A stretch of DNA of 64,000 nucleotides from Bacillota bacterium (GTDB lineage Bacteria; Bacillota; Sulfobacillia; Sulfobacillales; Sulfobacillaceae): assembly GCA_021821465.1 (NCBI GenBank), contig JAKACM010000002.1, forward strand, positions 1 through 64,000, in the 5' to 3' direction. This document shows positions 1 to 64,000 of this stretch, piece by piece; within the stretch, counting starts at the first letter, position 1, and every line of letters begins with the position of its first letter. The translations under genes and the position numbers were made by a program. Under the pieces are notes generated by a model. The model searched no databases and was not told the origin of the DNA. It saw nothing but the letters and a program-made list of their open reading frames with translations.

Positions 1-1066
1 GTGAGAAGATCCACCGCGCATGCGCGGTGGTCTGTTCTATTAGGGCCAAAAAGATTAGCGGATGCATGAGAACTAATACGAAGATCCTCTTAGTGACACC
101 GTGTCCAAATATCGTTAGCCATAACACACCCTCATCGTAATTGAGCACGAAAGCGGCTTCGGGCCAATAAGAACTGGTTTTCAACGATTCTACCACAGAT
201 TCAATGTAACGCATCCCGACACGAATATCATCAGGCGGGTGCTCACAATCCAGTGCACCGGGAGCCAGAAAACTGACCTGCGGCAAATGTCGTGTGGCCA
301 AATCTGTGAAAAATTGACTCAACGGAACAATATTTTGGGCCATGGCAGGATTATTCATAATGCGTGGAAACCATAATAACGGACACATCAACAATTCTTT
401 GGCAATGATAGGGGCGGTGGAACTGTAATCTCCGACGTAGTAACGCCAGCTAATGCCTGCCCCCTCCAGTTGATCGAATAGTGTCTTTTGTGAAAATGTG
501 GTGGAGGCCGTCACCGCAGGGTCATTCATCAGTCCCGCTGACGTGCCGCTGACCAAATATAAGCGGTTGGGCAAAGTGGGGCCTAATACCGAGCAAAAGA
601 AATGATCGCATAAGACAGACTCCGAGGCGAGCTGCCAATAGTAAGGTAAATCCTGTTTCAAATAATATCCCATCGTTAGTCTTCCGTTAACTTTGACGAA
701 TCCGTCCATGCGGCCATCATCCCACTCGGCATGAATAGCGTCCCAGGAATGATTTGGCCGATTCAAACCGCCCTCAATGGGGGATGAAAAGTGATAGGGA
801 GCTACACAGCTTCCGTCCGGATTGGGCATACACACCCCTTGCGGAATCCCGTCCGTTCCAGGGTAAAAACCAAAATATTGATCAAACGATCGATTTTCCT
901 GAGTGGCGATCACAAAATGCGTCACATGGGACAGGCCGGACGGTAAGCGCATTTTATGGCTTTGAGGTGTTATGGCCATCGCTGTAGGCTCCTTATTCCA
1001 TTCCGGCAAAGTGCCGGCCGCCAATAGCATAGCCGATTTCAGCAAGGTGCGGCGGGTCATTGACAT
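1..1066 (-). pseudogene. Phospholipase C/acid phosphatase-type phosphoesterase, 3' end lost
   Basis: Reads from ATG at 1066 leftwards to the window edge. A twin-arginine-like leader (TRRTLLKSAMLLAAG, residues 4-18) suggests export. The family hallmark ENRSFDQYFGFYPG is at residues 57-70, followed by conserved blocks NHSWDAIHAEWDDGRMDGF and LPNRLYLVSGTSAG. These are typical of the PF04185 phosphoesterase family (non-haemolytic phospholipase C, AcpA-like phosphatases), which cleave phosphate esters outside the cell. The expected catalytic block after LNYDEG (normally GGFYDHV) is missing: from about position 128 the frame stays open but reads an unrelated tail. The gene is therefore truncated or interrupted there. 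A good ribosome-binding site (AGGTGG) precedes the start. Substrate is unknown. Confidence 0.75.
11..30. repeat. Perfect 20-bp palindrome near the phosphoesterase breakpoint
   Basis: CCACCGCGCA followed by its exact complement TGCGCGGTGG. It lies in the roughly 128 bases of foreign-looking sequence that replace the 3' part of the phosphoesterase gene. It could be the terminator or an end structure of a mobile element continuing outside the window; no transposase is visible here. Confidence 0.6.
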
Positions 1067-1513
1067 GCTGCCACCTATTCCTTTCACATGTGCTGTTGAT
1101 TATCTGGACACCTGATAGTAGACCCTTGTGAGAAGGTTTCATGCCCGAAGCTTATTTATTGTAAAACGAAATACCGAAACTAAAAATTATGGAGCTGTGA
1201 AGAGTGTGTTAAAAAACAGTCTTTATCGGATGTGTTGTACCTTACGCTCACCATTTGCAAGAGTCAGCTAATATTACACAACTGGCTTAGTCAAAGGTAT
1301 GAGCTCGGATTGCGTCCAACCAGGCACTTTCTCTTCCCATATACAGACAATCCAGGATCCGGAAACGTTGTTGATGGTGAGGATCGTGGAGATGTTGGGT
1401 TACTTCACCGATTCGATACCGTAGGGGTGGTATATTGTGGTACCAATTCTTGTGCGACGAGGATACGGCCTTGGAACCACCTTCAGGCTCTGTGTCTTCC
1501 AAACCAAGATGAA
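1067..1513. other. Intergenic, no gene recognised
   Basis: Between the phosphoesterase start and the DUF6338 stop. Only the ribosome-binding site for the leftward phosphoesterase is recognisable (AGGTGG just upstream of 1066). Open frames here show no family features. Confidence 0.5.
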
Positions 1514-2161
1514 TTAGCCCAACGTATTCTCATGATCTTGCAATTTGACATACTCTATCCTGAAATCACGGATGCTTTTTTGGGGTATGTACCAGCGTTC
1601 CTCGGCAGGTCGATTCTCCACGGCATTATCACCGCGGAGAATCGCTACCATGACTAAGACCATGCTACCGGCATCAGGACCGTCCAGCCCGAACTCTATC
1701 ACCCGTCCCGTTACCACCTGATTATTCTCCATCTCAACTCGGACCCACGGCGATGCACCTGTGGACAGTGGCATCACCCCCAACAAACGATATAACATCG
1801 GATAAGGATGAAGGTTCTGACCATACGTTGTGATTACGTTGACAAGCCAATCCCAGAAACCGACCAGGACACTTATTAGCAGCAACACGACAAGTGACGC
1901 CAGCGCGTTCCATCCTACGAGAGGTGGAACGTGATCCATTTGGGTAACAATATGGAGGGGAGAAAGAGCGTGAATCCACGGCACGGCAGTAGCCGCACTC
2001 CAAACCACCAACAAACATGAGCTTATCAAAACGGACTGAAATAGCAATTCAAAATCGCCGATAGGACGCAAATAAATGCGTCTCCCTATCACCCAACGCG
2101 TTACATACCCAGGCAACACAAAACCCAAAATAATCAAAAGAGCCGTAAACGAACCGATCAT
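1514..2161 (-). CDS. DUF6338-type integral membrane protein
   Basis: 215 residues. An N-terminal hydrophobic helix ending LGFVLPGYVTRWVIGRR is followed by a second helix pair around residues 40-70 and 85-110, then a soluble C-terminal half rich in beta-type sequence. The N-terminal block resembles DUF6338 membrane proteins, whose function is unknown. The ATG overlaps the stop of the small upstream gene by one base (TAATG), so the two are translationally coupled. It lies at the edge of the decayed accessory region. Family assignment rests on the N-terminal pattern only. Confidence 0.6.
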   Translation of the reverse strand: MIGSFTALLIILGFVLPGYVTRWVIGRRIYLRPIGDFELLFQSVLISSCLLVVWSAATAVPWIHALSPLHIVTQMDHVPPLVGWNALASLVVLLLISVLVGFWDWLVNVITTYGQNLHPYPMLYRLLGVMPLSTGASPWVRVEMENNQVVTGRVIEFGLDGPDAGSMVLVMVAILRGDNAVENRPAEERWYIPQKSIRDFRIEYVKLQDHENTLG

Positions 2162-2331
2162 TACTCGTGAGTGGCTTTCCCGGGTTCTTTAGAATTACTC
2201 TTGAGAGGACGTACCCGCTGTTTTGGAAGAAAGGGGTTGTCCTGAGGCGTCTCCCCAGCCTTTAAAGGGATATATGAAACGGATTTCTGGAAAATCGCCT
2301 CAGCAACTTTTTGCGAAAGAGTCTTCTCCAC
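2161..2331 (-). CDS. Small hypothetical protein coupled to the DUF6338 gene
   Basis: 56 residues from GTG at 2331, chosen because AGGAGG sits seven bases upstream; the frame stays open further upstream to 2424 but without a comparable site. It begins MEKTLSQKVAEAIFQK, likely helical, then turns polar and proline/lysine-rich with no membrane segment. Its stop shares one base with the next start, indicating a two-gene operon. No known family was recognised. The strong ribosome-binding site and tight coupling are the main support. Confidence 0.5.
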   Translation of the reverse strand: MEKTLSQKVAEAIFQKSVSYIPLKAGETPQDNPFLPKQRVRPLKSNSKEPGKATHE

Positions 2332-2494
2332 CAGACCGCCTCCTCTTGTCATTTCTATTATATATGGTGCGTCTGCTTCCGCTGTTCCTCTATGATTCAG
2401 ATAGATTGCGGCAACCCAACTCAATTCGGCAACAATGGTTCAGATCAAAACCCACAAATTGGGCAATTGGCTCCGGCTACTCAACCATCACGGA

Positions 2495-2580
2495 AAAACT
2501 CATAATCTCTTGCGGTGTCGCACAAAATTTGCTGGAAGAGGTAGGATTCGAAGTTGCGAATGCGAGAACCCCAGTTCTTT
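2495..2580 (-). repeat. Degenerate copy of tRNA-Gln 3' half plus its terminator
   Basis: A hand alignment matches this stretch to 23201-23277, which holds the tRNA terminator, the CCA end and the T-arm up to the anticodon stem of the intact tRNA-Gln. Shared blocks are CTTGCGGTGTC and TGCGAATGCG, with scattered substitutions and short indels, about four in five positions matching. The 5' half of the tRNA is not recognisable and pairing is lost, so it cannot be a working tRNA. The best reading is a relic attachment site or segmental duplication. Confidence 0.65.
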
Positions 2581-2847
2581 TTAAGTGTAACTTTATCTCC
2601 ATAAGACCTACGAGAAAATCACCAATGATTGAGCGCAGCGTGTTAAGATTTGGGGAAGTTTGTTAAGATATGGCAACTAATCTCCCACCTGTTAAAGACG
2701 GAAGTTTACAATAGCGGGGAGAAGGTCTGAGAGGACATCTACGACGAGTTTTGGGTAGTTACTTTAGTCGTTGCCCCGCATGTCATGTCAGAGGAGACAA
2801 GCACCGGGCGACTCCATTAAGAAGAGGAAGGAATTACGGTATACGCT

Positions 2848-4152
2848 ATGCCAACCCCTTTGCAAGAACCTGACGCGGTATTGCTCAAACGCATTCGCAC
2901 GGTTTCCAGTCTGGGAATTTTATTGGACGGCTATAATCTCTCCGTCATTGCTGTGGCTTTGGTGCCCTTAACCCGTCAGTTCCATCTGACGCCCGCTGCC
3001 ACCGGACTTCTCGCATCGTCCATGCTCTTGGGTTCCATTGTCGGCGGGCTCGGTGCGGGTATCTTAGCCGATCGGTTCGGACGCAAGACGCTCTTGATGG
3101 GAGATTTAATCATCTTTATGATTTTTTCTTTGCTGTCCTCCGTGGTGTTAAATTACCACTGGTTAATTCTGTTTCGGTTTGTGGTAGGTTTGGCTGTTGG
3201 GGCCGATTATGCCATTTCACCCACCTATTTGGCCGAATTTGCCCCCGACAAGACCAGAGGCTATCACCTGGGATATGTGTGGTTGGCATGGTCTGTCGGC
3301 GCTGTTCTCAACTTTTCTCTCGGTGCCGTGCTTGTGACTACCCTACCGCCGCAACTGAGTTGGCGAATTCTTTTCGCTATCGCCATAGTTCCCGCAGGGT
3401 TCGGCCTTTTTCTGCGCCAACAACTGCCAGAATCCCCTCGTTGGCTTCAGTACGGTTCCACGGCGAACACGGCTCACCCAACCTCACTTATGACAACCTC
3501 ACAGTCCAAAAGTCTCGGGCAAGCCTGGCGCTTATCCTTGATTCCTTGGTTCCTAATGGACTTTTCCACCTACGGATTAGGGTTGCTCCTTCCCGTGCTG
3601 CTAAAATCCACTGGGCTAACCTCAACCGCTGGAGCCATTTTAGGTACAGGACTCGCAGCCTTGTGCGGTGGATTCGGATCTCTGTGGGCAATGCGGCACT
3701 TGGATTCCACAGGTCGCATAGTCTTGCAGGTCCGTGGCTTTTTGCTCTCAGGACTCGGATTATGGTTGTTGGCGGCGCTGTTGTGGATGGATTTTACCCT
3801 ATTTATTGTGCTTTTAGGTGGACTCATGATGGTGAACCTGTTCAACAGCACAGGGCCTGGCACCACCACAGGCATTATCCCGGCCGAGATCTTCCCCACT
3901 CCCATGCGGGCTACGGCCTTAGGTGTCGCCACGGCTGTGAGCCGCATCGGAGCAGTGGCCGGCGTGTTTGTATTGGGGTTCATTGACAGTCGTTACGGCT
4001 TGGGAGCCGTCTTGGCGGTGGCGGGATCGGTCGCTCTCTCAGGCTCTTTACTCAGTTGGATTTGGCGCATCGAACCCAATCAGAACGCACTGCCTGATAT
4101 GAAGGAGCAAACCGTCCGGTTAATTGATCACTCTTTGTTGCCGAATGACTGA
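2848..4152 (+). CDS. Major facilitator superfamily transporter
   Basis: 434 residues with about twelve hydrophobic helices. The signature loop between helices 2 and 3 is present as GILADRFGRKT (residues 69-79), and a sugar-porter-like PESPRWL follows helix 6. These mark an inner-membrane secondary transporter of the sugar/aromatic-acid-type MFS branch, using ion or proton gradients. The substrate cannot be told. ATG at 2848 follows an AGGAAGGA box. It stands alone between a leftward operon and a leftward SHOCT gene, with no catabolic partner to suggest a substrate. Confidence 0.85.
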   Translation: MPTPLQEPDAVLLKRIRTVSSLGILLDGYNLSVIAVALVPLTRQFHLTPAATGLLASSMLLGSIVGGLGAGILADRFGRKTLLMGDLIIFMIFSLLSSVVLNYHWLILFRFVVGLAVGADYAISPTYLAEFAPDKTRGYHLGYVWLAWSVGAVLNFSLGAVLVTTLPPQLSWRILFAIAIVPAGFGLFLRQQLPESPRWLQYGSTANTAHPTSLMTTSQSKSLGQAWRLSLIPWFLMDFSTYGLGLLLPVLLKSTGLTSTAGAILGTGLAALCGGFGSLWAMRHLDSTGRIVLQVRGFLLSGLGLWLLAALLWMDFTLFIVLLGGLMMVNLFNSTGPGTTTGIIPAEIFPTPMRATALGVATAVSRIGAVAGVFVLGFIDSRYGLGAVLAVAGSVALSGSLLSWIWRIEPNQNALPDMKEQTVRLIDHSLLPND

Positions 4153-4183
4153 CAGGGTAAGATCTATCGGGCACCTAAAGAAT

Positions 4184-4477
4184 CTAGTCCTCTTCCTCTA
4201 TGGCAAACTCAAACAAGAATGCATGCGCACGCACCAATCTTCCCATTCCGGCCCAAGGGAATTCGTTGTGTTCCAAAATTTCGCCCACCCGTTGTTCTAA
4301 CTCTCTGAGACTAATTTCTCCTTGTGCATAACGATCCTGAACAACATTTACGGGGTGCCGGTACTTGCTTGGACGCAAATCTCTTTCTAAGTTCCTCAAT
4401 TCCCATAACAACATCAACGACAGACAGAACGATACTATCCCATCAAGCCCTAAAACTGGCACCAACCCCCGAAACAT
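4184..4477 (-). CDS. Short membrane-anchored SHOCT-domain protein
   Basis: 97 residues from the ATG at 4477, preferred because AGGAAGGAG lies eight bases upstream; an ATG two codons earlier is too close to that box. One N-terminal hydrophobic helix (residues 4-24) is followed by a charged linker and DRYAQGEISLRELEQRV, the characteristic short C-terminal (SHOCT) helix pair. SHOCT modules often mediate oligomerisation in small membrane proteins, but no reaction is known. It stands alone. Confidence 0.65.
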   Translation of the reverse strand: MFRGLVPVLGLDGIVSFCLSLMLLWELRNLERDLRPSKYRHPVNVVQDRYAQGEISLRELEQRVGEILEHNEFPWAGMGRLVRAHAFLFEFAIEEED

Positions 4478-5986
4478 TCTCATCTCTCCTTCCTGAATCA
4501 TTTTGGCTACGGATTGAGGTTTTGATCATCAGACGCTGTTCCTAGGCGCTCTTGCAGCAAGAGGTCGACACGCAGTTGGGGATTGTCAGACTTTTCTCTT
4601 GATGTTGACGATTTACCCTCCCACAGAGGGCATATCGGTCGATTTATTATAAGATAACCATATTAACAACATGTCATGGTCGTGTTAAAACTTGTGGAAG
4701 ATTCCTGTCAAGAATCCAGAAGACATTCCGGTTTTGCCGCCATAGGTCATCCAACTCTTATCTGTTCGCGCTCAAGACGGGACACCTCTTGCCCGAGTCC
4801 CCACTCTAAAAAAGGGAAAAATCCTTGAAAGAGTCGTAACAAAGTTTCGGTTGGGATCCAAAACGCCTTCTTTCAAGTCAGGCAGCATGTTACCAATCTT
4901 TAATCGAACCTTAACGACAACTCTCTGCCAACCATCATATCTACAGCTTTAAATATAATGTGTAAATTGCTGTATAATAGTTCTTGTATGATGACAGACA
5001 TCCGAAGAGTTCTATTCAGAACCTTTAGGAAGCTGGCCGACGTCCTGTCCCATGACCATTTCGTCCAGGATCATTTTTTGGGATCCAATGTAAAGAGATA
5101 CACCAGCGAGACGCCCAAATAAACATTCCCCGAAATTATCATTCAGAAAGGATGTTGCGATTGTGGTTCTTGATGAATGGGTTCGCATCCCACACGATGG
5201 ATCTCGTCCCTCCGAGAAAGAAGGGCCGGATCCTGACGAGATGATGATCGTAAACCGCACCCGGGACTTTTTCATGATTTGGCAATATCATACAGACTGG
5301 CTTACCGTGTCTCTGACTATCGCCGGCGACGATGTCCATCAAGCCTACGATCGGGACCGCAGTCAAATCTCCATTCTTCTGCTCCATGAAAACGATAACC
5401 AGGCTCGAAAGGAAGTCACCCGAGTGTGGAAAATCCACACATCCAGGCAATTTCAGGCAACATTTGTCCCGTCCTACTCAGGTTTTCCCGCCTATCAATT
5501 TACTCATAGACCCAAACCTTCTTAAAGACGTCTTGGCGATATCTACGGAAGAGTCCGCTAATCTCACGCATTACCATGTCTCACGCGTCATCAACAAGTG
5601 CCAACCTTATGACCAGGGGCTGCCAAGACTGACAAAGGAACCCAAGGGCATGAGGCAATGTTGGGAATCGGAGGAAAACTGGCGATGAACCACTGTCGCC
5701 GGAAATATGGTTCGCAACCAGTGCGGCTGTCCAATACGAGCACAATCTCATTTTGGTTGAAGCTCGAACTTCCGTGACAGTCTTGCCCCAAGGCATCCAC
5801 GGCACCACCAAGCACCAATAGAGGAGTTTACCCGTTCTTAGGATGCTGCCTTTTCATGCACCATTGAGACCATCCGCGGGGGTTCTACTCAACTTAGGGA
5901 AACAACATGGCCAAGTTTACTCGTGAGGGTCCGTTTCTTGAACCATCATCTGGTTAGCCATCTAATAGCTTGTAGCCTGAAGGGGA
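4478..5986. other. Long gene-poor stretch with decayed sequence
   Basis: About 1.5 kb without a recognisable gene. A 120-codon frame on the plus strand at 5163-5525 (DEMMIVNRTRDFFMIWQYHT inside) has protein-like composition. The opposite strand is also open there (5139-5450), and neither matches a family known to me. Short frames at 5581-5818 on the minus strand look like remnants. No RNA gene was found. Confidence 0.4.
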
Positions 5987-6193
5987 GTGCTGACAAATTA
6001 TCGGGATCGAATCGTGATTGATCCCTTAGTTTGCCGTACACGTATCACGGTCTCCGATATTTTGGACTATCTCGCCGGGGAAATGTTGATTCCAGACATC
6101 GTGGCAGACTTTCTTGATCTGTGAGAAGAAGATATTTGAGCGGTACTCACCTGTAACGCGGAACGCGAACGGCAACTATTTTCGTACTCATGA
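5987..6193 (+). pseudogene. DUF433 antitoxin-type gene with two in-frame stops
   Basis: GTG at 5987 directly follows AAGGGGA. The reading gives RIVIDPLVCRTRITVSDILDYLAG, then IPDIVADFLDL and AERERQL, the core of DUF433 proteins (small DNA-binding antitoxin-like proteins). The usual HGKPCIRG segment between VC and TR is gone, and TGA codons interrupt the frame after FLDL (6121-6123) and five codons later. Its own stop overlaps the next start by ATGA, the normal operon layout with a PIN-like toxin. Clearly non-functional. Confidence 0.8.
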
Positions 6194-6345
6194 CCTGGCT
6201 CTTTGACGAACACCTGTCTTGTCGGCTGGTAGTGGCACTATCAGACCTTTATCCACCCATCCTTCATGTGCGGGATGTAGGCTAAGCAGCAGCGGCCGAT
6301 GAGGTGAGTTGGGACTTCCGTCCTTCGGCATCGTCCTGGTAGTTA
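6190..6345 (+). pseudogene. DUF5615 PIN-like toxin remnant
   Basis: ATG at 6190 overlaps the DUF433 stop. The translation starts MTWLFDEHLSCRLVVALSDL and continues ILHVRDVG, matching the N-terminus of DUF5615 PIN-like proteins (usual form FLFDENLSPRLV...HVRDVGL), with the first acidic metal-ligand position kept (FDE). A TAA at 6283-6285 then stops the frame, followed by AAAADE as expected for the family. The remaining two thirds are lost. With the preceding gene it is a dead toxin-antitoxin pair. Confidence 0.75.
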
Positions 6346-6360
6346 CGTCAGACATCGACT

Positions 6361-6532
6361 TTTGGGGTGGAAGAGTACTGGATTGTGGATCTCAAGATGG
6401 AAGCGCTGACGGTCTATCGCCTAACACCAAAGGGCTATGATGTGGCTGGAACTTTCCGCCGTAACGAAACGGGCTCGCTGTCCACACTTTGCTGACGCAG
6501 TCCTCGCCGTGGCCGATTTGTTTGACCCCTAA
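6361..6532 (+). pseudogene. Uma2-type nuclease fragment, C-terminal part
   Basis: From about 6367 the plus strand reads VEEYWIVDLKMEALTVYRL, the C-terminal core of Uma2 proteins (PD-(D/E)XK-like, common in cyanobacteria and some Firmicutes), then GYDVAGTFRRNETGSLSTL. A frame change near 6491 continues ADAVLAVADLFDP and a stop. The N-terminal half is absent and nothing precedes it but DUF5615 sequence, so it is a fused or deleted remnant. Confidence 0.7.
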
Positions 6533-6977
6533 ACCAACTTTTTCGATACCAGAACAAGAAGACGGTCACTAATCCTTGCGACTCCCTCTATACCCATCAG
6601 TCGGCGGCAAGATCTCAGGGGGGGCGTTGCTTGGCTTTGTCTGCCCTGAGGGGCCATTTTGACAGCCATGATGTTCACAGCTGGCTGGGTCCAGGTCCGG
6701 TTCTTCCATGACCAAAGCACATTTCCGACACGCAGCTAACATCAGGGCAAGCCATATTCCTTTCAGCAATCCAGGGCTCCAACCAGGCCCGAAGTGGAGC
6801 AATTATCGAACAAAAGTGCCAGGTCCCTTCCATTGTGTCAGAAATGTCCTCATAGCGGAACCATAATCCTGCCCTGGACGCAAGGCATTGATCTGCAGTC
6901 GAACGGGTCGGTGCACGCTGGACCGCACCCAGAACAAAACGACCCATATCTGACGCGAAACCCCTGTAGACTAGTCC
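6533..6977. other. Intergenic remnant sequence
   Basis: Overlapping short frames exist on both strands; a minus-strand one contains CRKCALVMEEPDLDP. None can be tied to a family. It lies downstream of the leftward slipin gene; no clear terminator hairpin was found. Confidence 0.4.
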
Positions 6978-7790
6978 TCAACCCTGGCCCCGTGATGCGT
7001 CGTTATTCAAAAGCTTGTCAACCCACCCCGAAGCTTTTTCGGTCGATTCCATATCATCCGAACGCATCATATCCATCAACTCCGTGGGCAAAAACAAGAG
7101 CGTGTTCTTATCGGACTTAACCGCCTCTAAAAGCACGTTAAGCCCCCGCAAACGAAATGCTACCGTGGAGGTTTCATACAGCTTGGCTGCTTTAACAAAC
7201 TCCTCCGCAGCCACCACTTCGGCTTCTCCATAGATCCGACGCGAGGCCTTTTCGGCTTGAGCCTGAGCTTTACGGCTCAAAATGTCCTGGAGCGCGGGAG
7301 GAATCTCGAGGTCCCGAATTTCCACGTTTTGTACCTCAATTCCCCACGATGCAGCCCTTTCTTGAAGTTGCGCTAAAATCTCCTCATTCAAACGTCGTTG
7401 GTCCGAGAGTAATTGATCCAAGTCGCTTCGACTGACAATGTCACGCAAAGTCGTTTGCGCCGCCAAATCGATGGTCCCTTGGTAGTTTTTGACGTCAATC
7501 ATAGCGCGCTTCACATCGCCCACTCGCCAAAACAACACCGCTAACAAGGTGACCGGCACCTTATCTTTGGATAACGTGCCTTCCGTGCGAAATTCCGTAG
7601 TGGTAATGCGACGATCCACGATGACCGCCCGTTGCGCCCCGGCCCACACTAAATGAATCCCTGGACTCCGGGTGCCCACGTACTGACCGAAAGTAAACAC
7701 CAACATCTCATCCCACTGCTTGACCACTTTGAGGGAAACTAAACCATATATCACAATTATGGCGATCCCGATTACCCACGCTATACCCAT
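6978..7790 (-). CDS. Slipin/stomatin-like SPFH (band 7) membrane protein
   Basis: 270 residues. One N-terminal membrane helix (residues 2-22) precedes the SPFH core: QYVGTRSPGIHLVWAG, then TTEFRTEGTLSKDKVPVTL and the helical segment RRLNEEILAQLQERAASWGIEVQNVEIRDLEIP, a hallmark of the slipin subfamily. Such proteins oligomerise at the membrane and scaffold microdomains, often with NfeD proteases. No nfeD gene is adjacent here. ATG at 7790 has a very good AAAGGAG site. A hypothetical gene ends 57 bases upstream on the same strand and may share its transcript. Confidence 0.9.
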   Translation of the reverse strand: MGIAWVIGIAIIVIYGLVSLKVVKQWDEMLVFTFGQYVGTRSPGIHLVWAGAQRAVIVDRRITTTEFRTEGTLSKDKVPVTLLAVLFWRVGDVKRAMIDVKNYQGTIDLAAQTTLRDIVSRSDLDQLLSDQRRLNEEILAQLQERAASWGIEVQNVEIRDLEIPPALQDILSRKAQAQAEKASRRIYGEAEVVAAEEFVKAAKLYETSTVAFRLRGLNVLLEAVKSDKNTLLFLPTELMDMMRSDDMESTEKASGWVDKLLNNDASRGQG

Positions 7791-7847
7791 GATGCCATCT
7801 CCTTTGGCGTTGTCCCTTTTTGGCGCATACGGTCAAGGCTTCAGATT

Positions 7848-8261
7848 TCACCATGCCGGTTGCTGTTTATCGATCGGGCCACTAATTAATATCGAGAGGA
7901 GTTTGGTCTGATGCCCAACCTTTTTCACCAACCCTACGGTGAAGGCGGGGGTATCATATTCAATTCGGGTGGGATGGTAGTGTTCATTCATCTGGCGAAG
8001 AAAATGCTCCAATGCCTGCATGGCCGCATTCCAGTCGGCCTGATTGGTTTCATGAAGATACTGGCCCTTCCACATACTCAATCGCATCGTACACTTTGTG
8101 AGCCACATTACGGTCTGGGCTCGTTCATCTAAATGGTTGAGTTCTAGGAAATATTGCAGTGGCTTGGTGTCTTCAATCCTGGGATGCCAAAAAATCAGAT
8201 CGATGTCGAGGCTCGATTGGCCCGACGAAATCGGGGGTTTTTCCGCATGTAGTGCTATCAT
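7848..8261 (-). CDS. Hypothetical protein upstream of slipin
   Basis: 137 residues, soluble, no signal or membrane helix. ATG at 8261 follows AGGAAGG with eleven bases of spacing. The sequence is Trp/His-rich in the middle (residues 52-95, WLTKCTMRLSMWKGQ, WNAAMQALEHFLRQM) and looks like a mixed helical domain. No family was recognised. Same strand and short spacing suggest cotranscription with the slipin gene. Confidence 0.5.
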   Translation of the reverse strand: MIALHAEKPPISSGQSSLDIDLIFWHPRIEDTKPLQYFLELNHLDERAQTVMWLTKCTMRLSMWKGQYLHETNQADWNAAMQALEHFLRQMNEHYHPTRIEYDTPAFTVGLVKKVGHQTKLLSILISGPIDKQQPAW

Positions 8262-8410
8262 AAGATGTCCAACCTTCCTGAAACTGAACGGCCAAAGCCA
8301 GGAATAACATGAGCTTTGGCCGCGACCCGACTTCCGTCGAGGATGTCGCCTAGTGTCCAGCGGTCATCCGATCGATCCTTCCCTTTCGAACTTGATCAAT
8401 CGATTCATTT

Positions 8411-8905
8411 TCACGCCCAATTCCAGAGGGTGGTGTACCGCATCTGGGCCTTCACAATAAGTTCCACCACGGCCGAATGCCGTGATTTACCGGCGTAAAT
8501 CGGGGTTGTAAAAGCTGCACTGTAATGGCCAAACGACCCTTCGTCAGCAATAATTATGGTGCGTTCAAACTGCTCCATATTTTCTGAGTCGATCCGGCAA
8601 TACGATGAGAGAGGCATCGGAGACCGAACCTCTTTGGAAATATACACGAAGGAGCGGCCCAGACCACACCGCCGTATCAGTGCGGCAAATTTATCGTCTT
8701 CGGCAGGGATAACGGTGCCAAAATATTCTCGAAAGAATTCGGGGTAGTCCCGTAACGTCGAATCCGTGTCGGCGAAAATTATCCCTCGATCCACCAAGTC
8801 TTGATGAATGTTGTGATATACCACATCGGATTCATCTTGGGCCGAGACCCCTGCCAAAAACTTAACTTCGGGAAGGTATCTTTGATGAGGCACCCCATGC
8901 CACGT
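8411..8905 (-). pseudogene. sufB: sufB fragment (Fe-S cluster assembly scaffold)
   Basis: The minus strand encodes VKFLAGVSAQDESDVVYHNI, RGIIFADTDSTLRDYPEFF, YFGTVIPAEDDKFAAL, RIDSENMEQFERTIIIADEG and APIY-like TPIYAGKSRHSAVVELIVK. This is the middle of SufB, the SufBCD scaffold for iron-sulfur clusters. The frame stops right after YTTLWNWA, where normal SufB continues for some 150 residues, and the N-terminal third is not recognisable upstream. Internal conserved stretches are altered (GHYSAAFTTP for the usual VHYVEGCTAP). No sufC or sufD is nearby. A decayed duplicate rather than the working copy. Confidence 0.8.
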
Positions 8906-9833
8906 ACGACCATGGTTCTCCGCCCTCGATCTCTTCACATCGGTCGCTATGCCGGTCTGCCTTTCATAATCGCTCGGCCCATGAAGATACGAAAAGTGGG
9001 AAGAGATTCGCAGTGAGGAATCTCTAGGATCCGGTTCGCAGGGGTTTCGATATGCAGGATGGTCCACAAGTATACGCCGCGGGATCCTATCATGGTGAAT
9101 CCTTTCTGGAAGATACCTCACTACCCGGTCACACAATCATTTGCCAAGGAGGATGAGGTTAGGGTTAATTAGGCCGGATAGGTAAATGTTTCGAGGGGGC
9201 CTCTCCTGGGTAGTTACCCCAGATTACAGGGTTAGTTGCGTAAATAATGCCACCTCCTCGTTTTAAGTTCCGTCCGTACCCATCGTGAGGCGTTCCCGTG
9301 ATGAGGTCCCCTTGTCCTGACCTCTTTATCTTACCATAACTATACCGACTTTTATGATTATATTGAATATTTATTAGTAACGACTCACCTCTCCGCAAAA
9401 TAATGCTGCCCAACGATCACTATCCGACTAAAATGAGGTGAAAAATCTATAACGATAGGGTGGAGTCAAACCGTTCCTTACACCATTCTCGGGACATAGT
9501 CATTAATGTTTACCCAACGCCTATCAAACAAGTATCCACCGCGAGCCAGATTTAAAACAAGAGAATGATAACAACGTTCCCCAGAAATTCCGTCAAGGAG
9601 CTATGCGTGGGGCGTGGGGTGAGACATTATACCCTTTATCGAAAGAATTGAGATGGCCGAGAAATCCGCTCCAAGATTAATCCAGGGGTCCATGAGTTTA
9701 CACTCTGGGCTCCAGCAGAAATCCTCGGGGTTTCCTCCTATCGGCCACGCAATGACCAATTAATTGCCCGCTCAGTGAAAGAGTTTTATGCAGGGGTCAA
9801 ACACTCAGGGTTCTTGTCAACGCGAAGATTTGT
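8906..9833. other. Gene-poor decayed stretch
   Basis: About 0.9 kb. The part next to the sufB fragment stays open in the same frame but is not SufB-like. A minus-strand frame at 9165-9413 is low-complexity in Gly/Arg and not convincing. Plus-strand sequence near 9690-9830 (LWAPAEILGVSSYRPRNDQ) looks protein-like but is unidentified. Confidence 0.4.
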
Positions 9834-10751
9834 TCAATGGGCCTTCATCCAATCAATAACATAAGCGTACAGCGGATCGCTGCCGTTATCATGCAAAATC
9901 CAGTCGTGGGGCTTATGACCTAACACTAGGTGCTGTTTGTCGGGTCCTGGCAGCGCCCGGTAAAACTGACGGACAGCCCAAGGATCGACCAACACGTCGT
10001 CCTCACTACAAAAGGATAAAACGGGAATGCTTAAATGATGCGCCCAACGCAAGGCTTGTGTCCCGTTGGTCAGGAGTTCCGTTAACCAGCGCACAGAAAA
10101 TCGGGTCGTATTCCATGGATCACCCTCATTACCCCTTTGGGGAACGTTCAGGCGATAATGAGGGTGGGCACGGGAAATGATCGCTGGCCACTTCACCAGA
10201 TCGATGCTCGCTGCGGGTGCGATTCGAGATAACAAAGTAATAAAGAAAACCAAACCGGGCGGAATCATCATGCGAATGCGCAGGGCTGGAGACGACAACA
10301 CCAGGGCTTGAATCGCCGTAGGCCGTTCTTGGACGTAACGTATTGCCACAGTACCGCCAAAACTGTGCCCAAGCAAAATGATGGGAATGGGAGCAAGCTG
10401 TTTCCGGATGCAATGGATAAACTGGTCCACATCATCCAAATATTGCTCAAAGTGGTCCACATGGCCCCTGGAACCGGATGACCGACCAAAACCTCTCAGA
10501 TCTAATGCAAAAAAGGCCATCCGCTGCGAAAACAGGCAATCCGCTAAAGTTCCAAACCATCCCGAATGCTGACCGGCTCCGTGGATCCCCACGACGATCA
10601 ACTGAGGTCCGGAGGGAACCCAAGCCTGATAGAATAAGTCGCTTGGACAATTCGACTGAAAGGACCCCGACCTATTGCCCGCAGGGGGTGTTTCGCACAC
10701 GGTTGCCACCTCTGCTGTGTTGTTTGTTTTTCCAGTATGCGCGACAACCAT
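9834..10751 (-). CDS. Alpha/beta hydrolase, monoacylglycerol-lipase/lysophospholipase type
   Basis: 305 residues. The oxyanion-side HGAGQHSGWF (residues 58-67), nucleophile elbow LLGHSFGG, acid region CSEDDVLVDPWAV and catalytic His in GHKPHDWILHD give a complete Ser-Asp-His triad in the order expected for Hydrolase_4 serine hydrolases. These enzymes cleave lipid or other carboxylic esters in the cytoplasm. No signal peptide is seen. ATG at 10751 has only a weak AGG just before it, so a start about 20-30 codons further in is possible. Single gene; substrate unknown. Confidence 0.85.
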   Translation of the reverse strand: MVVAHTGKTNNTAEVATVCETPPAGNRSGSFQSNCPSDLFYQAWVPSGPQLIVVGIHGAGQHSGWFGTLADCLFSQRMAFFALDLRGFGRSSGSRGHVDHFEQYLDDVDQFIHCIRKQLAPIPIILLGHSFGGTVAIRYVQERPTAIQALVLSSPALRIRMMIPPGLVFFITLLSRIAPAASIDLVKWPAIISRAHPHYRLNVPQRGNEGDPWNTTRFSVRWLTELLTNGTQALRWAHHLSIPVLSFCSEDDVLVDPWAVRQFYRALPGPDKQHLVLGHKPHDWILHDNGSDPLYAYVIDWMKAH

Positions 10752-11907
10752 CCTATTTATGACTCATCACGGTTGAAGTTGCCTTGGTGCGAGATTGTGC
10801 GTCAGAGAAGCGATCGGCGCTCGGTTTCCGCGTGATTCTCTGATGGCTTGCCAGCATGGTGAAGCATCCACCGTTCGATGCCTCTCGTACTCAGAGATTA
10901 GGCTGAGGATTTTCTTGCCCCGTCATCGTTTGGAAAATGAACGGCCTAGCCCGTACAAACCCTCAATTTTGACCCGCGAGCAGTAGAGACAGTTAGCTTG
11001 GTGGCGTGTCATGAAGGTAGTTTCAATTCCTCATGGGTAGGTTACGAACACCACTCTTCGACTCCATGATTGGGTCGTCAACGGCCATTCTTATGGCACT
11101 AAAAGGCAGTTTGAGTATGAAAAACCATGGCTCCGTTGATAGACAATCTAAAGTGAATTTTACCTGTGCCGTCGACCCCCTGAAGTTTTTTTGCGTTACT
11201 GCCAATCGAACGACAAAAATCCCAGCCGTTAGATAAATCTCCTTCCTCCCGCATAGCTTTACAGGAATAGATGCACATCTGATCGAAGCCTCGACAATTT
11301 TACTGTCTTTCTAAACCTTGTCTTTTACCCTGATATCGGTGTAATCATTCGATGGAACAGAGGATCCCGGCTTGGAACAAGAAGGGAAAGTGTTTTCGTA
11401 TACGCTTCCCCTTCTCCCCTTCTTGTAACTCGCAAGCTTGAGGAAGTTTACCTTCCGATTTGCGGCGCTATATGCCACAACGCAGACCCTTCATGACGCC
11501 GATGGCTAACTCTTTTTGGGCGAGGGCATATCCATCCAATGGCCCCACAAAAGCCATTCACCTCACAGATGGTTTAGAAGATTGCCCTGCGCAAGAAGCA
11601 TATATCTGGGCTTAAACCCCAGCAAAGCCACGGCTGACCACTATTACACCATATGGCTGAGCACGGCTTGAAATAACAACACACCACAATTGATAGAGAC
11701 CACCAGCGATCCTCGAATTACCCCTTTTCTTCTGAAGAAGACTGATATTTCTCTCCCGTCATCACACGCGTCTCTTCTACCAAGCCAAGGGAATAAATGC
11801 TTACTGGGCTGCCGCGGCGTTACCAGCATTACACGGTTATTTTCTTTACCGCAAGACTTCAACACAAACGCACGAAGAACACGAGAAATTGAAATCTACC
11901 GTTGTTG
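10752..11907. other. Long intergenic region without a recognisable gene
   Basis: About 1.15 kb. It holds an imperfect hairpin at 11377-11426 (outer arms ACAAGAAGGG and CCCTTCTTGT) without a following T-run. Frames on both strands at 11033-11236 and 11644-12301 are shadows or not family-like. No promoter or RNA could be assigned. Confidence 0.4.
11377..11426. repeat. Inverted repeat, 10-bp arms
   Basis: Left arm 11377-11386 and right arm 11417-11426 are exact complements, with further partial pairing inside. It could be a terminator-like structure or the trace of a small mobile element; nothing adjacent decides. Confidence 0.45.
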
Positions 11908-13074
11908 TCAGGCGCTGCGAAATAGCTTAACAGGGACGAATTCATTATGGTTAAGCACTTCGCTGGCTGTGAGACGACCGTCGGCAATCCTAAGCAGCAT
12001 ATCCATCAGCATGTCTGTAGCTTGGTCGGTCGATATCTTCTGGTGTAACACGGCGGAAAAGTCGAGATCGACATGTTCGGCCATGGTCGTGGCCGTTTTA
12101 GGATTGGCCGTAAGCTTCATGACCGGCATCAGTGGATTACCGATGATATTGCCTTGCCCGGTGGCAACTATACACAGTGCTGAGCCGGATGCAGCAAATA
12201 AGGTGAGTACCTCGGCGGCCGCACTGGACGTGTTCATGAACCATAGACCTTTGCCGGGGGGAACTTCGGCGCTGTTAAGAACTCCATCGATTAGAGCTTG
12301 ACCGATCTTGGTGATGTTACCAAAGGCCTTTTCCTCAATGGTGGTAAGACCGCCGAAGATGTTGGATTGGTTGGGCTGGGAACCCAGCAACTGAACCCGT
12401 TGGTTGGCGATAAATCCAACGTATTCGTTGTAAATCTGCCAAAACTTCTCTTTCTGCTCCCGGGTTTTGATGCGGTCCGCGACAATGTGTTCTGCACCGG
12501 TTAACTCTGAAGTTTCCCCGAAGAGAACGGTAGATCCGGTGGCCAGAGCACGCTCGACTACCTTCCCCACGACAGGGTTGGTGGCCAACCCGTTGGTGGG
12601 GTCGGACTCGGTGCACTTGGTGGAAATGATGATGTCGCCCAAAGTGGCCTGCCGGGGCTTGATTTCACTGGCGAAATATACGAATTCCTGAGCCTTGCGG
12701 GCTACCTCTTCAATGGTGGCCAAATCACCGACGTGCCGGATGGTGAAACGCGCCACCGGTTTTCCTGTCGCTTCGATGCCGGAGGCTATCCGATCCACCC
12801 AGATGGGTTCAATGCCGATGACGATGACAGCCGCGACATTGGGATTGGAGCCTGCCCCGATCATAGTGCGGAAGAAAAGTTCTAAATCCTCGCCGAACTG
12901 AAGATCACCATACGGATGTCTGAGATCCAGGGTTCCTTTGATGATGTGAGACACGTTTTCGGCAACCCGGTTCGATATCCCCTCAACGGGCAAAAGCAAA
13001 ACATGGTTGCGAACACCGACGGTGCCGTCAGGCCGTCGATAGCCGTTAAAAGTATATTCGCGTGTCATACCCAC
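11908..13074 (-). CDS. UxaA-family dehydratase/lyase, large subunit
   Basis: 388 residues. It belongs to the altronate/galactarate dehydratase family, which includes sulfolactate sulfo-lyase SuyB. It starts MTREYTFNGYRRPDGTVGVRNHVLLLPVEG, and has the conserved cysteine block STKCTESDPTNGLATNPVVG, then FGETSELTGAEH and near the end GNIIGNPLMPVMKLTANP. The enzyme would remove water (sugar acids) or sulfite (sulfolactate) from a 2-hydroxy acid with a partner SAF subunit. It overlaps that partner by ten bases. With a sulfite reductase 2.7 kb away, a sulfolactate role is conceivable but unproven. A second start, MTRE, lies two codons in. Confidence 0.75.
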   Translation of the reverse strand: MGMTREYTFNGYRRPDGTVGVRNHVLLLPVEGISNRVAENVSHIIKGTLDLRHPYGDLQFGEDLELFFRTMIGAGSNPNVAAVIVIGIEPIWVDRIASGIEATGKPVARFTIRHVGDLATIEEVARKAQEFVYFASEIKPRQATLGDIIISTKCTESDPTNGLATNPVVGKVVERALATGSTVLFGETSELTGAEHIVADRIKTREQKEKFWQIYNEYVGFIANQRVQLLGSQPNQSNIFGGLTTIEEKAFGNITKIGQALIDGVLNSAEVPPGKGLWFMNTSSAAAEVLTLFAASGSALCIVATGQGNIIGNPLMPVMKLTANPKTATTMAEHVDLDFSAVLHQKISTDQATDMLMDMLLRIADGRLTASEVLNHNEFVPVKLFRSA

Positions 13075-13349
13075 CGTAAGCTTTTCATATTATGAATGTG
13101 TACGTGATCCCCGGCTTGAATGCTTTGGGTGGCTTGGCCTGCCGACCGGCCGTAGAGGACGATGTGTTCTCCCGCCAAAACGGGCCTGACGGCAAGTTTG
13201 TGACCCAGCGGTATATCCTCCGCGGCGTTCAGTTCAATGGCCGTATGGTCATCCATGAAGAGACCATAGATCTTTTCCCCGGCTTTGATGTCAGTGATCG
13301 CGACTCCAGCATGATCCTCTCTCGTGTGAAGGAGAAGGTTGACTTCCAA
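13065..13349 (-). CDS. SAF-domain small subunit of the UxaA-family enzyme
   Basis: 94 residues from TTG at 13349, seven bases after GGGAG; the frame is open upstream to 13487 but without a better site. It contains the SAF pattern HTREDHAGVAITDIKAGEKI, DIPLGHKLAVRPVLAGEHIVLYGRSAG and IQAGDHVHIHNM. This matches SuyA and the N-terminal part of altronate dehydratase, here a separate small polypeptide. It is translated first, and its end overlaps the large-subunit start by ten bases, so the two form a coupled operon. Start choice is moderately certain. Confidence 0.75.
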   Translation of the reverse strand: MEVNLLLHTREDHAGVAITDIKAGEKIYGLFMDDHTAIELNAAEDIPLGHKLAVRPVLAGEHIVLYGRSAGQATQSIQAGDHVHIHNMKSLRWV

Positions 13350-13903
13350 ATTGTTCACTCCCGTGTTCGTAGATTTGCTAGATATTATGACCTTTCTTGG
13401 GGCAATCATACATGCCCAGAGGTGTTTAGTGAGTGCGCTACGCTGTAAGGGTGTATGGACAGAAAAGGAGGGTTTGACCAATTCCAAGTATTGCGGGTCT
13501 TATGGACAACTTGAATAAAATGCAAAACTCATACCTCATATTTCTCCCCTCTCTCGCGTGATTCTCTTAGTCCACTGAATCGTCCGGCACCCGAAGCTGT
13601 GCTTTCCTACATCTCGTGAAATTGATCCGCGCCATATTGTACCCAGTTCAATAAACAGAGTTGTCCATACTGGTTATGCCGCTCCGCGTTTTACCGCCTC
13701 GCGTTAGGACAGACGCGCGACAGATGATCGTCATAAATCTGGACCAACAAAAAACGCATGCGTGCCCCAGTGCCATTCGCGTGGTGTAGCACTGCCCTTC
13801 TCCCATGTTCCGTATAACCTGTAAAACCTGCAAATAGTCAGGTTAATTTACGTGCGTATAACTTACAATAGAACATATTCTAGGTGTGAAAGAGGGTTTC
13901 GGT
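13350..13903. other. Divergent intergenic region
   Basis: Separates the leftward lyase operon from the rightward K+ channel, so both promoters should lie here. I could not pick out a convincing pair of -35/-10 elements. No gene or RNA was recognised. Confidence 0.4.
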
Positions 13904-14872
13904 ATGTCTTTATTCTTTTTTGGCATTTGGCAACGCATGTCAAGACATCAAATTCTTTTTCTTACGGGAGTCATCGTTGTCATTATGATGGTGAGTGCCA
14001 CACTATTTGCCGACACGCAGCATGTTTCGTGGTTTATTGGTCTGTATTGGGCCGTAACCACTGTGACCACCGTCGGTTATGGTGACGTCACGCCCCATAA
14101 TACTGGGGGCCGATGGATTGCCATGGGCACTATGCTTACCGCTATTCCATTGGCTGGGGCCGCTTTTGCCGGTTGGGCTGCAGCCATTGTCTCAATTCAA
14201 TTACGAAAGGTCTGGGGTATGACTATGAATAAAACGCACAATCATCTTGTGATTTTGGGATACAACTCGCTTCTGATTCATATTTTGCCGGACTTGCTAG
14301 CCGAGCACCCTCAGGCGGTCATGGTCTCACCTTTGTCCTCTGCCGAGTTACCGGACAATTTGCCGTGTATTACCGGCGATCCCACCCACCCTCACATTCT
14401 TGCCAAAGCGTCTTTGCCCTTGGCACAGCAGATTGTTGTGGTGGGAGACAGCGATGGAGCGGTATTGATGACAGCAATAGAGGCGCACCGGCTCGCTCCC
14501 CAAACCCCTATTTTCGCGATTACGCAGTCTCGTCGCGCGGCCCAAACACTCAAGGATCTGGGCATGACGCATAGTGTTGCGAGCCAGGATCTCTTGGGCC
14601 ATACGCTCGCCAAAAGTTTGGCGACCCCTCATGCTGCAGACTTTTTCGTGGCCTTGCTCACATCTCCGGATTTGGGACTGGAAGAAATTCCAGTTCAACC
14701 GGACTGGATTGGTCACAACCTCGATGAGTTGGATCTGGCGTTTTCTTCTACTGTTTTAGCGGTAATACGGCAGCAACAGATCATTTTGCCGCTCCGCCAT
14801 CCCGTCGTTGAGACGGACGATACAATTTTGTTGCTGCGTCCACCCACGCCGCGATTGTCCCCCGCATCATAA
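13904..14872 (+). CDS. Two-helix potassium channel with TrkA-N/RCK domain
   Basis: 322 residues from ATG at 13904 (AGAGGG seven bases upstream; a GTG six codons earlier is in frame). Helix 1 spans about residues 17-36. The pore carries the K+ selectivity filter TVGYGD at 56-61, and a second helix follows at about 78-98. The cytoplasmic part starts HNHLVILGYNSLL, a Rossmann RCK fold, then a TrkA-C-like end (ILPLRHPVVETDDTILLLR). Ligand-gated K+ flux is the expected role. The usual GxGxxG nucleotide motif is degenerate (GYNSLL), so NAD binding is doubtful. Confidence 0.9.
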   Translation: MSLFFFGIWQRMSRHQILFLTGVIVVIMMVSATLFADTQHVSWFIGLYWAVTTVTTVGYGDVTPHNTGGRWIAMGTMLTAIPLAGAAFAGWAAAIVSIQLRKVWGMTMNKTHNHLVILGYNSLLIHILPDLLAEHPQAVMVSPLSSAELPDNLPCITGDPTHPHILAKASLPLAQQIVVVGDSDGAVLMTAIEAHRLAPQTPIFAITQSRRAAQTLKDLGMTHSVASQDLLGHTLAKSLATPHAADFFVALLTSPDLGLEEIPVQPDWIGHNLDELDLAFSSTVLAVIRQQQIILPLRHPVVETDDTILLLRPPTPRLSPAS

Positions 14873-14998
14873 GTTCTGGGGATTTCTTACGGCTCGAGGC
14901 GTTGGCGTTGAAAATTGCCGGACGATTCTCATGTTCTATACCGAGTTCTCGCATTACCGCAAGCAAGTGGTCACCAACCTCTAGCTTATCCCCAGTTT

Positions 14999-15165
14999 TT
15001 ATTGTCCGAATAGAATGAATTAGGCATTGTCTATGGCGCAAAAATGTTGGGGTGCAAAGCAAAATCGGAACCCAATGTCGAAGAGATCTGGCGTAGTCCA
15101 TTTCCATTACGAGGAGGGCCCCAATGGTTCAATTAGAGTCTATCACAAGTTTTTTCCATATTTGG
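14999..15165. repeat. Diverged dispersed repeat, copy A
   Basis: Matches 60644-60783 in the same orientation: TTATTGTCxGAATAGAAxGAA at the left, GTCGAAGAGATC in the middle and GTCTATCACAAGTTTTTTCCA at the right, with diverged spacers of unequal length. No intact coding frame spans it. Probably the decayed end of an unidentified mobile element. Confidence 0.55.
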
Positions 15166-15235
15166 CTTTGCAGGAAGGCACTGTAAACCACGACGGAACC
15201 ATGGGCCAAAGCCAGTGCTGCGAAGAGAATTAAGG

Positions 15236-15270
15236 CGTACATATTCGGTTCGGTTTACCGAATATGTACG
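15236..15270. terminator. Perfect 13-bp hairpin at the rhodanese 3' end
   Basis: Arms 15236-15248 and 15258-15270 are exact complements (CGTACATATTCGG and its reverse complement) around a nine-base loop. The rhodanese stop codon lies in the loop. A T-rich run follows only on the plus-strand side, so it fits a rightward or bidirectional terminator, or an RNA 3'-end stabiliser for the leftward operon. Confidence 0.6.
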
Positions 15271-15788
15271 TTTTCTTCTGCCCCCGGCCCGAGTTCAATC
15301 GGCCGTCCTTCTCGCATCCACCCCAACAATCCGCCAGCAAGACTATACACCGCAGTCCAACCCCGGTTCCTCAACCAGGCGACGGCCTCCCGGCTTCTCC
15401 GTCCACTTCGGCAGGTTACCACTACCTGGATGCCGTCTTCGGTCTCCGGTTCCCATGAAGGAACGGACCGGCACCGTGCTCCGGGAATATGCGCCCCCAA
15501 GAATTCAACGATTTCTCGGACATCGACGACCTGGGCCACGCCTTCCGCCATCCACCGGCTTGCTGTCGCGGCGGAAATATCCCACCGAGCCCCTGCTCGA
15601 AAGGTCGAGGCAATTCCAGTGGCCCGGTTATCACATTCTCCCGCAATAACCTCGGGTAAACGAAAGGGTTGGGTCGTGCCCCAGTCGTATTGCAGACGCT
15701 CCAAAGGTTCATCGAATTCTGACAATAAATCTCCCCACAACGTCTGGCTCACAGCCGCTCTTTGGGACCGCATCGTGGCCCGTGTCAT
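15255..15788 (-). CDS. Rhodanese-domain protein coupled to sulfite reductase
   Basis: 177 residues from ATG at 15788 (GGAGG seven bases upstream); the start overlaps the sulfite reductase stop by ATGA. Residues 1-75 form an unrecognised N-terminal region. The C-terminal part is a rhodanese domain: VVDVREIVEFLGAHIPGA, then the active loop VTCRSGRRS with the sulfur-carrying Cys, and GWTAVYSLAGGLLGW. Rhodaneses move sulfane sulfur between donors and acceptors. The tight coupling suggests it handles sulfur made or consumed by the reductase. The 3' end runs into a perfect hairpin. Confidence 0.85.
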   Translation of the reverse strand: MTRATMRSQRAAVSQTLWGDLLSEFDEPLERLQYDWGTTQPFRLPEVIAGECDNRATGIASTFRAGARWDISAATASRWMAEGVAQVVDVREIVEFLGAHIPGARCRSVPSWEPETEDGIQVVVTCRSGRRSREAVAWLRNRGWTAVYSLAGGLLGWMREGRPIELGPGAEENVHIR

Positions 15789-17419
15789 GCTTCCCCCTCC
15801 TCGGTATTCAAGTGCCAGCGATTTCGGGACCATGCTTCAAAGCCCTCTCCTGGCTTGCGCTCCGCGACATAGGCGTGAAATAACCGTCGCAGGGCTTCGG
15901 GCACACGCCGTGCGGGAATGCGAGCCACCGGGACCCCGACTCTCACGCACTCCCTTTGCTCTGATCCTCCGATCCAAATCGTGTACACCGGTACCGACCC
16001 TCGCAGGTTTTTAACGTGCAGAGAACCACCGATCAGGCCCAACGGAGCCACCCGGGCATGACTGCACGAGTGCGGGCAGCCGCTTATCCGTACAGACAAG
16101 CGAGGATCCTGGGCAGCCTGTTCGCAGTCCGCATCGGCTGCCATCATCCGTCGCAACACCTGCGTCAAATCTTGCGAACGGGTCAAGGCTAAATTACAAG
16201 CGGGCGATCCCGCACAACTGATGAGAGACGGCACACTCGTCATCCTCTCCGGACCCCATGCGTGTAAGGCGGCATACACTGGTGGCAAGTTCACGCTCGG
16301 AATGTTGCGGATCACAAACTCTTGCATGGTCGTTATCGACAACTGTGCTGAACCATAATTTTCGGTGATCGCAGCCAGCTCACTCATCTCATCCGGGGGC
16401 ATCATGCCTCCCGCTACGGGTACCCGGACGGCCACCTGGTCTTCGGACAGGGTCCATACCCGCTGTTTTACCCACTCACCCAGCAGTGAAGAATACCGAG
16501 ACAGGTTGGATGCAGATGGCGAACCTCCTTCATCGTTTCGGCGGAAAGTCCCATGGTCGGTGGGGTTCTCTGAAACCACCAGCTTGTTCCGGTACCGGAC
16601 CACGAATTCGTGAAACGCCTGCATCCCCAAATCCGCAACCAGCCATTTCAGGCGTGCATGATGACGATCGTCGCGTTCCCCGATGATTCTGTAAGATAGC
16701 ACGATAGCGTCCATCCAGGTTCCTAACTCAGCTGCTGGCACGAAATCTTCGAACAGAGTCCCGCTCTGCGGTGCCGATCCGATGCCCCCACCCACGTAAA
16801 TCCGGAATCCCGCTTGGTCACAACGATTCCGGGCCACCACACCGATGTCCTGCGATCGGACCCCCAGACAATCTTCCCCGCACCCAGACACCCCCATTTT
16901 CACTTTTTTTGGCAAAGGTGCCTGAATTCCCGTGTTCAGATGTCCTCGCACAAATTGGCGCATGATCGCCACCGGATTAAAGGCTTGCCGCGGACAGATG
17001 CCTATCAGCGGACACGCCGTCACATTGCGAATTCCATTGCCTCCTGCATCGCAAGTGCTCAGCCCCTCCGCGGCCAGAGCAGACACCACGGCAGGAGTGG
17101 CCTCCAGGGACACATTGTGCAATTCGATAGCCTGCCGTGTGGTCAGATGCAAAGAACTATGGTAATTCTTCGCGACACGGGCCAACGTGCGCCACTGCCG
17201 CGTTGTGGCCAGACCGTAGGGAATTTTCACGCGAATCATATACTGCTCGCTTGGGGGCCGTTGATGATGGACCCCGTAAGCAATCCGTCTAGTACGAAAC
17301 GCCGTGTCTGTCCGAAGCCCGTTCTGATATTGTCGATACTCGTGATTGTACTCTGCGGCCTGTTGCCTCACCGACTCGTCACGTTCCGTAAAAGCCACAC
17401 CTTCCGTATCGTGTGCCAT
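15785..17419 (-). CDS. Siroheme/4Fe-4S sulfite (or nitrite) reductase
   Basis: 544 residues from ATG at 17419; an upstream in-frame ATG at 17500 would place a palindrome inside the gene. Two repeated ferredoxin-type reductase halves are visible: IPYGLATTRQWRTLA and LTTRQAIELHNV in the first, then a second half. The cluster/siroheme ligands appear as SCAGSPAC (C-x5-C) and SGCPHSC (C-x3-C). The six-electron reduction of sulfite to sulfide, or nitrite to ammonia, is expected in the cytoplasm. The coupled rhodanese gene favours sulfite. No cobA/siroheme genes are nearby. Spacing from the GGGAGG box to the chosen ATG is long (15 bases). Confidence 0.85.
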   Translation of the reverse strand: MAHDTEGVAFTERDESVRQQAAEYNHEYRQYQNGLRTDTAFRTRRIAYGVHHQRPPSEQYMIRVKIPYGLATTRQWRTLARVAKNYHSSLHLTTRQAIELHNVSLEATPAVVSALAAEGLSTCDAGGNGIRNVTACPLIGICPRQAFNPVAIMRQFVRGHLNTGIQAPLPKKVKMGVSGCGEDCLGVRSQDIGVVARNRCDQAGFRIYVGGGIGSAPQSGTLFEDFVPAAELGTWMDAIVLSYRIIGERDDRHHARLKWLVADLGMQAFHEFVVRYRNKLVVSENPTDHGTFRRNDEGGSPSASNLSRYSSLLGEWVKQRVWTLSEDQVAVRVPVAGGMMPPDEMSELAAITENYGSAQLSITTMQEFVIRNIPSVNLPPVYAALHAWGPERMTSVPSLISCAGSPACNLALTRSQDLTQVLRRMMAADADCEQAAQDPRLSVRISGCPHSCSHARVAPLGLIGGSLHVKNLRGSVPVYTIWIGGSEQRECVRVGVPVARIPARRVPEALRRLFHAYVAERKPGEGFEAWSRNRWHLNTEEGEA

Positions 17420-17463
17420 ACTTCTGTTAGCCCACCTCCCGAAAAATTCCTCTGTACTCGGTT

Positions 17464-17489
17464 GATTATAGGCTATTAAACCTATAATC
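17464..17489. promoter_or_regulatory. Operator-like palindrome upstream of sulfite reductase
   Basis: GATTATAGG (17464-17472), eight-base spacer, exact complement CCTATAATC (17481-17489). It sits 45-70 bases before the chosen start of the sulfite reductase gene, in an AT-rich stretch, as expected for a dimeric repressor or activator site. The regulator is not in the window. Confidence 0.5.
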
Positions 17490-17731
17490 TCTATAGGCAT
17501 TATGGATAGAACTTTTTTTCAAAAAGTGTAGCAATCAGATCCTCTTCCGCATTGTTTTTCAAAATAAAATGAGGGGTTTACCCCGATATCAGGATAAACG
17601 AATTGGTGTCGCACGCAGGAATATTCTGCCAATATGGGTGGGGTATTACCAGCATCGCTGTCGTACGGGGCCAAGTGAACCAGCGAACGCCCCTTCCAAA
17701 GCCGCTTACGGGACCTCACGAAAATCCCTCC

Positions 17732-18214
17732 ATGGTGTACGAATTAGAGATCACTCTTCGGCACATCGAGCCCCGAGTATGGCGACTCTTCACCGTGCCC
17801 GCCACCATTACTCTAGAACAGCTTCATGAGGCAATCATTATCGTGATGGGTTGGAGGGGGGGACATCTGTGGAACTTCGACATTAACGGGACACAGCACG
17901 AAAGTCCCAATGCAATGGAAGATGGTATCGGGCCAGAAGCCAATAGCGTGATTTTGCTGGATGCCATCTCGCAGAAAGGCAGAGTTTTTGACTACACCTA
18001 CGACTGGGGGGATGACTGGCACCACCGCATAAAGCTGTCAAATATTCGAGATCTCCAGGCGGATGAATGCTCACCGACAATTCTCGATGGGGCCAATAAT
18101 TGGCAGCGAGGAGATAAAAATGGTGGAGAGCGAACTGATTTTTGTGGCCGAAGAAGATATCGATGGCGGCTATACCGCCCATGCGATGGGATACGATATT
18201 TTTACGCAGGCTGA
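17732..18214 (+). pseudogene. pRiA4b ORF-3-like protein, C-terminus truncated
   Basis: ATG at 17732 starts MVYELEITLRHIEPRVWRLF, followed by ATITLEQLHEAIIIVMGW, HLWNFDI and FDYTYDWGDDWHHRI, a clear IS1096 TnpR/pRiA4b ORF-3-like domain of unknown function. The conserved C-terminal third (normally with CPPEDxGG) is missing. After NIRDLQADECSPTILDG the frame runs out of frame through the following hicB gene to a stop at 18214. A deletion joining it to the HicBA unit is the simplest explanation. Whether the shortened protein is made is unknown. Confidence 0.7.
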
Positions 18215-18332
18215 TACCATGGACGAACTGCATGTGAATATTCGAGAAGTTGTTGACCTCTATTTCGAACGGCGTCCGAAACCTCCGATTGTCCGGGTTC
18301 ATTATGTTAAAGATGTGGTCTTTCCGTTATGA
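18120..18332 (+). CDS. hicB: HicB-family antitoxin
   Basis: 70 residues from ATG at 18120, four bases after GAGGAGAT. It reads MVESELIFVAEEDIDGGYTA, then GYDIFTQADTMDELHVNI, the partial RNase-H-like HicB fold that binds and neutralises the HicA mRNA interferase. It lacks an added C-terminal DNA-binding domain. Its stop overlaps the hicA start by ATGA, the usual arrangement. As its partner is broken, it is now likely an orphan antitoxin. Confidence 0.8.
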   Translation: MVESELIFVAEEDIDGGYTAHAMGYDIFTQADTMDELHVNIREVVDLYFERRPKPPIVRVHYVKDVVFPL

Positions 18333-18539
18333 AGGCCCCTCGCGATATCAAAGGCGAAGATTTGGCCAAAAGGCTTACACGATTGGGATATTGGGTCGAA
18401 CGACAACGCGGCAGTCATCTTATTCTCACCACGACCCAGCAACAAAACGGGAACACTCTACGGTATTCTCCAAGCCATAGCTCGACACTTCGATCGGCCA
18501 AAACAAGGGATCATCAATTGCCTGTTTAAAGAAGACTAA
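18329..18539 (+). pseudogene. hicA: hicA toxin with internal deletion and frameshift
   Basis: The first part reads MKAPRDIKGEDLAKRLTRLG and RQRGSHLILTTTQQQNG, including the catalytic-loop GSH. From 18450, in another frame, the DNA encodes GTLYGILQAIARHFDRPKQG and ends CLFKED at 18539, an excellent HicA C-terminus. The segment between (normally about HHITVPNHxPLRI) is absent, so roughly a dozen codons plus a frame were deleted. The start overlaps hicB. The toxin should be inactive. Confidence 0.8.
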
Positions 18540-18989
18540 CGGGCAACGATCGAATCGTTGTCTCGTCTCAAAATCGAGTGTGAGTTTTGCTACCACATTC
18601 GACCTGATGTCTACTCCCCAAGCGTTCAAACTCGTAGGTTAACGTGTTATGACTCCCAGGGAAAAACCGTCCCTTAACACCCCGGGCAACAAATATCATC
18701 ATCTTGGGACTCTGCTGTAAATTCTATGAAAAACCTGTCATAATAAAGCATGGAACATTAACGTACTCCCTTCTGATAGCTTGGATTAGTGGCAGGTACT
18801 GTGCGAACAACGAAATCTGACGGAGCTATGCGGAATTACGGTATGCGCCTTCTTAATTTAAAAATCCGTTCCCATTGTGTGCCCTCCGCTGTCACTAGGT
18901 AACTAAAGGGATGACGTTCTTGTTCCCAGCATAGGGGATTCGCACCCCATTGGTATGGGGATTAGTCTCTGCACGAGGAGGAATATCTT
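18540..18989. other. Intergenic, no gene recognised
   Basis: About 450 bases between the dead hicA and the next gene. Only the GAGGAGGAA ribosome-binding site at its right end is clear. Confidence 0.45.
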
Positions 18990-20339
18990 TTGCCCGCAGT
19001 TACGGCCGATCTGATAGCCCGCGTCGACGATTGGTTAGACATCTATACAAACCTTTCTGCCGGCGATCGCTGTGACTTTATCGATCAAACATTGGACTAC
19101 CCGCTGACCGAGGACTTTTTGGAAGATACGGAAATGAGTATTCTCATCGCAGAACTGGAGGACAGAGCTGGACCGGCGGCGATGGTCCGTCTGGTGGAAA
19201 AACTCCGGCATGTGCTGCCTGAATTTCATTTCCAAGAAACCAGCTACGTAGAGGACACCATGCTCGCCTGGGGTCTCTTTCACGACGATCCGGAGCAAAT
19301 TTCTACCGCCGCGGCCTACCTCCGGAAAGACCCGGTTCAATTCGCGAGTCCATTTTTAATGACGTTCAGATGGCTGTGTCTCTACCAAAAAAGAGACTTC
19401 GCGGCAGAGCAAGCTAAGACAGGCTTCTCACCAATTCACACCTCGCCCGAGATTAGTCCTGGCGTCGCAAATATCTTGGCCGATTTTCTCATCTACGACA
19501 AATGTGAACGGCTTTATGACCAAATTTCGAGCGGTGAATCACCCGATGCGGCCTCGTTGTCGGAATTAGAAGACCAGTTATATGGTGATGACGCCATGGA
19601 TCTGGAAGAACGAGTCATCCCTGTGCTGTCGAGTCCAACTTGGCCACAGCCGATCTCAGAGTGGCGCGACAAACATCAGCGTTCTGCGGCACTCGAAGAT
19701 TTGCGCTGGGTTTTCCTGCGTTATCAACGGGATACCAAAAAGTTCCCGTTTACGACCTCCTCCTTCATCTGGAACAGCGTGTTGAGGTTTTTCGAGGATG
19801 GGCAGTCTACTCAACGCGATACCTACTTTTATCCCACGGAGCAGAAGCTCCATCAATATCTGGGTCCCTATACAAGGTTTTTGTCGAACCAACAGGATTG
19901 GGCCTTTACTACCGTCTGGGGTATTCCTTATGTGGTCGACTTCCTAAAAACCCTCGGTTGGATGACCCCAGAAGAACACGCTCATTGCCTATCCTTGGCT
20001 GAGCACGCAAAATCCTTATTAATTGATGGATATGCGTTCGATCTCTGGCAATACGATTTTGTCCACCGATGGACACCGCCAGATAGCGTGGATCCGGACG
20101 GATGGGCGAAGGAGAAGCAAATTTTTGCGGATAGTCTCACAGTCATACGCAACGTCGACCGTCCCGATAATAACGAGCTTCTTGACTTCGTCCCTGAAGA
20201 AGTGCTATCAAAGCGTGATCCGGTGTTTGGCGCTATCCATGGTCTCTTGTCCGCCAAAGAGCGCCCGGCCCGCCCAGATCCATCAAAGCGCAAAAAACCC
20301 AACAAGAAACGGAGAAAAAAGAAACCCCACCGTCACTGA
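18990..20339 (+). CDS. Hypothetical 449-residue protein with basic tail
   Basis: TTG at 18990 follows GAGGAGGAA, a strong site. The protein is acidic and helix-rich over residues 1-425, without signal peptide or membrane helices. It contains segments such as MSILIAELEDRAGPAAMVRL and an aromatic-rich region at 280-370 (QQDWAFTTVWGIPYVVDFL). It ends in a Lys/Arg-rich tail (KRKKPNKKRRKKKPHRH) that could bind nucleic acid. I recognise no family. It has no broken frames and stands alone between decayed units, so it may be a cargo gene of the island. Confidence 0.6.
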   Translation: MPAVTADLIARVDDWLDIYTNLSAGDRCDFIDQTLDYPLTEDFLEDTEMSILIAELEDRAGPAAMVRLVEKLRHVLPEFHFQETSYVEDTMLAWGLFHDDPEQISTAAAYLRKDPVQFASPFLMTFRWLCLYQKRDFAAEQAKTGFSPIHTSPEISPGVANILADFLIYDKCERLYDQISSGESPDAASLSELEDQLYGDDAMDLEERVIPVLSSPTWPQPISEWRDKHQRSAALEDLRWVFLRYQRDTKKFPFTTSSFIWNSVLRFFEDGQSTQRDTYFYPTEQKLHQYLGPYTRFLSNQQDWAFTTVWGIPYVVDFLKTLGWMTPEEHAHCLSLAEHAKSLLIDGYAFDLWQYDFVHRWTPPDSVDPDGWAKEKQIFADSLTVIRNVDRPDNNELLDFVPEEVLSKRDPVFGAIHGLLSAKERPARPDPSKRKKPNKKRRKKKPHRH

Positions 20340-20501
20340 TGCCTGGGACAGCACATCGTAAAACTAACCTGAATCCATAACAGGAAATTGACCCGCCGAG
20401 TGACTGTGCCAATATATGACATAATCTAGCAGATTAATTTTCATAGGTCACCTAACTATGCGGCATCCTCGTGGATCGTCAATTCTTTAACCCTAAGCGT
20501 C

Positions 20502-22349
20502 GTGCCGACACGTCAGTTGGAAGAGGTCGAAATCCCGTTGAGCCATGATTCGACGTTACATTTAGAACGAGTTAACAAGGTTTATCAACGCGGGAATGAG
20601 CAAGTAATGGCCCTCAAGAATGTTACTTTTTCTTTGACGGTGGGAACCGTGCTCGTGATTTTTGGTCCATCCGGCGGGGGAAAATCAACTTTATTACACC
20701 TGTTAGGGGGTATGGATCGCCCCAGTTCCGGCCAAATTCTCTTCAAAGGCCAGGATATCGGACAGTGGCGCTCGGATCAATTAGCGCACTTTCGACGAGA
20801 AACCGTAGGTTTTATCTTTCAGTCCTTTCATCTGGTCACAAATATGTCCGCCCGAGAGAATGTAGAACTGCCATTAATGATGGCAGGCGTCCCCAAACCT
20901 GAACGACGCCAACGGGCCGTCGAGTTGTTGACCCGGGTAGGGAAACTCGATCCAATTATCGGGCCACGGAGCTGTCCGGTGGGCAGGCTCAACGGGTCGC
21001 CATAGCTCGAGCTTTAGCCATCAATCCCCCGCTCATTTTAGCTGATGAACCGACTGGCAATCTTGATTCCGCTAACGGTGAAGAAATTATGACCGTCCTC
21101 ATTTCGCTGGCTCATGAGGACGGTCATAGCGTGGTGATCGTAACGCACAATGAACAGTTTGCCAAACTGGCAGACCGGGTCCTGCGCATACGAGACGGAA
21201 CCGTGCACGAAGAAGAAAGGCCCCAGGCAGATCGGCCTCTGGCCCGGGTTGTATGGTCTGGCCTTTCATGCTCTCTGACGCGGCGCATCGTACGGGGTTT
21301 ACTGACGGGACTGGGTATCGCCATCGGTGTGGCAGCCATGGTCTCATTGATTGGCCTCGGAACCGAACTTAAATCTCATGTGATCAAAAGTGTCACGTCT
21401 TTAGGCCCTTTAACGTCCATAAGCGTGTCTCCCGCAGCTCCTGGGTCCACCACCGGAGGCATACTGAGTGCCACTACCACCTCGGGGCCGACAAAACCCA
21501 TTACACGCCATACCCTCCACCAATTTAGCCGGTTATCGGGCGTGTATGGGGCTTACCTGGATGCCACGTTTCTCACAAGCATCACGTATCATAAGCAATC
21601 CACGACCGTAGCGTTAAAACCCTTACACCCTCGATCCCTGTGGAGCGTTTCGGATATTTTGCCCCACCTCTCAGCCGGGGCAGATGGCATCCCGTAACTT
21701 GGACGTGGTGCTTCCGGTAAACGTCGCTAAAGCTCTTGTGGCTGGAAAACATGCCAGCACGCACTCGTTGCTCGGTCAAAAAGTTCCGTTACGGGTAGAA
21801 ACCCGCGGTGGCGGAATGTTTACCGGTGGAGGATTGATCTCCCCCTCTCACCCCTCCAAGCCCCAAAATGCGGTCATCGTCGGCTTAATGGGCTCCGGCG
21901 TCGGTTATGTTCCCTATGACACCGCATTGCACTGGACCACCATCGCCGCTCCTAATCCGCACCACATACATTACCCCGGGGTGACTGTCCTAGTTCGGAA
22001 TGTGTCGAATGTATCCCCGGTTGCCCATCACATTGATGCTCTCGGCTTTAGCACGACCACCGCCCAACAAACCCTGAAGTCCGTGAACAAAAGTTTTGGT
22101 TTAATTGAAACCGGGTTGGGGACGGTTGGCGGCGCGTCGATTCTTCCGGATGACGAAGCGTGGAACCCCATTCTTGATGATTTTATCGATCAGGGATCAA
22201 CATTGTACAGTCCGGATCCAGACGTGTTTCATCACCGATGGCTCGAAGTCCCTCAATATCTTCATAAACATCCCGAATGGGAAGACACATCGGAATACAA
22301 ATCGTTTACTAATCCGGGCAGAGCCGTAGGATGGATTTCGCCATGCTGA
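20502..22349 (+). pseudogene. MacB/LolD-type ABC exporter, frameshifted and truncated
   Basis: Originally one ATPase-permease fusion. The ATPase has Walker A GPSGGGKST, Q-loop FIFQSFHL, then after a frame change near 20960 the signature ELSGGQAQRVAIARAL and Walker B LILADEPTGNLD, H-loop VIVTHN. It continues into MacB-like membrane and periplasmic parts (TGLGIAIGVAAMVSLIGLG). A second frame change near 21690 leads to GFSTTTAQQTLKSVNKSFG. At about 22140 the FtsX-type membrane helices are replaced by unrelated sequence (WNPILDDFIDQGST...). Such exporters move peptides or lipids; this one cannot work. Confidence 0.85.
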
Positions 22350-22354
22350 ATCAT

Positions 22355-22477
22355 TCACCTGACACTAATAGAACTAATGTGCAACACCTTCGCGGCTTCC
22401 GCCACACTCAACACCACCGGATGCGACTGTCCCGTCGCATCGCGGATAGCCTCCCAGATGAATGCCTGTGTCATCAT
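22355..22477 (-). pseudogene. Excisionase/AlpA-like helix-turn-helix gene, truncated
   Basis: ATG at 22477, ten bases after AAGGAG, opens a frame reading VVLSVAEAAKVLHISSISVR and then TGA at 22355. This is the start of a MerR/excisionase-type HTH (SVAEAAKVLxISxxxVR), cut off just after the recognition helix where the ABC remnant ends. About 40 codons remain. Such small DNA-binding proteins control excision of integrated elements; here it lies next to a tRNA-Gln gene. Confidence 0.6.
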
Positions 22478-23197
22478 CGTTGAATGTCTCCTTAGTCATC
22501 GCAACGCCGGAGCCCAATTTCCGGTCAATGAATCGCGCTCGCATCCCTCCTTTCTGCTCTTAGGCAAATATAAAGACTGTGCAGAGTATATCCCTGCATA
22601 GCTAATCTGTCCCGCCAATATCTTGATGTCAAACGCCGCGAATAACGCGGAACGACGACTGAGACCACTTTACTGTCACACCCCCAGGGTTTCACAGACA
22701 ACGCGGTGGTTCGTGTGATCTTTTTTCTCTCTGAAGAAGAGAGAGAAGCGGGGATACACCCACTTGTCGGCGTCGGAGTGATCTCCTCCTCAGGCAAGTC
22801 TTTCGCTATGATCCCCCGCCATTCAGATGCTCCCACACTGTCATTGGTTGAACCGGAGACCTCTGCGGCAATGTCATCCTGGCAACCACGGCAACGATTC
22901 TCCGGAAAAGTGTGAGCCTATCATGCCGGAAGATTTTCGCACCAAAGAGGATGGAGTGCCGCCAAAGCACGGAATAAACCGGATGCGTAATCCGTTTGTC
23001 CTGCCAACACATGGCGTGTTGGGGCGAGCGGGAGTCATTCACTCCCAGGTCCACCTTTACGCATCCAGGGACAATTCGAACGATTCGATTGTGCATAAAC
23101 CCGCAGAACCCAAAATGGTCTGCCGGTTCTCGCGTTATCTCCGCTCGTGGGGATGGAAGTGGGGATGGAACGCATTTTGCTAGTCGTGTGTGGGCAA
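22478..23197. other. Unassigned stretch before the tRNA cluster
   Basis: About 700 bases. Frames on both strands overlap without family-like sequence. Repeated short purine tracts occur near 22730-22750. It probably contains further decayed element sequence. Confidence 0.4.
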
Positions 23198-23221
23198 TAA
23201 AAAATCCGCAATCGCTTGCGG
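23198..23221 (-). terminator. Rho-independent terminator of the tRNA operon
   Basis: On the minus strand: CCGCAA, loop GCGA, TTGCGG, then ATTTTTTATT. It lies 15 bases past the tRNA-Gln CCA end, so it ends the seven-tRNA transcript. Confidence 0.85.
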
Positions 23222-23235
23222 TGTCTCAAAAAAAT

Positions 23236-23311
23236 TGGCTGGGGAGGCAGGACTCGAACCTGCGAATGCGGGATCCAAAGTCCCGTGCCTTACCAACTTG
23301 GCGACTCCCCA
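23236..23311 (-). tRNA. tRNA-Gln (TTG)
   Basis: Complete cloverleaf on the minus strand with U1-A72, anticodon loop CTTTGGA giving TTG, TTCGAGT T-loop and encoded GCCA end. Last gene of the cluster. Its 3' half plus terminator recurs, degenerate, at 2495-2580. Confidence 0.97.
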
Positions 23312-23324
23312 AAACCTCTATATA

Positions 23325-23400
23325 TGGTGGAGCTTAGCGGGATCGAACCGCTGACCTCCTGCGTGCAAAGCAGGCGCTCTCCCAGCTGAGCTAAAGCCCC
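23325..23400 (-). tRNA. tRNA-Ala (TGC)
   Basis: Complete cloverleaf, anticodon loop TTTGCAC (TGC), T-loop TTCGATC, encoded CCA. The cluster has a second Ala gene with GGC. Confidence 0.97.
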
Positions 23401-23403
23401 GTA

Positions 23404-23477
23404 TGGAGCGGGTGATGGGAATCGAACCCACGTAATCAGCTTGGAAGGCTGAGGCTCTACCATTGAGCTACACCCGC
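23404..23477 (-). tRNA. tRNA-Gly (TCC)
   Basis: Complete cloverleaf starting GCGGGTGTAGCTC, anticodon loop CTTCCAA (TCC), T-loop TTCGATT, encoded CCA. Confidence 0.97.
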
Positions 23478-23482
23478 AAAAC

Positions 23483-23559
23483 TGGCAGGCCAGGAGGGAC
23501 TCGAACCCCCAACCCGCGGATTTGGAGTCCGCTGCTCTACCAATTCGAGCTACTGGCCT
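23483..23559 (-). tRNA. tRNA-Trp (CCA)
   Basis: Starts AGGCCAGTAGCTC; anticodon loop CTCCAAA gives CCA; T-loop TTCGAGT; encoded CCA end. Confidence 0.97.
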
Positions 23560-23564
23560 ATCTT

Positions 23565-23641
23565 TGGTGGGCCATGAAGGATTCGAACCTTCGACACTCC
23601 GCTTAAAAGGCGGATGCTCTAACCAACTGAGCTAATGGCCC
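23565..23641 (-). tRNA. tRNA-Lys (TTT)
   Basis: Starts GGGCCATTAGCTC; anticodon loop CTTTTAA gives TTT; T-loop TTCGAAT; encoded CCA end. Confidence 0.97.
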
Positions 23642-23644
23642 AAA

Positions 23645-23720
23645 TGGTGACCCCAGCGGGATTCGAACCCGCGTTACCACCTTGAAAGGGTGATGTCCTA
23701 GGCCTCTAGACCATGGGGTC
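23645..23720 (-). tRNA. tRNA-Glu (TTC)
   Basis: Starts GACCCCATGGTCTAG; anticodon loop CTTTCAA gives TTC; T-loop TTCGAAT; encoded CCA end. Confidence 0.97.
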
Positions 23721-23723
23721 ATT

Positions 23724-23799
<76 letters not shown>

Positions 23800-23938
23800 G
23801 ATTATCTACATTGCTTTACGCTAACCGCGCTCATTTATTATAATGACCTCATGGCCCGTGGTCAAGACTTTGTTAGGTTCGTTCCATGGTGTCGCAACAA
23901 CAAGCATTTTATCATTCCCAGACCCCGACGGTCAATAT

Positions 23939-25909
23939 TCAGGGTACAGCCACACGGTTTTTCCCTTGCCGTTTTGCATCATACATCGCATGATCGGCCG
24001 ACGCAAATAATTCTTCTGTTGTCATGGGAGCATAAAATTCCGCTGCTCCAATGCTGACGGTGGTACCAATCATTGAATCTTTCCAAGCAAATTTTCCGTC
24101 CATTTCGCGACGAATGCGTTCACCTACCGCCACGGCCTCACTTAACTCGGTACCAGGCAAAATCACGACAAATTCGTCGCCGGCATATCGGCAGGCTGTA
24201 TCCTGGTCACGAATGTTACGACGAATAACATGGGCCACGATTTGCAAGTGAGTATCTCCCGCAATATGTCCATAGTGGTCGTTTATCTGCTTCAGACTAT
24301 CTGAATCGATCAACAGCAAGGATAATGGTGAGCCCTTTCTTGATGCATGATCCACGGCTTCTTGCAACACCACAGAAAATCGACGGGAATTGCCAAGATG
24401 CGTTAAATAATCTGTCAAAGCGATAGATTCGGTCTGCTGGTATAGTTGAGCATTCTTAATGGCAATCGCTGCTTGCGATGCCACCGATAAGACAAATTCC
24501 ATGTGGTCTTCATCATAAAATATGCGATAGGATTGAACAGACATCGCGCCTATCACTTGCCCTTCACGGATTAAAGGGACAATAATAGCACTTTTAGGAA
24601 TTCGAAACGAACCGGTCGGTTGCGACGAATCCATGCTGCCATTGAGCAGTAATGGTTCTTGTTTTTGCAATACCTGTTCTGTCGGTGTGCCTGCTCCGAT
24701 ATCCATGATTTCCGGAGCATATTCTTTCCCATCATCAAATAAATATTGCATGAGAATTTTAGAAGGGTCGTCGGGAAGGTTTAAAGCAACAAAAAATGAA
24801 TCAATTTCTAATTCTTCCGTCGCAGTTTGGTGCAGAGACCGTAAAAGTGCACTCATTTCCAAATTGCCGTTCACGATCCTTCCAACCCGTTCCAGAATTG
24901 CCAACAGCCGTCCTCGTTTCAATGCATTGGTCTGAGCCTTTTCAAATCGAATTTGGTTCACAACCATTTCGCTCAAGCCTTCCAGAATAACTTTTTGATC
25001 ACTCAGAGATGTTTTTTTCTGGGCTCCGGCAAACCCCATCACGCCGATTATTGTCTCTTGATCTCGTAAAGGAATCAGGACTAACTCCCATGTATCTTCG
25101 TCAGTCAGTTCGTATGGCTGTGTTTGATTGGCATGAATTGCTAAATTAGAATAATAGCTCATTACACCCCGAGTCAATACTTGCGACTCGTAGCGCTCTA
25201 AAAAATCCCATTCTTTCCTGACATCGAAACCGGTTTGAGTAATCAATTGCGTGCCTGAGGATGTCCATTCGCAGACATAGCCTGCGTCTATATTCAGCAA
25301 ACGAATCCCGGTTTGCAAAATCGTATCTATCGAATCCGATAGACTCGAAAGTTTGACCACAGATTCCTGCAGAGTTTTTAAAGCCATCAAGTGTTCAATA
25401 TGTACGTTATTTTGTTGGAATTTTTTAATGGTCTGACGCAAAGAAAGTCCTAAAAGTGTCGCTACCATACTAAGGAATGCCAGAATGAATTCCCGCCACC
25501 ACAATTCCGGGTTCATCCAATTCCCGCAAGCTAGCCCATAACTGATCCAAATAGCCGCGATTCCCCATAATGACCAAAAGACAGAGGAGTATATCGCCAG
25601 AAAAATGATCTCAAACGAATAGAGAGCGAAGGCTTGGCTGTGAAGTGCGCCGGTTACACTTACCACCAATGAGAGAACAAGAATATCTACGAGAATCATT
25701 ACTTGATTAAATCGCGAAAGTATTTGAGCATTTTGACGACGCTTCCTTATCCATAAGGAAATGATCCAGTAAAGCGCAGCCAGCACCCATATAACCCACC
25801 CAAATGGCATTAATGCCGCGAAAATGGCCCCCAATGTCCATTCCAAGGTACGCATCGCCCAAATGACATCATTAACATCATAATGATGTTCTTCTAAATA
25901 TGCACGCAT
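23939..25909 (-). CDS. Membrane GAF-GGDEF diguanylate cyclase
   Basis: 656 residues from ATG at 25909 (GGGAG seven bases upstream; an in-frame ATG eleven codons earlier has no such site). Several membrane helices lie within about residues 20-165, followed by two GAF-like domains (about 185-335 and 340-480) and a C-terminal GGDEF domain. The active loop is YAGDEFVVILPG, an AGDEF variant common in active enzymes. RDQD five residues before it is a product-inhibition I-site. It should make c-di-GMP from two GTP under control of a membrane or small-ligand signal. Nothing indicates an operon. It could feed the c-di-GMP-controlled exosortase locus 20 kb away. Confidence 0.9.
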   Translation of the reverse strand: MRAYLEEHHYDVNDVIWAMRTLEWTLGAIFAALMPFGWVIWVLAALYWIISLWIRKRRQNAQILSRFNQVMILVDILVLSLVVSVTGALHSQAFALYSFEIIFLAIYSSVFWSLWGIAAIWISYGLACGNWMNPELWWREFILAFLSMVATLLGLSLRQTIKKFQQNNVHIEHLMALKTLQESVVKLSSLSDSIDTILQTGIRLLNIDAGYVCEWTSSGTQLITQTGFDVRKEWDFLERYESQVLTRGVMSYYSNLAIHANQTQPYELTDEDTWELVLIPLRDQETIIGVMGFAGAQKKTSLSDQKVILEGLSEMVVNQIRFEKAQTNALKRGRLLAILERVGRIVNGNLEMSALLRSLHQTATEELEIDSFFVALNLPDDPSKILMQYLFDDGKEYAPEIMDIGAGTPTEQVLQKQEPLLLNGSMDSSQPTGSFRIPKSAIIVPLIREGQVIGAMSVQSYRIFYDEDHMEFVLSVASQAAIAIKNAQLYQQTESIALTDYLTHLGNSRRFSVVLQEAVDHASRKGSPLSLLLIDSDSLKQINDHYGHIAGDTHLQIVAHVIRRNIRDQDTACRYAGDEFVVILPGTELSEAVAVGERIRREMDGKFAWKDSMIGTTVSIGAAEFYAPMTTEELFASADHAMYDAKRQGKNRVAVP

Positions 25910-25942
25910 TGTCTTTCTCCCAACACTATACAGTTCATCCAT

Positions 25943-26263
25943 TTTGACAAATTGGTATATTTTATATTGTGTACTGTTCGAGGCATCATCGTTAAAGTCC
26001 TCTAAAAGTTTTCGAAAATTTTTCGAGATTATCTATCTCAAGACCAGCGTAAGATTGGTACCTTACGGGCCACTTACTAACCCAACTATTCTTTTCCTTG
26101 CTTTGCACCATTTGATTAAACAAGGTGGTTGGTATCCGAAGAAATTCTAGTAGACATCCCACAGGCTGTTTGCAGATGCATTATGGCACCGTAGTGCCTT
26201 CCGGCAGCTACGGTGGGAAATCTCGGAGATTTGAGAATTCCTTTCTGGGTTTTAGACCGGAGA
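25943..26263. other. Intergenic between convergent/tandem leftward genes
   Basis: About 320 bases downstream of the flavin-reductase-like gene and upstream of the GGDEF gene. It contains GCACCGTAGTGC and CCGGCAGCTACGG-type partial inverted repeats near 26185-26215. No gene was recognised. Confidence 0.4.
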
Positions 26264-26812
26264 TTATTGAGCCTTCGGATAAGGCGGCAGTTCGCGTTCG
26301 TCAACATAACCACGAAAGGGCATTTTGACCCGGTTTATAGAGCCAATATCATTAACCAGCAAGTCTGGACCTTCCCTGTTCATCTTAGCTGTTACCGTAA
26401 GGCCAATCAGCCAGTAAAAGTCGCCCATATTCAATAAATCGTCCACCCAGCACTCGAAATGGGCAATTGCATTGGCCCATAATGGCACCCCTGTGTTTTC
26501 CCCGTAAACAATTTCATTAGCTCCGAGTTGGTCCGGCGTATGAGCGCCTTGCAGAAAACGAATTAGGAGATCTTTTTGATCCTCCGCTAATAACGACAAA
26601 CCTATTCTTCGCCCTTTTCCGACAATAGTTGCGCCTTCCATTTCTTTAGCCATAGCGATCCCCATCCGGGGCGGCTTGTGAGACATCGGGCTAATCCAGC
26701 ATCCATTATGCATATGACTTTTTTGGCCGTCTGATGTGGAAATAATAAAGGTTCCTCGCCGCCTAAAATTATAAACCGGTTCTGTCGAGTCGAATTTTGC
26801 TCCGGTATCCAA
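26264..26812 (-). CDS. Flavin reductase-like (FMN-binding split barrel) protein
   Basis: 182 residues. TTG at 26812 follows GAAGGGG by eight bases and lies immediately after the polymerase stop (TGATTG), so it is translationally coupled to dnaE2. The fold is indicated by RRGTFIISTSDGQKSHMHNG, WISPMSHKPPRMGIAMAKE and a C-terminal AHFECWVDDLLNMGDFYWLIG, as in flavoredoxin/flavin reductase domains that bind FMN. A redox role on a flavin is expected, but the electron partner is unknown. Its place as last gene of a DNA-damage operon is unusual; it may simply share the transcript. Confidence 0.75.
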   Translation of the reverse strand: MDTGAKFDSTEPVYNFRRRGTFIISTSDGQKSHMHNGCWISPMSHKPPRMGIAMAKEMEGATIVGKGRRIGLSLLAEDQKDLLIRFLQGAHTPDQLGANEIVYGENTGVPLWANAIAHFECWVDDLLNMGDFYWLIGLTVTAKMNREGPDLLVNDIGSINRVKMPFRGYVDERELPPYPKAQ

Positions 26813-29800
26813 TCATTTATCCCCTTCCCGTGCCATTTTTGGCATATCTGGATGAGACCATGGAGTAATAATGCGCACATCCATCCCCCGGTTTTCCATC
26901 CGCCCTCCGACCATAATAATTCTTGTTGTCGGGCCGAATAATAAATGCCCAAATTGCTGATAGCCTTGAGACGATAACCGGGCCTCTAGTATCCCTGTTT
27001 CATCCAATAACGAAAAAAATACTACAATCTTTCCACTGCGCGTTGGCGGGCGGTGAGGACGAATTAATAATCCTACACAACGGGCAAAACGTCCAGTCTT
27101 CATCTGTTGCAGCGCAGATATAGACACAAATCCTTGGCTCTGAAGATACTGCCGCCAGGGATCCAGCCATTGCTGATGCTGACCAAACCCGCAGTATTGA
27201 TAATCCCATATATTTTGCAGCTTTGCTGAAATAGAATGTGAAGGCCCGATCCTGGATTTTAGATAAAGACCTTGCGGCATCATCAACTCTTCTATTAGCG
27301 TTTCTCGGGAACTATTTACATTATCCCACGCTCCAAGCCGAATAGTCGCCATTATTTGCGCCATATTCAATCCCAGCTCTTGCAATTGCCTCGGTGAGTG
27401 AAACTCTTCTTTTGGCCGATTATGAACAATGTGAGCAGCCAACTCTGATCCGAGATGCTTAATGAATCCCAAGCCGATTCTTAAAATCTGCTTCCCCTCT
27501 TTTTTTACCCCGACATCACTTTGATTAATATCCATGGGAAAAATTGTGACTTCACGGCGTCTGGCTTCCACTACAAGCACATCCACCGGATAATATCCTA
27601 GCGGTTCGGCATTAAGTAATCCCATAAAATACTCCGTAGGGTGATGGGTTAATAAATAAGCCGTCCGATATGCGGTTTCTGCAAAAGCCGCCGCATGAGC
27701 TTCATTAAATCCATAACTCGCATAGCCGACAATTTGTTGAAACACCGCATCGGCAACTTCTGCCGACACCCCCAGGTCCTGTGCCTTGTCTTTGAACATT
27801 GTTCCGATTTCTTGCATATCTTCCGAAGATCGTGCATGGGTCATCACCCGCCTTAAGCTGTCAGCTTCCCCTGGAGTAAATCCCGCCAAAGTACTGGCGA
27901 TAGCGATTACCTGTTCCTGAAAAAGCACAACCCCGTAGGTTCTGGACAGAATGGGTTCCAACGCTGGGTGCAGATAACTTACAGGTTCTTGTCCCCTTCG
28001 CCGAGCAATAAACGGATCCACCATATTCCCTTTAATCGGTCCCGGGCGAATAAGCGCTAAACTCGCTACAATGTCTTCCCAATGATCCGGTTGCAATCTT
28101 AATGCCAATGCACGCTGAGCAGGACTTTCTAGTTGAAAAACTCCAATAGCATCTCCTTTTTGGAGCTGCTCATATGTAGCAGCGTCATGCAAGGGAATCG
28201 CATCATAAGAAAAATTCGGTTTGTCTTCTGCCAGCGCTTGAACTGTAATATCTACTGCTGTAAATGTTCTTAAACCCAATAAATCTAACTTTAACAAACC
28301 TAATGTCTCTACGTCGCGCTTATCGAATTGAATAATTTGTACTCCTTTTTGCGACAGTTCCAGCGGGCTAATTTGAGATAAAGGATGTTTACTGATCACT
28401 ACCCCTCCCAAATGGGTGCCAATATGGCGGGGCAGTCTTTCAATTTTTGATGCCCATTGCAAAACCGTCTTCAATTTCTGATTCTCGGGATATTGCCGAA
28501 GTTCAGGGATCTCTTGCCATCTTGTTAAAATCCCCTCAAATGAACTTTCCGGAAGTGATTTGGCAAGACGGTCTAATTCTGCAATCGGAAATCCTAACAC
28601 CTTACCGACTTCGCGCAATGCCGAACGTTGACGAAAAGTTTGATAAGTCGCGACCCGGGCTACATGATCCTCTCCATAACGTTTTTGCACATAAGTAATC
28701 ACCTGATCTCGATAACGGGTATCAAAATCAATATCGATATCCGGCATTTCTTGCCGTTCCGGGCTCATAAACCGCTCAAATAACAGATTTCGGGAAAAAG
28801 CATCCACTCCCGTGATACCCAGACAATAGGCCACAACCGAATCGGCTGCCGATCCTCGTCCTGCAAATCGAATGTGCCGTTCTTGGGCAAACCGGGTCAC
28901 ATCCCAGACCACCAAAAAATATTCGGTGAAACCGGAATCTTCAATTATTCGCAGTTCATGTTGAATACGCGGCCAAACTTTCTTGATCTTCTCCCCATAA
29001 CGCCTCTTTGCCCCTTTTTTTACCAATTCTCCGAGGTACACTTCAGCACTGACATGAGGAGGTAAAGTAAAATGCGGGGCATAACGCTGATTCAAAATAT
29101 TTGGAGACTCCAAACGTTCCGCTAATTGCAAGGTGTTTCGCAGCGCTTCGGGCCAGTGGCTTAACGCAGTTTCTATAGCTGACCATGGTTTGAGATAGTT
29201 TTCCGCATTCAGATGTCTTTCGGGACCAATGTCTTCTATTTTTTTGCCGGCTCGAATGCAGGTCAACAAATCAAAGGTCCCGAAATCTTTTTTTTCCGCA
29301 TAATGAGCAGCCGATGTCGCTATTGTGGGAATGTTTTTCCACTCAGACAAGTCTGTTAAAGCGTGAAAAAATGCGCCGTCTCCCGGCAAGTAGTTTGCAG
29401 CCATTTCAATAAATAGATTGTGCCGTTCAAAGATCTGTGTGAGCCGATCCAGAATAGAGGCTATCTGGCCCTTTTGGCGCTGAAACCAGGCCTGCCCTAT
29501 AACACCCATCCGATCTCCGGTTAAGGCTACTAATCCCGGGCCCCAACGCTCTAACATTTCCCATGTGACCCGAGGTTTTAATCGAGGGGATTTTAAATGG
29601 GATTCTGACAATAATGATACCAAATTGCCATAACTGTCAGTATCAGGAACCAACACGATAAGGCGTCCTAAATTTTCTAAATCTACCTCAGCTCCCACAA
29701 CAGCCCGAACGCCAAATTGTCTAGCCTCATCTAAAAATGTTACAATTCCCGATATTCTATGCACATCGGTCAATGCAACTGTGGAAATACCCACTGCCGC

Positions 29801-29899
29801 AGCCTGTTTGATTAAGTCCCGCGGCAAGGACGCCCCTTCCAGAAATGAGAAGGCGGAATGTACATGCAAATGTGCTCCAGATTCCTTTAATGTTGTCAT
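26813..29899 (-). CDS. dnaE2: Error-prone DNA polymerase III alpha subunit, DnaE2/ImuC type
   Basis: 1028 residues. An N-terminal PHP domain (HLHVHSAFSFLEGASLP) precedes the C-family polymerase core with the catalytic aspartates in PDIDIDFDTRYRD and GRGSAADSVVAYCLGIT. Middle and tail match DnaE2, and an OB-fold with LLIRPHRPPTRSGKIVVFFSL follows. The length fits DnaE2 (about 1000-1100) rather than replicative DnaE1 or PolC. It would carry out translesion synthesis with an ImuB-like partner, raising mutation after damage. ATG at 29899 lies seven bases after the stop of a small upstream ORF; its own site is weak, suggesting coupling. Member of the SOS-type operon. Confidence 0.92.
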   Translation of the reverse strand: MTTLKESGAHLHVHSAFSFLEGASLPRDLIKQAAAVGISTVALTDVHRISGIVTFLDEARQFGVRAVVGAEVDLENLGRLIVLVPDTDSYGNLVSLLSESHLKSPRLKPRVTWEMLERWGPGLVALTGDRMGVIGQAWFQRQKGQIASILDRLTQIFERHNLFIEMAANYLPGDGAFFHALTDLSEWKNIPTIATSAAHYAEKKDFGTFDLLTCIRAGKKIEDIGPERHLNAENYLKPWSAIETALSHWPEALRNTLQLAERLESPNILNQRYAPHFTLPPHVSAEVYLGELVKKGAKRRYGEKIKKVWPRIQHELRIIEDSGFTEYFLVVWDVTRFAQERHIRFAGRGSAADSVVAYCLGITGVDAFSRNLLFERFMSPERQEMPDIDIDFDTRYRDQVITYVQKRYGEDHVARVATYQTFRQRSALREVGKVLGFPIAELDRLAKSLPESSFEGILTRWQEIPELRQYPENQKLKTVLQWASKIERLPRHIGTHLGGVVISKHPLSQISPLELSQKGVQIIQFDKRDVETLGLLKLDLLGLRTFTAVDITVQALAEDKPNFSYDAIPLHDAATYEQLQKGDAIGVFQLESPAQRALALRLQPDHWEDIVASLALIRPGPIKGNMVDPFIARRRGQEPVSYLHPALEPILSRTYGVVLFQEQVIAIASTLAGFTPGEADSLRRVMTHARSSEDMQEIGTMFKDKAQDLGVSAEVADAVFQQIVGYASYGFNEAHAAAFAETAYRTAYLLTHHPTEYFMGLLNAEPLGYYPVDVLVVEARRREVTIFPMDINQSDVGVKKEGKQILRIGLGFIKHLGSELAAHIVHNRPKEEFHSPRQLQELGLNMAQIMATIRLGAWDNVNSSRETLIEELMMPQGLYLKSRIGPSHSISAKLQNIWDYQYCGFGQHQQWLDPWRQYLQSQGFVSISALQQMKTGRFARCVGLLIRPHRPPTRSGKIVVFFSLLDETGILEARLSSQGYQQFGHLLFGPTTRIIMVGGRMENRGMDVRIITPWSHPDMPKMAREGDK

Positions 29900-29906
29900 T
29901 TTTGGC

Positions 29907-30056
29907 TTACGACAAAATACCTTGTAGTTTTCTAATCAACGACTCAACCTGAATATAAATATAATCTAACGGAGAATTCTTACGAATGCGGAATACATAA
30001 TGACCAAAATGAATAAGAGGCGAATGTCTTGGAAAAACAATAACTTTCCCCACCAA
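29907..30056 (-). CDS. Small 49-residue ORF in the mutasome operon
   Basis: TTG at 30056 lies eight bases after AAAGG (a GTG two codons earlier is also possible). The peptide reads MVGKVIVFPRHSPLIHFGHY, then VFRIRKNSPLDYIYIQVESL and ends before dnaE2. It is basic and beta-rich, with no signal. It fills almost exactly the space between the DUF6504 gene (17 bases upstream) and dnaE2 (seven bases downstream), as a real operon gene would. No family was recognised; it could act as a leader for dnaE2 translation. Confidence 0.5.
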   Translation of the reverse strand: MVGKVIVFPRHSPLIHFGHYVFRIRKNSPLDYIYIQVESLIRKLQGILS

Positions 30057-30073
30057 TACCACTGCCTTTCTAT

Positions 30074-30340
30074 CTAATCATAAACATGATAAATCCACCA
30101 TTGATTGCTTTGAGGATTACAAACCAACTCATAAACTCCTTGGGTATTCGTTAATACTCTCCAAAACCAAAGTTCGGGCTCACCACGCCACCATTCCGAA
30201 ACATCCCGCCAATAGTCAATAATGCGGATAATGTTATAAGAGGCTCCCCGCCACCGAAATCGGTAAGGCACTTTGTCTCTCAACTCAACTTTTACCAATG
30301 GCCGGAGGTAATCACCTAATCCAAAATGTGTCTCGTTCAT
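30074..30340 (-). CDS. DUF6504 protein of the mutasome operon
   Basis: 88 residues from ATG at 30340; the frame is open upstream but that part overlaps the preceding gene and is not family-like. It contains VELRDKVPYRFRWRGASYNI, IDYWRDVSEWWRGEPELWFW, TQGVYELVCN and QWWIYHVYD, the Trp-rich pattern of DUF6504. DUF6504 proteins are often encoded beside Y-family/DnaE2 mutasome genes, and their function is not established. Its ribosome-binding site is poor. Confidence 0.7.
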   Translation of the reverse strand: MNETHFGLGDYLRPLVKVELRDKVPYRFRWRGASYNIIRIIDYWRDVSEWWRGEPELWFWRVLTNTQGVYELVCNPQSNQWWIYHVYD

Positions 30341-30444
30341 CGTTCTTGGCGCAAAAGATCCCGAGCTCTCCAAGCAGAGAGAACTGCGCCCCTTCGCTCC
30401 TTTCGTTTGTACACATCTTGATAACGAGCAGTCTTTTGCGGATT

Positions 30445-31542
30445 TCAGGTAATTTTTCGTGTTTTCCATCCTGTTTGACGGCGCCAAGGATCCCAAAATT
30501 GTAACAATTGTTCACGTCTGGCAATTATTGATAAATCGGATATCATATCACCGGATTGAACGGGAGCGGATCCCCACCACATGAGTTGATCTCTGATTAA
30601 CGTCTCTGGCTGGTGGGCTTCTAAGATTAGCTGCACAAGATCGATGGAAGGAATCGTCAATATCAATGACAAAAAACGCAGCACAACCTGCCGAATATTA
30701 CGACTTGGTAAAGACCACTTACGTTCACGAATAATTGTCTCCTTGTCGCTTTGCCAAATAAGACGTAAATACCGACTTCCTTGCTGATTTTTTTGTAAAA
30801 CTTCCCCAACTTCTGTTGCCAAAAGACGGACGAGATCATGAAATCCTTGCTGAATCGGATCTTCAAAAGTTCTTTTGACACAAACCGGCTCAACGGATTT
30901 GTGCAACGCCCAAGAATGCTTTTTCTGATCTTGTATGATTTGACGAAAATAGGGAACGTCACCGACTTGTTCCCAGCCTCGTTTTTTCCATTCTCGCACA
31001 GTGCGGGTAGATAAATGGCTGATCCCTGTCAAAGGCAGTACCTTCCACACCTCATCGGTATTTTCGTGAGGAAGGACATAAGCAATCTGTGCGCCATCCT
31101 GCCAGCGTTTTGTCCACTGCTGATATTGGCTCCCGTGAATAGAAATCCACTGAGAAAGCAAGGGATTCTCCGATATTCCCATCCTTATGCGCAAAGCTCT
31201 CTGTGGAATCATTTCTTTAACAACTCGTCTCCACTCCTCATAATCCATATCCGATTGCTGCCAATATCCTTGTCCCACGTCTTCCATGTGATAAGATAAT
31301 GTATATTGCTCCATCCACACTGTTAAACCATCCAAGGTTTGCTGATAGTCTTGAGAACGCCAAGGAATTTGCCGAGCTTGGGGATATTGCCATTTCATGT
31401 TTTCAATGCTCAGACCGGATCGAATTCCTAGGTCCCATCCTTGACTATCCATGTCAAAGACCGCTTGATCTTTGACAACGATATAAGGCTCTGGGATTAG
31501 ATCGGATCGGGAAATATGTCCTAATCGCCAATAAATAATCAT
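30445..31542 (-). CDS. ImuB-like catalytically dead Y-family polymerase homologue
   Basis: 365 residues. ATG at 31542 has AGGAG ten bases upstream. Y-family traits are GIRSGLSIENMKWQYPQARQ (palm/finger block), a thumb-like LPLTGISHLSTRTVREWKKRG, and a little-finger-like C-terminal half. The two catalytic acidic motifs of active Y-polymerases are absent: the N-terminus reads MIIYWRLGHISRS instead of an aspartate-containing block, and the later position reads YHMEDVGQGY. This is the state of ImuB, which bridges ImuC/DnaE2 to the sliding clamp. First gene after the LexA-box promoter. No imuA was seen. Confidence 0.8.
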   Translation of the reverse strand: MIIYWRLGHISRSDLIPEPYIVVKDQAVFDMDSQGWDLGIRSGLSIENMKWQYPQARQIPWRSQDYQQTLDGLTVWMEQYTLSYHMEDVGQGYWQQSDMDYEEWRRVVKEMIPQRALRIRMGISENPLLSQWISIHGSQYQQWTKRWQDGAQIAYVLPHENTDEVWKVLPLTGISHLSTRTVREWKKRGWEQVGDVPYFRQIIQDQKKHSWALHKSVEPVCVKRTFEDPIQQGFHDLVRLLATEVGEVLQKNQQGSRYLRLIWQSDKETIIRERKWSLPSRNIRQVVLRFLSLILTIPSIDLVQLILEAHQPETLIRDQLMWWGSAPVQSGDMISDLSIIARREQLLQFWDPWRRQTGWKTRKIT

Positions 31543-31673
31543 TTTCTGCCCACTCCTGATTAAAGGTTTCAGAGATCAATAAAAGTCTTGCTCTTTCTTG
31601 TCACGGAAACCTTATGAACCGCCGCAAAACATATTCCGCTTTCCCGATCATGCGAAGCTCTACTTGGCAAATA

Positions 31674-31725
31674 CAAACATTTGTTCGTGCGGTGTTATTA
31701 TACCCTCCTTTTACCGATTTATCAA
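31674..31725 (-). promoter_or_regulatory. SigA promoter with overlapping LexA box for the mutasome operon
   Basis: On the minus strand: -35 TTGATA (31720-31725), 17-base spacer, -10 TATAAT (31697-31702), then CGAACAAATGTTTG (31674-31687). The last is close to the Gram-positive LexA consensus CGAAC-N4-GTTCG and covers the expected start site. LexA bound there would block transcription until DNA damage. It is about 130 bases upstream of the ImuB-like gene. The -35 adjoins a terminator for the preceding operon. Confidence 0.8.
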
Positions 31726-31730
31726 TCGAA

Positions 31731-31767
31731 AAAGCCTGGAACTTTTTTACTTAAAGTTCCAGGCTTT
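31731..31767 (-). terminator. Terminator after the enoyl-CoA hydratase gene
   Basis: Perfect 15-bp arms (AAAGCCTGGAACTTT at 31731-31745 and its complement at 31753-31767), loop of seven bases, followed leftwards by a T-run on the minus strand. It separates the acyl-CoA operon from the mutasome promoter. Confidence 0.9.
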
Positions 31768-31784
31768 GAGAAAATAAGTCCTCG

Positions 31785-32567
31785 TTAATCGGATGCGCGA
31801 TCCGATGGCCAAATAGGTGGACGTTTTTCCAAAAAGGCCTTGATGCCTTCGTGAGAATCATCAGACAGAGCAATAAGCGAAATCATATTTTGTAAATATT
31901 CGATAGCTTGATGATATTCCATATCCTCGGTCTGATACCATGCCTCTTTGCCCATACGGGCAACGAAAGGGCTACCCATGCTAATTAATTCAGCCATTTC
32001 CCTGGCCTGACTCCGCACTTGATCAAAAGGCACGACCGCATTACAAAAACCCCATCGATCCATTTCTTTGGATGTTACCAACCGTCCTGTCAAAGCCAGT
32101 TCCAGCGTTCTGCGAGGGCCAATAAGGCGTGTTATGGGTGCCATAACAACCATAGGAAATAAACCGATTTTCACCTCTGGCAAACCAAAATATCCATCTT
32201 CGGCAGCAATCACAAAATCGCAGGCCGCAGCCAATCCCATTCCTCCGGCAAGTGTATATCCAAAGGTGGCTGCGATAACGGGAGTCGACAATTCATGAAT
32301 TGTTTCGATCAATGTTCCCATTAACGAAAAATATCGGCGGACGGATTCTACGGTTCCGAGAGTCGCTACTTCACTCAAATCAGCTCCGGCACAGAAAGCT
32401 TTTTCCCCTTCCGCATGTAAAATAATCGCTCGTACTCCGGAATCCTGTCCCAACTTCGAAAATGTCTCGATCAATTCATAAATTATTTCCTGATTGAGAG
32501 CATTGCGAATCTGAGGGCGATTCAACGTCACCTGACTAATTGCGCCATGTTCAATCCAAATATTCAT
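31785..32567 (-). CDS. Enoyl-CoA hydratase/isomerase family protein
   Basis: 260 residues from ATG at 32567 (AAAGG nine bases upstream). Crotonase-fold blocks: LNRPQIRNALNQ, KAFCAGADLSEV (oxyanion hole) and LPEVKIGLFPMV with one catalytic glutamate. At the first glutamate position it reads TLAGGMGLAAACDF, so that residue is not conserved. In a leucine/isovalerate operon it could hydrate 3-methylglutaconyl-CoA. Last gene of the leftward operon, followed by a strong terminator. Substrate is inferred from neighbours only. Confidence 0.85.
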   Translation of the reverse strand: MNIWIEHGAISQVTLNRPQIRNALNQEIIYELIETFSKLGQDSGVRAIILHAEGEKAFCAGADLSEVATLGTVESVRRYFSLMGTLIETIHELSTPVIAATFGYTLAGGMGLAAACDFVIAAEDGYFGLPEVKIGLFPMVVMAPITRLIGPRRTLELALTGRLVTSKEMDRWGFCNAVVPFDQVRSQAREMAELISMGSPFVARMGKEAWYQTEDMEYHQAIEYLQNMISLIALSDDSHEGIKAFLEKRPPIWPSDRASD

Positions 32568-32616
32568 CAGATCAGACCTTTCACTAAAAGAAATTGCTCT
32601 AAGTGCGATTTTCTCT

Positions 32617-33546
32617 TCATTTAGCGTTAACCGGAACCATTTTTCCTCCAGCATGAAATACTTTGGACGGAACATCATGGCCTAGTTTTTCGACCAGAAA
32701 TCGCGTAATGAACAGCAATTGATCTAAATCAATTCCGGTTTGGATCGCCATTTCCGAAAGGCAATAGACGCTGTCTTCGGTAGACAAGTTCCCTCCTGCT
32801 CCCGGAGAGAACGGTGAACCGCCGATGCCGCCTAATGCTGTTTCAAACCGGGAGGCCCCACTGCCGACGGCAGCCAGTAAATTGGCTAACGCTGTGCCTC
32901 GGGTATCGTGAAAATGCAAGGCCAATTGCACATCCGGAAGTTTGTCTCGAAATGCGCGAACCATAGCGGCAACCTGCTTGGGATGAGCGACTCCTACCGT
33001 GTCCCCTAAAGCGATTTCCTGAATGCCCAGATCTTTTAGTCTCCATGCCAGATCCAATACTGTGTCAAGAGGAACAATACCTTCATAGGGACAGCCAAAT
33101 GCCGTCACAATAACCGCCGACACAGTAATTCCCCGCGATTTTGCCATGGTCCACACATCATAAAATCCCTTAAGCGATTCTGCAATCGACCGATGAACAT
33201 TTTTTTGATTATGCGTTTCACTGGCAGACACAAATACCGTCATTTCATCGGGGCTCGTTGCAACAGCCCGTTCTGCCCCTTTAGGATTAGGCACTAAAAC
33301 CGAGTAGACAACATTCGGTTTCCGATCAATAGCTGCCATCACCTCTTCTGCATCGGCCATCTGTGCAAGCCATTTAGGGCTAACAAATGATGTCACCTCA
33401 ATACGCGGGACTCCTGCCCGAGCCAATTTGTTTACCAATTGCACTTTGTCTTCCGTTTTCAGCACAACATGTTCTGCCTGAAGACCGTCCCGAGGGGACA
33501 CGTCTCGAAGCCATACAAAAGATGGTTCTCGCCATTCCCATCCCAT
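32617..33546 (-). CDS. Hydroxymethylglutaryl-CoA lyase-like protein
   Basis: 309 residues from ATG at 33546 (AAAGGAG eight bases upstream). The TIM-barrel lyase signature VWLRDVSPRDGLQ is present near the start, with metal-binding HFHDTRGTALAN. HMG-CoA lyase splits HMG-CoA into acetyl-CoA and acetoacetate, the last step of leucine degradation. The active-site loop reads GGIGGSPFSPGAGGN where the family normally has GGxGGCP, so the catalytic cysteine is a serine here. Activity or substrate may differ. Located between the carboxyltransferase and hydratase genes. Confidence 0.8.
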   Translation of the reverse strand: MGWEWREPSFVWLRDVSPRDGLQAEHVVLKTEDKVQLVNKLARAGVPRIEVTSFVSPKWLAQMADAEEVMAAIDRKPNVVYSVLVPNPKGAERAVATSPDEMTVFVSASETHNQKNVHRSIAESLKGFYDVWTMAKSRGITVSAVIVTAFGCPYEGIVPLDTVLDLAWRLKDLGIQEIALGDTVGVAHPKQVAAMVRAFRDKLPDVQLALHFHDTRGTALANLLAAVGSGASRFETALGGIGGSPFSPGAGGNLSTEDSVYCLSEMAIQTGIDLDQLLFITRFLVEKLGHDVPSKVFHAGGKMVPVNAK

Positions 33547-33628
33547 TGCCCTCACTCCTTTCATGAAAAAGAATGTAGAATTCGCTGAAAACATCGTACG
33601 CCGATCGGTGAGATGCAAAATTTTGTCT

Positions 33629-35149
33629 CTACACGGGAGTCACGGGATGCCGACGCATGCTGAAATCCCGGGATTTATTGTGATAAAGATGAAACCTGCG
33701 GACGATTTCGTCCCGTAGATTGTGCGGATCAACAACATCGTCCACGATCAGCTCCGAAGCCAAACGCATAATGTCAATATCCTGGCGATATGACTCCTGG
33801 CGTTCTTGGATAAAAGCTTGGCGCTCACCGCCCTCCAGTTCTTGAATTTTGTTATAGTACACGGCGTTCACCGCAGCTTCCGGACCCATGACAGCGATCT
33901 GTGCGGTCGGTAAAGCCAATACCGCATCGGAACCAAAAGCCGGGCCTGCCATTGCATATAATCCCGCTCCATAGGCTTTCCTCACGATGACACTAATTTT
34001 GGGAACAGTCGCCTCCGAGACCGCTGCAATCAACTTGGCTCCATGGCGAATGATGCCTTGGCGCTCCACTTTAGTCCCAATCATAAAACCGGGAACGTCG
34101 GCTAAAAACAACAAGGGGATATTGAACGCATCCGCCAGATTGATAAACCTAGCCGCTTTATCAGCCGAGTCGACAAATAACACGCCGCCTTTCACCTTGG
34201 ATTGATTGGCCACTATCGCTACGGACTCTCCGCCCATTCTCGCGAATCCCACAATAATTTCCTGAGCAAATAGCGGCTTTATGGGAAACCAGCTTCCTTC
34301 ATCCACTAGACCCAAAATAATTTGCTGCATGTCAAACGGTACGTTTTGATTAGCAGGAATAAGGCGCTCCCAATTGACATCCATTGGCTGTTTTGCGGGG
34401 ATTGTGGGGGGGTTTTCGGTATAATGACTTGGAAAATACGCAATATATTGCTTGGCCCAGATTATCGCTTGTTCCTCATCCGTTGCCAATAAGTCTCCGC
34501 TTCCGCTTACCGTGCAATGCATACGGGCTCCGCCCATTTCTTCTAATGTAACCTTTTCCCCAATAACCATCTCCGCCATACGAGGAGAGCCTAAATACAT
34601 AGAGGCATTTCCGTCCACCATAATGACGACATCCGTGAACGCAGGAATATAGGCGCCGCCGGCTGCAGAAGGGCCAAATAGAACACAAATTTGTGGTACC
34701 CGTCCGGAAAGTTTCACTTGATTGTAAAAAATTCGTCCGGCTCCCCGTCTACCCGGAAACATTTCAACCTGGTCGGTAATCCTGGCCCCGGCCGAGTCAA
34801 CCAGGTAAAAAATGGGGCAATTCATGTCCACAGCTTTCTCTTGAATCCTGAGAATCTTTTCAACGGTTCTCGCTCCCCATGATCCCGCCTTCACCGTAGG
34901 ATCATTGGCCATAACCACAACGGATCTGCCATCAATAGTCCCCGTCGCCGTCACGACGCCGTCAGCCGCCAAATCGTCATTTGCCAAAGCATTGGCAAAT
35001 AAACCGTCCTCAACATAGCCCGGGTCCAATAATAGTTCCAGACGCTGACGAACGGACAACTTTTGCGCAGTTTTCAACCGTTCATGGTATTTGGGCGATC
35101 CGCCCGCCAAAGCTTTTTGACGCATGTGGGTCAATTCATCCGGTGTCAC
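33629..35149 (-). CDS. Acyl-CoA carboxylase carboxyltransferase (beta) subunit
   Basis: 506 residues, GTG start at 35149. Two crotonase-like halves of the biotin-dependent carboxyltransferase are clear: DSAGARITDQVEMFPGRRGA, FGPSAAGGAYIPAF, and later LADVPGFMIGTKVERQG and KAYGAGLYAMAGPAFGSD. It transfers CO2 from carboxybiotin to an acyl-CoA; in this context 3-methylcrotonyl-CoA is plausible, propionyl-CoA possible. The biotin carrier is encoded 130 bases upstream. No biotin carboxylase gene is in the window. Confidence 0.9.
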   Translation of the reverse strand: MTPDELTHMRQKALAGGSPKYHERLKTAQKLSVRQRLELLLDPGYVEDGLFANALANDDLAADGVVTATGTIDGRSVVVMANDPTVKAGSWGARTVEKILRIQEKAVDMNCPIFYLVDSAGARITDQVEMFPGRRGAGRIFYNQVKLSGRVPQICVLFGPSAAGGAYIPAFTDVVIMVDGNASMYLGSPRMAEMVIGEKVTLEEMGGARMHCTVSGSGDLLATDEEQAIIWAKQYIAYFPSHYTENPPTIPAKQPMDVNWERLIPANQNVPFDMQQIILGLVDEGSWFPIKPLFAQEIIVGFARMGGESVAIVANQSKVKGGVLFVDSADKAARFINLADAFNIPLLFLADVPGFMIGTKVERQGIIRHGAKLIAAVSEATVPKISVIVRKAYGAGLYAMAGPAFGSDAVLALPTAQIAVMGPEAAVNAVYYNKIQELEGGERQAFIQERQESYRQDIDIMRLASELIVDDVVDPHNLRDEIVRRFHLYHNKSRDFSMRRHPVTPV

Positions 35150-35281
35150 AATATCTTCCGCCTTTCGAAAATCAAGATGTCTCTCTTCAGGGAATCATTA
35201 CATTCAGTATCAAGGCAAGCTTTCCTCAACACCCTAAGACCTAAGGTTTTGTTCCTCGGCAACCTTCCCTTGTAGGGTTTT

Positions 35282-35500
35282 TCATGAATCTGTCAAAATA
35301 ATGAGCGGATCACTTTCATCGACAAAGTCGCCTTCTTTCACCACGACCTCTTTCACAACTCCTGCAACCTCGGATTCGATGGGAATTTCCATTTTCATTG
35401 ACTCCAAACGCGCCACCTCTTGTCCGGGCGTGATCTTATCCCCCGAAGACACCAAAATCTTAAATACCGTACCGGCCAAACTTGCAACAATACTCGTCAT
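35282..35500 (-). CDS. Stand-alone biotin carrier protein
   Basis: 72 residues including the start, ATG at 35500 with AAGGAG ten bases upstream. It is a single biotinyl domain: LAGTVFKILVSSGDKITPGQ, the biotinylation motif ESMKMEIP with the target lysine, and GVVKEVVVKEGDFVDESDPL. It carries the carboxyl group between biotin carboxylase and the adjacent carboxyltransferase. In methylcrotonyl-CoA carboxylase this domain is usually fused to the biotin carboxylase; here it is separate and the carboxylase must come from elsewhere. Confidence 0.92.
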   Translation of the reverse strand: MTSIVASLAGTVFKILVSSGDKITPGQEVARLESMKMEIPIESEVAGVVKEVVVKEGDFVDESDPLIILTDS

Positions 35501-35516
35501 AGACACGATTCTCCTT

Positions 35517-36209
35517 TTAGTTCTGATATATTTTTGGCGAAAACCATCCGCCCGGAGCCAAAAGTGGGTAGAAGCGCCCGGCTCTCCAAGTACCATCCGT
35601 GACGGCCTCTCCCCGCCATGACCAATTGTTCTTACCGTCTTCTCGGATGTCCAACCCTGTTGAAGGTCGAATCCTCCCGCAATCCCACAAACCTGCCGGT
35701 CCTAAGATCAGAGGATGCCACAATATGGTCTGATCTCCGCTCCAATATGCCAAAAACCCGGGAATCGGCGAAGGGCCATAAGTAAAGATCCGCCCGGAAG
35801 AGTGTTTTAAACTCAATGAATCAAAGCTATTTATCCATCGCACAGCAAATGGACCCCCGATGATGCGTCCTATGTTCCACGACTCTCGGGCTCTTATGGC
35901 GGCATGAAATGCCTGATGGGAAAACAGCCAAAGACGCTGCCCATAAGCTCGCGTACTCAAAGCCCAGGCTATAGGCAGTGTAGTGGGAATCTTCACCGTC
36001 TTTTGGGACTCGGACAGTTCAGGCATACAAGAACCGGGTTGATCAATCGAAAATATAGAACCCTGGATCCAGCCAAGAACAATATCTTGAACGCATTGGG
36101 GAAGAAATGAATAATGTCGATTTCGTCCCCAATACTTCAACCTCTCTTCGCTTATATCCAGTTTGAGATCCCGGATGGGATCCAAACCAAATTCTTTGGT
36201 CATGGTCAT
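35517..36209 (-). CDS. Unknown 230-residue protein in the acyl-CoA operon
   Basis: ATG at 36209 overlaps the acyl-CoA dehydrogenase stop by one base (TAATG), with GGAAG ten bases upstream. Soluble, Trp/Gly-rich, no signal peptide. Segments such as RIFTYGPSPIPGFLAYWSGD and LILGPAGLWDCGRIRPSTG look like a compact beta fold. I recognise no family. It lies between the dehydrogenase and biotin carrier, which suggests a role with the carboxylase or acyl-CoA substrate; a biotin-ligase-like or assembly role is only speculation. Confidence 0.6.
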   Translation of the reverse strand: MTMTKEFGLDPIRDLKLDISEERLKYWGRNRHYSFLPQCVQDIVLGWIQGSIFSIDQPGSCMPELSESQKTVKIPTTLPIAWALSTRAYGQRLWLFSHQAFHAAIRARESWNIGRIIGGPFAVRWINSFDSLSLKHSSGRIFTYGPSPIPGFLAYWSGDQTILWHPLILGPAGLWDCGRIRPSTGLDIREDGKNNWSWRGEAVTDGTWRAGRFYPLLAPGGWFSPKIYQN

Positions 36210-37348
36210 TAGTCTTGAGCTTCCAGATGACGGGCAATAACCATGCGTTGTATTTCGGAAGTACCTTCCCCGATTTCTAGAAGTTTCGCGTCCCGCATAA
36301 AACGTTCCACTGGAAAATCATGCATATACCCTGCCCCTCCATGAATTTGCACGGCCTGGGATGCGGATCGCATGGCGGTTTCGGATGCAAATAATTTGGC
36401 CATGGCCGCTTCTTGCGCAAAAGGACGATGCTGATCCTTTAACCACGCGGCCTTAAGTACCATCAACCGCGCTAATTCCACTTCCATTGCCATATCGGCC
36501 AGTTTAAACTGGATAGCCTGGAATTGGTTTAAGGTTTTCCCAAACTGCTTGCGCTGACGGCTATAATTCAATGACGCATCAAGAGATGCTTGGGCCACTC
36601 CCACACTCAAGGCACCGATACTGATTCGTCCTCCATCCAGAATATCAAGAAATTGGTGAAATCCCTTGCTCGGTTCCCCCAAGACATTTTCCTGAGGGAT
36701 CGTCACGTTGTCCATAAAGATCTCGCAGGTCTCACTTGAGCGCATGCCCATTTTCTTGTAATTTGCTGTAATTTGAAGTCCTTCAATCCCTTGAGGAATA
36801 ATAAAGGAAGAAATGTGCCGTTGGCTACGTTCAGTCCGAGCCGTAACCACAATATAGCCGGCATGCTTGGCATTCGTAATAAAAATCTTGGTACCTGAAA
36901 TATGGTAAACATCTTGGTCTTTTTCGGCAAAGGTCTTAGTTCCACCGGCATCCGATCCGGCCTCGGGTTCGGTTAGGCCAAAAGCCGCTAAAAAGTCTCC
37001 GCGTAGCGCCCCGAGAAGATATTGTTCCTTTTGTTGAGCCGTACCAAACAAATATAAAGGGGAACACCCCAAGGAGACATGCGCCGCAAATCCCAGTCCC
37101 AAAGAGGCGTCCGCTCGCCCAATCTCTTCGACAGCCAAGGCATAACTGACTGTACTGCCGCCCGATCCTCCCCACTCTTCCGGGAAAGGCAGACCGTAAA
37201 AGCCCAGTTTCCCCATTTCCTGCATAATATCCCAAGGAAACTCTCCTGTTTCGTCACGCTCCTGGGCTTTTGGTCCCACTCTTTCTTGCGCAAAATCCCG
37301 GACCGTATCCCGAATCATCTGTTCATCGGCTGTTAAATCCCAGTTCAA
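36209..37348 (-). CDS. Acyl-CoA dehydrogenase (isovaleryl-CoA type by context)
   Basis: 379 residues, TTG start at 37348 after AAGGGG. It has the FAD-binding acyl-CoA dehydrogenase layout: [38 protein letters not shown], and C-terminal [20 protein letters not shown] with [15 protein letters not shown]. It oxidises an acyl-CoA at the 2,3 position and passes electrons to ETF. First gene of the leftward operon with biotin carrier, carboxyltransferase, HMG-CoA lyase-like and hydratase genes, hence isovaleryl-CoA is the likely substrate, though short-chain acyl-CoAs cannot be excluded. Confidence 0.9.
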
Positions 37349-37514
37349 ATGGATTTCCCCTTTTTAGGTCAATTTCAAGTTCATTCTACCGCGAATCCCT
37401 CCGCAACGACTATAATTGAAAGCAATCCGGAGAATTGTCAGATAGTCAATAAACGTACGTTGCTTAGCATCACCAAAAAACAACCGAATTCGGCAACAAA
37501 ATGGAGGATTTCTT

Positions 37515-38345
37515 ATGCTTACAGCACCCGAATTGCACGCACTCAAAGGACAGAGACCTTCAGTATGGATTACGGCCTATGATGTGGTTCAGGCTCAGGT
37601 CGCTGAAGAAAGTGGAATTGATGTCATATTGGTTGGCGACTCCTTAGGCATGACAACCCTAGGTTATGACACCACAATTCCCGTGACCATCCGAGACATG
37701 GTGCATCATGCCACGATGGTACGCCGGGGAGCACCTCAGACCATGATGATTGTCGACTTGCCTTTTGCCACCTATCCGAACGAACCCACTGCCTTAAAAA
37801 ATGCCGTGCGTATTATGCAAACAACGCTCGCCAACGGAGTGAAATTGGAAGGCGGACATGATATCATTCCCGTAGTGGATGCCCTCATTAAGGAAAAAAT
37901 CCCCGTGGTAGGCCATTTGGGTCTCACCCCGCAAAGCATCCACACTATGGGGGGATACAAAGTTCAAGCCAAAACCGCATCAGCCATCGACCGCTTAATT
38001 GCCGATGCCCGTGAATTAAGTGCACATGGCGTCAGTGCTATCGTTTTGGAAGGAATTCCCGATCGTGTGGCAGAGTTTGTGACCGATCACATAGAAGCTC
38101 CCACCATAGGCATTGGCGCCGGATCGCATGTAGACGGACAAGTTTTGGTATTTCATGATTGTCTGGGGCTAAGCCCAAGCTTACCCAAATTCGCCCGTCC
38201 GTTTGCCCACATGCGAAACAATATGATTCACGGCCTTCAGGATTACCGCGATGCGGTTTTGCACCACTCTTTTCCCAATGATGCGGAAACGTATCACATC
38301 TCCACTCGGGAATGGGAACATTTTTTACAGGAATATAAGAACTAA
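37515..38345 (+). CDS. panB: 3-methyl-2-oxobutanoate hydroxymethyltransferase
   Basis: 276 residues, ATG at 37515 preceded by GGAGG. PanB blocks: ITAYDVVQAQVAEESGIDVI, VGDSLGMTTLGYDTT (metal/substrate loop), KLEGGHDIIP, GHLGLTPQS and IGIGAGSHVDGQVLVFHD. It forms ketopantoate from 2-oxoisovalerate and methylene-tetrahydrofolate in pantothenate/CoA synthesis. A ketopantoate-reductase-like gene starts ten bases downstream. panC and panD are not in the window. Confidence 0.96.
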   Translation: MLTAPELHALKGQRPSVWITAYDVVQAQVAEESGIDVILVGDSLGMTTLGYDTTIPVTIRDMVHHATMVRRGAPQTMMIVDLPFATYPNEPTALKNAVRIMQTTLANGVKLEGGHDIIPVVDALIKEKIPVVGHLGLTPQSIHTMGGYKVQAKTASAIDRLIADARELSAHGVSAIVLEGIPDRVAEFVTDHIEAPTIGIGAGSHVDGQVLVFHDCLGLSPSLPKFARPFAHMRNNMIHGLQDYRDAVLHHSFPNDAETYHISTREWEHFLQEYKN

Positions 38346-38355
38346 GAACACGGTA

Positions 38356-39267
38356 ATGGACATGATGATACGGCTGGGCATCTTGGGAACAGGGGCTATG
38401 GCCCGTTATTATGCGAAATTGTTTGCCGGTCTTAACCCTGTGATGGTAGGCCGGCAAGATGGATCATATGCACTGAGCCAAGGCCGAGAAAAAACTATCG
38501 TCACCCCGCGGTTCTTGACTTGGACACAAGCTCATCCTTCCATGTTTGATCTTGTCCTTTTAGCCGTAAAATGGCCCGCGATGCCGCTCGTTCAGGCATT
38601 TCTTCAAGAGGCGTCCCCGAATCTGTTGGTAATTTCCTTAATGAATGGAATGGGACAAGAGGAAACTCTCATCCCCCCATTGTCGTCGGATCAGTTGATG
38701 GTGGGAATCACAACAACCGCTGTGACTCTTTACTACGATGAAGAGATAGGCTTACCGGCAGCGCGTGTCACGGCTGTTGGATCTGCTGTCCTCCCATTGC
38801 TTCCCCATCCTTTGGTACCTTTTTTTCAACAACAACTCCACGAGTTGGGCCTCTCCGAGTCCTGGAAATTTCTTTCATCCGATGCGCTATACCAAGAACG
38901 CTGGGTAAAACTCATTCAAAATAGCATTATTAACCCACTTACGGCATTGACACATTCGACCAACGGGGACTTGCCGCAAACTCATTTGTGGACTTTGTCC
39001 CGGCCACTACTGCAAGAAGCGAGGGAAGTCTCCCAGGCCCTTGGCGTAGCCCTCCCGCCAAATTTAGCTTCCCGAGTTCTTCAACTCTGTCAAAAAACCT
39101 CTGCTAATAAATCTTCAATGCTTCAAGACATAGAACACCACCGCATGACCGAAATTGACGCGATAAACGGCTATATCGTTCGCCAAGCTCATGAACTCAA
39201 GCTTAAAGCCCCAACCCATGAGGCCTTAATCCAGTTAATCCACGCCATGGAAAACCCTGACTCTTAA
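38356..39267 (+). CDS. panE: 2-dehydropantoate 2-reductase family protein
   Basis: 303 residues from ATG at 38356, ten bases after panB. The Rossmann start IRLGILGTGAMARYYAKLF (LGTGAMA nucleotide loop), ERWVKLIQNSIINPLTAL with the catalytic lysine and a helical C-terminal half with SSMLQDIEHHRMTEIDAING match PanE/ApbA. It reduces ketopantoate to pantoate with NADPH. Operon position after panB supports this. The ribosome-binding site is weak, implying coupling. Confidence 0.9.
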   Translation: MDMMIRLGILGTGAMARYYAKLFAGLNPVMVGRQDGSYALSQGREKTIVTPRFLTWTQAHPSMFDLVLLAVKWPAMPLVQAFLQEASPNLLVISLMNGMGQEETLIPPLSSDQLMVGITTTAVTLYYDEEIGLPAARVTAVGSAVLPLLPHPLVPFFQQQLHELGLSESWKFLSSDALYQERWVKLIQNSIINPLTALTHSTNGDLPQTHLWTLSRPLLQEAREVSQALGVALPPNLASRVLQLCQKTSANKSSMLQDIEHHRMTEIDAINGYIVRQAHELKLKAPTHEALIQLIHAMENPDS

Positions 39268-39547
39268 CGAAGTCATCGGCTTCACATTTTCAGAAGTGAC
39301 GACTCTTCCGCCAGAAAATTTCGCGACACCCCACAAACTGGCGACACACCCGAGTCCGGAAAATTCAATCGACAGGTCTTGCCAATTCATCGTGACTTCT
39401 TATTGTCGGCAGGTGCTCCATGAGGACGAATGGTCTTTCCTAGTTATTTCTTGTTATTCGAACACAAAAATTTTCCTTGACGATTCGTTATTCTTAAAGA
39501 TATCCATGAAGAAATTGTGTGGAACTTTCCTATTCGGGGGTCTTCTT

Positions 39548-41224
39548 ATGAAAAAACTTTCCAAAAGACGGTTTAATTCTCTCGTCAATAATCCTGTTAT
39601 GGAAGATTATGCCTTGCGTTATGCGCCAAAGTCATTCCGGCGCTGGAGTGAATTTGCTGTGGCCAGCTCGGCGTTAGGAGGCATCGCCTATCTTGCCGAC
39701 TTTGCTATTGGCGGTTCTATTACCTTAAGTTATGGCTTTTCCAACGCCTTAGCCGCGATTCTGGTCGTGGCAGCGATCATTTTCTTAACGGGGATCCCCA
39801 TTGCCTATTATGCGGCACGTTACAATATTGATATGGATCTACTGACCCGTGGAGCCGGTTTTGGGTACTATGGATCCACACTAACTTCGTTGATCTACGC
39901 TTCCTTTACGATTATTTACTTTTCGTTGGAAGGATCGGTGATGTCCCAAGCCCTTAGTGTCTATTTCGGAATTCCTTTGGCATTAAGTTATGTCATTGCG
40001 TCCTTGTCTATCATTCCGCTAGTGATATATGGCATGACATTCCTGTCTAAATTGCAAGTATGGACTCAACCCATATGGCTCGCACTGCTCGTCTTGCCTT
40101 TAATTGTCATTGCCACCAAACAGCCCGGAATTTTTGCGCACTGGACACATTTTGTCGGAAGTCAGGGCAAGGGAACCTTCAATGCCTTGCTTTTCGGTGC
40201 GGCGGCAGGTGTGACGTTGTCTTTGATTGCCCAAATCGGAGAACAAGTCGACTATCTTCGCTTCATGCCTGATTTAACGAAACAAAATAAGAGGGCATGG
40301 TGGCGCGCAGTCCTTCTGGCGGGTCCGGGGTGGGTCATTCTCGGAGCCGCAAAACAAATCGGAGGTTCGGTCCTAGCTTCTTTCGTTTCGCCTATGGTCG
40401 GCCCGATCAAAGCAGACCAGCCGATTCAAATGTATTTACACGCTCTCAATTTGTGGATACCCAATATCGCCATGGCTTTAACTATCGGCACATTTTTTGT
40501 CCTAATATCCCAAGTCAAAATCAATGTGACCAACGCCTATTCAGGGTCTTTGTCATGGTCCAACTTTTTCTCCCGAATCTTTCACGCCCATCCCGGGAGG
40601 GTAGTCTGGCTGATTTTAAATGTCGGGATTGCCTTGACTTTAATGGAACTCGGAGTGTTTAACTTTCTCAACACGGTTTTAGGCTTCTATTCCAATGTCG
40701 CCGTGGCATGGATTGGCGCCGTCGTTGCCGACTTGGTTATAAACAAGCCGATACTGAAACTGAGTCCCAGTTATATCGAATTCAAGCGGGGACATTTATA
40801 TCACTTCAATCCCGTCGGATTCGGCGCCATGATTATTGCCTCCATTGTAGCTATTGCTGCCTATTTTGGGCTCTTCGGTGCAACTCTTGCGGCCTTTTCT
40901 CCCTTTTTGTCTCTCGTTCTGGCCTTCGTTCTTTCACCTCTGATTGCCATCCTCACCAATGGTCGCTATTACATTGCCCGTACCAGCCCGGAAATCGCCG
41001 AGCTTCCCAGTGGGGTAAGATGCGAGGTCTGCGACTTTTCTTTCGAAGCCCGCGACATGACAGAGTGCCCACACCACCAAGGGACCGTTTGTTCTTTGTG
41101 TTGCAGTCTCGAAGCCAACTGCCACGATCGATGTAAAACTCCGGGGCAACTCATTCAGATTGGCTCCGGAAGAGACATACTCAATGCCCAAAACTTAGAG
41201 TTGGAGCGCGAAGAAGACCTATGA
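39548..41224 (+). CDS. NCS1-family permease with Cys-rich C-terminal tail
   Basis: 558 residues from ATG at 39548 (GGGGGT seven bases upstream; the frame extends further upstream without support). About twelve membrane helices with NCS1 features such as MDLLTRGAGFGYYGSTL and INVTNAYSGSLSWSNFFSRI indicate a cytosine/purine/allantoin-type symporter. After the last helix the tail reads CEVCDFSFEARDMTECPHH and GTVCSLCCSLEANCHDRC, eight or more cysteines that could bind metal. This tail resembles the linker in NCS1-sensor histidine kinase fusions, but no kinase follows. A formamidase gene lies 74 bases downstream, so formamide or a related amide may be imported. Confidence 0.85.
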   Translation: MKKLSKRRFNSLVNNPVMEDYALRYAPKSFRRWSEFAVASSALGGIAYLADFAIGGSITLSYGFSNALAAILVVAAIIFLTGIPIAYYAARYNIDMDLLTRGAGFGYYGSTLTSLIYASFTIIYFSLEGSVMSQALSVYFGIPLALSYVIASLSIIPLVIYGMTFLSKLQVWTQPIWLALLVLPLIVIATKQPGIFAHWTHFVGSQGKGTFNALLFGAAAGVTLSLIAQIGEQVDYLRFMPDLTKQNKRAWWRAVLLAGPGWVILGAAKQIGGSVLASFVSPMVGPIKADQPIQMYLHALNLWIPNIAMALTIGTFFVLISQVKINVTNAYSGSLSWSNFFSRIFHAHPGRVVWLILNVGIALTLMELGVFNFLNTVLGFYSNVAVAWIGAVVADLVINKPILKLSPSYIEFKRGHLYHFNPVGFGAMIIASIVAIAAYFGLFGATLAAFSPFLSLVLAFVLSPLIAILTNGRYYIARTSPEIAELPSGVRCEVCDFSFEARDMTECPHHQGTVCSLCCSLEANCHDRCKTPGQLIQIGSGRDILNAQNLELEREEDL

Positions 41225-41298
41225 CCGATCTTTAAAAAATCAATCGGCCCCAATATTTAGAATTCACACCTCTGACCATACGAAAGGATGGATAATCA

Positions 41299-42462
41299 AT
41301 GCCTCAAACACTATTTCATGTGGATCCGACTAAATCCATGACGGAACAAGAATTGCCCGGTCACAACCGCTGGCATCCAGATATTCCCGCTGAAATTGCG
41401 GTGCCGTTGGGCCATGACTTTCGAGTAGAATGCTTGGAATGGACGGACGGACAAATTCTCAATAATGACAGCGCTACGGACGTCGAGCAGGTTGATCTCT
41501 CCCGTGCTCATATGCTAAGTGGTCCCTTTGCCATTAAAGGGGCCATGCCCGGAGATCTTCTCGTCGTGGATATTCTCGATATCGGTTCATTGGAGGGGTG
41601 GGGGTATACAGGAATCTTTTCGCGGAATAACGGCGGGGGATTTCTTACAGACATTTTTCCTAAGGCGCACAAGGCCATCTGGGATTTTCACGGCATTTAC
41701 GCAACGTCCCGGCATGTGCCGGGTGTCCGCTTTGCAGGCATCACCCATCCCGGTCTCATGGGATGTGCTCCCTCTCATGATCTCCTGGCCATCTGGAATC
41801 AAAGAGAGCGAGAACTCATAGCCACGAATCCCAGTCGAGTGCCTCCCTTAGCATTACCACCGCTTTCCCAAAACGCCTTGCTGGGCACACTTAAGGGAAC
41901 GGCGCGGGATCTGGCGGCTCAAGAAGCTTCACGCACCATTCCTCCGCGGGAACATGGAGGCAATGTCGACATAAAGAACCTGTCCCGAGGCACCCGCATT
42001 TTTTTCCCCGTCTACGTTAAAGATGCCTTATTGTCCGTCGGTGACTTACATTTTTCTCAGGGTGATGGAGAAATGACTTTTTGCGGCGCCATCGAAATGT
42101 CGGGCTGGATTGACTTAGGCGTTGACATCATTCGAGACGGCATGAACCGTTACAACGTGAGCAGCCCAATTTTTCAACCGGGTCCGGTTGAACCTCGGTA
42201 TTCACAATATCTCACTTTTGAAGGAATTTCGGTCGAAAACGGCCGAAACTATTATCTTGACACCACCATAGCTTATCGTCAGGCGGCTCTGCAGGCAATA
42301 AATTACCTAACCAATTTTGGATTGAGTCGCGAACAAGCCTACCTGTTGCTAAGCGCAGCTCCTATCGAAGGGCGAATTGGCGGTGTGGTGGATATTCCCA
42401 ATGCTTGCGTTTCTTTGGGAATTCCTTTGGAGATTTTTGATCGCGATATCCGTCCCCATTAA
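41299..42462 (+). CDS. fmdA: Formamidase (acetamidase/formamidase family)
   Basis: 387 residues, ATG at 41299 after GAAAGGATGG. FmdA blocks: HNRWHPDIPAEIAV, GPFAIKGAMPGDLLVVDI, GVRFAGITHPGLMGCAPSH, TIPPREHGGNVDIKNLSRGT and SVGDLHFSQGDGEMTFCGAIEM. It hydrolyses formamide to formate and ammonia in the cytoplasm. With the NCS1 permease it forms a likely amide uptake and nitrogen-supply pair. A clear terminator follows. Confidence 0.93.
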   Translation: MPQTLFHVDPTKSMTEQELPGHNRWHPDIPAEIAVPLGHDFRVECLEWTDGQILNNDSATDVEQVDLSRAHMLSGPFAIKGAMPGDLLVVDILDIGSLEGWGYTGIFSRNNGGGFLTDIFPKAHKAIWDFHGIYATSRHVPGVRFAGITHPGLMGCAPSHDLLAIWNQRERELIATNPSRVPPLALPPLSQNALLGTLKGTARDLAAQEASRTIPPREHGGNVDIKNLSRGTRIFFPVYVKDALLSVGDLHFSQGDGEMTFCGAIEMSGWIDLGVDIIRDGMNRYNVSSPIFQPGPVEPRYSQYLTFEGISVENGRNYYLDTTIAYRQAALQAINYLTNFGLSREQAYLLLSAAPIEGRIGGVVDIPNACVSLGIPLEIFDRDIRPH

Positions 42463-42490
42463 ACTCTCACAAGAAAAAACCCCTCCATCT

Positions 42491-42525
42491 GATGACCCCA
42501 CCATTGTCTTGAATCTGGGGTCATC
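42491..42525 (+). terminator. Terminator after fmdA
   Basis: Arms GATGACCCCA (42491-42500) and TGGGGTCATC (42516-42525) are exact complements around a 15-base loop. A short AT-rich run follows, so it is moderately strong. Confidence 0.75.
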
Positions 42526-42693
42526 ATTATTCATCAAAAGACCATGGGAATAAGGACAAAGGAACGGCGGGCGGCATTAGAAGGCCAGGATTTCTCGCGG
42601 GCATCCGGCAAACTCATTGCCAGACTTTCACTGCTCACCTAAAATTACAGCAGCTGATGACCGTCGGTCTGGAAATGAGAAGGTGAGAAGATA

Positions 42694-43434
42694 ATGCAGT
42701 TCGGGTATTTTTCGTCGACGGCTTATGTGATAAGTTGCGCCATAATTCTATTGGCATTTGCCATTCGGGGAATGATTGGCTTTGGGTCAGGATTAATCTC
42801 CGTATCCTTGCTGATTTTTTTCTTGCCGATTAAAGAGACTGTACCCGTCGTGTTTCTATTGGGAGCGGTCGGCGCCCTGGCATTGGGATCCTATGACTTT
42901 AAAGAAATCGCCTGGCCGGAAATGCCATGGCTGTGGGTCTTTACCATTTTGGGTTTAATCGCAGGGGCTTTGGTCCTGAAGATATTGCCGGCACAAAGCG
43001 TCACCTTTATTCTCGGCATATTTATCTTGATCTACGTGCTCTATGCCAGCGTGACAAAACCCGAGCACCTGCCCACAGTGGCCAGAATTTGGGGTGCTCC
43101 CTTGGGTTTCTTGGGGGGTGTTATCGGCAGTCTTTACGGAGGAGGGGGTCCCTCCATCGTAGCTTATCTGCAGATGCGGCACTTAAACAAGAGGGATTTT
43201 CGCGCATCGTTCCAATTTATTGCCGTCACCGACGCCTTGGTGCGAGGAGTCTTGTATTTCTTCCTGGGATTTCTCAACATACACACTGTCTTCACGGCAC
43301 TTTGGCTGCTTCCCGCCGTAGGCATCGGGCTTTTGACAGGTAATTGGCTTCACTTCCGCATCAAACCTAAACCTTTTCAATACATGGTGTTGGTTGTCCT
43401 GGCTATTGTCGGCTTAAAACTGGTCATTCCGTAA
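42694..43434 (+). CDS. TauE/SafE (TSUP) family membrane exporter
   Basis: 246 residues, about eight membrane helices. ATG at 42694 has GAAGGTGAG upstream. The family repeats appear as FAIRGMIGFGSGLISVSLL in the first half and GGVIGSLYGGGGPSIVAYL in the second. TSUP proteins export sulfite, sulfonates or organic acids. It stands alone. In an organism with sulfite reductase genes nearby, sulfite export is plausible but not shown. Confidence 0.88.
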   Translation: MQFGYFSSTAYVISCAIILLAFAIRGMIGFGSGLISVSLLIFFLPIKETVPVVFLLGAVGALALGSYDFKEIAWPEMPWLWVFTILGLIAGALVLKILPAQSVTFILGIFILIYVLYASVTKPEHLPTVARIWGAPLGFLGGVIGSLYGGGGPSIVAYLQMRHLNKRDFRASFQFIAVTDALVRGVLYFFLGFLNIHTVFTALWLLPAVGIGLLTGNWLHFRIKPKPFQYMVLVVLAIVGLKLVIP

Positions 43435-43562
43435 GTTTTTCACAAAAGGGGCACTGTCTTCATCTGGTCGGGATTGCGACAAGATGCCAAGTGGTGATGA
43501 GTACAGCGGCTGCTTGGAATAAAGAGGGATCCCCAGTTTTCATCCTATTAGAATCTTAAGAT

Positions 43563-45323
43563 TCACTCGACAATATTATTATCAAAGATCCATGCGTCCA
43601 CTTCCCCAGTCGGGATAGCCTCGGTATAAAAGCGCCCTTGCCCTGCCTCACAACCCCATTGACTTAAGACGCCTTGTTGTTCCCGGTTCTCTATGCCTTG
43701 CGCAATCACACTCAAGCCCAAGGAGCCGGCCAATCCAATAATGGACCGGATAATTCTTTTGCCTGACTCGGAAGCCCATTGCTTGGTCAATGTGGAATCG
43801 ATTTTGACAGCATTGACAGGCATGTGAAACAAGGTGTTTAAGGACATGGCACCCGCGCCAAAATCGTCCAAAACAATCTGGTAGCCTTGATTTTGAAAAC
43901 CGTCAAGAGACTCCATCATGTAATCCCCCGCCTTGTCACTCAGAGATTCTCGAATCTCGAAGATAATATCATGCGGCTGCACCAAGGGAAATTCATCGTG
44001 CAGGTGGATTAAATGCGTTTTCCAGGAAGTCAGGGACAAGTCGGCAAGATCGACGTTAATAGCAACCCTAAAGCTGTGCTTTTGAGAACGCCAGCGATTC
44101 ATATCTTCGAAAACACGGCGCAGTACGGCTTGATCCATTTGCTGAACAACATCCGGTGAGAGAACCGTCAAAAATGCCGAAGGATCGTGAACTTCTCCGG
44201 TAACATCCCGGTAGCGGACCACGGCTTCCCACTGAAAAGGCACTTTAAGCCTATTGTGTACAATGGGTTGGTAGTATACATCGATGCGGTTCGTTTTGAG
44301 AGCTCGTTGGATACGCTCCGACCACTTATTGCTCTCACCGATATCGATCCTGGCCAGATCGTGACCACCTGCCAAGAACCTTTTTGCCGTATAAAGCCTC
44401 TCATCGGCTAGTTTCAGAATGTGTTCGATGTCTTGGCCTTCATCGGGGTAGCGGGCATATCCGTATGAAGAAGACACTTGCACCCGGCCGACCTCTGCCA
44501 ACACAATAGGTTCTTCACAAGCCCGATGAAGGCGGTTTCCGAAACGCACAACGGTTTTGGTGCTCAAAGGGTTGGATAAAATCAACACAAATTCGTCACC
44601 CCCCCAACGCCCCAGCCAATCGGCAGGCCGCATCAATCGTTGCCATCTCTGCGCCACCGCACTGAGTACTCTGTCACCGGCAGCGTGGCCATAGGTGTCA
44701 TTGATAGATTTAAACCCGTTTAAATCAGCAGAAATCAACACAAATGGGGTTTTTTGCGCCAATAATGCATCAAGCCTCAATTGCGTGGCCAGGCGGTTCG
44801 CGCAAAGAGTGACCACATCTTGAAACATAAAATCCGAAAGATGAAAGGAACCTTTGAGATGGACTTCCATAAGAATCCGTTTGAATACCGTTTTCAGATA
44901 CTCTTGAACCCTAGACCCAGGTTTTTCGGAGGCAAATAACTCGTCGACAATGGCCCACAGCATCAGCCAATACCCTTCAATCCCTTCAATCCCTTCAACC
45001 CTATCTTGACCGAAGTTTCGATAAGACATGGGTTCCGTTCTTGGCCCCGGCGCTTCGGGATTTTTCTGAAGCCTCTCACACAATTCCTGTAATGCCATCA
45101 AAATTCCTGCATTGGAATTTGTCGCGGGTTTTCCTTTATTTTGGCGTGAATCCAAATCAATCCCTTGAGTCTCAGTGGTCCATAACCCCGCAGCGCGGTT
45201 AATAATTGCCGGCCAAGGCAGTTCCGCCATCTGCTGGATATCTTTCTCAGACCAGGGGCCTATACTTAATGCCTTTCCGCTGTCCTCACGGCGTTGTAGC
45301 GCCCCCGATTTGAAAGAAAACAT
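43563..45323 (-). CDS. GGDEF-EAL c-di-GMP metabolic protein
   Basis: 586 residues, ATG at 45323 after AAGGA. Residues 1-170 are an unrecognised sensory part without membrane helices. The GGDEF domain has LGRWGGDEFVLIL and an RPAD I-site five residues earlier. The EAL domain has EAV in place of EAL but keeps INVD, FEIRES, LDDFGAGAMS and VKIDS, so the metal-binding residues look intact. It may make or degrade c-di-GMP. It borders, on the opposite strand, a locus with a c-di-GMP riboswitch and an MshEN glycosyltransferase. Confidence 0.93.
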   Translation of the reverse strand: MFSFKSGALQRREDSGKALSIGPWSEKDIQQMAELPWPAIINRAAGLWTTETQGIDLDSRQNKGKPATNSNAGILMALQELCERLQKNPEAPGPRTEPMSYRNFGQDRVEGIEGIEGYWLMLWAIVDELFASEKPGSRVQEYLKTVFKRILMEVHLKGSFHLSDFMFQDVVTLCANRLATQLRLDALLAQKTPFVLISADLNGFKSINDTYGHAAGDRVLSAVAQRWQRLMRPADWLGRWGGDEFVLILSNPLSTKTVVRFGNRLHRACEEPIVLAEVGRVQVSSSYGYARYPDEGQDIEHILKLADERLYTAKRFLAGGHDLARIDIGESNKWSERIQRALKTNRIDVYYQPIVHNRLKVPFQWEAVVRYRDVTGEVHDPSAFLTVLSPDVVQQMDQAVLRRVFEDMNRWRSQKHSFRVAINVDLADLSLTSWKTHLIHLHDEFPLVQPHDIIFEIRESLSDKAGDYMMESLDGFQNQGYQIVLDDFGAGAMSLNTLFHMPVNAVKIDSTLTKQWASESGKRIIRSIIGLAGSLGLSVIAQGIENREQQGVLSQWGCEAGQGRFYTEAIPTGEVDAWIFDNNIVE

Positions 45324-45587
45324 ATTCTAACGTCCTTCCATTCACAGCTTTCGTGTTCTTTAACCAATTTTCTTAGCAGTATAGCAAAGCCCTTGGGGCC
45401 CCGAAAGTCTCAGATAGGGTCTCTGTTTTAACGAACCCCTATGGATGAAGGTTGGCAATGAGAGACGTCATTTGAGACAGATCTCGGGACTGCTAAGCAA
45501 ATCAACACTCTCTATAGTGGGTTTGTCACCACACAGGGTATAGGTGGCCAGTGTATTGTGAATAATCCTACGAAAGGAACGGTCCTT

Positions 45588-46130
45588 ATGAAATTAACGG
45601 CAATTTGGCGCATCATGGCATCCGTTGGAGTGACTAGCGCCCTGCTTTTGGGATCCGGCGGCTCGTCCATGGCCTCGGCCCCGGTGAACCAAGTGACAAA
45701 ATCGGCCCTCAACATGTCGGCTCCGAGAACTCTTGGAGAACCCCAAGCACCTTCCGTAATCCAAATGACCAATGCGAGCGGCAGCGGAACGATTACCATC
45801 ACTGAAACCAGTTCAACACAGGGAACGGCGACGTGGACATGGTCAGGATTAACCAAGAGCCAATATGTTTCTGTATATGTTGGACTCAAAAACAATCTTG
45901 GCCAACTCCAACTGCTCACTTCAAGTTCGGGACAGGTAACACAGTCCGGCCAGTATACCGCCAATATCACATTACCTTCCGGGGACACCTGGTCAAATGT
46001 TGAGATAAAAATGACGGAATCGGCTTTTGCTACCGGCCAGCTTCCCGAAGTTCCTTGGGCCGCAGGATTACCGCTTTTGTTATTGATTCCATTGGGAATA
46101 TCCATGAAGCGCCGTTTAACGCGCGCCTAA
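45588..46130 (+). CDS. Secreted protein with putative exosortase sorting signal (substrate 1)
   Basis: 180 residues from ATG at 45588 (AAAGGA nine bases upstream). A signal peptide (residues 1-31, MKLTAIWRIMASVGVTSALL...ASA) is followed by a Ser/Thr/Gly-rich, beta-type domain of about 110 residues. The end is GQLPEVPWAAGLPLLLLIPL, then GISMKRRLTRA: a short motif, a hydrophobic helix and a basic tail. That is the tripartite layout of exosortase/sortase substrates. The same motif recurs in the protein at 57794-58534, and an exosortase gene follows 300 bases downstream. Function is probably extracellular and structural. Confidence 0.75.
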   Translation: MKLTAIWRIMASVGVTSALLLGSGGSSMASAPVNQVTKSALNMSAPRTLGEPQAPSVIQMTNASGSGTITITETSSTQGTATWTWSGLTKSQYVSVYVGLKNNLGQLQLLTSSSGQVTQSGQYTANITLPSGDTWSNVEIKMTESAFATGQLPEVPWAAGLPLLLLIPLGISMKRRLTRA

Positions 46131-46150
46131 ATCCTTCATACCACTCTCAT

Positions 46151-46176
46151 CCCGCGAATATTTTCGCGGGTCTTTT
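46151..46176 (+). terminator. Terminator after substrate 1 gene
   Basis: CCCGCGAA (46151-46158), loop TATT, TTCGCGGG (46163-46170), then TCTTTTGG. It should separate the abundant substrate message from the exosortase message. Confidence 0.8.
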
Positions 46177-46265
46177 GGTCTTGACCCTTGATTCCAGAAC
46201 CTTGGGAATTGATTGGCACGGGGTATGCCGCAAAATAACACCGGATCATGTTCCCATTTCCGGAC

Positions 46266-46307
46266 TGCAGCCCATGCCGCCGTCTTTTGTCGGGGGCATG
46301 GGCTGCA
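46266..46307 (+). promoter_or_regulatory. Strong hairpin in the exosortase leader
   Basis: Exact 13-bp arms (TGCAGCCCATGCC at 46266-46278 and its complement at 46295-46307), 16-base loop, no T-run after it. It lies 120 bases before the exosortase start. A leader RNA structure or protein-binding element is possible. Confidence 0.5.
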
Positions 46308-46427
46308 AGTCTAAGTGGCATCCCTCCTGATACCGAGCTTGAGACCCGAAGAGGGACTGTCAAATCTGGTTCTCGTACCGTAGCATGGGCTCAAGTGTTA
46401 GGCAACGCTTTTCTAGGAGGATTTGAT

Positions 46428-48062
46428 GTGACTCGTGTCGAACAACATCGTGTCGGAAACCGAATGTCGGCATATTGGTTATTATGGGTGAGTGTCTCCG
46501 TGGCTCCATTGTTGGCTTATGCCAGCCCCTTATGGAATAACTTACTGGCTGACACGCCCATTGCCGATTTAATTTGGATCCCGATTATTGCATTGGGATG
46601 GGCGTTATGGAATATTCTATCCGACAACAATTCCCCAGAGCCGGATGACGGAGAACTCAACTTCATTTTGGGCACCATGTTGGCTGTCATGACAGGCGCG
46701 GCACTAATCTTGGCTCCGGAAAGATGGCCAATCTTATTCGTTCACGATCATGGCGGATTATTGTTATGGCCGTTTTGGATTTTGGCCATGACCTGGCTCT
46801 TTTGGGGACTTTCTGCCACCAGAGCCGTTCTGGCTCCCTTAACCTATTTGTTCTTGGTCTGGCCTCCAATTTTTGAAGCTGTCGCCAACGCTACGCAAAA
46901 TGTATTGGTCCATTGGGCAGTCGGATCCTTGGTTCTGTTCTCTCATGATGTCCAATGGCTTGTTCCTTCCTTGCCCGTTGGAACATTCTCGGTGTTGTAC
47001 CACAACCATCCGGTTCTGGTTGTGGTGGCTCAAGCCTGTAGCGGTGCAGACAGTCTCTTGGGTTCTGCCATCGTCATTCCGGTTTTATGGTTTGCCTTCA
47101 AAGGACGCCTGATAAGCAAGATGTGGATTAGTCTCCTGGCTCTTCTCGGATCCCTAATTATTAACTGGGTCCGTCTGGCTATTATTGTGCTGGCCGTTCA
47201 CCTGATTGGTCCCGGCATCACTTTTTCCGATATTCATCCCATCCTCGGCTTTTTGTTATTTGCCCTTTTGGTCGCAGGACTCCTGCTTTTGTCTCGACCT
47301 CTCGGGCTCGGTGTTCCCCCTCTCTCTTTAGACCCTCACATTAAGAAACCCGGATGGGGGCGAATAAGCAGTGCCGCGGTTTTAGCCGGAATCATCGTGA
47401 TTCTCTTGTGGCCATTGTTTTCACTTCCCGAAGGATCCTTTGGGAATCCGTCTACAGTACCGGTTTTCAATCCTCGTACCTTTCTTCCCCCCTTACCGGG
47501 GTTTGCAAAAAACCCGGTGTATTATGCCAATGAATCTTCGGTTTTGGGGCCGGGGGCGGCCACTCAGGCCGATATGTATTTCATTTCTGCCGGCACGGGC
47601 CAGGCCCTCGTCGAAATGTGGAGCACGCCTTCCGCGGCTAAATTGGCAACATACGGATTTCATGCCTGCCTTTTGTATCATGGAGATACCCTAAAGGCTG
47701 TGAAGTCATTCCAACTGGTACCCGGAGTCATTGCCACGGCTTACAGTGTTCAACTGCCGCCCAATTATGTCGGAGGTCCCCGTTCGACCTACGTCGATGT
47801 GGAATGGAACGACGCGGTTAGTGTTCACGGTCAAATTCGGTATATGCGGTGGTCAATCGCTGCTTTTCCGCACAATGCTCCCCTTCTTCCCCCGGGATTT
47901 CGCTCCCCAGGCTCTTTGAAACCTTTATCGGTGGTTCAGTCCATGGTAGCACCATCCTCCCAAGGTCATTGGGATTCCTGGATTGTGAAAACGCGGACGA
48001 CTTTGGTGGCAATGGCCGGCACAATTTTCCGTAACAGTCTCGAAAATCCCGGGCCAAGATAA
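46428..48062 (+). CDS. Exosortase with extracytoplasmic C-terminal domain
   Basis: 544 residues from GTG at 46428, perfectly placed seven bases after AGGAGG. About eight to ten membrane helices (residues 12-335) carry the exosortase active-site set: cysteine in AQACSGADSLLGS (about residue 204), arginine in INWVRLAIIVLAVH (about 249) and histidine in DIHPILGFLLFALL (about 270). Exosortases cleave C-terminal sorting signals in the membrane. Residues 340-544 form an extracytoplasmic domain with YGFHACLLYHGD, reminiscent of the EpsI/DUF3485 partner fused to some exosortases. Likely substrates are the QLPEVP proteins at 45588 and 57794. Confidence 0.87.
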   Translation: MTRVEQHRVGNRMSAYWLLWVSVSVAPLLAYASPLWNNLLADTPIADLIWIPIIALGWALWNILSDNNSPEPDDGELNFILGTMLAVMTGAALILAPERWPILFVHDHGGLLLWPFWILAMTWLFWGLSATRAVLAPLTYLFLVWPPIFEAVANATQNVLVHWAVGSLVLFSHDVQWLVPSLPVGTFSVLYHNHPVLVVVAQACSGADSLLGSAIVIPVLWFAFKGRLISKMWISLLALLGSLIINWVRLAIIVLAVHLIGPGITFSDIHPILGFLLFALLVAGLLLLSRPLGLGVPPLSLDPHIKKPGWGRISSAAVLAGIIVILLWPLFSLPEGSFGNPSTVPVFNPRTFLPPLPGFAKNPVYYANESSVLGPGAATQADMYFISAGTGQALVEMWSTPSAAKLATYGFHACLLYHGDTLKAVKSFQLVPGVIATAYSVQLPPNYVGGPRSTYVDVEWNDAVSVHGQIRYMRWSIAAFPHNAPLLPPGFRSPGSLKPLSVVQSMVAPSSQGHWDSWIVKTRTTLVAMAGTIFRNSLENPGPR

Positions 48063-48163
48063 TTTCCGGGATAAAAGTCTAATGACAAAACATCTCCTCC
48101 CACAAGCAGACAAGTTATTCAATCGAGCAAGAGATCAAAAAAATACGAAGTGAGGCAACCTCC

Positions 48164-50365
48164 GTGAGTGTGAGTGTTATAGAACTGTGGAATCAGGTTC
48201 CATCTGTCACTTTGATTGCGAATAGGCAACAAAAAGAGACCGTGATGCCGAAGATTGATCCCTCCGCAGCATTTCTCCTCCGAGCCGATCAGGCACGAGA
48301 TGCCGGTATTCTGCCCTTTCGCCGCGAAGACGGCTGTTTATGGGTGGCTGCAGCCGAACCGTTATCCCCTGCCGCTTGGGCACTTTTGGACCCTTTAGGA
48401 CCCATACGCATCTATCGTACCGTTTTAATTGATTTGTTGATGGCTCAATGGCAAGTCTATGGCGAGGGGAATGAAAGCCCGCCACTCTTTGGAGAAATTG
48501 CCGTCAAAAATTTTTCTCTAAACCCTCAGTTGATTGATCAGGCTCTTGCCGCTCAACATCAACAAAAAGGGCCCATCGGGCAAGCGTGTATGACCATAAA
48601 TCTTCTAAATTCTTGGCAAGTCGCCACTGTGCTGAGTGAGCAAACCGGCATACCTTTAAACAATCTTCTTGACACGAATCCCCCGGATCATCCGAATCTT
48701 GACGACATTTGGTCTCTTTTAACCAAAGAAGAATGGAGACACTATGCCATGGTCCCCATTCGCCACACATCACAAGAAATCCTAATCGCTGTGGTTAATC
48801 CTTTTGACAACAAGGGCCCCATGTCCTTGGCCGCAAAAACCGACAAACGGATCACCCTCACATTAACCGGGGAAAGAGATATCGCATGGCGACTGGCTTC
48901 TCATTATCAGGAACAGGACCTTAATCTGAGCCAGTCTCATCTTCTCAGCACAAGTCCAGAGAATTCCGCCACCAAAACCTTGACGCGATCTCAATCCTTA
49001 ACCCTCTTGCTAATGAGTTTGCTTATCATCGTCATGATCCTATGGCGTCCTCAAATATCTCTCTCGGTGATAAGCAGTATGTTGATTCTCGCTTACGCCA
49101 CCTTAGTGGGCCATCGGCTATGGATTATCAACAAAGGCACACAATCCCAGAACGATCTGCGTTTCACTGCCGAAGATTTGCAAAAACTGAAGGATTCGGA
49201 TCTTCCCATGTACACGATTTTAATCCCAGCACGCGATGAAGCTGCGGTTCTGCCCATTATGACTCAAGCTCTGGAGCAATTGGATTATCCTGGGGATCGT
49301 CTGGACGTTAAACTCTTGCTGGAGGAAGATGACGAAACAACTTTGGCGGCCGCCCGCCAAGCTCATCTCCCCCATTTTGTCGAAATCGTCGTGGTTCCGG
49401 TGGCTGAACCACGGACCAAACCCAAGGCTTGCAATTTTGGATTACAACGCGCACGGGGAGAGTTCATTACGATCTATGACGCCGAAGATCTGCCGGACCC
49501 CTTGCAACTGAAAAAGGCGCTGTTGGCTTTTCGTGAAAAGGACAGCCGTTTGGCTTGTGTTCAAGCCAAGTTGTCCTACTTTAATGCAAATCAAAATCTC
49601 CTAACCCGGTGGTTTACCGCAGAATACGGCGCCTGGTTTGACTTGCTGTTGCCGGCTCTTCATGCGGCCGATATGCCCATTCCGTTAGGAGGCACGTCCA
49701 ATCATTTCCGCACCCGCGTCCTGAAAGAAATCGGAGCATGGGATCCGTACAACGTGACTGAAGATGCAGATCTGGGAATTCGGTTGCACAAAGCCGGCTA
49801 CCGCACCCTTGTCATGGATTCCATAACTTATGAAGAAGCCAATTCCGAGTTTATCAACTGGATCAGACAGCGTTCCCGTTGGATAAAAGGCTACTTGCAA
49901 ACATGGTTCGTACACATGCGTCATCCTCTCCAATTGCGCCGGCAATTAGGGCGCAAGGGTTTTTGGGGATTTCATTTGGCAATTTTGGGCACTCCTTTGA
50001 TGTTTATCCTAAATCCCGTGTACTGGTTTATCACCTCACTCTGGTTTATGACGCATTGGGATATCATCCCGCATCTGTTTCCACCCGGTATTTATTATCT
50101 GGGTATGATAAATCTTTTGATCGGCAATTTTGCCTTTACTTACCTCAACATTGTGGGAGCAGCCAAACGCGGCCACTGGGACTTGATACCCTATGCCATC
50201 CTCACTCCCATTTACTGGAGCATGATGTCCTTAGCCTCATGGAAGGCTCTAATCCAGCTTATAACCAGGCCCTCACATTGGGAAAAAACTCAACATGGGC
50301 TGGTTGACTGGAAGAAAATCGGAGGACAAACGCCAAATGTTGTGGGGCAGGAAGGAAGCCATTAA
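48164..50365 (+). CDS. MshEN-domain family 2 glycosyltransferase (NfrB-like)
   Basis: 733 residues from GTG at 48164; ATG at 48245 is an alternative. Residues about 30-260 resemble MshEN/GspE N-terminal modules (GPIGQACMTINLLNSWQVAT, VLSEQTGIPLNNLL), known to bind c-di-GMP in some proteins including NfrB. Two membrane helices at about 290-325 precede a processive GT2 domain: ILIPARDEAAVLP, IYDAEDLPDPL, NVTEDADLG and the QRSRW (QxxRW) motif. Four further helices follow. It should polymerise a sugar across the membrane, plausibly gated by c-di-GMP. Sits directly after the exosortase. Confidence 0.87.
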   Translation: MSVSVIELWNQVPSVTLIANRQQKETVMPKIDPSAAFLLRADQARDAGILPFRREDGCLWVAAAEPLSPAAWALLDPLGPIRIYRTVLIDLLMAQWQVYGEGNESPPLFGEIAVKNFSLNPQLIDQALAAQHQQKGPIGQACMTINLLNSWQVATVLSEQTGIPLNNLLDTNPPDHPNLDDIWSLLTKEEWRHYAMVPIRHTSQEILIAVVNPFDNKGPMSLAAKTDKRITLTLTGERDIAWRLASHYQEQDLNLSQSHLLSTSPENSATKTLTRSQSLTLLLMSLLIIVMILWRPQISLSVISSMLILAYATLVGHRLWIINKGTQSQNDLRFTAEDLQKLKDSDLPMYTILIPARDEAAVLPIMTQALEQLDYPGDRLDVKLLLEEDDETTLAAARQAHLPHFVEIVVVPVAEPRTKPKACNFGLQRARGEFITIYDAEDLPDPLQLKKALLAFREKDSRLACVQAKLSYFNANQNLLTRWFTAEYGAWFDLLLPALHAADMPIPLGGTSNHFRTRVLKEIGAWDPYNVTEDADLGIRLHKAGYRTLVMDSITYEEANSEFINWIRQRSRWIKGYLQTWFVHMRHPLQLRRQLGRKGFWGFHLAILGTPLMFILNPVYWFITSLWFMTHWDIIPHLFPPGIYYLGMINLLIGNFAFTYLNIVGAAKRGHWDLIPYAILTPIYWSMMSLASWKALIQLITRPSHWEKTQHGLVDWKKIGGQTPNVVGQEGSH

Positions 50366-50460
50366 CCATGAAACGGCTCAACTTGAACCCATCTTCCCGA
50401 ACGTCGCCCTTAATCGGCCGGATTCTCGCGAAACATCATCGTAATCGAAAGGAGTCAGTC

Positions 50461-50682
50461 ATGTTATTTCGACATTACATCATTATAGGGCCACTGATTG
50501 TTGTCGCGGCAAGTTTGATATTAATGCTTGGGACCTTTTGGATCATCGATTTCGCCCCCTTAACTTTTTTTGTAGGTACAGGAATAGTTTATGGCCTGCT
50601 GTCCTCACAGAAAAAGCGTAATAAAGTGAAAGGGCTCATCCCTATTCCGACAAGTGTTCCTCTGGAGGATTCCCATGAGTAG
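50461..50682 (+). CDS. Small two-helix membrane protein
   Basis: 73 residues from ATG at 50461 (AAAGGAG six bases upstream). Helices at about residues 5-25 and 30-45, then a basic segment SSQKKRNKVKG. Its end overlaps the start of the next gene. No family was recognised. Placement between two glycosyltransferases suggests an accessory subunit of the synthase. Confidence 0.6.
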   Translation: MLFRHYIIIGPLIVVAASLILMLGTFWIIDFAPLTFFVGTGIVYGLLSSQKKRNKVKGLIPIPTSVPLEDSHE

Positions 50683-52345
50683 TGCTATCGTTGATTCTCC
50701 ACGCCGTATTGAGCCCCTTCACGCACCAGAGATAAAATCTCCCCTGGTCACAGAAACCCGTCATAAAATGAGCCTTGAAACCTTACTCTCATTGTTGGCA
50801 TTTGTTGTGAATTGTGCCGCCGCGGTGTATCTTGTATTCGACATTCATTACTACGCGGGAGACGCGATATCTCGAGTAGCCAACGCCTATTACGTATTAT
50901 TCAGCCGCAATCCCCATTTGGGCGCCATTGGCTTTATTTGGAACCCATTGCCCAGCCTCTTGGAACTCCCTCTCGTGACTCTTCATCCGTGGTTCGGATC
51001 TGTTGTCACTAAAGGCCTGGCCGGATCGTTAATCTCAGCCGGATTGGGATCTGTAGGAACGTATCATCTTGCCCGTATTCTCCAAAATATGTCCCTACCG
51101 AAGTCGTGGCGAATAATCCTGACTTTGTGCTTTTCTCTCAATCCCCTTATCGTCCTTTATGGGGCTAATGGGATGAGCGATATCATGTGGGTGGCATGTA
51201 TGTTAGGAACCTACAGCGGGCTCTTCGATTATCTTCAGTCCGGTTCGCTTCGCCGTTTGGTTGCGGCGGGTATTTGGCTAGCCATGGGTTTGGGAATGCG
51301 CTACGAAGCCGTGCCCTTCGGTCTTCTGGTGATAATCGCCCTAATCTTGGGGCAATGGGGAACAAAACACTTATCTCACATACAAGGCTCCGCAATTCTT
51401 TTAGGTGCGCCTATTGTGTTTGCGGGAGGGGTCTGGATCTATTTTAACTGGATTATCATGAAAAACCCGCTTTATTTTCTCAATTCCAGTTATGGCAATT
51501 TAGCCCAAACCGCAACCGGAGCCTACATGACCTCCGCTATGATCAAGGCCCATCACCATATCTTAAGCGCCATTCTTTATATTGTACGCTTTGGCCTATT
51601 ATATTGGCCCATTTACCCCGGATTTTTGGTAACCTTGTGGTACTCTTTCGGAAAAAAGCGCGATCCACGCGCTCTTATTCTCATTGCAGGAACCATCGGG
51701 GCAGAATTACTGGAGCTGTTCTTCTCCTATGAAGGACATTTGGGCCAATGGGACCGATACTTTCTTGAATTTATTCCCAACGGAATTCTTTTGGGATCCT
51801 TTGCCGCCCACAAAATTTTCTCTGCACGACAATCTTGGTCAAAAACCCGGCGAGTATGGGCCGGCATATTTCTCATGGTCCTTTTTATCTCCGGCAGCAT
51901 GTTCACGGCAAAAACTTTGCAGGTATCCTATCTGGGCCACCCAGACGGACAGATTCTCAATGCCGTCTTTCAAGGTCAGTCCTTGAAAAATACCGGAAAC
52001 AATCCTTTTTATGGTGACCAACGGCTTATACAATATATCAATCACCATCCCCATCTCAGTATTTTGGCGGACACTTTTATTGATTGGCCGATTATTATTC
52101 GCTCCCAGCACCTCAATCAGTTCACCATCACATCCGATTACAATTTTTCGTCAGTTCTTCATAATCCGAAAGGACGCATTGCCGCATTTCTCGTCCCCGA
52201 GCCGATAAAGGTCGCGCAACTGGACGCCATTAATCGCGCATGGCCTGGATTGTGGGCCGGACACGTAACATGGACACGCCTTATTCGGGCTTTCCCCGGG
52301 GGAAATAACTACCGGCTCTATGCCATTTTACCCTCGGCCCCCTAG
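50675..52345 (+). CDS. Polytopic membrane glycosyltransferase, GT39/ArnT-like
   Basis: 556 residues from ATG at 50675 (GGAGG six bases upstream), overlapping the preceding stop. About ten to twelve helices. The first extracytoplasmic loop has YYAGDAISRVANAYYVLF, an acidic residue in the position used by protein-mannosyltransferase and ArnT-type enzymes. GMRYEAVPFGLLVI and a C-terminal soluble tail follow. Such enzymes move a sugar from a polyprenyl phosphate donor to a protein or lipid outside the membrane. The donor could be made by the GT2-GtrA protein at 55462. Confidence 0.75.
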   Translation: MSSAIVDSPRRIEPLHAPEIKSPLVTETRHKMSLETLLSLLAFVVNCAAAVYLVFDIHYYAGDAISRVANAYYVLFSRNPHLGAIGFIWNPLPSLLELPLVTLHPWFGSVVTKGLAGSLISAGLGSVGTYHLARILQNMSLPKSWRIILTLCFSLNPLIVLYGANGMSDIMWVACMLGTYSGLFDYLQSGSLRRLVAAGIWLAMGLGMRYEAVPFGLLVIIALILGQWGTKHLSHIQGSAILLGAPIVFAGGVWIYFNWIIMKNPLYFLNSSYGNLAQTATGAYMTSAMIKAHHHILSAILYIVRFGLLYWPIYPGFLVTLWYSFGKKRDPRALILIAGTIGAELLELFFSYEGHLGQWDRYFLEFIPNGILLGSFAAHKIFSARQSWSKTRRVWAGIFLMVLFISGSMFTAKTLQVSYLGHPDGQILNAVFQGQSLKNTGNNPFYGDQRLIQYINHHPHLSILADTFIDWPIIIRSQHLNQFTITSDYNFSSVLHNPKGRIAAFLVPEPIKVAQLDAINRAWPGLWAGHVTWTRLIRAFPGGNNYRLYAILPSAP

Positions 52346-52545
52346 AATTTATCGCTTCGAGATGTTGCATTGATACCCCGTGCGTGGTATCCAAAAAAAT
52401 TTACGAAGAATTATCCGGATACGATTTGACGAAAGAAATCCGACCGATTATGGTAAAAATATCATCATAAACATCTTCCTCTAATTGTTCAACAATTGCG
52501 TGACACAAAAAGTGATAACAAAGATGAGAGGTTGAACAGAAGGGC

Positions 52546-52645
52546 GCATCGAAAAGGGCAAACCTAGCGAAAACTAGGGACGCAAAACTAGAGGGGCTTC
52601 TCGTTAATAAGCGAATGCCAGCCAGTTGCCGAAATGGGAGCGGAT
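52546..52645 (+). ncRNA. Cyclic di-GMP-I (GEMM-I) riboswitch
   Basis: The conserved core reads GGGCAAACC, stem CCTAG/CTAGG closed by a purine loop, GGGACGCAAA, a second stem, then GCCAGCC and GTTGCCG. These are the hallmark segments of the class I c-di-GMP aptamer, including the tetraloop stem and the GCCAGCC receptor part. It is followed within ten bases by an intrinsic terminator and then the IPT-repeat secreted protein gene, so it should control that gene by c-di-GMP level. Confidence 0.92.
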
Positions 52646-52652
52646 AAAAAAA

Positions 52653-52690
52653 GGACACTTTCCCAACTTTCGGGAAGGTGTCCTTTTTTT
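52653..52690 (+). terminator. Riboswitch expression-platform terminator
   Basis: GGACACTTTCCC (52653-52664), seven-base loop, GGGAAGGTGTCC (52672-52683; one G-U pair), then seven T. It lies just after the c-di-GMP aptamer and 33 bases before the start codon. Confidence 0.92.
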
Positions 52691-52722
52691 CAACATTCTC
52701 CGCACAAGGGGGAATAGTCGAT

Positions 52723-55029
52723 ATGCGCGTTCTCGCGAAAACTCTAGTCGTTTGTCTAGGTCTTATGATTCTTAGCACCACCAATGTTCCCCTGAAAATG
52801 GACAGCACGGCCACAGTTCAGATCCCCTCACCACTTCGCACCACCATTAGTCGCCTTGATTACGGGATCAATGTATTCTCTTACGATAATCAACTTAATG
52901 CTCCCTCCACGCTTCCCGCTTTAAAACAATTAGACTTCGGGATGCAACAGTTTCCCAATGCGAATGAATGGAGTTGGACATCGAATTCTTTTCGTTCCGG
53001 CGGACAGGCTCCAGTTTCCTTAAAGGACTGGGGCCACATCTTACAATCGACCGGCAATCAAGGGTTGTTCATCTTTAATTATGATGAAAATCCTACGTTT
53101 ACCGGCGGTGGCACCCCCCAAGACGCCGCAGAGCTCACACAATACATCATGGCACAGCATCTGCCCATATCAGCCATCGTGATCGGCAGTGAAGAGTACG
53201 GATCATGGGATCACTATGCCAATCTTAACCCTTCATTTTCCCCGCAGTATTATGCCCATCAGTCGGCCTTGATTGCCCAAGCCATTCACCTGGTCGATCC
53301 CGCAATGAAGGTGGGGGTCTCCTTTACACTGGGCCAAGGTCCCAACAGCTTGCAATGGGATCAGACGGTGTTGCGCCAAGATGGCCCCTACATCAATTTT
53401 GTCAGCGTTCACGATTATCCGAATCAACAAACTCTGAGTAATCATTCGCTTTTGGCCAGCTTGCCGGGAGAAATTGCCCAGGCTATGCAGTTTATAAAAA
53501 CGGAAATTGCCGCCAATGTCCCTCCCCAGTACGCCTCTCACATACAAACCTGGGTCACCGAATTTAATCCCTATGGGCAGCCAGGACCCCAATCGTTGCA
53601 ACCGATTTACGGCGCAGCCATGGTCGAAAGTGCCATGCTTTGGAGAGCTTTTTCCGCGAACAGACTCTTTATTTGGAGTTATGACGGCCAAGCTCATGTC
53701 GCCAACTCATCATGGCCGGTCGCAACAAATTCTTCCCAACCTTTTGGACTCTTCGCTCTAACCGGAGACGGCCAAAGCCCTGAGTTGGGCATGAATGCCT
53801 TTTATCCTTCCGCCGTGGACTTGTCCCAATTTATGCAAGCTATTGGATCCCAAGGCCGTTTGTCCCTGTGGGCCACGCCCAACACGGTCGTGGGACAAGT
53901 GACTTCTAATCAAGGCTCACACGTGTTTGCCATTAATACCGGCACACAAACACAGACTTTGTCTTTATCTCATTCATCGTCCCAAATACCTCCGGCTTCC
54001 ATAGGGATTTACAGCAATCAGTCGGTTTCACCCTCTAACTTTCAGATAACCACTGATATGCCCGGAACTATGACCACTTACCAAGCAAATCTGCCCACGA
54101 TTCGGGAACCCTTGAGTGGTACACCCGGGGACACCATCACACTATCCGGATCGGGTTTCGGAGAAAAAAGCGTCAATTCTCATGTAGTCATCAGCCAAAA
54201 TGGAATAAATTACGGAGGAATTCAAGACGCTTATACCGTGTCGATCCAATCATGGACACCAAATCAAATCCGCTTTGTGATTCCCGGCGGTGCTTCGGGC
54301 CCCGCTCTCAGTACCGGATCAGCCCAGATTATTGTCGAAACCGGAAGCCAAGTGGTGTCTACACCCGCCCCCTTAACCATTTTGCCCGGATCTCACCCCA
54401 ATGCCTCTATTGCTTCGCAAAACATATATCCGGGAGGCCTGGTGACGATCTCAGGGTCTCACTTCGGCAATCAACAAGGTTCGGGTTATATTCTCATTTC
54501 TCAAAATGGCATTAACTATGGGGCCCCGTCTGATGTTTATAAAGTAGAGGTTATACAGTGGACCAATGATCAAATTCAAGTGCAGATTCCCGGCGGCGCT
54601 TCGGGCCCGGCCCTCACAACGGGAAAGGCATCGCTCCAAATTGTTAGCGCATCTCATCAAAGTACAGCGCCCCTAGCACTCACGATTGGCTCCCCGCCGC
54701 AGTTGAGTGCCGCGATAGATATGACATCAGCCGTTCATCCCGGCCAAATCGTTACCATAACCGGCTCGAACTTTGGTGTTCAACAAGGCCACGGTTATGT
54801 GGAAGTGAGTCAAAGTGGCGTAAACTATGGTGCACCGTCCGACTATTATCCGATTCAAATTCAGCATTGGTCAAACTCCGCCGTGTCTTTTATGGTGCCC
54901 ACCAACAAAGAATCTATTGACAATCGCTTTGAACCCAATCTGAGCCCCGGAAAAGCTACGGTGACCCTCACGAATGACACGGGATTAAAAAGTCTGCCCT
55001 TGTCTCTCATTGTTGCGGAAACTTCATGA
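52723..55029 (+). CDS. Secreted glycosidase-like protein with three IPT/TIG repeats
   Basis: 768 residues from ATG at 52723 (AAGGGGG ten bases upstream). Signal peptide at 1-24. Residues about 40-430 look like a clan-A TIM-barrel glycoside hydrolase: acid candidate in IVIGSEEYGSW, nucleophile candidate in QTWVTEFNPYGQPG, plus FVSVHDYPN. Three IPT/TIG-like repeats follow, about 95 residues apart, each with PGxxxTISGSxFG, SQNGINYG and IPGGASGPAL-type segments. There is no C-terminal sorting signal, so it is probably released. It lies behind a c-di-GMP riboswitch, so a role in processing or binding the locus polysaccharide is likely. Confidence 0.8.
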   Translation: MRVLAKTLVVCLGLMILSTTNVPLKMDSTATVQIPSPLRTTISRLDYGINVFSYDNQLNAPSTLPALKQLDFGMQQFPNANEWSWTSNSFRSGGQAPVSLKDWGHILQSTGNQGLFIFNYDENPTFTGGGTPQDAAELTQYIMAQHLPISAIVIGSEEYGSWDHYANLNPSFSPQYYAHQSALIAQAIHLVDPAMKVGVSFTLGQGPNSLQWDQTVLRQDGPYINFVSVHDYPNQQTLSNHSLLASLPGEIAQAMQFIKTEIAANVPPQYASHIQTWVTEFNPYGQPGPQSLQPIYGAAMVESAMLWRAFSANRLFIWSYDGQAHVANSSWPVATNSSQPFGLFALTGDGQSPELGMNAFYPSAVDLSQFMQAIGSQGRLSLWATPNTVVGQVTSNQGSHVFAINTGTQTQTLSLSHSSSQIPPASIGIYSNQSVSPSNFQITTDMPGTMTTYQANLPTIREPLSGTPGDTITLSGSGFGEKSVNSHVVISQNGINYGGIQDAYTVSIQSWTPNQIRFVIPGGASGPALSTGSAQIIVETGSQVVSTPAPLTILPGSHPNASIASQNIYPGGLVTISGSHFGNQQGSGYILISQNGINYGAPSDVYKVEVIQWTNDQIQVQIPGGASGPALTTGKASLQIVSASHQSTAPLALTIGSPPQLSAAIDMTSAVHPGQIVTITGSNFGVQQGHGYVEVSQSGVNYGAPSDYYPIQIQHWSNSAVSFMVPTNKESIDNRFEPNLSPGKATVTLTNDTGLKSLPLSLIVAETS

Positions 55030-55054
55030 TCTTAACCTCAATTACTCTGTCTAT

Positions 55055-55088
55055 TCCCGGCACGGAATTCTTGGTGCCGGGATTTTTT
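55055..55088 (+). terminator. Terminator after the IPT-repeat protein gene
   Basis: TCCCGGCAC (55055-55063), ten-base loop, GTGCCGGGA (55074-55082), then TTTTTT. Confidence 0.92.
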
Positions 55089-55461
55089 ATTCTGAGAAGG
55101 TTTTGCGAATAGATCGTTTGTGTTGAGGACTCCATAACCCTTGGACATGGATATGTTAGCTCATGACAGAGTCTTCGAAGATCCCTTGTCACCGTAGTCT
55201 TCTTGTTGTCCAACCCTATAGCCATCTTCCCTAAGTCCGCAAAACTCCTGTCCTCGGTACCCAATTGTCCGTGATCGTTCACCGAGCCGTCATGATTTCC
55301 TTCACAATAATGGTTTCACCCCGGTTCTCGGCGCATCCGAATAGGGTGGCCGTCTTTAAACCTCGTTGAGACACACTTTGGGACGGGTGATCGGACTGTA
55401 TGTCCAAGCCTTCTTTTCTAGGATAGATTTAACAAGAATTGAGGGAGGCCATGGTTCTGCT

Positions 55462-56667
55462 ATGCAAGAATTTGCCGAGCAATACCCAAAAATGTTCCCC
55501 TATGGTGATAAACTCGTATCCGTCGTAATACCCGCCCACAATGAGAGACAGCATATCGCTCAAGCCATAGAGTCGGTCACAAGAGAATTTGATCGCATAG
55601 GTATGGCACTCGAAGTTATTGTGGTGGACGACGGTTCAACCGACGGCACCTATCATGAGGCCGTCAATGTTCGCACAGACTGCCCATCAATGGAAGTCAT
55701 TGCCTTGGAGAAAAATCGTGGCAAAGGCTATGCCCTTCGTACCGGATTTAGCCACAGCCACGGCGATGTGGTCGGATTCATTGATGCCGACTTGGAATAC
55801 CCGGTTAACGCCTTACCGATTATGGCCGCATTAGTTCTTGAATCCGGACAGTCGTGCGCCATTGCTTCTCGGGTAGCCGACGATCGTTCTCATATAGAAC
55901 GTATGTCCTCGCATATAGCCCACAAACTCACATCCCTCGTTCTGCATCTTCCCATTAAGGACACCCAAGCGGGAATCAAAATGTTTCCCGGTTCTTTTGC
56001 CCGGACTGTTCTGACCCAGTGTGCACAGCAAGGATGGCTCTATGACATTGAAGCGCTCCTTCGGGTTGTGGAACAGCCTTTTGATGTCATTGAGGTACCT
56101 GTGATGCAAAAGAGTGTGCGCAGAAGACGTGCCACTTTGTGGACGATGGTAGCATGCACTCCTTCCCTCTTCAGGCTAGCCTTATCACACCGCCAATCCT
56201 TAAAACGTCATTCGTCTAAGGAAATCCGCCAGCTGCTTCGATTTGGCTTAACGGGATTGGTTAACACCTTGGTGGATCTGGGTATCTATTGGGGATTGAT
56301 TCAGTTATGGCCACCCGATTTCAACGGCTTGCAATCGGGTTTCGAATCATTACTGGCATGGATGGGTGCAAGTTTCATCGGCTATAAATTGCACTCACGA
56401 TATACCTTCCGTCGACACCTGTCTCGTCCGGGCTTCTATCTTGTTACCGGGATTGGCGTGGCGGTCCAAGCAAGTGTTACCGGATGGCTGACTCATATAT
56501 CGGGTACCGAAGGAGGTCTCATCGGCAAAGTGGCGGGTATTGTCCTGGCATCGTTAATCACATATGGTGGATACCGCATTGTCGCCAAACATAGCGAACC
56601 ATTGCCATCTGTTGCTCCGAGCATTCGTACAGCCAATATTCCCACGATCTTAGGGCAAGAACTTTAA
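55462..56667 (+). CDS. GT2 polyprenyl-phosphate glycosyltransferase fused to GtrA
   Basis: 401 residues from ATG at 55462; GGGAGG lies 14 bases upstream, so the start is only fairly sure. Residues 15-240 are a DPM1-like GT2 domain: VSVVIPAHNERQHI, VVDDGSTDGTY, GYALRTGF and FIDADLEYP. After a basic linker, residues about 255-385 form a four-helix GtrA domain (IRQLLRFGLTGLVNTLVDLG). Such fusions make a polyprenyl-phosphate sugar and help flip it. The product could serve the GT39-like enzyme at 50675. Confidence 0.87.
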   Translation: MQEFAEQYPKMFPYGDKLVSVVIPAHNERQHIAQAIESVTREFDRIGMALEVIVVDDGSTDGTYHEAVNVRTDCPSMEVIALEKNRGKGYALRTGFSHSHGDVVGFIDADLEYPVNALPIMAALVLESGQSCAIASRVADDRSHIERMSSHIAHKLTSLVLHLPIKDTQAGIKMFPGSFARTVLTQCAQQGWLYDIEALLRVVEQPFDVIEVPVMQKSVRRRRATLWTMVACTPSLFRLALSHRQSLKRHSSKEIRQLLRFGLTGLVNTLVDLGIYWGLIQLWPPDFNGLQSGFESLLAWMGASFIGYKLHSRYTFRRHLSRPGFYLVTGIGVAVQASVTGWLTHISGTEGGLIGKVAGIVLASLITYGGYRIVAKHSEPLPSVAPSIRTANIPTILGQEL

Positions 56668-57793
56668 GTGCCCCGACTCCCTCGCCTAAGAAATGGAACA
56701 TATCAACTTCCGGAACTTAAATGCAACCTCGGCTGGGTCACCAGAAAATCCTGGTTTTGCCCATCACTCCTTTTTGTCAGGAACTTGAAGGGTCATAATC
56801 GATCCCTTTGACAAAGACATAAGCAAACCGTTCTCTACGGGCTTGATACCATGGCGGATCCCCCACCAAAATGACAATGCTCACGGCAAGCCTCGGTCCT
56901 AAATCGGCACAGCTTTTTATGGTCGGTTACTTCTGATATGCTCGACAAGAGGTAGTGCCTATTTCGCTGCCGCGCTTAGGAATCGGGCAAACTGGGAGGA
57001 ATAATATTCCCTGATAGTAAATCGCGACCATGGATCCACACCCCGCCAGCGTCTGGATCGGAATGCCAGTGTTGAGCATGTTGATGTGTTGTGATTTCTC
57101 CGAGAAAGGCTAATGCCCATTCGGGCTGGCCAACAGAAGGCGGTGAATTCTCCCTAAAGATGGTTTCGGTTTGGTTCCGGTTTGCGGATCCGATCGTTGT
57201 CTAATTGTTTTTGAGCGGCGACCAATTGCAGAGGACAATCGCTCAAGGACCATGTCATCTCACAGCGAGGCATATTCTGTCGTGAGATCACCCTGTTAAA
57301 GGACGACCAAGCATTTCTGGTATCCTCCCTTTCATTGAATACGGCAGCAAATATAGTGATATGTGGCATTGCTAGCGGAATTCGATTGAATCCACCGACT
57401 GAGAGTGATAACATCCCCGCCCGTTAAGTTAAGTAGCGCGAATGTCCTCCCGTTGATCATTACATACTTCGAAAAAATCCCTTGAAAATTATGTCCTGAG
57501 GGTTGAGATGGAAATCGGAGAGCCATCTGTTGACGGCAGAAAAAATATCGATACGGTGACGGAAGAATCCAAGTCGGCTTTGGATCCCAAACCCAGTATT
57601 AACGACCGATCATTCCCGCCTGCATTGACCTCTTAGAAATCAGAATCAGGTAACAACTTCGCTACCACATCCCGCAACACTCGTAGTTGGTTGCTACGAT
57701 TCAGTTTGCCAAAATATATGACATACCATCCACTTCTTATCCATGGATGGTATTGTCTTTGGAGCATGTCGCATTTGAAGAAAAGATTATTCT
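56668..57793. other. Long intergenic region with decayed coding sequence
   Basis: About 1.1 kb. Near 56780-56890 the minus strand reads VILVGDPPWYQARRERFAYV and then a stop, protein-like but unassigned. Other frames at 57154-57526 are short. A 10-bp hairpin lies at its right end. Confidence 0.4.
57723..57753 (-). terminator. Hairpin after substrate 2 gene
   Basis: ATACCATCCA (57723-57732) and TGGATGGTAT (57744-57753) pair exactly. It lies 40 bases past the stop of the leftward substrate gene; the following tract is only AT-rich, so terminator strength is uncertain. Confidence 0.5.
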
Positions 57794-58534
57794 TTAGCCG
57801 ATTTTCCCGATGGAAGTTGCTGCCCTTTTTCCGGTTGTTTTGCGAAAACGCCATATGAGGACAGCGGCTCCTGCGCCCGCTAGGGGGAGAGCGGCTGCGT
57901 ACGGAACTTCGGGCAATTGACCATAGGGAAGATTTCCCAAGGCGTCGCTTGTTCCGGCAACCACGTCATCAGACCAAGACGGATCATTGGATATTCCCAT
58001 GCGAAAAGTATACCGTGCGTTCGAACTGGAGGAATTTTCCGCCGGAGGGGAAAATATGCGCAAGTTCTCATTCTGGCTGCCGGACACTCCGGAAGGCAGC
58101 GAAAATTGGTACTCCGCCGCCCCTGAAACACTGCCGTGAGTGCCGGGTTTAAAAGTAATTCCGGGATTTCCGGGAGTAATAAGGGTAGCGGAATACGGCG
58201 TGGAATTTACCACATTACCGTCCTTCATTAACTGAATATATATCGTAGACGGAAATGCATGGAAATTCTTCGTGTCAGAACTGCCGTCGGCACTGTTTTG
58301 GGCGACCGTGACTGTCAAGTCAAACTTCCGGCTTGAACCCTGAACGGGACTAACAGAGAGATTTATTAATTGAAATTTGGAACCGCCATTTGACTGATGA
58401 TGCTGCGAATCCTGAACAGTTCCATTGATTGGTGCCGCAAAAGTCATCGGCGATAGTGCGATGACCATTCCCGTAATCGCGGAGACTAGTCCAATTCTGC
58501 CCGCTACGCGAGCACTAATGCGAGAAAAATTCAT
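57794..58534 (-). CDS. Secreted protein with putative exosortase sorting signal (substrate 2)
   Basis: 246 residues, ATG at 58534 after GAGGAG. Signal peptide at about 1-34 (ending TFAAP), then a Ser/Asn-rich beta-type domain of about 175 residues. The C-terminus is YGQLPEVPYAAALPLAGAG, a hydrophobic helix and RFRKTTGKRAATSIGKIG. The motif GQLPEVPxAAxLPL is shared with the protein at 45588, while the rest is not obviously similar. That points to a common sorting signal read by the exosortase at 46428. Opposite strand to the rest of the locus. Confidence 0.75.
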   Translation of the reverse strand: MNFSRISARVAGRIGLVSAITGMVIALSPMTFAAPINGTVQDSQHHQSNGGSKFQLINLSVSPVQGSSRKFDLTVTVAQNSADGSSDTKNFHAFPSTIYIQLMKDGNVVNSTPYSATLITPGNPGITFKPGTHGSVSGAAEYQFSLPSGVSGSQNENLRIFSPPAENSSSSNARYTFRMGISNDPSWSDDVVAGTSDALGNLPYGQLPEVPYAAALPLAGAGAAVLIWRFRKTTGKRAATSIGKIG

Positions 58535-58895
58535 GCCATAACACTCCTCTTACCCTTAGTATGGCCAGATGGATCTCCATATTGCCTTATGCCTTGCGGG
58601 ACCCATCGTGGCTCTTAGGTAGATTGACCTTCGAACATAACCTTACAAGCTACGTAAAAAGATGACAGTACCAAGAGGCGTCTTAAAGCCGGTATCCCCA
58701 AGGTCTTTCCAAGGCTATTCATCCTTCTCAAATCTCTCAAGGCACACGGGTCATATGCATCCAAAATTAAGGGAAGTGTTTGTGCAAAGGTGCCAAGGAT
58801 GAAGCATATTATTTTCAAAACAAGTATGCATGGTATCCTATTATATCTTCCAGCGGATATCGGGAGGCGCAAGGACTAATTGAATATCCCGCACC
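58535..58895. other. Intergenic, no gene recognised
   Basis: About 360 bases between substrate 2 and the ABC-F remnant. Contains the substrate-2 ribosome-binding site; a minus-strand frame at 58615-58872 has no family features. Confidence 0.4.
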
Positions 58896-60559
58896 TCATA
58901 TTTCCCGAATGACCCCATCTCTTAATTCCCATTTAATCCCCTCGAACTTATCAATGAACCATCTATCATGAGATACGGCCACTATGGCACCGGGAAATTC
59001 ATTCAAGGCACTTTCTAATTCCTCCAACACATCGAAAGCTATGTGATTCGTTGGTTCATCAATGAGTAATAATGCAGGTCTCGAAGCAATAATTTTTGCG
59101 ATTTCGAGCTTTCTATAACTGCCCGGGACTTAACTGATCAACTCGCATGAGACAGTCGTCGAAGCTTGTGTAAAGTCCAAAGGACAATAGTTGAGTTACA
59201 TGCTCATCTAAGGCACCCACTAATTCTTGGCGAAAATAATCTAAGACTGACAACTGAATGCCTTGAGGGGATGCATCTTGTCTTAAATAGCCTATTTTGA
59301 TCGGAGACGGGATAAAAACCTGCCCCTCATCTGCTTGGCGTCGCTGAACAATGATGTCAAGCAATGTAGACTTCCCCGCGCCGTTAGGTCCGGTTAATAG
59401 CATGTGCTCGTCCCGTCCCAAAGTAAATCTCACCTTCTTTAAAAGTCTCCGCCCATCATTAAGCCTAAGAGATAATTCTGAAACCGACAAAGAATACGGA
59501 CTATTCACCCGCTCACGGATGAAATTTGCATGAAATTTCAAGGGTTCCGGCGGTCTTCGGACCATCTCCTTCTTTAATTGATCTATACGAGTTTGGACAG
59601 ACCGAAGATTACGGGATACAGCCCTTTGAACACTTTGCCCGCGCGCATCATAAGCGGATTTGTCGTGGTCTTTGGGCGGACGGTGATGACCGATTTGGCG
59701 TGCCTTGTCATGTAATCTTGTGCGAAGCACGTTTAATTCCTCTTGCTGCAATTCATATTGTTCCTCCCAGCGGCGGCGTTCGATCAATTTCTGCTGACGA
59801 TAGGCGTCATAGTTTCCGACATAAGTCCGAAGTTGGTGATCATGCTCGTCAATTTCAAACACCTTCGTCACCACACAATTCAAAAAGCGCCTATCATGAG
59901 AGGCTATCATGAGAGGCTATCAAAACGGTTCCGCGGTATTTTAAGAGATAACTTTCAAGCCACTGAAGCATCTGGATGTCTAAATGGTTCGTCGGTTCAT
60001 CCAACAGCAGTAATTCCGGGGACCATATGAGCAGAGTTGCCAACCCAAGGCGCGTTAGTTCCCCTCCCGATAATTGCGCGAGTTTATGCGTTCTCTCGAG
60101 GTGGCGCAAAGATAAGGCCTGTATCACACTTTCAATTCGAAGGTCAAGTTCGTAACCACCTCGTTGCTCGAATCGGGTAGCTAATTGGCCATATTCGTCC
60201 ATAATTTCTTCAAGACGCATCGGATCGGAAGTCGACATACTCAATGCCAACTTAGACATCTTTTGTTGCATATTCCTTAAGGGCAGCACGCAATCGTCGA
60301 TTAAACTACCAACGGTCTGATCCAGAGAATACGACAAGGTCTGCGGGAGGTAACCCATATCCTCAAGATTTGTTATCGCAATTGATCCTTGGTCTGGAAA
60401 TTCCAGGCTCTTTATAATCTTTAACAGTGTAGACTTTCCGGAACCGTTTGCTCCTACGAGAGCTGCGCGTTCACCAATCCCTAGGTGTAAAGAAATCTTA
60501 TCCAAAACGATCCGAGCGCCGTAAGCCTTAGAAATCCCATCCAGTGCAACACCTGCCAT
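58896..60559 (-). pseudogene. ABC-F ATPase broken by a 13-bp duplication and a second frameshift
   Basis: ATG at 60559 (GGAGG seven bases upstream). The first cassette has Walker A GANGSGKST, signature LSGGELTRLG and LLLLDEPTNHLDIQ. At 59891-59916 a 13-bp unit is repeated in tandem and throws the frame off after IASHD. The second part resumes with IASHDRRFLNCV, a coiled linker, Walker A GPNGAGKST, then LSPG, where one extra base in CCCGGGC shifts frame again. The rest reads YRKLEIAKII, LLLIDEPTNH and VSHDRWFID to a stop at 58896. ABC-F proteins act on the ribosome, often giving antibiotic protection. Not functional as written unless the repeat collapses. Confidence 0.88.
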
Positions 60560-60643
60560 AACTATCCCTCCGCGGTAGACATCCAAACCTCATCCACTGT
60601 TCTGGCGATTTTTCGTCCGTTAAGCCAAGCTAATCCCCCGTAG

Positions 60644-60783
60644 TTATTGTCAGAATAGAACGAACGGTCTCCACAGATGAAAATTGGGATTTGCTGTCGA
60701 AGAGATCGGCCATGTTCCATTCTCGTCACCGGGAGGCTTCCGATGATCGACTCAAGTCTATCACAAGTTTTTTCCAGACATCG
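60644..60783. repeat. Diverged dispersed repeat, copy B
   Basis: Partner of 14999-15165, same orientation, sharing three conserved blocks including GTCTATCACAAGTTTTTTCCA. A plus-strand frame through it continues to CPHCQNAKRVGKRMDRF near 60905-60950, which hints at a decayed transposase-like gene, not identified. Confidence 0.5.
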
Positions 60784-61355
60784 GAAAACTTATGGTGCTC
60801 TCAACACACCACACTGGCCGCCTTGGTTGGGGCATCGCTGTCTTCTTCTTATCCCTTATTAGGTGTGAACACAATGGGCCGACGGTGGGCGATGGCCCAC
60901 TGCCCTCACTGTCAGAATGCTAAACGGGTTGGCAAACGGATGGATCGCTTTGTATCGATTGGATTCACCATGTCCCGGGGGATACATGAAAAGCCTTAAT
61001 AACGCGAGCTTGGACCGATCCTTCGGATCGGTTGCATCAAATTCCGTTCTTTAATTGGCACCCATGGCCCCTCGTCCCTTGGGTTGAGTTAGAGTACAAA
61101 AAGATCAGATTCGAGGCCGGATACGAGAACTTGAAAACGTCCTCCCGCTCGTATTATCCGATTCTCTTAGCAGATCGGGACTGCGGCACCGAGACCTCTT
61201 TCCCGTCTATCTTCTCTAATGAATAGAGTTTTGTCGTTAAGTAATCCCCCATGATTAACGTTTAAAATTCCCTACTATTAACCCCTATTTGTTGAACTCA
61301 GGAGAGTCAAGACCTTATGGTAGGTAGGAACCGTATCACGAAAGGAGTTCGAGGA
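60784..61355. other. Decayed sequence before the transposase fragment
   Basis: Short plus-strand frames (CPHCQNAKRVG near 60900; another at 61032-61226) without family assignment. No RNA or repeat beyond copy B was seen. Confidence 0.4.
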
Positions 61356-61521
61356 GTTGATTATATTGACAACGATAGAACCGATTAAAGTCTTGCAGCC
61401 TCAGGGTTAGCCTATGAGCGCGATTGCCCAACAACTAGGTTTGGACCCTAAAACGGTGCGACAACCCAGCTCAGCGACCATTGACGCCTGCCTGGGAATT
61501 GGACGATTGGGCACGGGTTAG
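61356..61521 (+). pseudogene. IS21-type transposase (IstA) N-terminal fragment
   Basis: The plus strand reads LTTIEPIKVLQPQG, a TAG, then PMSAIAQQLGLDPKTVRQ: the helix-turn-helix start of IstA-like transposases (usual form ...GxSxRAIAxxLGLxRxTVRK). The frame ends at a stop at 61521 after about 30 more codons. Only the DNA-binding head remains. Confidence 0.6.
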
Positions 61522-61581
61522 GTGAACACATGGGCGCCAGAGACGAATAAATATTTTTTGGAGGGTGGTGGCAAGTTGTCC

Positions 61582-62043
61582 ATGGATAACTCGAAAAATT
61601 CATCATGGCTCTTTGACGTCTTCTTTATCAGCTTGGCGGTCGATGAGGCGAATATCTTCCAGCTTGTGTATCCCATCCCCTTCCCGTTCCCCGTCCCATG
61701 GATCGTTGCAGGAGTTGCCACCTACAAGATCCGGGCAATCCGCGGCGTCATCCTATGGATTGTCTGGTCATTGGCTGTTCTTTTCCCCTCTATGCTGTCC
61801 GGTGGCACTAACCAGAGTCTCTGGGTGTGTCCCGGTGTCATTACTGAACCCATAACGTTCGTTCTAAGTAGACAACTGGCGGCAGGACTTTTCGGCTTGA
61901 CCCGCACTCAAGGATTTCTGCCACCGCCGCCCGCCCATAACGCAGCGCTGTTCCATATCATCATCCCGTTAACTGGCGCATTTGGGCTGATCGACTTGCA
62001 CCAATGGCATCGAACCGCTATTGCGCACGGTCGAGCACTATGA
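61582..62043 (+). CDS. Small membrane protein upstream of the NmrA-like gene
   Basis: 153 residues from ATG at 61582; the frame is open from 61522. Hydrophobic segments at about residues 9-45, 55-80 and 115-135 suggest three or four membrane helices, with PIPFPFPVPW between. Its stop overlaps the next start (ATGA), which supports translation. No family was recognised. Start is uncertain because no well-spaced ribosome-binding site is seen. Confidence 0.5.
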   Translation: MDNSKNSSWLFDVFFISLAVDEANIFQLVYPIPFPFPVPWIVAGVATYKIRAIRGVILWIVWSLAVLFPSMLSGGTNQSLWVCPGVITEPITFVLSRQLAAGLFGLTRTQGFLPPPPAHNAALFHIIIPLTGAFGLIDLHQWHRTAIAHGRAL

Positions 62044-62921
62044 CAATTAAAGGACCTATACTGGTCATCGGAGCCACGGGCAATCAAGGCGGCCACATGG
62101 CACGTGCCTTGCTGGACACCGGAAGGGCCGTTCATGCCTTCACACGCAATGCGCTCAGTCCCCGAGCTCAAATACTTAAGGACCAAGGAGCCATTCTGGT
62201 CCAAGGAGACCTTTCGGACTTCGATTCCCTGAAAGCGGCAATCCGGGATGTCACAGGGATTTTCAGTGTGCAAAACTTTTGGGATCTAGGCCTAAACGAG
62301 GAGGTACGCCTGGGCTCGGGTGTCATCGAAGCTGCGCGAGCAGCGGGGAATAACCCGCATGTTGTCTATAGCTCAGGGCTGGGAGCTGAACGTCGACAGA
62401 ATGTAGCTGCGATCCGAGGCAAGACCATGCTTGAAGATAAATTACGAGAATCAGGACTACCCTTTACCATCTTGCGACCAGGTCTCTTTATGGACGATTT
62501 TCGTGGATCGTCCTTGCCATTTGCTCGCCCTATTCAAAGGGTCCTGCGCAGACATCGCCCTTTCGTGGGCCGTTTATTTTTGGCCACGTTGCGAGCCGTA
62601 GTCCCAACAAATAGTCGCATTCCGCTAACGACGCTAGATGATGTGGGGCGAGTGGGCACATGGGCCTTTCACCATGACATCTCCCAAGGACAAGCTTATC
62701 CAGTCGTAGGTAGTATCGAAACTGCAGAGACATTATGCACGGGTTGGGAGGAGATTTTGGGAGAACGGATTCCTCACATCCCCGCATTGAGGTTCGGAAT
62801 TCACCTCCTACATCCCAAGATGGCTACACTCATTGATTGGTTGGGAAACCAAGCTACCGATGTAACCAAAGTACCACTCCTTTTGAAGACATATGAAGCT
62901 TGGTTACAGTCAATAAGGTAA
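62040..62921 (+). CDS. NmrA-like NAD(P)-binding protein
   Basis: 293 residues, ATG at 62040 overlapping the previous stop. The Rossmann motif ILVIGATGNQGGHMARALL is at the start, followed by QGDLSDFDSLKAAI, VVYSSGLGAE and FTILRPGLFMDDF. This is the atypical short-chain dehydrogenase NmrA/HSCARG type, which binds NAD(P) as a redox sensor or reduces quinone-like substrates. The usual catalytic Tyr-Lys pair is not evident. Forms a two-gene unit with the membrane protein. Confidence 0.85.
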   Translation: MTIKGPILVIGATGNQGGHMARALLDTGRAVHAFTRNALSPRAQILKDQGAILVQGDLSDFDSLKAAIRDVTGIFSVQNFWDLGLNEEVRLGSGVIEAARAAGNNPHVVYSSGLGAERRQNVAAIRGKTMLEDKLRESGLPFTILRPGLFMDDFRGSSLPFARPIQRVLRRHRPFVGRLFLATLRAVVPTNSRIPLTTLDDVGRVGTWAFHHDISQGQAYPVVGSIETAETLCTGWEEILGERIPHIPALRFGIHLLHPKMATLIDWLGNQATDVTKVPLLLKTYEAWLQSIR

Positions 62922-63217
62922 GGTTGGACCATAACTTCTAGACCCGATTTAACGTACCTGTTCGCGTTGCCTCCGGTCGTGCCTGATCATCTTCGCAGCT
63001 TTCTATCCATCCTCCGTCAATGGCCTCGTAATGTTGGGACAGGTACCCGCAATCTGAAACTTTATCATCCCACGTACCCCGAAACACTCATCTTCATCAC
63101 CTTAACGGCAATACGACCGGTTTCCAGTCCGGCAAACGGTCGTGAGACATCGCTGTAGACTACCATAGGACTACTCATTCATGCCCCATTCACGAAGTCC
63201 GCTCTTAATGTTAATGT

Positions 63218-64000
63218 TCATGATATCGTTTCACAACGGTCAATAAACTCTTCAATGGCAGGATAATATCCGTCGGGATCATCCCACATGCACATATGGC
63301 TTCCTTGTTCGCAAATAACTGTCTGTCCACCTGGGATTCTCTCTCCCATCAATTGGAGATCTGCGGGATCCATGGTATCAAATCGCCCTCCTATCACCAA
63401 AGATGGAACCTTGATATTTTGCAGATCATCCCAACGGTTCCAATTCTTAAACGTTCCCGTCACCACAAACTCGTTGGGCCCCTGCATGTATTCGTAGATA
63501 GCCGCATTCATTCGGTCCATGCTGCGATGTACAGCCATAGGCCAAGGATCAAGACGGCACAAGTGCTGCTTGTAGAGATGATTAAGAATGAGGAGTTGGT
63601 AATGGGGATCGTGGTAGCTCTCTTGCGCCTCATAGGTGTGAAGTGCTTGTTGAACCTCTTGGGGCAGTCTCTGACGAAGCGAGTCCAAATGCCTCACATA
63701 TGCCCCGATACTTGCCGCCATATTGGATATAATGACACCCTTTAAGGCAGCAGGATATTTCAACACGTATTCGATCGCCAAAAGTCCTCCCCACGATTGT
63801 CCGAGAAGATAAAACGAGGACAAGTCCAAAGCATGGCGCACGTCCTCGATCTCTTCACAAAACCTCTCAATGGTCCATAATTGCGAGTCATTTGGCTGAT
63901 CCGAGTAATAAGAGTCCAGCTGATCATAGAAATACAAGGTATACTTGTTCAATGGCAAATATTCACTGAAACATTCCAAATATTCGTGAGTAGCTCCCGG
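63218..64000 (-). CDS. Proline iminopeptidase-type alpha/beta hydrolase, 5' end outside window
   Basis: At least 260 residues; the frame continues beyond the right edge, where PGATHEYLECF matches the family block following HGGPG. Other traits are YYDQLDSYYSDQP, nucleophile elbow LLGQSWGGLLAIEY, acid region VIGGRFDTMDPAD and catalytic His in EQGSHMCMWDDP. It releases N-terminal proline or related residues from peptides in the cytoplasm. The true start lies outside the window. Confidence 0.88.
   Translation of the reverse strand, partial: PGATHEYLECFSEYLPLNKYTLYFYDQLDSYYSDQPNDSQLWTIERFCEEIEDVRHALDLSSFYLLGQSWGGLLAIEYVLKYPAALKGVIISNMAASIGAYVRHLDSLRQRLPQEVQQALHTYEAQESYHDPHYQLLILNHLYKQHLCRLDPWPMAVHRSMDRMNAAIYEYMQGPNEFVVTGTFKNWNRWDDLQNIKVPSLVIGGRFDTMDPADLQLMGERIPGGQTVICEQGSHMCMWDDPDGYYPAIEEFIDRCETIS

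Follow-up and report, generated by a model that had tools for sequence, protein, structure and literature searches.

A predicted SOS-controlled mutasome operon in Sulfobacillus whose inactive Y-family protein lacks the proposed RecA-docking motif

The mutasome operon in a 64,000-nucleotide stretch of a Sulfobacillus genome (the window) is interpreted here as an SOS-controlled translesion-synthesis operon of the iPolY/ImuB-C/DnaE2 type, in which the RecA-NT motif of iPolY has been lost and whose products would work without RecA or ImuA docked there; we give this reading a probability of roughly 0.6. The motif is absent from all 35 iPolY proteins compared from the order to which the window belongs, the window included, with the clamp-type motif and the C-terminal tail kept. 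Systems consisting of iPolY, ImuB-C, and DnaE2 were reported for Kyrpidia and Deinococcus, the Kyrpidia tusciae operon being described in 2019 (PMC6511836), and the name DnaE2X-iPolY-ImuBC-RecA is given in the available text of a 2026 paper (PMC12926913). The architecture of the window operon has therefore already been described; that an entire order should be missing the proposed RecA-docking element is, on the literature searched, new. The main text of neither paper refers to Sulfobacillus, and the genus does not appear among the matches listed from the literature on DnaE2, ImuB, and the SOS response, although a mention in supplements is possible.

The source genome (4.96 Mb in 199 contigs) carries five consecutive minus-strand genes in tandem, from 31542 to 26264, encoding iPolY, DUF6504, a small ORF, DnaE2, and a flavin reductase-like protein. 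The initial annotation of this DNA had given the same gene order and coordinates and had taken the locus for a non-canonical variant of ImuA-ImuB-DnaE2, and both points hold. It omitted the promoter with its SOS box (31725-31674) and the downstream GGDEF gene (25942-23939). The features are as follows.

31697..31725, minus strand: sigma-70-like promoter, TTGATA, 17 nt, TATAAT, 11 of 12 consensus positions
31674..31687, minus strand: LexA (SOS) box CGAACAAATGTTTG, a perfect match to CGAACRNRYGTTYG
30445..31542, minus strand: iPolY (ImuB without ImuB-C), 365 aa, by a weak PF00817 match and AlphaFold/Foldseek, catalytic acidic residues replaced
30571..30588, minus strand: putative beta-clamp motif QLMWWG, iPolY residues 319-324, conserved in the alignment
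30481..30519, minus strand: conserved C-terminal tail RREQLLQFWDPWR, iPolY residues 342-354; RecA-NT, expected just before it, is missing
30074..30340, minus strand: DUF6504, 88 aa, ATG at 30340, PF20114 (42.6 bits, E=7.7e-11), six-strand model
29907..30053, minus strand: small ORF of roughly 48 aa with homologues confined to the genus
26813..29899, minus strand: DnaE2 error-prone DNA polymerase, 1028 aa, PRK05672, PF07733, PF17657, PF02811
26264..26812, minus strand: flavin reductase-like protein, 182 aa, PF01613 (E=1.1e-15)
23939..25942, minus strand: GAF-GGDEF protein, downstream of the operon, PF00990

DUF6504 (PF20114) is present in 53 of 61 relatives, 125 of 154 genomes of the class, and 96 of 398 genomes of the phylum. 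From the matches, 60 stretches from relatives and 60 from the phylum were selected, so the neighbour counts that follow are not random rates; a profile made here found a DUF6504 frame in 119 of the 120. PolY and DnaE both accompany it at 78 of these loci, PolY only at 5, DnaE only at 5, and neither at 31. The recurrence of the polY/DUF6504/dnaE2 row at 78 of 119 loci, among relatives and across the phylum, indicates that the arrangement is not a matter of chance. The initial annotation had named DUF6504 commonly found without DnaE2 as grounds for refutation; the 31 loci with neither neighbour bear on this, in part through a second DUF6504 paralogue. The best model for DnaE2 is PRK05672 (error-prone polymerase), with 803 bits, under the model’s own cut-off of 939; the protein lies in the same operon as iPolY and DUF6504, and its group was compared only on the tree of loci gathered here. 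Besides DnaE2, the genome encodes one active-type Y-polymerase, a replicative DnaE, and a PolC-like protein.

DUF6504 is ImuB-C as a free-standing protein and supplies the half of ImuB that iPolY lacks. Both this domain and its occurrence as a separate protein were first defined in PMC3765255, and the 80-residue protein encoded between imuY and dnaE2 in Deinococcus deserti is described as a stand-alone ImuB-C in the accessible part of PMC8072749. The D. deserti gene is annotated DUF6504 in its own record and scores 30 bits with PF20114, over the cut-off, within an operon of the order lexA, Y-family polymerase, DUF6504, DnaE. In Granulicella, where ImuB is a fused protein, its C-terminal part is matched by the DUF6504 profile made here (5.6e-5) and weakly by PF20114 (14.2 bits, below the cut-off). 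The AlphaFold model of the window’s protein shows six strands (mean pLDDT 78); its fold search against the PDB gave nothing at E <1 (best E=1.2), and the sequence search against PDB chains gave no match. This agrees with the statement, in the part of PMC12926913 available, that ImuB-C is a new fold. The name DUF6504 was not found in the literature searched, and an uninformative name is now tied to ImuB-C. Long open frames in two genomes, G041 and G048, suggested a DUF6504-iPolY fusion, a candidate that was rejected, as the loci show separate overlapping frames.

Since DUF6504 is ImuB-C, iPolY and DUF6504 together make up a split ImuB and no replacement of ImuA. The initial annotation had noted the lack of ImuA and had suggested that DUF6504 or the small ORF could take its place. 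The first observation stands: ImuA was found neither in the operon nor, by the searches made, elsewhere in the genome, where its presence had been named as grounds for refutation. The search of the genome with an ImuA model returned RecA below the cut-off and one chance match (E=0.74), and a Granulicella ImuA query matched RecA only. The model NF033429 gave no hit over its cut-off in 61 genomes; this test is weak because Caulobacter, a known ImuA bearer, also falls under it, and more weight is placed on PF00154, by which the genome has one RecA, and on the Granulicella query. The second suggestion, that one of the two genes replaces ImuA, we regard as hardly credible. Both do sit where an accessory subunit would, and the small ORF shows mild purifying selection (dN/dS 0.31 versus the nearest relative), but DUF6504 is accounted for as ImuB-C and neither gene product resembles RecA in Pfam. 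Clear homologues of the small ORF occur at six of the eight other loci of the genus, with a weak one at L034, none at L031, a genus member, and none outside the genus among the 120 loci. Being nearly confined to the genus, it is ruled out as a stand-in for ImuA in general. Its length had been given as 49 residues, which holds if translation starts at TTG 30056; the homologues favour GTG 30053 and 48 residues.

The partner of ImuB-C, iPolY, is a catalytically dead Y-family protein as judged from its sequence. PF00817 matches it weakly (E=0.0085, below the cut-off); its AlphaFold model (mean pLDDT 78) resembles Y-family polymerases over its length, with a best Foldseek E of 1.8e-14 and whole-chain TM-scores of only about 0.4. 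None of 34 sequences of the window’s order has kept Asp at either of the two motif I positions or in SxDE, in an alignment of modest quality around motif I from which long sequences were left out (1 of 35 in the order, 2 of 49 elsewhere). QLMWWG is of a type that we take to be a beta-clamp motif; Q319 and W323 are invariant in 16 of 16 aligned sequences, which is consistent with a putative clamp-binding role, by analogy with homologous systems. A dead Y-polymerase with a clamp-type motif, as previously proposed, is thus supported by both the lost catalytic Asp and QLMWWG.

In the published model, RecA docks on the RecA-NT motif in iPolY, and all variants are said to carry that motif (PMC6511836). 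The usual iPolY end in other families runs from the clamp motif through a linker and the RecA-NT helix-strand to the tail RRExxLxxxDPxR. The first RecA-NT profile, with the own family held out, gave at least 5.4 bits in 44 of 49 PolY tails of other families and at most 2.9 bits in all 35 tails of f1-f3, the families of the window’s order; on shuffles its 95th percentile was 3.5 bits and its maximum 9.6. The five low-scoring tails outside f1-f3 are those of L080, L087, L181, L187, and L168, the last of which by eye seems to bear a weak motif. Among 40 further loci of the class, 36 of them with PolY, at least 3.5 bits were reached by 22 of 29 outside family f27 and by none of seven within it; several of the low scorers outside f27 (L229, L232, L242, L249, and L254) look RecA-NT-positive by eye. 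With the second profile (65 sequences), f1-f3 tails reached at most 3.0 bits (L067) and the window gave no match. The genome’s own RecA N-terminus scored 4.2 bits with the second profile and 2.3 bits with the first, the latter value falling inside the f1-f3 range. RecA-NT is a short motif, and since the RecA N-terminus and tails positive by eye score so low, the absence is based on length, variability, and structure besides score.

The distance from the clamp motif to the tail has a median of 20 residues in f1-f3 (35 of 35) and of 37 elsewhere (the 31 of 44 in which the clamp motif could be located), a difference with p=1e-7 uncorrected for kinship. Residue identity alone fails to separate the linker (0.115, one family) from RecA-NT (0.116, many families); only length, profile, and model do so. 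In the AlphaFold model, residues 317-341 have pLDDT <50 and residues 322-341 form no helix. The remaining ORFs at 34 f1-f3 loci gave no RecA-NT match better than E 0.24, and at 49 loci of other families the matches at E<0.05 were to 44 PolY ORFs only. A frameshift hiding the motif in the 104 bases between the iPolY stop (30445) and the DUF6504 start (30340) was considered and rejected, because the iPolYs of relatives, 35 compared in all, terminate with that tail as well.

These data bear directly on the reading that the operon is an ordinary DnaE2X-iPolY-ImuBC-RecA system, in which RecA remains a structural subunit, docked on some diverged or alternative surface on iPolY, ImuB-C, or DnaE2. That RecA is a physical subunit is itself a prediction in PMC6511836 and in the available text of PMC12926913. 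The gene content of the window is identical to that of the published system, RecA is present in the genome, and the RecA-NT profile is of limited sensitivity; the tail, the best-conserved part of the iPolY end (mean pairwise identity 0.72 within the family), could also bind a partner. However, the f1-f3 linker is too short and has no conserved pattern, and the model shows no helix in it, so we consider retention of a RecA subunit unlikely. The window shares with the published system a dead Y-family protein, a stand-alone ImuB-C, and DnaE2 in one operon without ImuA; whereas the published members are said to have RecA-NT, the window’s iPolY, as far as its sequence tells, lacks this motif, as do those of its order.

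A quick-search tree of 79 DnaE2 rows places the 30 from f1-f3 in one clade (SH-aLRT 100), which fits a single old loss of RecA-NT and means that the 35 absences count as about one event. Absence of the motif requires three changes on this tree. Family f27 lies near f1-f3, and one loss may cover f1-f3 and f27 together. Thermaerobacter (f23) retains the motif.

The operon promoter is the joint best of 23 in the promoter scan, and the box CGAACAAATGTTTG lies directly after its -10 element TATAAT. Exact matches to CGAACRNRYGTTYG, which we take to be the LexA box consensus, occur at four distinct places in the genome, the operon box being one of them. A LexA-type site with at most two mismatches lies near the gene start at 26 of 27 loci of the window’s family, compared with 2 of 27 when a stretch within the gene serves as control and 45 of 540 among shuffles; the counts are 3 of 7 for f2-f3 and 44 of 49 for other families. 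One LexA over the cut-off is encoded in the genome, outside the operon. With the box at its promoter and LexA in the genome, the operon is predicted to belong to the SOS regulon. The iPolY and DUF6504 genes are under purifying selection (dN/dS 0.22 and 0.12, respectively). It would be quite improbable, then, that the operon is decaying and that its function disappeared along with the motif. Loss of RecA-NT itself would agree with decay, as would the IscB-like genes inserted in the operon at L031 and L035 and a gap of similar size at L038, but the frames are complete in the loci read, the dN/dS values are low, and the SOS box and the tail are conserved across the family.

The preferred reading, an SOS-controlled operon working without a RecA-NT dock, can be set out by analogy with homologous systems. 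DNA damage would lead to LexA cleavage and expression of the operon; iPolY would then dock on the beta clamp via QLMWWG, ImuB-C, contacting both iPolY and the DnaE2 PHP domain, would recruit the polymerase, and DnaE2 would copy past lesions with errors. In this order iPolY appears to be without the helix-strand segment by which the published model attaches RecA or ImuA to the complex, and RecA may be needed only for LexA cleavage. Most likely, we infer, the mutasome of the order works without RecA or ImuA at the RecA-NT site. A further step, which we put at somewhat less than even odds, is that of a minimal mutasome with no RecA-fold subunit at all, in which iPolY, ImuB-C, and DnaE2 are enough for recruitment to the clamp and for lesion bypass and RecA is the SOS trigger only; the loss of RecA-NT would be ancestral, with separate losses possible in f5, f16, and f73. 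If this is true, RecA/ImuA docking would be a dispensable regulatory layer of DnaE2 mutasomes.

Compared with the ImuA-ImuB-DnaE2 mutasome of Mycobacterium, Caulobacter, and Pseudomonas, the window shares DnaE2, a dead Y-family protein with a clamp motif, and ImuB-C, but its ImuB is split into two genes, and ImuA and RecA-NT are absent. The D. deserti operon, where ImuY and DnaE2 were reported to be needed for UV mutagenesis, shares the three proteins, SOS control, and the absence of ImuA; it begins with lexA, whereas the window’s LexA is encoded elsewhere. Whether translesion synthesis can be carried out by ImuY, ImuB-C, and DnaE2 alone or needs RecA too is stated as not known in the accessible part of a 2021 review (PMC8072749). 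In the order of Sulfobacillus, the proposed RecA dock is naturally deleted from an operon that keeps its SOS box and is under purifying selection, and comparison with motif-keeping relatives such as Thermaerobacter makes the RecA question directly testable.

The flavin reductase gene adjoins dnaE2 at seven of seven genus loci with enough sequence, as well as at L041 and L050, and at none of the 42 loci testable in families other than f1-f3, and is probably a passenger; at L031 its open frame overlaps dnaE2. The GGDEF gene lies beside dnaE2 at 20 of 27 testable f1-f3 loci and at 0 of 39 others, and it is read as local synteny within the order, its link to the operon being putative.

The small ORF of the mutasome operon (window 29907-30053) encodes a tiny protein, MGKVIVFP...FRIRKNSPLD, that is conserved in Sulfobacillus; a family search with this protein returned no match, and its dN/dS against the nearest relative is 0.31. 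A GAF-GGDEF gene (window 23939-25942) adjoins dnaE2 in 20 of the 27 testable loci of the window's order and in 0/39 loci outside it.

In two relatives, genes for RRXRR-HNH proteins, which we take to be IscB-like, were found within the mutasome operon at differing insertion sites:

4510-5880, minus strand, locus L031 (window's genus): RRXRR-HNH protein gene between DUF6504 and dnaE2
6751-8061, minus strand, locus L035: RRXRR-HNH protein gene between iPolY and DUF6504

A third locus, L038, contains a gap similar in size to these genes.

A second group of DUF6504 loci, 31 of 119, has no adjoining PolY or DnaE2 (L036, L039, L047, L049, L144-L148, L150 and others), and some of its proteins are among the top PF20114 scores.

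The proposed RecA-holding motif, RecA-NT, seems to be missing also from the catalytically dead Y-family protein (iPolY) of further lineages, namely families f27 (L222-L228, L181), f5 (L080), f16 (L087) and f73 (L187), which possibly represent further losses of the motif.

Follow-up and report, generated by a model that had tools for sequence, protein, structure and literature searches.

The 64,000-nucleotide stretch analyzed here (the window), from a Sulfobacillus-like Gram-positive member of the Sulfobacillia (Bacillota), contains a compact cluster joining an exosortase and its probable substrates with a polymer synthase and a glycosidase, the latter two probably under c-di-GMP control. The best explanation, to which we assign a probability of about 0.7, is that in the Sulfobacillia this cluster is devoted to making a surface polymer and sorting proteins. 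The order of the parts is a divergent GGDEF-EAL gene, QLPEVP protein A, the exosortase, an MshEN-GT2 synthase, a small protein with two transmembrane (TM) segments, a PMT-like glycosyltransferase, a riboswitch, a GH-A/IPT protein, a GT2-GtrA fusion, and QLPEVP protein B. Every part named by a first-pass annotation of the window was confirmed. The cluster is real and conserved, and we infer its function as set out below.

Results

Exosortases are expected to act on proteins with cognate C-terminal signals, and the proposal that both occur in this one locus was borne out by Pfam and NCBIfam matches and by a census of tails. The exosortase (46428 to 48062, forward strand) consists of a helical membrane part and a fused C-terminal alpha/beta domain, and it scored 54.2 bits against PF09721 (cutoff, 25.7) and 41.4 bits against TIGR04178 (cutoff, 23). 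Cys193, Arg238, and His259 were invariant in an alignment of 22 exosortases (numbering of the 533-amino-acid form from 46461). Translation likely starts at GTG 46428, with the Shine-Dalgarno sequence AGGAGG at 46415; an in-frame extension back to 46248 was rejected, as it was without homology and a good Shine-Dalgarno sequence precedes 46428. The protein fell below the cutoff of every named subclass model, including that of XrtA (TIGR03109, 36.3 bits; cutoff, 208) and TIGR02602 (45.2 bits; cutoff, 105.55), and the cutoffs led us to reject its filing as XrtG, XrtA, or XrtV. The AlphaFold model had a pLDDT of 85, and a solved relative was found neither by sequence nor by fold (no match at an E value of ≤0.001). 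Weak, nonsignificant fold matches included alpha-beta domains of the LpqN/MTC28/PsbP/DcrB type, which probably correspond to the C-terminal domain.

Two secreted proteins carry the C-terminal signals QLPEVPWAAGLPLLLLIPLGISMKRRLTRA and QLPEVPYAAALPLAGAGAAVLIWRFRK. Protein A (45588 to 46130, forward strand; likely start, ATG 45588) has a signal peptide, a Ser/Thr-rich body, and a C-terminal QLPEVP encoded at 46038 to 46055, and protein B (57794 to 58534, reverse strand) has a C-terminal QLPEVP sorting signal encoded at 57902 to 57919. Both were recognized as open reading frames and in the census; protein A belongs to a family of 13 homologues, most of them beside an exosortase, and protein B to a family of 9. 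A degenerate 18-mer for QLPEVP had two matches in the 5-Mb genome, both within the locus, and its backward control had none. Moreover, a tail profile returned the same two proteins and no others in the genome (E value of ≤0.01). An N-terminal hydrophobic stretch fitting a signal peptide was present in 49 of 55 tail proteins, genomes held at most six small tail substrates each, and the tails beside exosortases varied with them (QLPEVP, TPEVPY, TPETPY, and VPETPY). The tails had no match in NCBIfam. A 197-amino-acid frame antisense to protein A (45512 to 46105) also had no NCBIfam match and was taken as a shadow open reading frame. The further claim that the QLPEVP proteins are glycosylated was unsupported, as nothing shows such modification.

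The pairing of exosortase and tail was followed across 101 related genomes. Exosortases were present in 22 of the 25 tail-positive genomes, and 67 genomes had neither (Fisher P = 3.5e-12); the corresponding counts within the family were 20/3/1/10 (P = 2e-5). Thus, the pairing is not due to chance. Tail proteins occurred where an exosortase was not detected in three genomes (G017, G023, and G024), in the last of which the contig ends where the exosortase would lie. Exosortases lacking QLPEVP proteins had been named in advance as evidence against the system, and they were mostly not seen: distant exosortases usually adjoin a variant tail (TPETPY, VPETPY, or NLPEVP), but no tail was found beside the related exosortases of G036 and G037. 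Loss of synteny with glycosyltransferases had likewise been named, and here the outcome was clear, as the MshEN-GT2/PMT/GtrA linkage was kept in relatives. Indeed, the same neighborhood recurs across several genera and reaches three other families (G037/G041, G057, and G088).

The MshEN-GT2 polymer synthase (48164 to 50365, forward strand) has a Pfam MshEN match of 56.2 bits (cutoff, 23.1) in addition to GT2. The GT2 motifs DxD, ED of TED, and QxxRW were invariant in an alignment of 18 homologues (columns D439-D442, E533-D534, and Q569-W573), and the nearest solved relatives in the PDB were the c-di-GMP domains of MshE and PilB/PilF, and BcsA. The PMT_2-like multi-TM glycosyltransferase of the GT-C type (50654 to 52345, forward strand; Pfam PMT_2, 33.1 bits; cutoff, 26.1) and the GT2-GtrA fusion, of the polyprenyl-phosphate sugar synthase type (55366 to 56667, forward strand; Pfam GT2, 106 bits, and GtrA, 46 bits), are both syntenic in relatives. 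Between synthase and PMT-like enzyme lies a small membrane protein with two predicted TM segments that the first-pass annotation overlooked (50368 to 50682, forward strand; a 104-codon frame with a likely start at ATG 50461). Its homologues adjoin MshEN-GT2 or PMT in many loci, a position that we would call PgaD-like.

The c-di-GMP-I riboswitch aptamer (52547 to 52633, forward strand) scored 76.7 bits against RF01051, for which the gathering score is 35, and its identification stands. Its position is kept in relatives: 19 genomes, with 21 copies between them, have it immediately 5' of the glycosidase gene, and in seven of those 19 it is the only c-di-GMP-I aptamer found. The aptamer is followed on the forward strand by a hairpin and U tract that resemble an intrinsic terminator (52646 to 52690), and then by complementarity between ATTCTCC and GGGGGAAT (52695 to 52715) that could form an anti-Shine-Dalgarno stem before the start codon at 52723. 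In an alignment of leaders, the hairpin was conserved, but many relatives lacked the U tract, which this genome shares with a few others; alternative pairings of a GGGA after the aptamer were seen, with no decisive competing pairing. The proposal that c-di-GMP switches the system on gained no support: c-di-GMP may either raise or lower the glycosidase, as hairpin, U tract, and stem give no decisive polarity.

The riboswitch precedes the gene for a secreted protein (52723 to 55029, forward strand) that carries three IPT/TIG domains (TIG, 45.8 bits) and has the predicted fold of a clan GH-A glycoside hydrolase. Foldseek searches with a predicted model matched GH79, PslG (GH39), and GH51 about equally (E value of about 1e-12), and the glutamate pair E172/E295 (783-amino-acid numbering) was conserved. 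By its modeled fold, the protein is a clan GH-A glycosidase with IPT repeats; the original description as a secreted IPT protein was incomplete, as a GH-A barrel is also present. We take ATG 52723 as the likely start because GTG 52678 falls inside the leader hairpin. Since the target of the riboswitch is a predicted glycosidase, it may trim or release polymer rather than being structural.

The divergent GGDEF-EAL protein (43563 to 45323, reverse strand; Pfam EAL, 170 bits, and GGDEF, 118 bits) was compared with its orthologues. The GGDEF domain is intact, including the RxxD I-site, and the EAL domain carries EAV and AQGIE substitutions at catalytic positions and looks damaged. Judged by its sequence, the protein is likely a diguanylate cyclase. 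It had been counted as part of the system and is indeed a neighbor, but such linkage was seen in no more than six genomes, and its EAL domain is substituted.

Discussion

How the parts might work together can be outlined. The small tail proteins would be exported by Sec, their C-terminal helix retaining them in the membrane, and the exosortase, using its Cys-Arg-His residues, would cut at or near QLPEVP and move the new C terminus to a lipid or lipid-linked glycan acceptor. In parallel, MshEN-GT2 would polymerize and extrude a polysaccharide. GT2-GtrA might supply a polyprenyl-phosphate sugar, and the PMT-like enzyme could add this sugar to either the polymer or the acceptor on the outer side of the membrane. 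MshEN would give the synthase one c-di-GMP input, which is likely in the family at large and uncertain for this copy, and another would be the riboswitch on the secreted GH-A/IPT glycosidase, which may trim, release, or bind the polymer. The sequences themselves show the genes and their conserved linkage, the joint occurrence of tail signal and exosortase, where the riboswitch lies, and a glycosidase fold as predicted; within this scheme we infer cleavage, acceptor, polymer identity, riboswitch direction, and a biofilm role. We further speculate, and consider it distinctly unlikely, that the exosortase covalently joins QLPEVP proteins to the glycolipid or polysaccharide of the synthase in a single-membrane host and that the riboswitch-controlled glycosidase releases them. 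If so, one second messenger would set both the building and the shedding of a glycoprotein matrix.

Perhaps the cluster is instead two independent modules that happen to be colocated, a c-di-GMP-regulated synthase and glycosidase versus a separate exosortase sorting a few surface proteins. In two genomes (G002 and G003), a distance of about 0.19 Mb separates the exosortase and its tails from MshEN-GT2/PMT and the IPT glycosidase, and thus exosortase and synthase/glycosidase need not form one machine. Moreover, G036 has an exosortase with no MshEN-GT2 match in its genome, and other Bacillota have MshEN-GT2 clusters, mostly with BcsB, that are without an exosortase in the stretches fetched. To judge from these other clusters, the synthase is probably the older element. 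Exosortase and synthase nevertheless co-occur tightly, as MshEN-GT2 was found in 23 of the 101 genomes and an exosortase in 22 of those 23, they are adjacent in most genomes, other families included, and exosortases elsewhere are linked to exopolysaccharide (EPS) (PMC1569441). We regard two modules as possible, if on the unlikely side. Control by c-di-GMP might also be residual, such that the riboswitch governs the glycosidase but this genome's synthase has lost the ability to sense the molecule. Both guanine-stacking arginines of MshEN are lost here (the Arg9 and Arg38 equivalents are Leu and Pro), the NF053729 match is 19.4 bits and below the cutoff of 38, and Arg9 matters for c-di-GMP binding in MshE (PMC5013675); the sparse linkage of the GGDEF-EAL gene points the same way. 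The MshEN domain predicted at the outset is thus present, and binding is doubtful in this copy. However, the two Gln ligands and one Gly are invariant in the 18 homologues and the other Gly is nearly so, the Gln-Gln spacing of 29 residues is that of MshE, and motif mutations in MshE and NfrB have graded effects (PMC5013675, PMC8669469). On balance, residual control of this kind seems fairly unlikely.

A divergent copy of the XrtG/Firmicu-CTERM system is very unlikely. The view that exosortases are mainly Gram-negative is out of date, as lactobacilli own such a system, and the two share a Gram-positive host and a single cluster that encodes an exosortase, a CTERM protein, and a pair of glycosyltransferases (PMC12854382). 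TIGR03111, the model of the XrtG-associated glycosyltransferase, also weakly matches all 18 synthases. The scores, however, are far below the cutoffs (TIGR03111, 32.8 bits versus 363.95; XrtG model TIGR03110, 18.6 bits versus 102.75), the XrtA and XrtV models outscore XrtG on this exosortase, and the tails, which bear another motif, are outside NCBIfam. Moreover, here each genome has several dispersed targets, and the fused MshEN, riboswitch, and glycosidase are outside the XrtG system as described (PMC12854382).

Why the dedicated system that we favor would matter is that it offers a compact set of exosortase, small substrates (never more than six in a genome), synthase, and glycosidase, in which riboswitch and MshEN make a testable c-di-GMP input. 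To our knowledge, the acceptor of exosortase substrates is still unsettled. The host genus is used in biomining, where mineral attachment matters. According to an earlier comparison of bioleaching bacteria that included S. thermosulfidooxidans, L. ferriphilum alone had an exosortase system (PMC5418355). Among the titles and abstracts of matches in an open-access library, we found none describing direct control of an exosortase locus by c-di-GMP.

Known systems resemble the cluster in part. Like PEP-CTERM/EpsH (XrtA), it has a tripartite tail of motif, hydrophobic helix, and basic end, a Cys-Arg-His enzyme, and a link to EPS genes (PMC1569441), but its motif is xPE(V/T)P(W/Y/F) rather than PEP, the XrtA and 8TM_EpsH cutoffs are missed, the host is Gram positive, and a C-terminal domain is fused to the exosortase. 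The c-di-GMP-activated NfrB of Escherichia coli likewise combines MshEN and a processive GT2 that bears DxD, TED, and QxxRW (PMC8669469), but the domain order is reversed, MshEN being N-terminal here, and the outer membrane partner NfrA is not expected in a monoderm. The GT2 core also matches BcsA of bacterial cellulose synthase, with MshEN rather than PilZ. The BcsB-linked clusters of two other Bacillota (G248 and G436) share MshEN-GT2, PMT, and GT2-GtrA, whereas no BcsB was seen in the window cluster, which has the exosortase instead. Finally, PslG is an endoglycosidase of the Pseudomonas psl operon. The secreted glycosidase shares with it a clan GH-A fold and a gene inside an EPS locus, but the two are only about 14% identical, and here the enzyme is fused to IPT domains and lies behind a c-di-GMP riboswitch.

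Gene organization of the locus

The first-pass annotation had proposed a c-di-GMP-controlled exosortase and glycosylation system in a Firmicute, and all of the parts it listed were found in the window by ORF, riboswitch, and domain searches. Seven codirectional genes run from 45588 to 56667, in a genome of 4.96 Mb, and encode, in order, tail protein A (45588-46130, + strand), the exosortase, an MshEN-GT2 synthase, a small protein predicted to have two TM segments, a PMT-like glycosyltransferase, a predicted clan GH-A glycoside hydrolase with IPT/TIG domains (the GH-A/IPT protein; 52723-55029, + strand), and a GT2-GtrA protein. The run is flanked upstream by a divergent GGDEF-EAL gene and downstream by the gene for tail protein B on the opposite strand (57794-58534, - strand). 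We note that the 1.1 kb between the GT2-GtrA gene and tail protein B (56668-57793) holds a sole frame, which is short and unmatched (57154-57414). We also note that an ABC-F-like ATPase gene at 59113-60586 (- strand) is apparently divided between frames 59113-59910 and 59894-60586, which overlap and have IASHD in common at the joint, and the split appears to be a frameshift or a sequence error.

The exosortase and its sorting signal

The exosortase has the features of its superfamily. Cys193, Arg238, and His259 did not vary in an alignment of 22 exosortase homologues, and in the predicted structure, a helical membrane region is joined at the C terminus by an alpha/beta domain. When compared to models of the named subclasses, however, the protein scored far below every cutoff, and on that basis, as judged by sequence, it represents a subclass without a name within a known superfamily. 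Its closest named relatives were Sulfobacillus benefaciens and Bacillota MAGs, and the host is accordingly a Sulfobacillia-type Bacillota. A second, shorter type of exosortase (~330 aa) was seen in genus g6 at the loci L085, L091, L092, and L093, each time adjoined by a small secreted protein with a PETPYA- or PQTPYA-type tail.

The tail, a C-terminal sorting signal of the form QLPEVP or a variant, tracks the exosortase. A degenerate DNA pattern for QLPEVP matched twice in the entire genome, both times in this locus, and the backward control of the same pattern had 0 matches in the genome. Across 101 related genomes, 55 of the pattern matches qualified as true tails under our own rule (end of frame, hydrophobic stretch, and basic end), and none of the matches outside this order did. 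Moreover, a profile built from 20 tails, with matches taken at an E value of ≤1e-3, recovered tails in 25 of the 101 genomes, and 22 of those 25 encoded a PF09721 exosortase. Co-occurrence of tail and exosortase was significant by Fisher's test over all genomes (P = 3.5e-12) and within the family (P = 2e-5), values that overstate independence because the genomes are related. Tail proteins were present and an exosortase was not detected in G017, G023, and G024; in G024, the contig stops 0.4 kb beyond the tail gene, at the expected position of the exosortase. Noncore exosortases were adjoined by variant tails, such as TPETPYTAIFAI, VPETPYAAVFP, and TPEVPYA, and no adjacent variant tail was found for the exosortases of G036 and G037. 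At one locus (L146, from contig C58 of G009), three tail proteins, two recognized by motif and the third by profile, lie within ~2 kb, downstream of glycosidase and GT2-GtrA genes.

Connections to c-di-GMP

The c-di-GMP-I aptamer in the window was a strong match and heads the gene for the GH-A/IPT protein. An aptamer was likewise found directly upstream of the orthologous glycosidase gene in G000 to G007, G009, G011, G014, G015, G022, G024, G025, G032, G033, G037, and G057, and it was the sole c-di-GMP-I aptamer found in the genome in G002, G003, G004, G014, G015, G022, and G025. The leader contains a strong hairpin with a U tract after it, as well as an anti-Shine-Dalgarno stem. The product was predicted to form a GH-A barrel when its model was searched with Foldseek, with bacterial heparanase, PslG, GH79 glucuronidase, and GH51 enzymes as the top matches (E value of ~1e-12), and residues E172 and E295 are conserved. 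In G057, a group II intron (RF02005, 153 bits; L156:10715-10955) lies near the end of, or just past, the glycosidase gene.

Of the 101 genomes, 23 encoded the MshEN-GT2 synthase, and 22 of these 23 were exosortase positive. The catalytic motifs of the synthase were invariant in the homologue alignment. Each 24-residue motif of MshE supplies a guanine-stacking Arg, a Gly, and a Gln (PMC5013675). Among the homologues of the synthase, G139 and both Gln residues of the MshEN domain were invariant and G110 nearly so, while the Arg positions were variable and are occupied by Leu and Pro in the window copy, which scored 19.4 against a cutoff of 38 in a strict c-di-GMP motif model. Binding of c-di-GMP is likely for the family but uncertain for the window's own protein. 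We note that G011 encodes a second, more distant MshEN-GT2 protein (L165; 34% identity) ~1.4 Mb from the main locus.

The GGDEF-EAL protein of the window has an intact GGDEF domain and RxxD site, and it reads EAV at the EAL signature and AQGIE at AEG(V/I)E; in most of the orthologues compared, these residues are canonical. In view of what is known of EAL enzymes, the two substitutions suggest that phosphodiesterase activity of the window copy is weak or absent. The orthologue adjoins the exosortase in G000, G005, G006, G025, and G032 and adjoins glycosidase genes instead in G009, and no linkage to the system was found in the remaining genomes compared.

Relation to known systems and origin

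An exosortase system of lactobacilli, XrtG/Firmicu-CTERM with two glycosyltransferases, is already known (PMC12854382), and thus a Firmicute exosortase is not new in itself. New in the system of the window are the subclass of the exosortase, the motif of the tails, the fused MshEN domain, the riboswitch-glycosidase pairing, and the breadth of conservation. NfrB is a characterized GT2-MshEN synthase (PMC8669469) with the same two domains as the window synthase but in the opposite order.

In a sample of 398 Bacillota, members of the exosortase family were found in the same class only. MshEN-GT2 proteins in that sample were also encoded by G248, G299, G413, and G436, mostly with PMT and GT2 genes nearby, and a BcsB-type protein lay beside the synthase at three of the four loci (L171 to L174, from G299, G436, G248, and G413). 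The BcsB-type clusters are a cellulose-synthase-like system in which MshEN replaces PilZ. No exosortase was found near the synthase of these four genomes within the stretch fetched. Thus, the synthase module looks older, and the exosortase looks like an addition, insofar as we may infer from a sample.
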